Origin: an uncultured Mycoplasmatota bacterium
Lineage (GTDB): Bacteria > Bacillota_I > Bacilli_A > RF39 > UBA660
Length of the DNA: 6,903 nt
Assembly (NCBI GenBank): GCA_946494435.1
Contig: CAMMBO010000042.1
Coordinates: 1-6,903, forward strand
Direction of reading: 5' to 3'
In this document: one piece after another, positions 1-6,903 of the stretch
Numbering within the stretch: the stretch's first letter is position 1
How the letters are laid out: every line of letters begins with the position of its first letter
Notes under the pieces: model-generated
Database searches by the model: none
What the model saw: the letters and a program-made list of their open reading frames with translations, nothing else
Told to the model about the DNA's origin: nothing
Translations under genes and position numbers: made by a program

Positions 1-16
1 GATATTTCAGAGAAAG

Positions 17-47
17 AAAAAAGACTATCTATGCAATAATCTTTTTC
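17..47 (-). terminator. Rho-independent terminator after the 286-aa lipoprotein gene
   Basis: On the minus strand AAAGAUUAUU (44-35) pairs with GAUAGUCUUU (29-20) around a 5-nt loop. The 10-bp stem has two G-U pairs, can extend by one or two A-U pairs, and is followed by UUUUCUUU. It lies directly after the stop codon of the lipoprotein gene at 51. The downstream flank (TTTCAGAGAAAG on the plus strand) resembles the flank of the terminator at 1516-1547, so the two share ancestry. Confidence 0.8.
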
Positions 48-50
48 ATA

Positions 51-911
51 TTAATTTGTATGTTCTAATCTATATGCTTCGTTATAGTCACCATATAAAA
101 ATACTGTATCATACCCTTTATAACCTGACTTAACTACATATTCATATACCATTTCATGATAACCGTCATGAGCAGGATGGTTAATAGTTAATTTGCCATT
201 TTTATATTCATAATCAAGCACTTCTTCATGTTCCTTAGTTCCATCAGAATCTACATCATACGTAGTTACTTTATCTTCATCGAATATAAATACAGTTTGC
301 AAATTCCATTCTTCTTCTTTTATTTCAGTATAAGTACCTTCTAATTTTTTAGGAGTTGTAACTTTCTCTTTATCTTTAGGATTATAACAATATTGCCTTG
401 TACTTTCATTATTTTTATTTAACAACTCCTCAAGTGTTACACCTTCCATATTAGTTTCTTCTTTTTCACTTTCTGATAATTTATTATAATCAAGGGTAAC
501 AGTTATAACACTTTTATTCTTTTTATGTGATATATCTTCTTTAGCACTAGTATATTCTATTCCTCTTATTGTACTTTTAGCTTGTTTTTCTATATCTTCT
601 TCACTAATTTCATCACTATCATATTCATAAGTTACTGTAGTCTTTATTTCACTTATTTTACCATCTTTAAATACAAAAACAGCTTCAAAATTCTGCTCTA
701 CTGGTGTATCAAGTTTCGTAGTCTTACCATCTTTATTAATTACTGTTGCAACTTCTTTTTGATTACATATTATTTCTTCAGCTCCATCATCAGTATTAGT
801 AGAATTATTATTACTTTCTTTTAAATTACTACTTTCGCTTTCATTACCACAGCCAGTAATCCCTAATAGCATTACCCCACAAATCAAACATAATAATATT
901 TTCTTTTTCAT
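51..911 (-). CDS. Two-domain lipoprotein, YehR/DUF1307-like plus lipocalin-like C-terminus
   Basis: Predicted exported lipoprotein of 286 aa. The N-terminus is a typical signal peptide (MKKK, then a hydrophobic stretch) ending in the lipobox ITGC, so Cys21 would be lipidated and the protein anchored on the outer face of the membrane. Residues about 22-45 form a Ser/Asn-rich linker. Residues about 48-175 resemble the YehR/DUF1307 lipoprotein fold: strands such as AVFVFKDGKI, a helix after SEEDIEKQ, then VITVTLDY. From about 185, LEGTY opens a second beta-rich domain that recalls the body of the 127-aa lipoprotein at 2114-2497. The ATG has AGAGGAG about 10 nt upstream. It lies 18 nt after the stop of the 170-aa gene, so it is probably the second gene of that operon. 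Its binding partner is unknown; the domain assignments are from sequence impression only. Confidence 0.8.
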   Translation of the reverse strand: MKKKILLCLICGVMLLGITGCGNESESSNLKESNNNSTNTDDGAEEIICNQKEVATVINKDGKTTKLDTPVEQNFEAVFVFKDGKISEIKTTVTYEYDSDEISEEDIEKQAKSTIRGIEYTSAKEDISHKKNKSVITVTLDYNKLSESEKEETNMEGVTLEELLNKNNESTRQYCYNPKDKEKVTTPKKLEGTYTEIKEEEWNLQTVFIFDEDKVTTYDVDSDGTKEHEEVLDYEYKNGKLTINHPAHDGYHEMVYEYVVKSGYKGYDTVFLYGDYNEAYRLEHTN

Positions 912-929
912 TTTTATCTTACTCCTCTG

Positions 930-1442
930 TTAATCTTCTATTTTAGTTATTTTTAAACTTCCTACATTTCCACCTTTGGCTTTTTGAATATATAAATAAT
1001 ATTTAAAAGGCGAATTATTCTCAGGTATTTCTATTTCTTTTTCATATCCATTACTTCCACCTACCATTGTTGGTGATTCATAATCAGTGATCTTATTAGA
1101 ACTATCAGTATCAAGCGTACTTATATATAAACTATATATTCTTTGATTTTCTATATCTTCATCTTCATTTGTTTGTATTACTTTATAAGTTCCTGTGCTA
1201 AGTACATCACCTTCAAAACTAGTAGTATCTATTCCTACTCTAATCCATTCTTCTTTAGAATCACTATTATTGTTAGTCCACTCAAAAACAGAATTAGAAA
1301 CATTACCAATAGAATCAATAATTTTATGGTTTTGTAAAACTTCAGTGTAAAATATTCCTCCAAATAACAAAGCAAGAAATGCTATTACAAAGAACAAAGC
1401 TATTGTTGCTTTTACCCCTAAATAATTAACTAACTTTTTCAT
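930..1442 (-). CDS. N-terminally membrane-anchored extracellular beta-rich protein
   Basis: Predicted 170-aa protein. The chosen start is the ATG at 1442, which follows AGAGGAGAG with good spacing. The same frame stays open upstream to 1550, but that stretch overlaps the promoter and the sRNA terminator and encodes low-complexity Ile/Tyr residues, so it is not coding. Residues about 11-34 are one strong hydrophobic segment that could act as a membrane anchor or an uncleaved signal; no lipobox Cys is present. The remainder, with VGIDTTSF, STGTYKV and a closing GSLKITKIED, reads as a small all-beta outside domain. It is the first gene of a two-gene operon with the lipoprotein at 51-911. I do not recognise a named family. 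Confidence 0.75.
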   Translation of the reverse strand: MKKLVNYLGVKATIALFFVIAFLALLFGGIFYTEVLQNHKIIDSIGNVSNSVFEWTNNNSDSKEEWIRVGIDTTSFEGDVLSTGTYKVIQTNEDEDIENQRIYSLYISTLDTDSSNKITDYESPTMVGGSNGYEKEIEIPENNSPFKYYLYIQKAKGGNVGSLKITKIED

Positions 1443-1464
1443 TACACACTCTCCTCTAAGTACA

Positions 1465-1493
1465 AGTATATATATGTATATATATATTGTCAA
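1465..1493 (-). promoter_or_regulatory. Sigma-A promoter of the 170-aa/286-aa operon
   Basis: On the minus strand TTGACA (1493-1488) is followed after 17 bp by TATACT (1470-1465). The expected start near 1458 falls almost at the Shine-Dalgarno AGAGGAG (1457-1451), giving a leader of only about 16 nt. It lies downstream of the terminator at 1516-1547, so the operon does not depend on read-through from the leader RNA. Confidence 0.75.
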
Positions 1494-1511
1494 GAGTATT
1501 TCAGAGCAAAA

Positions 1512-1631
1512 GAAAAAGACTGCCATATATTGATTTTTGACAGTCTTCATAAGATATAACTTAGTGTGTGATACAAGTATTATATCCTACTTAACATAGA
1601 AAAATATTTATATATAACATTTCCCTAGTCA
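1512..1631 (-). ncRNA. Candidate small RNA, copy A (about 115 nt)
   Basis: This independent transcription unit has its own promoter (1638-1667), no plausible ORF, and a terminator at 1516-1547. After the expected start, GGGAAAUGUU pairs with AAUAUUUUUC (10 bp including three G-U pairs). AAGUA/UACUU then forms a short second hairpin, followed by the unpaired GUAUCACACACU and the terminator. A 37-nt core differs at one base from copy B at 2549-2666, while the first stem keeps pairing despite A-to-G changes. The downstream gene has its own promoter, which favours an sRNA over a riboswitch or attenuator. I do not recognise an Rfam family. Confidence 0.55.
1516..1547 (-). terminator. Terminator of sRNA copy A
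   Basis: On the minus strand AAGACUGUCA (1547-1538) pairs with UGGCAGUCUU (1525-1516) with one G-U pair and a 12-nt loop, followed by UUUCUUUU. It lies between the promoter at 1638-1667 and the next promoter at 1465-1493. Confidence 0.8.
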
Positions 1632-1688
1632 TTTTGAATTATAGCATAATAAATATAATTCTTACAATTTTAATTTACATTTTATCTA
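1563..1688. repeat. Direct repeat, copy A (partner at 2592-2722)
   Basis: About 126 bp closely match 2592-2722 in the same orientation. The repeat covers the last codons and stop of the SHOCT gene (plus strand ACATTTTATCTA), the sRNA promoter and the sRNA core. Beyond it both flanks differ, including the terminator hairpins. The first-stem loop and the -35/-10 spacer differ by small indels. Confidence 0.85.
1638..1667 (-). promoter_or_regulatory. Promoter of sRNA copy A
   Basis: On the minus strand TTGTAA (1667-1662) is followed after 18 bp by TATAAT (1643-1638), preceded by TGC, an extended -10. The same arrangement (TTGTAT, 17 bp, TATAAT) is kept in copy B although the spacer sequence has diverged. 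Confidence 0.65.
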
Positions 1689-2088
1689 ATAAATCTTTTT
1701 TCTTTTTCTCATATTCCTCTTTTGTGATAACCTTTTCATCATATAACTTTTTTAACTTCTCAAGTTTAGTAGTACTATCTTCTTCTTTAGACTTCATTAA
1801 TATTTTACTTATATTAACTTGATTCTCACCATTACTTTTGTATAAGAATGCGACAATGACTAAAGCAACTCCACCTACTGCCATTATAATAAAAATTGGT
1901 CGGCTTGCCTCTTGTTGTTCTTCTAGTTCTTCTTCTGTAGTTCTCCAATATTCAGAAGCATCTACAGGCTCAAAAGAATTAGCATAACCACCTATTCCCA
2001 TAATTAATAAAAATACTGCTATAATTATCATACCCCAAAAGTTTTTAGTAACATTTCTTGAAGATTTTTTTACTTCTTTATTATTCAT
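1675..2088 (-). CDS. Small two-TM membrane protein with C-terminal SHOCT domain
   Basis: Predicted 137-aa membrane protein. Residues about 17-35 and 65-83 are hydrophobic helices separated by an acidic loop (EEELEEQQE) likely to face outside. Residues 106-137 form a SHOCT (short C-terminal) domain, recognisable from KLEKLKKLYDEKVITKEEYE and a basic end. SHOCT domains are oligomerisation or localisation modules of about 30 residues found at the C-termini of many bacterial proteins. I chose the ATG at 2088; the TTG at 2097 sits too close to AAAGGGG to be the start. The gene begins about 25 nt after the 127-aa lipoprotein gene and is probably cotranscribed with it. The last codons lie inside the duplicated repeat, and the 89-aa gene ends in the same DKM. 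Confidence 0.8.
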   Translation of the reverse strand: MNNKEVKKSSRNVTKNFWGMIIIAVFLLIMGIGGYANSFEPVDASEYWRTTEEELEEQQEASRPIFIIMAVGGVALVIVAFLYKSNGENQVNISKILMKSKEEDSTTKLEKLKKLYDEKVITKEEYEKKKKDLLDKM

Positions 2089-2113
2089 TTTAATCAATTC
2101 CCCTTTCTAAAAT

Positions 2114-2497
2114 TTAATCTTCTAACCAAAAGTCCTCATAAGTAGTAGAACCTTCTACTGGAATTAAAGTTAGCTGTTTAGGAGATAATCCTTCTTCTTC
2201 TTTTATTTTATATTCATATTCAGTTTTATTTCCACTTTCATCACTCATAATAATTACAGTATCTTCATCCATTACTTTATAAGTTCCACTAAAATCATAA
2301 ACTTTATTAAAAGTACCATAACACTCTCTAGTGACATTTTCTTCTTTAAAAGTCCATTCACACATTTGATTTTTTGATGATTCACCAGACCAAGTTCCAA
2401 GTAGTACCTTCTGTAATTCTTCATTTTCTTGATTACCACAACCAGTTACTCCTAATAAAAGAACTCCACACAATAAACACAAAAATATTTTTTTCAT
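2114..2497 (-). CDS. Small lipocalin-like lipoprotein
   Basis: Predicted 127-aa lipoprotein. The signal peptide ends in VTGC, so Cys20 would be lipidated. It is almost residue for residue like the signal of the 286-aa lipoprotein at 51-911, which suggests common descent. The mature part starts with LLGTWSGES and alternates short strands (MCEWTFKEENV, SGTYKVMDEDTVII, YEYKI, KQLTLIPV), the pattern of small lipocalin-like, stress-type lipoproteins. The ligand is unknown. The start is fixed by AAAGGAGAG, with GUGUGUA between it and the ATG, exactly as in the 170-aa gene. A consensus promoter lies at 2520-2548. It is the first gene of an operon with the SHOCT protein at 1675-2088. Confidence 0.82.
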   Translation of the reverse strand: MKKIFLCLLCGVLLLGVTGCGNQENEELQKVLLGTWSGESSKNQMCEWTFKEENVTRECYGTFNKVYDFSGTYKVMDEDTVIIMSDESGNKTEYEYKIKEEEGLSPKQLTLIPVEGSTTYEDFWLED

Positions 2498-2519
2498 TAC
2501 ACACTCTCTCCTTTACATA

Positions 2520-2548
2520 ATTATATATAAAATATTTCTTTTTATCAA
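2520..2548 (-). promoter_or_regulatory. Sigma-A promoter of the 127-aa lipoprotein operon
   Basis: On the minus strand TTGATA (2548-2543) is followed after 17 bp by TATAAT (2525-2520), with the Shine-Dalgarno immediately downstream. It lies after the terminator at 2553-2577, repeating the order seen at 1465-1547. Confidence 0.75.
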
Positions 2549-2666
2549 TAAAAAATAGAGGTATTATTCCCCTATTTAGAAAATATTACTAAGTGTGTGA
2601 TACAAGTAATATATCCTACTTAACATAGAGAAAATATTGATATATAAGTTAATATTTTCACTAGTC
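2549..2666 (-). ncRNA. Candidate small RNA, copy B (about 115 nt)
   Basis: Paralogue of the candidate at 1512-1631. It has a promoter at 2673-2701, a perfect 9-bp stem GAAAAUAUU/AAUAUUUUC, the second hairpin AAGUA/UACUU with an 8-nt loop, the unpaired UAUCACACACUU, and then a terminator. The first-stem loop is 12 nt here against 7 nt in copy A, and the terminator sequence is unrelated. Promoter, core and stem are therefore what has been conserved. There is no convincing ORF in it. Confidence 0.55.
2553..2577 (-). terminator. Terminator of sRNA copy B
   Basis: On the minus strand AAAUAGGGG (2577-2569) pairs with CCUCUAUUU (2561-2553), 9 bp with one G-U and a 7-nt loop, followed by UU and an AU-rich run. 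Confidence 0.75.
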
Positions 2667-2722
2667 ATTTGAATTATATCAAAAAAATACTAATCATACA
2701 ATTTTAATTTACATTTTATCTA
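2592..2722. repeat. Direct repeat, copy B (partner at 1563-1688)
   Basis: About 131 bp, same orientation as copy A. It starts in the last codons of the 89-aa gene (encoding IDKM and the stop) and runs through the sRNA promoter and core. Because it enters the 3' ends of two unrelated genes, it marks a module duplication boundary rather than a shared gene. Confidence 0.85.
2673..2701 (-). promoter_or_regulatory. Promoter of sRNA copy B
   Basis: On the minus strand TTGTAT (2701-2696), 17 bp, TATAAT (2678-2673), followed by the shared TCAAATGACTAG. The expected start is near 2666. Confidence 0.65.
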
Positions 2723-2978
2723 TAATATCTTCTAGCATATTATATTTTCTATATATTCTATCATTTAAAACTTCAACTTTTTGTTCCCATATTAAATGCT
2801 TATTTCTAAATATCTTTAAAGGTTCTTTAGAAATATAATAATTTAATTGATTAGATAACATTTCTATACTATTAAAAAGATATTCTAAATGAAAATTATA
2901 CTGCTTATTTATAGTATCTTTTATATTATCTAATACAACTAATATTTCATCATTTGACTTCATTTTAACATCAAACAT
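2709..2978 (-). CDS. Small helical hypothetical protein
   Basis: Predicted soluble 89-aa protein, not recognised. It has no signal peptide or membrane segment. The sequence is almost entirely helix-favouring: a first helix from SNDEILVVLDNIKDTI, a central one from HLEYLFNSIEMLSNQL, and a third from KHLIWEQKVEVLNDRIYRKYNMLEDI. It could be a small helical bundle or a coiled-coil partner. The ATG at 2978 is supported by GAAAGG at 2990-2985. The last codons fall in the direct repeat at 2592-2722, so its C-terminus may have been replaced by recombination. It appears to be monocistronic, with the palindrome at 3009-3041 upstream. Confidence 0.6.
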   Translation of the reverse strand: MFDVKMKSNDEILVVLDNIKDTINKQYNFHLEYLFNSIEMLSNQLNYYISKEPLKIFRNKHLIWEQKVEVLNDRIYRKYNMLEDIIDKM

Positions 2979-3008
2979 ATATTACCTTTCTTTCATACAA
3001 TTACTTTG

Positions 3009-3041
3009 ATATTATAAAGCCAATAATTGGTATTATAATAT
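3009..3041. promoter_or_regulatory. 33-bp imperfect palindrome with -10 boxes on both strands
   Basis: Arms of 16 bp match at 14 positions around a single central base (3025); the inner part is CCAATAATTGG. A minus-strand TATAAT at 3016-3011 is placed to serve the 89-aa gene, with an expected start near 3004, and a plus-strand TATAAT lies at 3034-3039. No good -35 is visible. The size and symmetry fit a dimeric repressor site over a promoter, but a chance AT-rich palindrome is possible. Confidence 0.45.
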
Positions 3042-3095
3042 TGTCATTATTGTTACCACTATTTACAATATTTATATTTCATAAAAAGATTAAAA

Positions 3096-3118
3096 AAATA
3101 AGTCCTATTGACTTATTT
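3096..3118 (-). terminator. Hairpin with minus-strand U-tract
   Basis: AAATAAGTC (3096-3104) and GACTTATTT (3110-3118) form a perfect 9-bp stem with a 5-nt loop. On the minus strand it is followed by UUUU, so it could be a second terminator behind the 346-aa gene or the end of a short RNA. Confidence 0.6.
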
Positions 3119-3127
3119 AAAGCAGAA

Positions 3128-3149
3128 TAATACTTTTTTAGAAGTATTA
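3128..3149. other. Inverted repeat, 8-bp stem
   Basis: TAATACTT (3128-3135) and AAGTATTA (3142-3149) are perfect inverted repeats with a 6-nt loop. There is no U-tract on either strand. It lies between two terminator-like hairpins in a gene-free stretch. Confidence 0.4.
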
Positions 3150-3174
3150 AACTAATTCTTATAAAAAACTTTCT

Positions 3175-3215
3175 AGAGAAATCTTATAGTTATCTAATTT
3201 CTATAAGGTTTCTCT
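3175..3215 (-). terminator. Strong terminator hairpin after the 346-aa gene
   Basis: A 15-bp stem (3175-3189 with 3201-3215) with a single G-U pair and an 11-nt loop sits 12 bp after the stop codon. On the minus strand a run of six U follows a few bases after the stem. Confidence 0.75.
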
Positions 3216-3227
3216 TAATTTTACTAT

Positions 3228-4268
3228 TTAGCATTTTATTTCATACATTAAATCATGCCAGTTTTCTTTTTCTTCATTAACCCATAACTTATTTTTATTT
3301 ATTGTTAATATTACTACTCTATCAAAGTCTATTGGTCTATAACACGGATCTTTTGCAACTGTTGTATTATTATAATAAATATAGAAAAACAACTCATTAT
3401 ATATATGTTTTAAAACTATATGAAAAATATTATTATCAATTTCTATATCTAGTGATATTAAATTATTATTCATTTTATCTTGATTCTCATAATTTAAAGA
3501 TATATTTTCTAATTTAATATCTCTATAACTACTATTAATAATATAATTATATATTTCTTGTGTTAATTCATAGTTATATTTAGATATTTTTTGTAGCTCT
3601 ATTTTAATATTATTAACTTTAAGTTTTAAATTCTTTAATAAGCTAATTATATTTTCTTCTTCATCAGTATCTACTTGCTTTTGAGATAAGTCATTTAGAT
3701 GATAAATATATATTAAGTTCTTATCAGTTAAATCTTTAGAAAGTAATTCCACTAATTTATCTTTTTTACTAGAAGTCATTCTCCTTAAAAAGTATGAACT
3801 TTTATTACAAAAACCATTGTATTGTAACAAACAATAATTTTTAGTACGAGATAAGCCTTCATAAAATAAATATATTAGATTATCTTTTATTTCTTCCTGT
3901 TCATATCCCATATAGATAATCTTTTTAATTGTACTTTTTATATTTAACGAAGAATCATCTAAAATACCATACTTAACTAGTCTATATGGAAAAGTAATAT
4001 CACGAGGAAATAATTTATCAATTTCAAAAAATAAATCATTAAAATAGGAAATAATTAATTTTATTGATGAAAGTTTAAGTTCAGTTACCTTTGCTCTTTT
4101 ATATCTTATCTTAAAATTTTCATCATAATTAAAATTAGTAAAATATTCTTTTAGTAAATCTTTATAAATATATTTACCATTGCTAATAACATTCAAAAAA
4201 GTCTCCTTAAGTTCTTTCTTATTTTCTAATAAAATAAATTTATCAGATGTTACATTAATATCGTTCAT
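3228..4268 (-). CDS. Orphan 346-aa hypothetical protein divergent from the HTH regulator
   Basis: Predicted cytosolic 346-aa protein with no recognised family. It has no signal peptide or membrane helix. The N-terminal 180 residues are mixed helix with many Lys/Tyr/Asn, including a YRLVKYGILDDSS stretch and a basic patch FLRRMTSSKKDK around 160-170. Residues about 206-245 look like a coiled coil (ENIISLLKNLKLKV onward). The last 70 residues alternate strands (ISLDIEIDNNIFHIVLK, LFFYIYYNN, RVVILTINKNKLWV), a possible small beta domain. The ATG at 4268 follows AAAGGA with good spacing. It is divergent from the tandem-HTH gene and shares with it the duplicated site at 4288-4387, so it is likely controlled by that regulator. 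The very low GC content suggests horizontally acquired DNA. Confidence 0.7.
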   Translation of the reverse strand: MNDINVTSDKFILLENKKELKETFLNVISNGKYIYKDLLKEYFTNFNYDENFKIRYKRAKVTELKLSSIKLIISYFNDLFFEIDKLFPRDITFPYRLVKYGILDDSSLNIKSTIKKIIYMGYEQEEIKDNLIYLFYEGLSRTKNYCLLQYNGFCNKSSYFLRRMTSSKKDKLVELLSKDLTDKNLIYIYHLNDLSQKQVDTDEEENIISLLKNLKLKVNNIKIELQKISKYNYELTQEIYNYIINSSYRDIKLENISLNYENQDKMNNNLISLDIEIDNNIFHIVLKHIYNELFFYIYYNNTTVAKDPCYRPIDFDRVVILTINKNKLWVNEEKENWHDLMYEIKC

Positions 4269-4287
4269 ACCCTATCCTTTCTTAATC

Positions 4288-4387
4288 AGTCAAGAATAAA
4301 ATTAAGTAATTGCTGTACAATGTCATAGTAGTGGAATACGTCGCAAAAGTCAAGTAGTAATTTCTTTATTTTGTAAAATTGTCATAG
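4288..4387. repeat. Tandemly duplicated, operator-like elements between divergent genes
   Basis: Two blocks occur in the same order: AGTCAAG at 4288-4294 and 4348-4354, and TGTCATAG at 4321-4328 and 4380-4387. The offsets are 60 and 59 bp, and GTGG follows each second block. The second TGTCATAG abuts the Shine-Dalgarno AGGTGG of the regulator gene. This is what a duplicated promoter-operator read from both sides would look like. A possible plus-strand -10 (TAAAAT) lies at 4373-4378. Confidence 0.5.
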
Positions 4388-4396
4388 GTGGTAATA

Positions 4397-4828
4397 ATGA
4401 TAAAACTGACAAGAATTACTGACTTAAGATATGATAATGATTTAACACAACGAGAATTATCTAATATTTTAAATGTTAAAAGAAGTGCTTACTCTAAATG
4501 GGAATGTGGTATTAATGAATTTCCTTTAATAATCATAATTAAACTTTCTTTATTTTTTGATGTAAGTGTAGATTATTTAGCTAATCTCTCAAATATTAGA
4601 GGAAAAGCTAATAAAAATATTAGTATTGATAATATTAACAAGAAAATAACTGCATTTAGAAAAGAACGTAATATCACTCAAAAGGAAATAAGTACTTATC
4701 TAAAGATAACTCAAAAAACATATTCCGATTATGAACTTGGTAAATATAAAGTACCTACTTCTATGGCTATAAACATCGCCAAATTTCATAATATTTCTTT
4801 AGAGGAATTGTTATCAAAACAATGCTAA
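4397..4828 (+). CDS. Tandem helix-turn-helix XRE-family regulator
   Basis: Predicted 143-aa DNA-binding protein made of two Cro/CI-type HTH_3 domains. Residues about 10-65 hold LTQRELSNILNVKRSAYSKWE, with the recognition helix around KRSAYSKWE. Residues 80-140 hold ITQKEISTYLKITQKTYSDYE and the usual SLEELL end. Each half keeps the Q-x-E-(I/L)-S turn. There is no peptidase or sensor domain, so it probably acts as a simple repressor, perhaps binding two half-sites with one chain. The ATG at 4397 is preferred over the GTG at 4388, which lies inside the Shine-Dalgarno AGGTGG. It is the only plus-strand gene here, transcribed away from the 346-aa gene. Such regulators are common in phages and integrative elements of Bacillota. 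Confidence 0.85.
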   Translation: MIKLTRITDLRYDNDLTQRELSNILNVKRSAYSKWECGINEFPLIIIIKLSLFFDVSVDYLANLSNIRGKANKNISIDNINKKITAFRKERNITQKEISTYLKITQKTYSDYELGKYKVPTSMAINIAKFHNISLEELLSKQC

Positions 4829-4834
4829 ACTATA

Positions 4835-4866
4835 AAAAGCAAATCAATTAAGTTTGATTTGCTTTT
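4835..4866. terminator. Bidirectional terminator between convergent genes
   Basis: A perfect 13-bp stem (AAAAGCAAATCAA at 4835-4847 with 4854-4866) and a 6-nt loop are flanked by A-rich and T-rich sequence on either side. It serves the regulator gene ending at 4828 and overlaps the stop codon of the minus-strand gene at 4865. Confidence 0.9.
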
Positions 4867-5761
4867 ATTTTTGTAATTCACTTTGTATTCCAAATGGTTT
4901 GTATTCTAATAATTTAAAACTTTTTATTATATAAGGCATGATTATTTCAATATCATCTTCTTTGCTAACATTATAGCCTTTACATAACGATTTATAATTA
5001 CCAACATTAGCATCAATATTAGTAAAAATGTTATATTTATCTTCAATGTCTAATATTCTTATATACACGCCTCTTTGTGATTTTTTAATGATAGCAAAAT
5101 TTCTTGAATCTTTATATCTTTTTCTTTTTATTTTAAATACAATTCCCTTACTATTCTTTTGGCAAATTATGCTTTTATCAAATGCAGAAATATTTTGTAC
5201 TAATTTATTAAGTAATTCTTCTTGTAAATCATTTTTTAAATATATACATAATTTGTTTATTAGTTCCATAATGTATTTTATATCTTCAACACAACTAACC
5301 AATATATAATAGCATAAAGGGTTTGTTTCATAACTCTTTATTATAGATAATCGATTTTGATAATCAAATTGTTTAATACTTCTATGTAAGTTTACAGATA
5401 AACTTTCTTGATTAACTCTAACTTCCATAATTTTTCTATGTAATCTATATGCTACGTTTTTTATTAAATAATTTCTAATTATATTATTATTAGAATTCAT
5501 TATTAGATTATCAAGTGAATTAAATAAAGTTACAGCTATTTCTTTTTTATTATATATAGTTCTTTCATAATTACTTGTATCAATTCCTTCTACTTTTTTT
5601 GTTCCATTTTTAGTATTAGAACATAGATTAGATATTAAAGTATATCCTTTTGGTAAAGCATCTATATCTTCATTACTTGTATAAACTACACCATTATAAG
5701 ATAAATTAAAGGTAGAACAGACATCTATTATAGTATTGTAAACTATATTATTTTTAAGCAA
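4865..5761 (-). CDS. Orphan protein with DUF5655-like C-terminus, probably 5'-truncated
   Basis: The frame encodes 298 aa from a TTG at 5761 and stays open to 5800 (adding a stretch that contains NTFEFKE) before a stop at 5803-5801. There is no ATG near the front. AAGGA touches the TTG, which is too close to act as its Shine-Dalgarno, so the true start is unclear and the gene may be cut off at the PBP junction. Residues 1-200 are mostly helical and unrecognised. Residues about 202-284 (RNFAIIKKSQRGVYIRILD, then EDDIEIIMPYIIKSFKLLE) resemble the DUF5655 domain, a small alpha/beta module of uncertain function often attached to nucleases and restriction-like proteins. The usual glycine-rich WGNGD part is not obvious. 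GC content is far below that of the PBP. The gene converges on the HTH gene and shares its terminator. Confidence 0.6.
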   Translation of the reverse strand: MLKNNIVYNTIIDVCSTFNLSYNGVVYTSNEDIDALPKGYTLISNLCSNTKNGTKKVEGIDTSNYERTIYNKKEIAVTLFNSLDNLIMNSNNNIIRNYLIKNVAYRLHRKIMEVRVNQESLSVNLHRSIKQFDYQNRLSIIKSYETNPLCYYILVSCVEDIKYIMELINKLCIYLKNDLQEELLNKLVQNISAFDKSIICQKNSKGIVFKIKRKRYKDSRNFAIIKKSQRGVYIRILDIEDKYNIFTNIDANVGNYKSLCKGYNVSKEDDIEIIMPYIIKSFKLLEYKPFGIQSELQK

Positions 5762-6846
5762 TTCCTTGAACTCAAATGTGTTCCTGTAGTTACTCCAAGA
5801 TTACATGAATTTTGAAGTACCTGAAGAAATGTCTGGTGTCCATGTCCTCCTGCTTTCCAACATTTAATCCTTGCAGTATCAACTTGTACAGAACCAGTAT
5901 CAGTAAACTCATCTTTAAATAAATCTACTACCCCTTCTTCTACTGCCGCAGCCGTTGTTACTATCTTTTGGGTAGAACCAGGTTCATAACTAGCCCATAT
6001 AGGAAGATTACGAGATAATTCTTCTTGAGAGTAATTCTGATAATTATTAGGATCAAAATTAGGTCTAGAACTCATTGCAAGTATCTCTCCTGTTTTAGGA
6101 TCCATAACAACAGCAAGAGCCATATCTGGATTAAACATATCGACAACATTATCAAGTTCTCTTTCAACTGACTTCTGAATATTTATATCAATAGTAAGTT
6201 GTAAATCCATACCATCTTGAGGTTCTATATATAAATCAGTTAGTTCTAGTTTATTTCCCTTAGCATCACTAAAATATTTAATCGCTCCATTCTCACCCAT
6301 TAAATAATCATCATACTGTAACTCTATACCTGATAACCCCTGATTATCTATTCCAACATAACCTAAAACGTGTGATAACATTTCTTCATATGGATAATAT
6401 CTTTTAGACTCTTTAACTAAATAAACTCCATCAAAGTTTAAGGCTTCTATTTTATCTGCTACCTCATAAGATAATCTTCTTCCTTCTGGATGAACCCTTT
6501 CAATAGATGTTTCTTTATAAACATGTTCTTTCATCTCATCAAAACTTACTCCTAAAATCTCTGCAAGTTTTGTCGTAACTTCTTTTTTATTCTTAATCTG
6601 ATTAGGTATTAAAACTAAAGAGGTAGTTGTAATATTATCGGCAAGAACCACTCCATTTCGATCAAGTATCCTACCACGTGAAGCTTCAATAGGAAGATTT
6701 CTACTCCAAAGGTCACTAGCAAGAGTTGATAGTTTTTTATAATCTACTACCTGTACATAAAACACTCTTAAGACTATTACTAATAAAATACTACTAAATA
6801 TTAAAAGAATAATTTTCATTCTCTTATCTATTCCTCTTGTAAACAT
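5743..6846 (-). CDS. spoVD: SpoVD-like class B penicillin-binding protein, 3'-truncated
   Basis: Transpeptidase of the PBP2/SpoVD type, which cross-links peptidoglycan. SpoVD acts in spore cortex synthesis, and some related lineages use this type for division. Residues about 10-30 are the membrane anchor. WSRNLP and RGRILDRNGVVLA open the dimerisation domain, as in Bacillus subtilis SpoVD. The acylated serine is S291 in S-T-Q-K (SxxK), with EPG before it, and the SxN motif is S347-C348-N349. After NSCNLGV the alignment fails and the frame ends 15 residues later at 367 aa. SpoVD is normally about 640-650 aa, so the KTG motif and any PASTA domain are missing. No other frame continues the homology, so this is not a simple frameshift. 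ATG 6846 fits the family N-terminus; ATG 6819 is an alternative with AGAGGA upstream. As it stands the product should be inactive. Confidence 0.88.
   Translation of the reverse strand: MFTRGIDKRMKIILLIFSSILLVIVLRVFYVQVVDYKKLSTLASDLWSRNLPIEASRGRILDRNGVVLADNITTTSLVLIPNQIKNKKEVTTKLAEILGVSFDEMKEHVYKETSIERVHPEGRRLSYEVADKIEALNFDGVYLVKESKRYYPYEEMLSHVLGYVGIDNQGLSGIELQYDDYLMGENGAIKYFSDAKGNKLELTDLYIEPQDGMDLQLTIDINIQKSVERELDNVVDMFNPDMALAVVMDPKTGEILAMSSRPNFDPNNYQNYSQEELSRNLPIWASYEPGSTQKIVTTAAAVEEGVVDLFKDEFTDTGSVQVDTARIKCWKAGGHGHQTFLQVLQNSCNLGVTTGTHLSSRNCLKII
5780..5800. other. Rearrangement junction inside the PBP gene
   Basis: SpoVD homology stops just after the codons for NSCNLG (5811-5794), and within about 20 bp the sequence becomes very AT-rich. 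A sample of 60 bases at 5821-5880 has 26 G or C; the 60 bases at 5461-5520 have 7. The exact crossover cannot be placed without an intact homologue. The partner junction is not in the window. Confidence 0.6.
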
Positions 6847-6849
6847 AAA

Positions 6850-6878
6850 AAACTCACTACCTTTCCAGTAGTAAGTTT
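6850..6878 (-). terminator. Terminator-like hairpin directly before the PBP start
   Basis: On the minus strand AAACUUACUAC (6878-6868) pairs with GUAGUGAGUUU (6860-6850), 11 bp with one U-G and a 7-nt loop, followed by more U and then the ATG at 6846. It may terminate an upstream gene or act as an attenuator. The loop carries GGAAAG, the best Shine-Dalgarno available to the first ATG. Confidence 0.6.
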
Positions 6879-6903
6879 ATGTTTTAAAATATTATTTATT
6901 ATT

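Follow-up and report, generated by a model that had tools for sequence, protein, structure and literature searches.

A spoVD gene split at its SxN codon in an uncultured bacterium: probable left end of a site-specific mobile element that may be excised during sporulation

In a 6,903-nucleotide stretch of DNA from an uncultured Mycoplasmatota bacterium (hereafter, the window), a sporulation gene, spoVD, is split within its coding region and only the 5′ part is present, which raises the questions of what interrupts the gene and whether the gene can be made whole again. The 367-aa ORF at positions 5743-6846 of the minus strand consists of the first 351 SpoVD residues followed by a short foreign tail. 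The best match of this piece is TIGR02214, the NCBIfam spoVD model, and among the 120 matches listed, full-length SpoVD proteins of 635 aa are 94-100% identical to residues 1-351 of the ORF; one full-length homolog, P0002, which itself exceeds the TIGR02214 cut-off (705.6 vs 688), is 100% identical over the matched 96%. The Pfam matches of the ORF are PBP_dimer and Transpeptidase, the latter covered only at positions 2-107 of 299, and the 351 codons of the exon contain no stop, in agreement with an earlier sequence-only reading of this DNA that described a penicillin-binding protein running undecayed up to its SxN codon. Alignments (blastn) to close intact relatives end at window positions 5794-5810, and the crossover core, AA, was placed by reading the window against the attL and attR sites of complete elements in relatives. 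At this core, the G+C content falls from 32.0% in the exon to 23.6% on the element flank, which is the abrupt change to unrelated AT-rich DNA noted in the sequence-only reading. The range given there for the break, 5743-5820, includes the junction; its part from 5743 to 5800, however, is already element DNA that continues the spoVD frame by chance. The features of the window are as follows.

5801..6846, minus strand: 5′ part of spoVD (exon 1), from codon 1 to codon 351 and on through the AA core, which supplies bases 1 and 2 of codon 352 (N of NSCN)
5801..5802, minus strand: 2-bp crossover core AA, common to attL, attR and the empty sites of relatives
5743..5800, minus strand: left end of the element, with the half-site TCTTGGAGTAACTACAGG... 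and the out-of-gene tail and stop of the truncated spoVD frame
4865..5761, minus strand: orf298, first gene of the element, TTG start, DUF5655-like (below the Pfam cut-off), candidate directionality factor
4388..4828, plus strand: tandem-HTH regulator of the Xre/Cro type (Pfam HTH_3, two stretches)
3228..4268, minus strand: 346-aa orphan ORF, cargo, matching neither Pfam nor PHROGs
2709..2978, minus strand: 89-aa orphan ORF, cargo
2114..2497, minus strand: 127-aa ORF, lipoprotein-like start (by eye), DUF5640-like below the cut-off
1675..2097, minus strand: 140-aa ORF with a SHOCT domain
930..1550, minus strand: 206-aa ORF, with a 57% homolog in the chromosome of G006, some 4 kb past the 3′ piece of spoVD
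51..911, minus strand: 286-aa ORF, lipoprotein-like start (by eye)
1..5800, no strand assigned: visible part of the element interior; from the relatives, the recombinase, the right end and the 3′ part of spoVD are expected beyond position 1

The tandem-HTH regulator and the orphan genes past the junction had both been recognized from the sequence alone. When the eight element ORFs were scanned with PHROGs, the HTH regulator was matched, two ORFs gave weak matches of unknown function, and none of the eight matched a phage structural gene. Neither a recombinase nor the 3′ half of spoVD is encoded within the 6,903 nucleotides. When 386 genomes were searched with the element DNA of the window, no close relative of its interior appeared among the matches listed, which include orf298 homologs and a 68% match to the 206-aa ORF in G006; the many short, low-identity matches were taken for chance similarity of AT-rich DNA. 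No near DNA match of the window was found in phage or plasmid records, and no viral contigs contained relatives of exon 1 or orf298.

The same junction is present in an independent assembly from another species (L001, MAG BRZ_ES bin111), the contig of which extends 142 bases beyond the core. Past the break, 137 of 137 aligned bases equal those of the window, and the spoVD exon is only 88.2% identical (dS 0.71). The same leap of identity at the core is seen in other cross-species pairs: the first 303 of 303 element bases are equal in L155 and L038 (spoVD, 74.5%), as are 75 of 75 in L036 and L066 (exon, 69.0% over 174 bases) and 75 of 75 in L051 and L046 (exon, 88.1%), and the elements of L044 and L062 are 94.6% identical over 978 bases (spoVD, 71.9%). 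More than 10 further loci are broken at the same nucleotide, one of them on a 123-kb contig. The occurrence of one element end in several species at one nucleotide indicates a site-specific, recently mobile element, the same end of which has recently spread between species. The alternative considered in the sequence-only reading, that the junction is an assembly chimera, could draw on the shortness of the window; it is ruled out by the identity of 137 bases across independent assemblies and, for the relatives, refuted by the recurrence of the break, so that the probability left to it is close to nil.

What lies beyond the left edge of the window can be gauged from complete elements in relatives. 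A search of 291 genomes of the family with orf298 gave homologs in 13 and, together with L067, three single-contig elements at the SxN site, of 4629 bp (G002, the genome of L067), 6345 bp (G143) and 15499 bp (G057). All three have the same order and orientation, namely exon 1, an orf298 homolog, cargo, a large serine recombinase (LSR) that adjoins attR, and exon 2; the LSR of G002, the one scanned for domains, contains Resolvase, Recombinase and Zn ribbon domains. Judged by eye, exon 2 is followed by an mraY-like gene in the two loci examined (G002 and G057), and the cargo varies from element to element, with acetyltransferase-like and amidotransferase-like genes in G002, DNA-glycosylase-like and methyltransferase-like genes in G143, and an Rhs-like repeat protein and a TraG-like ATPase in G057. 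The 3′ half in the same orientation, the recombinase and the short shared core that had been predicted to the left of the window are thus all found in these relatives, the core being the AA at both ends that corresponds to window positions 5801-5802. Removal of the DNA from AA to AA yields an open frame through NSCNPGF in all three cases, and the joined proteins of G143 and G057 score 727 and 716, respectively, against the TIGR02214 cut-off of 688. Exon 1 of G002 contains a separate frameshift near codons 91-104 and accordingly, unless this is a sequencing error, the gene would need more than excision. On paper, then, the predicted empty site in the relatives with complete elements is scarless, and the presence of an LSR element at spoVD in the window is very likely.

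The interruption of spoVD is common. Among 78 spoVD loci from GTDB species genomes (mostly uncultured Bacilli and 'Tenericutes', with some Candidatus Onthousia and Candidatus Ventrenecus), 48 are intact and 22 are interrupted at one or more of three sites; the others end at the site-1 core (L041 and L055), end within the exon (two) or are diverged or cut (four). Site 1, the SxN codon, is broken in 12 of the 78 loci, one of which (L066) is also broken at site 3 (SxxK), and site 2, at about codon 417, is broken in 10. The missing 3′ half, for which a search of the genome had been suggested, was recovered among the relatives in 18 of the 22 interrupted genomes, the frame past the crossover being open, and was not found in the other four (G004, G005, G017 and G022). 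Two genomes, G010 and G017, contain an additional full-length, diverged copy of spoVD that probably comes from mixed bins. Five genomes (G001, G007, G011, G012 and G013) combine a site-1 break with a site-2 3′ piece, and exon 2 between these sites, a middle exon of 65 codons, was found in none of the five bins, as if it resided on an unbinned contig between two elements or had been lost. The gene of L066, in G007, has three breaks: one contig carries both site 3 and site 1, and the site-2 3′ piece lies elsewhere. When 19 recombinases were placed in a tree, the LSRs of site 2, seven in number, grouped together and were separated from the seven site-1 LSRs by a branch with 100/100 support; the latter comprise three subgroups with 49-55% identity between them, and their common clade is not resolved with respect to LSRs of other targets.

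Genes other than spoVD, among them spoIVA and yabG, are also split by LSR elements in these genomes. Matches to the recombinase profile PF07508 number 114 and are spread over 19 of 20 genomes; for 80 of them the DNA behind the match was taken, and eight truncated-looking ORFs were chosen by eye from the 84 downstream ORFs for a Pfam scan. Seven of the eight match only part of a profile or protein, and the eighth consists of LysM repeats only. The pieces belong to Amidase_3 (two on one contig of G023), the C-terminus of SpoIVA (TIGR02836 positions 400-492, in G001), Mn_catalase (in G007, presumably CotJC-like), YabG and Peptidase_S11 (both in G018) and ZIP (in G019, with L250 of G011 in the same cluster). 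Many of the remaining downstream ORFs are further mobile genes or whole genes. In G010 and G013, spoIVA is split elsewhere, near codon 122. When the flanks were joined at a short word common to both, close to where the core was expected, an in-frame gene resulted in every case tried: spoIVA of G001 (joined protein, 691 vs 460), yabG of G018 (291 vs 270, the exact core not being unique), Peptidase_S11 of G018, where the join creates SITK, an SxxK motif, the ZIP genes of G019 and G011, and the amidase pieces of G023. In contrast to those in spoVD, these joins were selected with an eye to the reading frame; they show that removal can be scarless, not that this had been predicted. ZIP, Peptidase_S11, Mn_catalase and the amidase are here no more than putative sporulation genes.

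The arrangement at the left end of the element suggests how excision could be coupled to the host gene. The start codon of orf298 is located 39 bases from the core and its reading frame overlaps that of the truncated spoVD, which leaves little space for a promoter of its own; orf298 therefore probably depends on spoVD transcription. A homolog of orf298 is present at six of the eight sufficiently long site-1 left ends found via spoVD (the window, L038, L044, L046, L062 and L067) and absent at two (L025 and L034); it is also present at all 10 loci retrieved by the orf298 search itself, in one of them weak and in another frameshifted. No homolog was detected in the 2.5 kb next to the site-3 left end or next to any of seven site-2 left ends (0/8), so the elements at sites 2 and 3 must use something else. 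The predicted structure of ORF298 is a low-confidence model (pLDDT 66, pTM 0.50), all its matches in a structure search are insignificant, the best including YjbR/YdhG-like domains, and no sequence relative was found in the PDB. As described in the available text of PMC5025042, LSRs carry out integration alone and require a directionality factor for excision, and in C. difficile sporulation control acts on the directionality factor and not on the recombinase. ORF298 would be a candidate for such a factor, and a small ORF that precedes several of the LSRs is a competing candidate. The element's own LSR, encoded beyond the left edge, would have inserted the element at the AA core within the SxN codons; transcription of the host spoVD would continue into orf298, the first gene of the element, as the likely trigger, so that in the mother cell spoVD transcription would lead to production of ORF298, which would switch the LSR to excision. 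During sporulation, the LSR and the directionality factor would then cut the element out in the mother cell and rebuild spoVD.

Several features are also compatible with an integrative element or phage relative of the ordinary sort, one whose excision responds to its own signals, such as damage or conjugation, with spoVD as a mere landing site uncoupled from sporulation. For the LSR, the match is to phrog_95, a family of phage integrases, and relatives with less than 60% identity occur in 338 phage records; a tandem-HTH regulator is present in the window, and the cargo differs between elements. A scan for sigE/sigK-type motifs found no site upstream of any of 12 LSRs, which also fits such an element, although with a chance expectation of 0.1-1.0 this absence is weak as counter-evidence to sporulation control. 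The lack of phage structural genes among the eight ORFs of the window, the probable reliance of orf298 on spoVD transcription and the fact that several further targets are sporulation genes argue against an element indifferent to sporulation, which we regard as improbable.

Traces of excision were sought directly. No excised circle was detected in 386 genomes, among viral contigs or at 302 loci with an attP pattern restricted to left ends of the TCTTGG type. The best hint comes from a bin of the dairy cattle duodenum, G400, in which contig C59 stops 2 bases beyond the core and contig C23 begins with exactly the last 141 bases of C59 and continues as intact spoVD. The assembly thus forks at the att site, a pattern that coexisting interrupted and uninterrupted molecules with the same upstream DNA would be expected to give; the other branch of this assembly was not seen. 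The contig of L041 ends exactly at the core, and its bin, G301, contains no partner contig. The contigs of L036, L051 and L066 end 75 bases past the core (L046 and L051 have those 75 bases in common) and L113 has 77 bases to its end. These last contig ends were not counted as proof of circles because two species with a common element end would produce the same branch. By eye, the inferred attP of G014 and G010 has inverted arms around the AA (TTGCTGT..ACACCAAG-cAAt-CTTGGTGT..ACAGCAA), as does that of G015 and G016; no arms are evident in the inferred attP of G143 and G002.

Whether the hosts form spores was assessed from the gene content of relatives, by which they are putative spore formers: of 25 genomes, 22 contain Spo0A_C and all contain SpoIVA, in some of them in pieces. 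The sigK model was discarded as evidence of sporulation, being too broad, with full-length matches in 25 of 25 genomes, four above the cut-off, and matches in 11 of 14 control genomes as well. At least one further PBP paralog, with 32-37% identity, was identified in all 23 genomes searched (partial in G017; the paralogs carry no family-model assignment), and hence a gene other than the split one may be the vegetative gene. Checks for sporulation genes and for a second spoVD/ftsI had been proposed from the sequence alone. The dN/dS of exon 1 is 0.038 between the window and L003 and 0.015 between the window and L002, compared with 0.041-0.093 in four intact pairs and 0.035-0.228 in nine interrupted pairs, three of which exceed 0.12 (0.125-0.228).

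Given that the identical element ends reflect recent insertions, intact halves and low dN/dS would also be expected of a gene that is dead but young. An LSR element could thus have landed in a conserved stretch of spoVD and killed the gene, with loss of sporulation and decay of the halves to follow, an outcome with which the frameshift in the G002 exon, the raised dN/dS of some interrupted pairs, the failure to see a circle, the missing exon 2 of the five doubly broken genomes and the four genomes in which the 3′ piece was not found would all be compatible. Such a dead end is hard to square with the open 3′ piece in 18 of 22 genomes, the retention of the Spo0A and SpoIVA genes, and the in-frame rejoining of other LSR-split sporulation genes of the same genomes. 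In addition, none of 26 exons examined in the same way as that of the window contains a stop, 17 of them from interrupted genes (L066 and L067, the latter with a frameshift, being outside this set). We consider the dead-end insertion unlikely; restoration of spoVD by excision in sporulating cells is the more plausible outcome and can be put forward with moderate confidence.

Taken together, these observations are best accommodated if the window contains the left end of a mobile element that is small, site-specific and apparently not a phage, with excision during sporulation probably rebuilding spoVD. In the relatives, an element with its own recombinase has moved between species into the identical spot, from which scarless removal is possible, and this suggests that some bacteria may need to remove an element before they can form a spore. 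A broader and distinctly more speculative scenario is that sporulation in this clade of gut Bacilli operates on 'genes in pieces', with spoVD at up to three positions (SxxK, SxN and codon ~417) and other mother-cell genes holding separate LSR elements, all of which would have to be removed. The spoVD promoter would drive the orf298 directionality factor, such that transcription of the broken gene would trigger its repair, and elements would be swapped between species and compete for sites because excision in the dying mother cell makes residence cost-free. If excision is indeed programmed, uncultured gut bacteria would perform several DNA excisions for each spore and so use the mechanism far more densely than do the elements described in the available text of PMC4191935, PMC5595907, PMC10747680 and PMC5025042. 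This would explain broken-looking spore genes in MAG annotation, provide a source of target-specific serine recombinases with matching sites, and offer in read-through into orf298 a testable trigger for how such elements sense sporulation.

Sporulation genes that are naturally split include sigK, spsM, spoVFB, spoVR, gerE and yabG, as listed in the available text of PMC4191935, PMC5595907 and PMC10747680; no report of a natural split of spoVD or spoIVA was found in the open-access literature searched, as far as the text of these sources was available. The element gin in gerE of Bacillus cereus ATCC10987 is, in the portion of PMC5595907 at hand, likewise a non-phage element that splits a sporulation gene, encodes serine recombinases and is removed without a scar in sporulation. 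It differs in its length of 28.6 kb (4.6-15.5 kb for the three complete site-1 spoVD elements) and its three recombinases, whereas the spoVD elements differ from it in their target, in orf298 at the left end and in the several element groups in one gene. The prophage-like yin is an LSR element that splits another sporulation gene, yabG of Clostridium botulinum, and has integrated and circular forms, with attB conserved in other strains (PMC10747680, in the part available). A split yabG, the gene targeted by yin, is also found in G018. In the skin element of Clostridioides difficile sigK, the LSR alone integrates and excises together with a directionality factor, CD1234, which is small, acidic and under sigE and SpoIIID (PMC5025042, in the part available), whereas the product of orf298, directly behind the host gene, is a 298-aa protein with a putative role. 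SPbeta in spsM, vfbin in spoVFB and vrin in spoVR also interrupt mother-cell sporulation genes and are excised during sporulation; they differ in their phage genes and targets, going by the available text of PMC4191935. A mobile element in spoVD itself is known from B. subtilis, where ICEBs1 inserts at this gene as a secondary site in the laboratory; that element is a different one, its excision was undetectable and it is not a natural intervening element (PMC3715440, in the part available). Against this background, what is new here is the spoVD target, the three sites in one gene and the apparently non-phage elements common to several species.

Apart from spoVD, several genes in relatives' genomes and bins (G-numbers; C, contig; L, fetched locus) are split beside or by elements encoding a large serine recombinase (LSR). 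The spoIVA gene is broken near codon 122 in G010 and G013 (G013:C26/C18 and G010:C11/C110; L167-L170) and near codon 400 in G001 (G001:C5, L285), where both halves are present, with the LSR between them, and are in-frame when joined. In G018 (L287, L288), yabG is split, with two adjoining LSRs in tandem, and a Peptidase_S11 gene is cut at its SxxK motif, adjoining an LSR; split genes for a Mn-catalase (G007, L286) and a ZIP transporter (L289/L290; G019, G011) likewise adjoin LSRs. In G023:C1 (L283, L284), an LSR element of 12.8 kb lies between what appear to be two pieces of an Amidase_3 + LysM gene. A second LSR sits immediately ahead of the first piece; no further N-terminal piece of this gene was identified. 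Despite this apparent split, spoVD of G023 is intact.

Two breaks of spoVD occur on a single contig of G007 (C61, L066, 1534-6975), in the order SxxK-site element, spoVD exon, site-1 element (at the SxN codon). The SxxK-site element is a separate element that interrupts the gene at that motif and encodes its own 576-aa LSR. The spoVD 3′ piece of G007, located away from C61, begins at site 2 (codon ~417). In G002, which has the smallest complete element, exon 1 carries a frameshift (L067, near 420; ~codon 91-104).

Besides orf298, the directionality factor has another candidate: a short ORF upstream of the LSR in L039, L066, L069 and L285.

In the window, small element genes are flanked by two pairs of direct repeats, for which no Rfam match was found:

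1546-1604 and 2575-2633, direct repeat, 88%
1648-1697 and 2682-2731, direct repeat, 84%

The 206-aa ORF at 930-1550 is possibly a host-derived cargo gene: its 57% homolog in G006 (C9, 4682-5212) is chromosomal, with the 3′ piece of spoVD ~4 kb ahead of it.

Among site-2 elements, that of L069 (13861-17750) has its recombinase interrupted by what appears by eye to be an IS21-like ORF pair; just behind the broken recombinase, the right end of the element is followed directly by a further copy of the left-end sequence, which resembles a tandem arrangement of two elements. The first cargo gene (11418-12722) of the L014 site-2 element encodes a KAP P-loop NTPase with a match (E 3e-45) to PDC-S20, a candidate defence family; some elements may carry defence genes.
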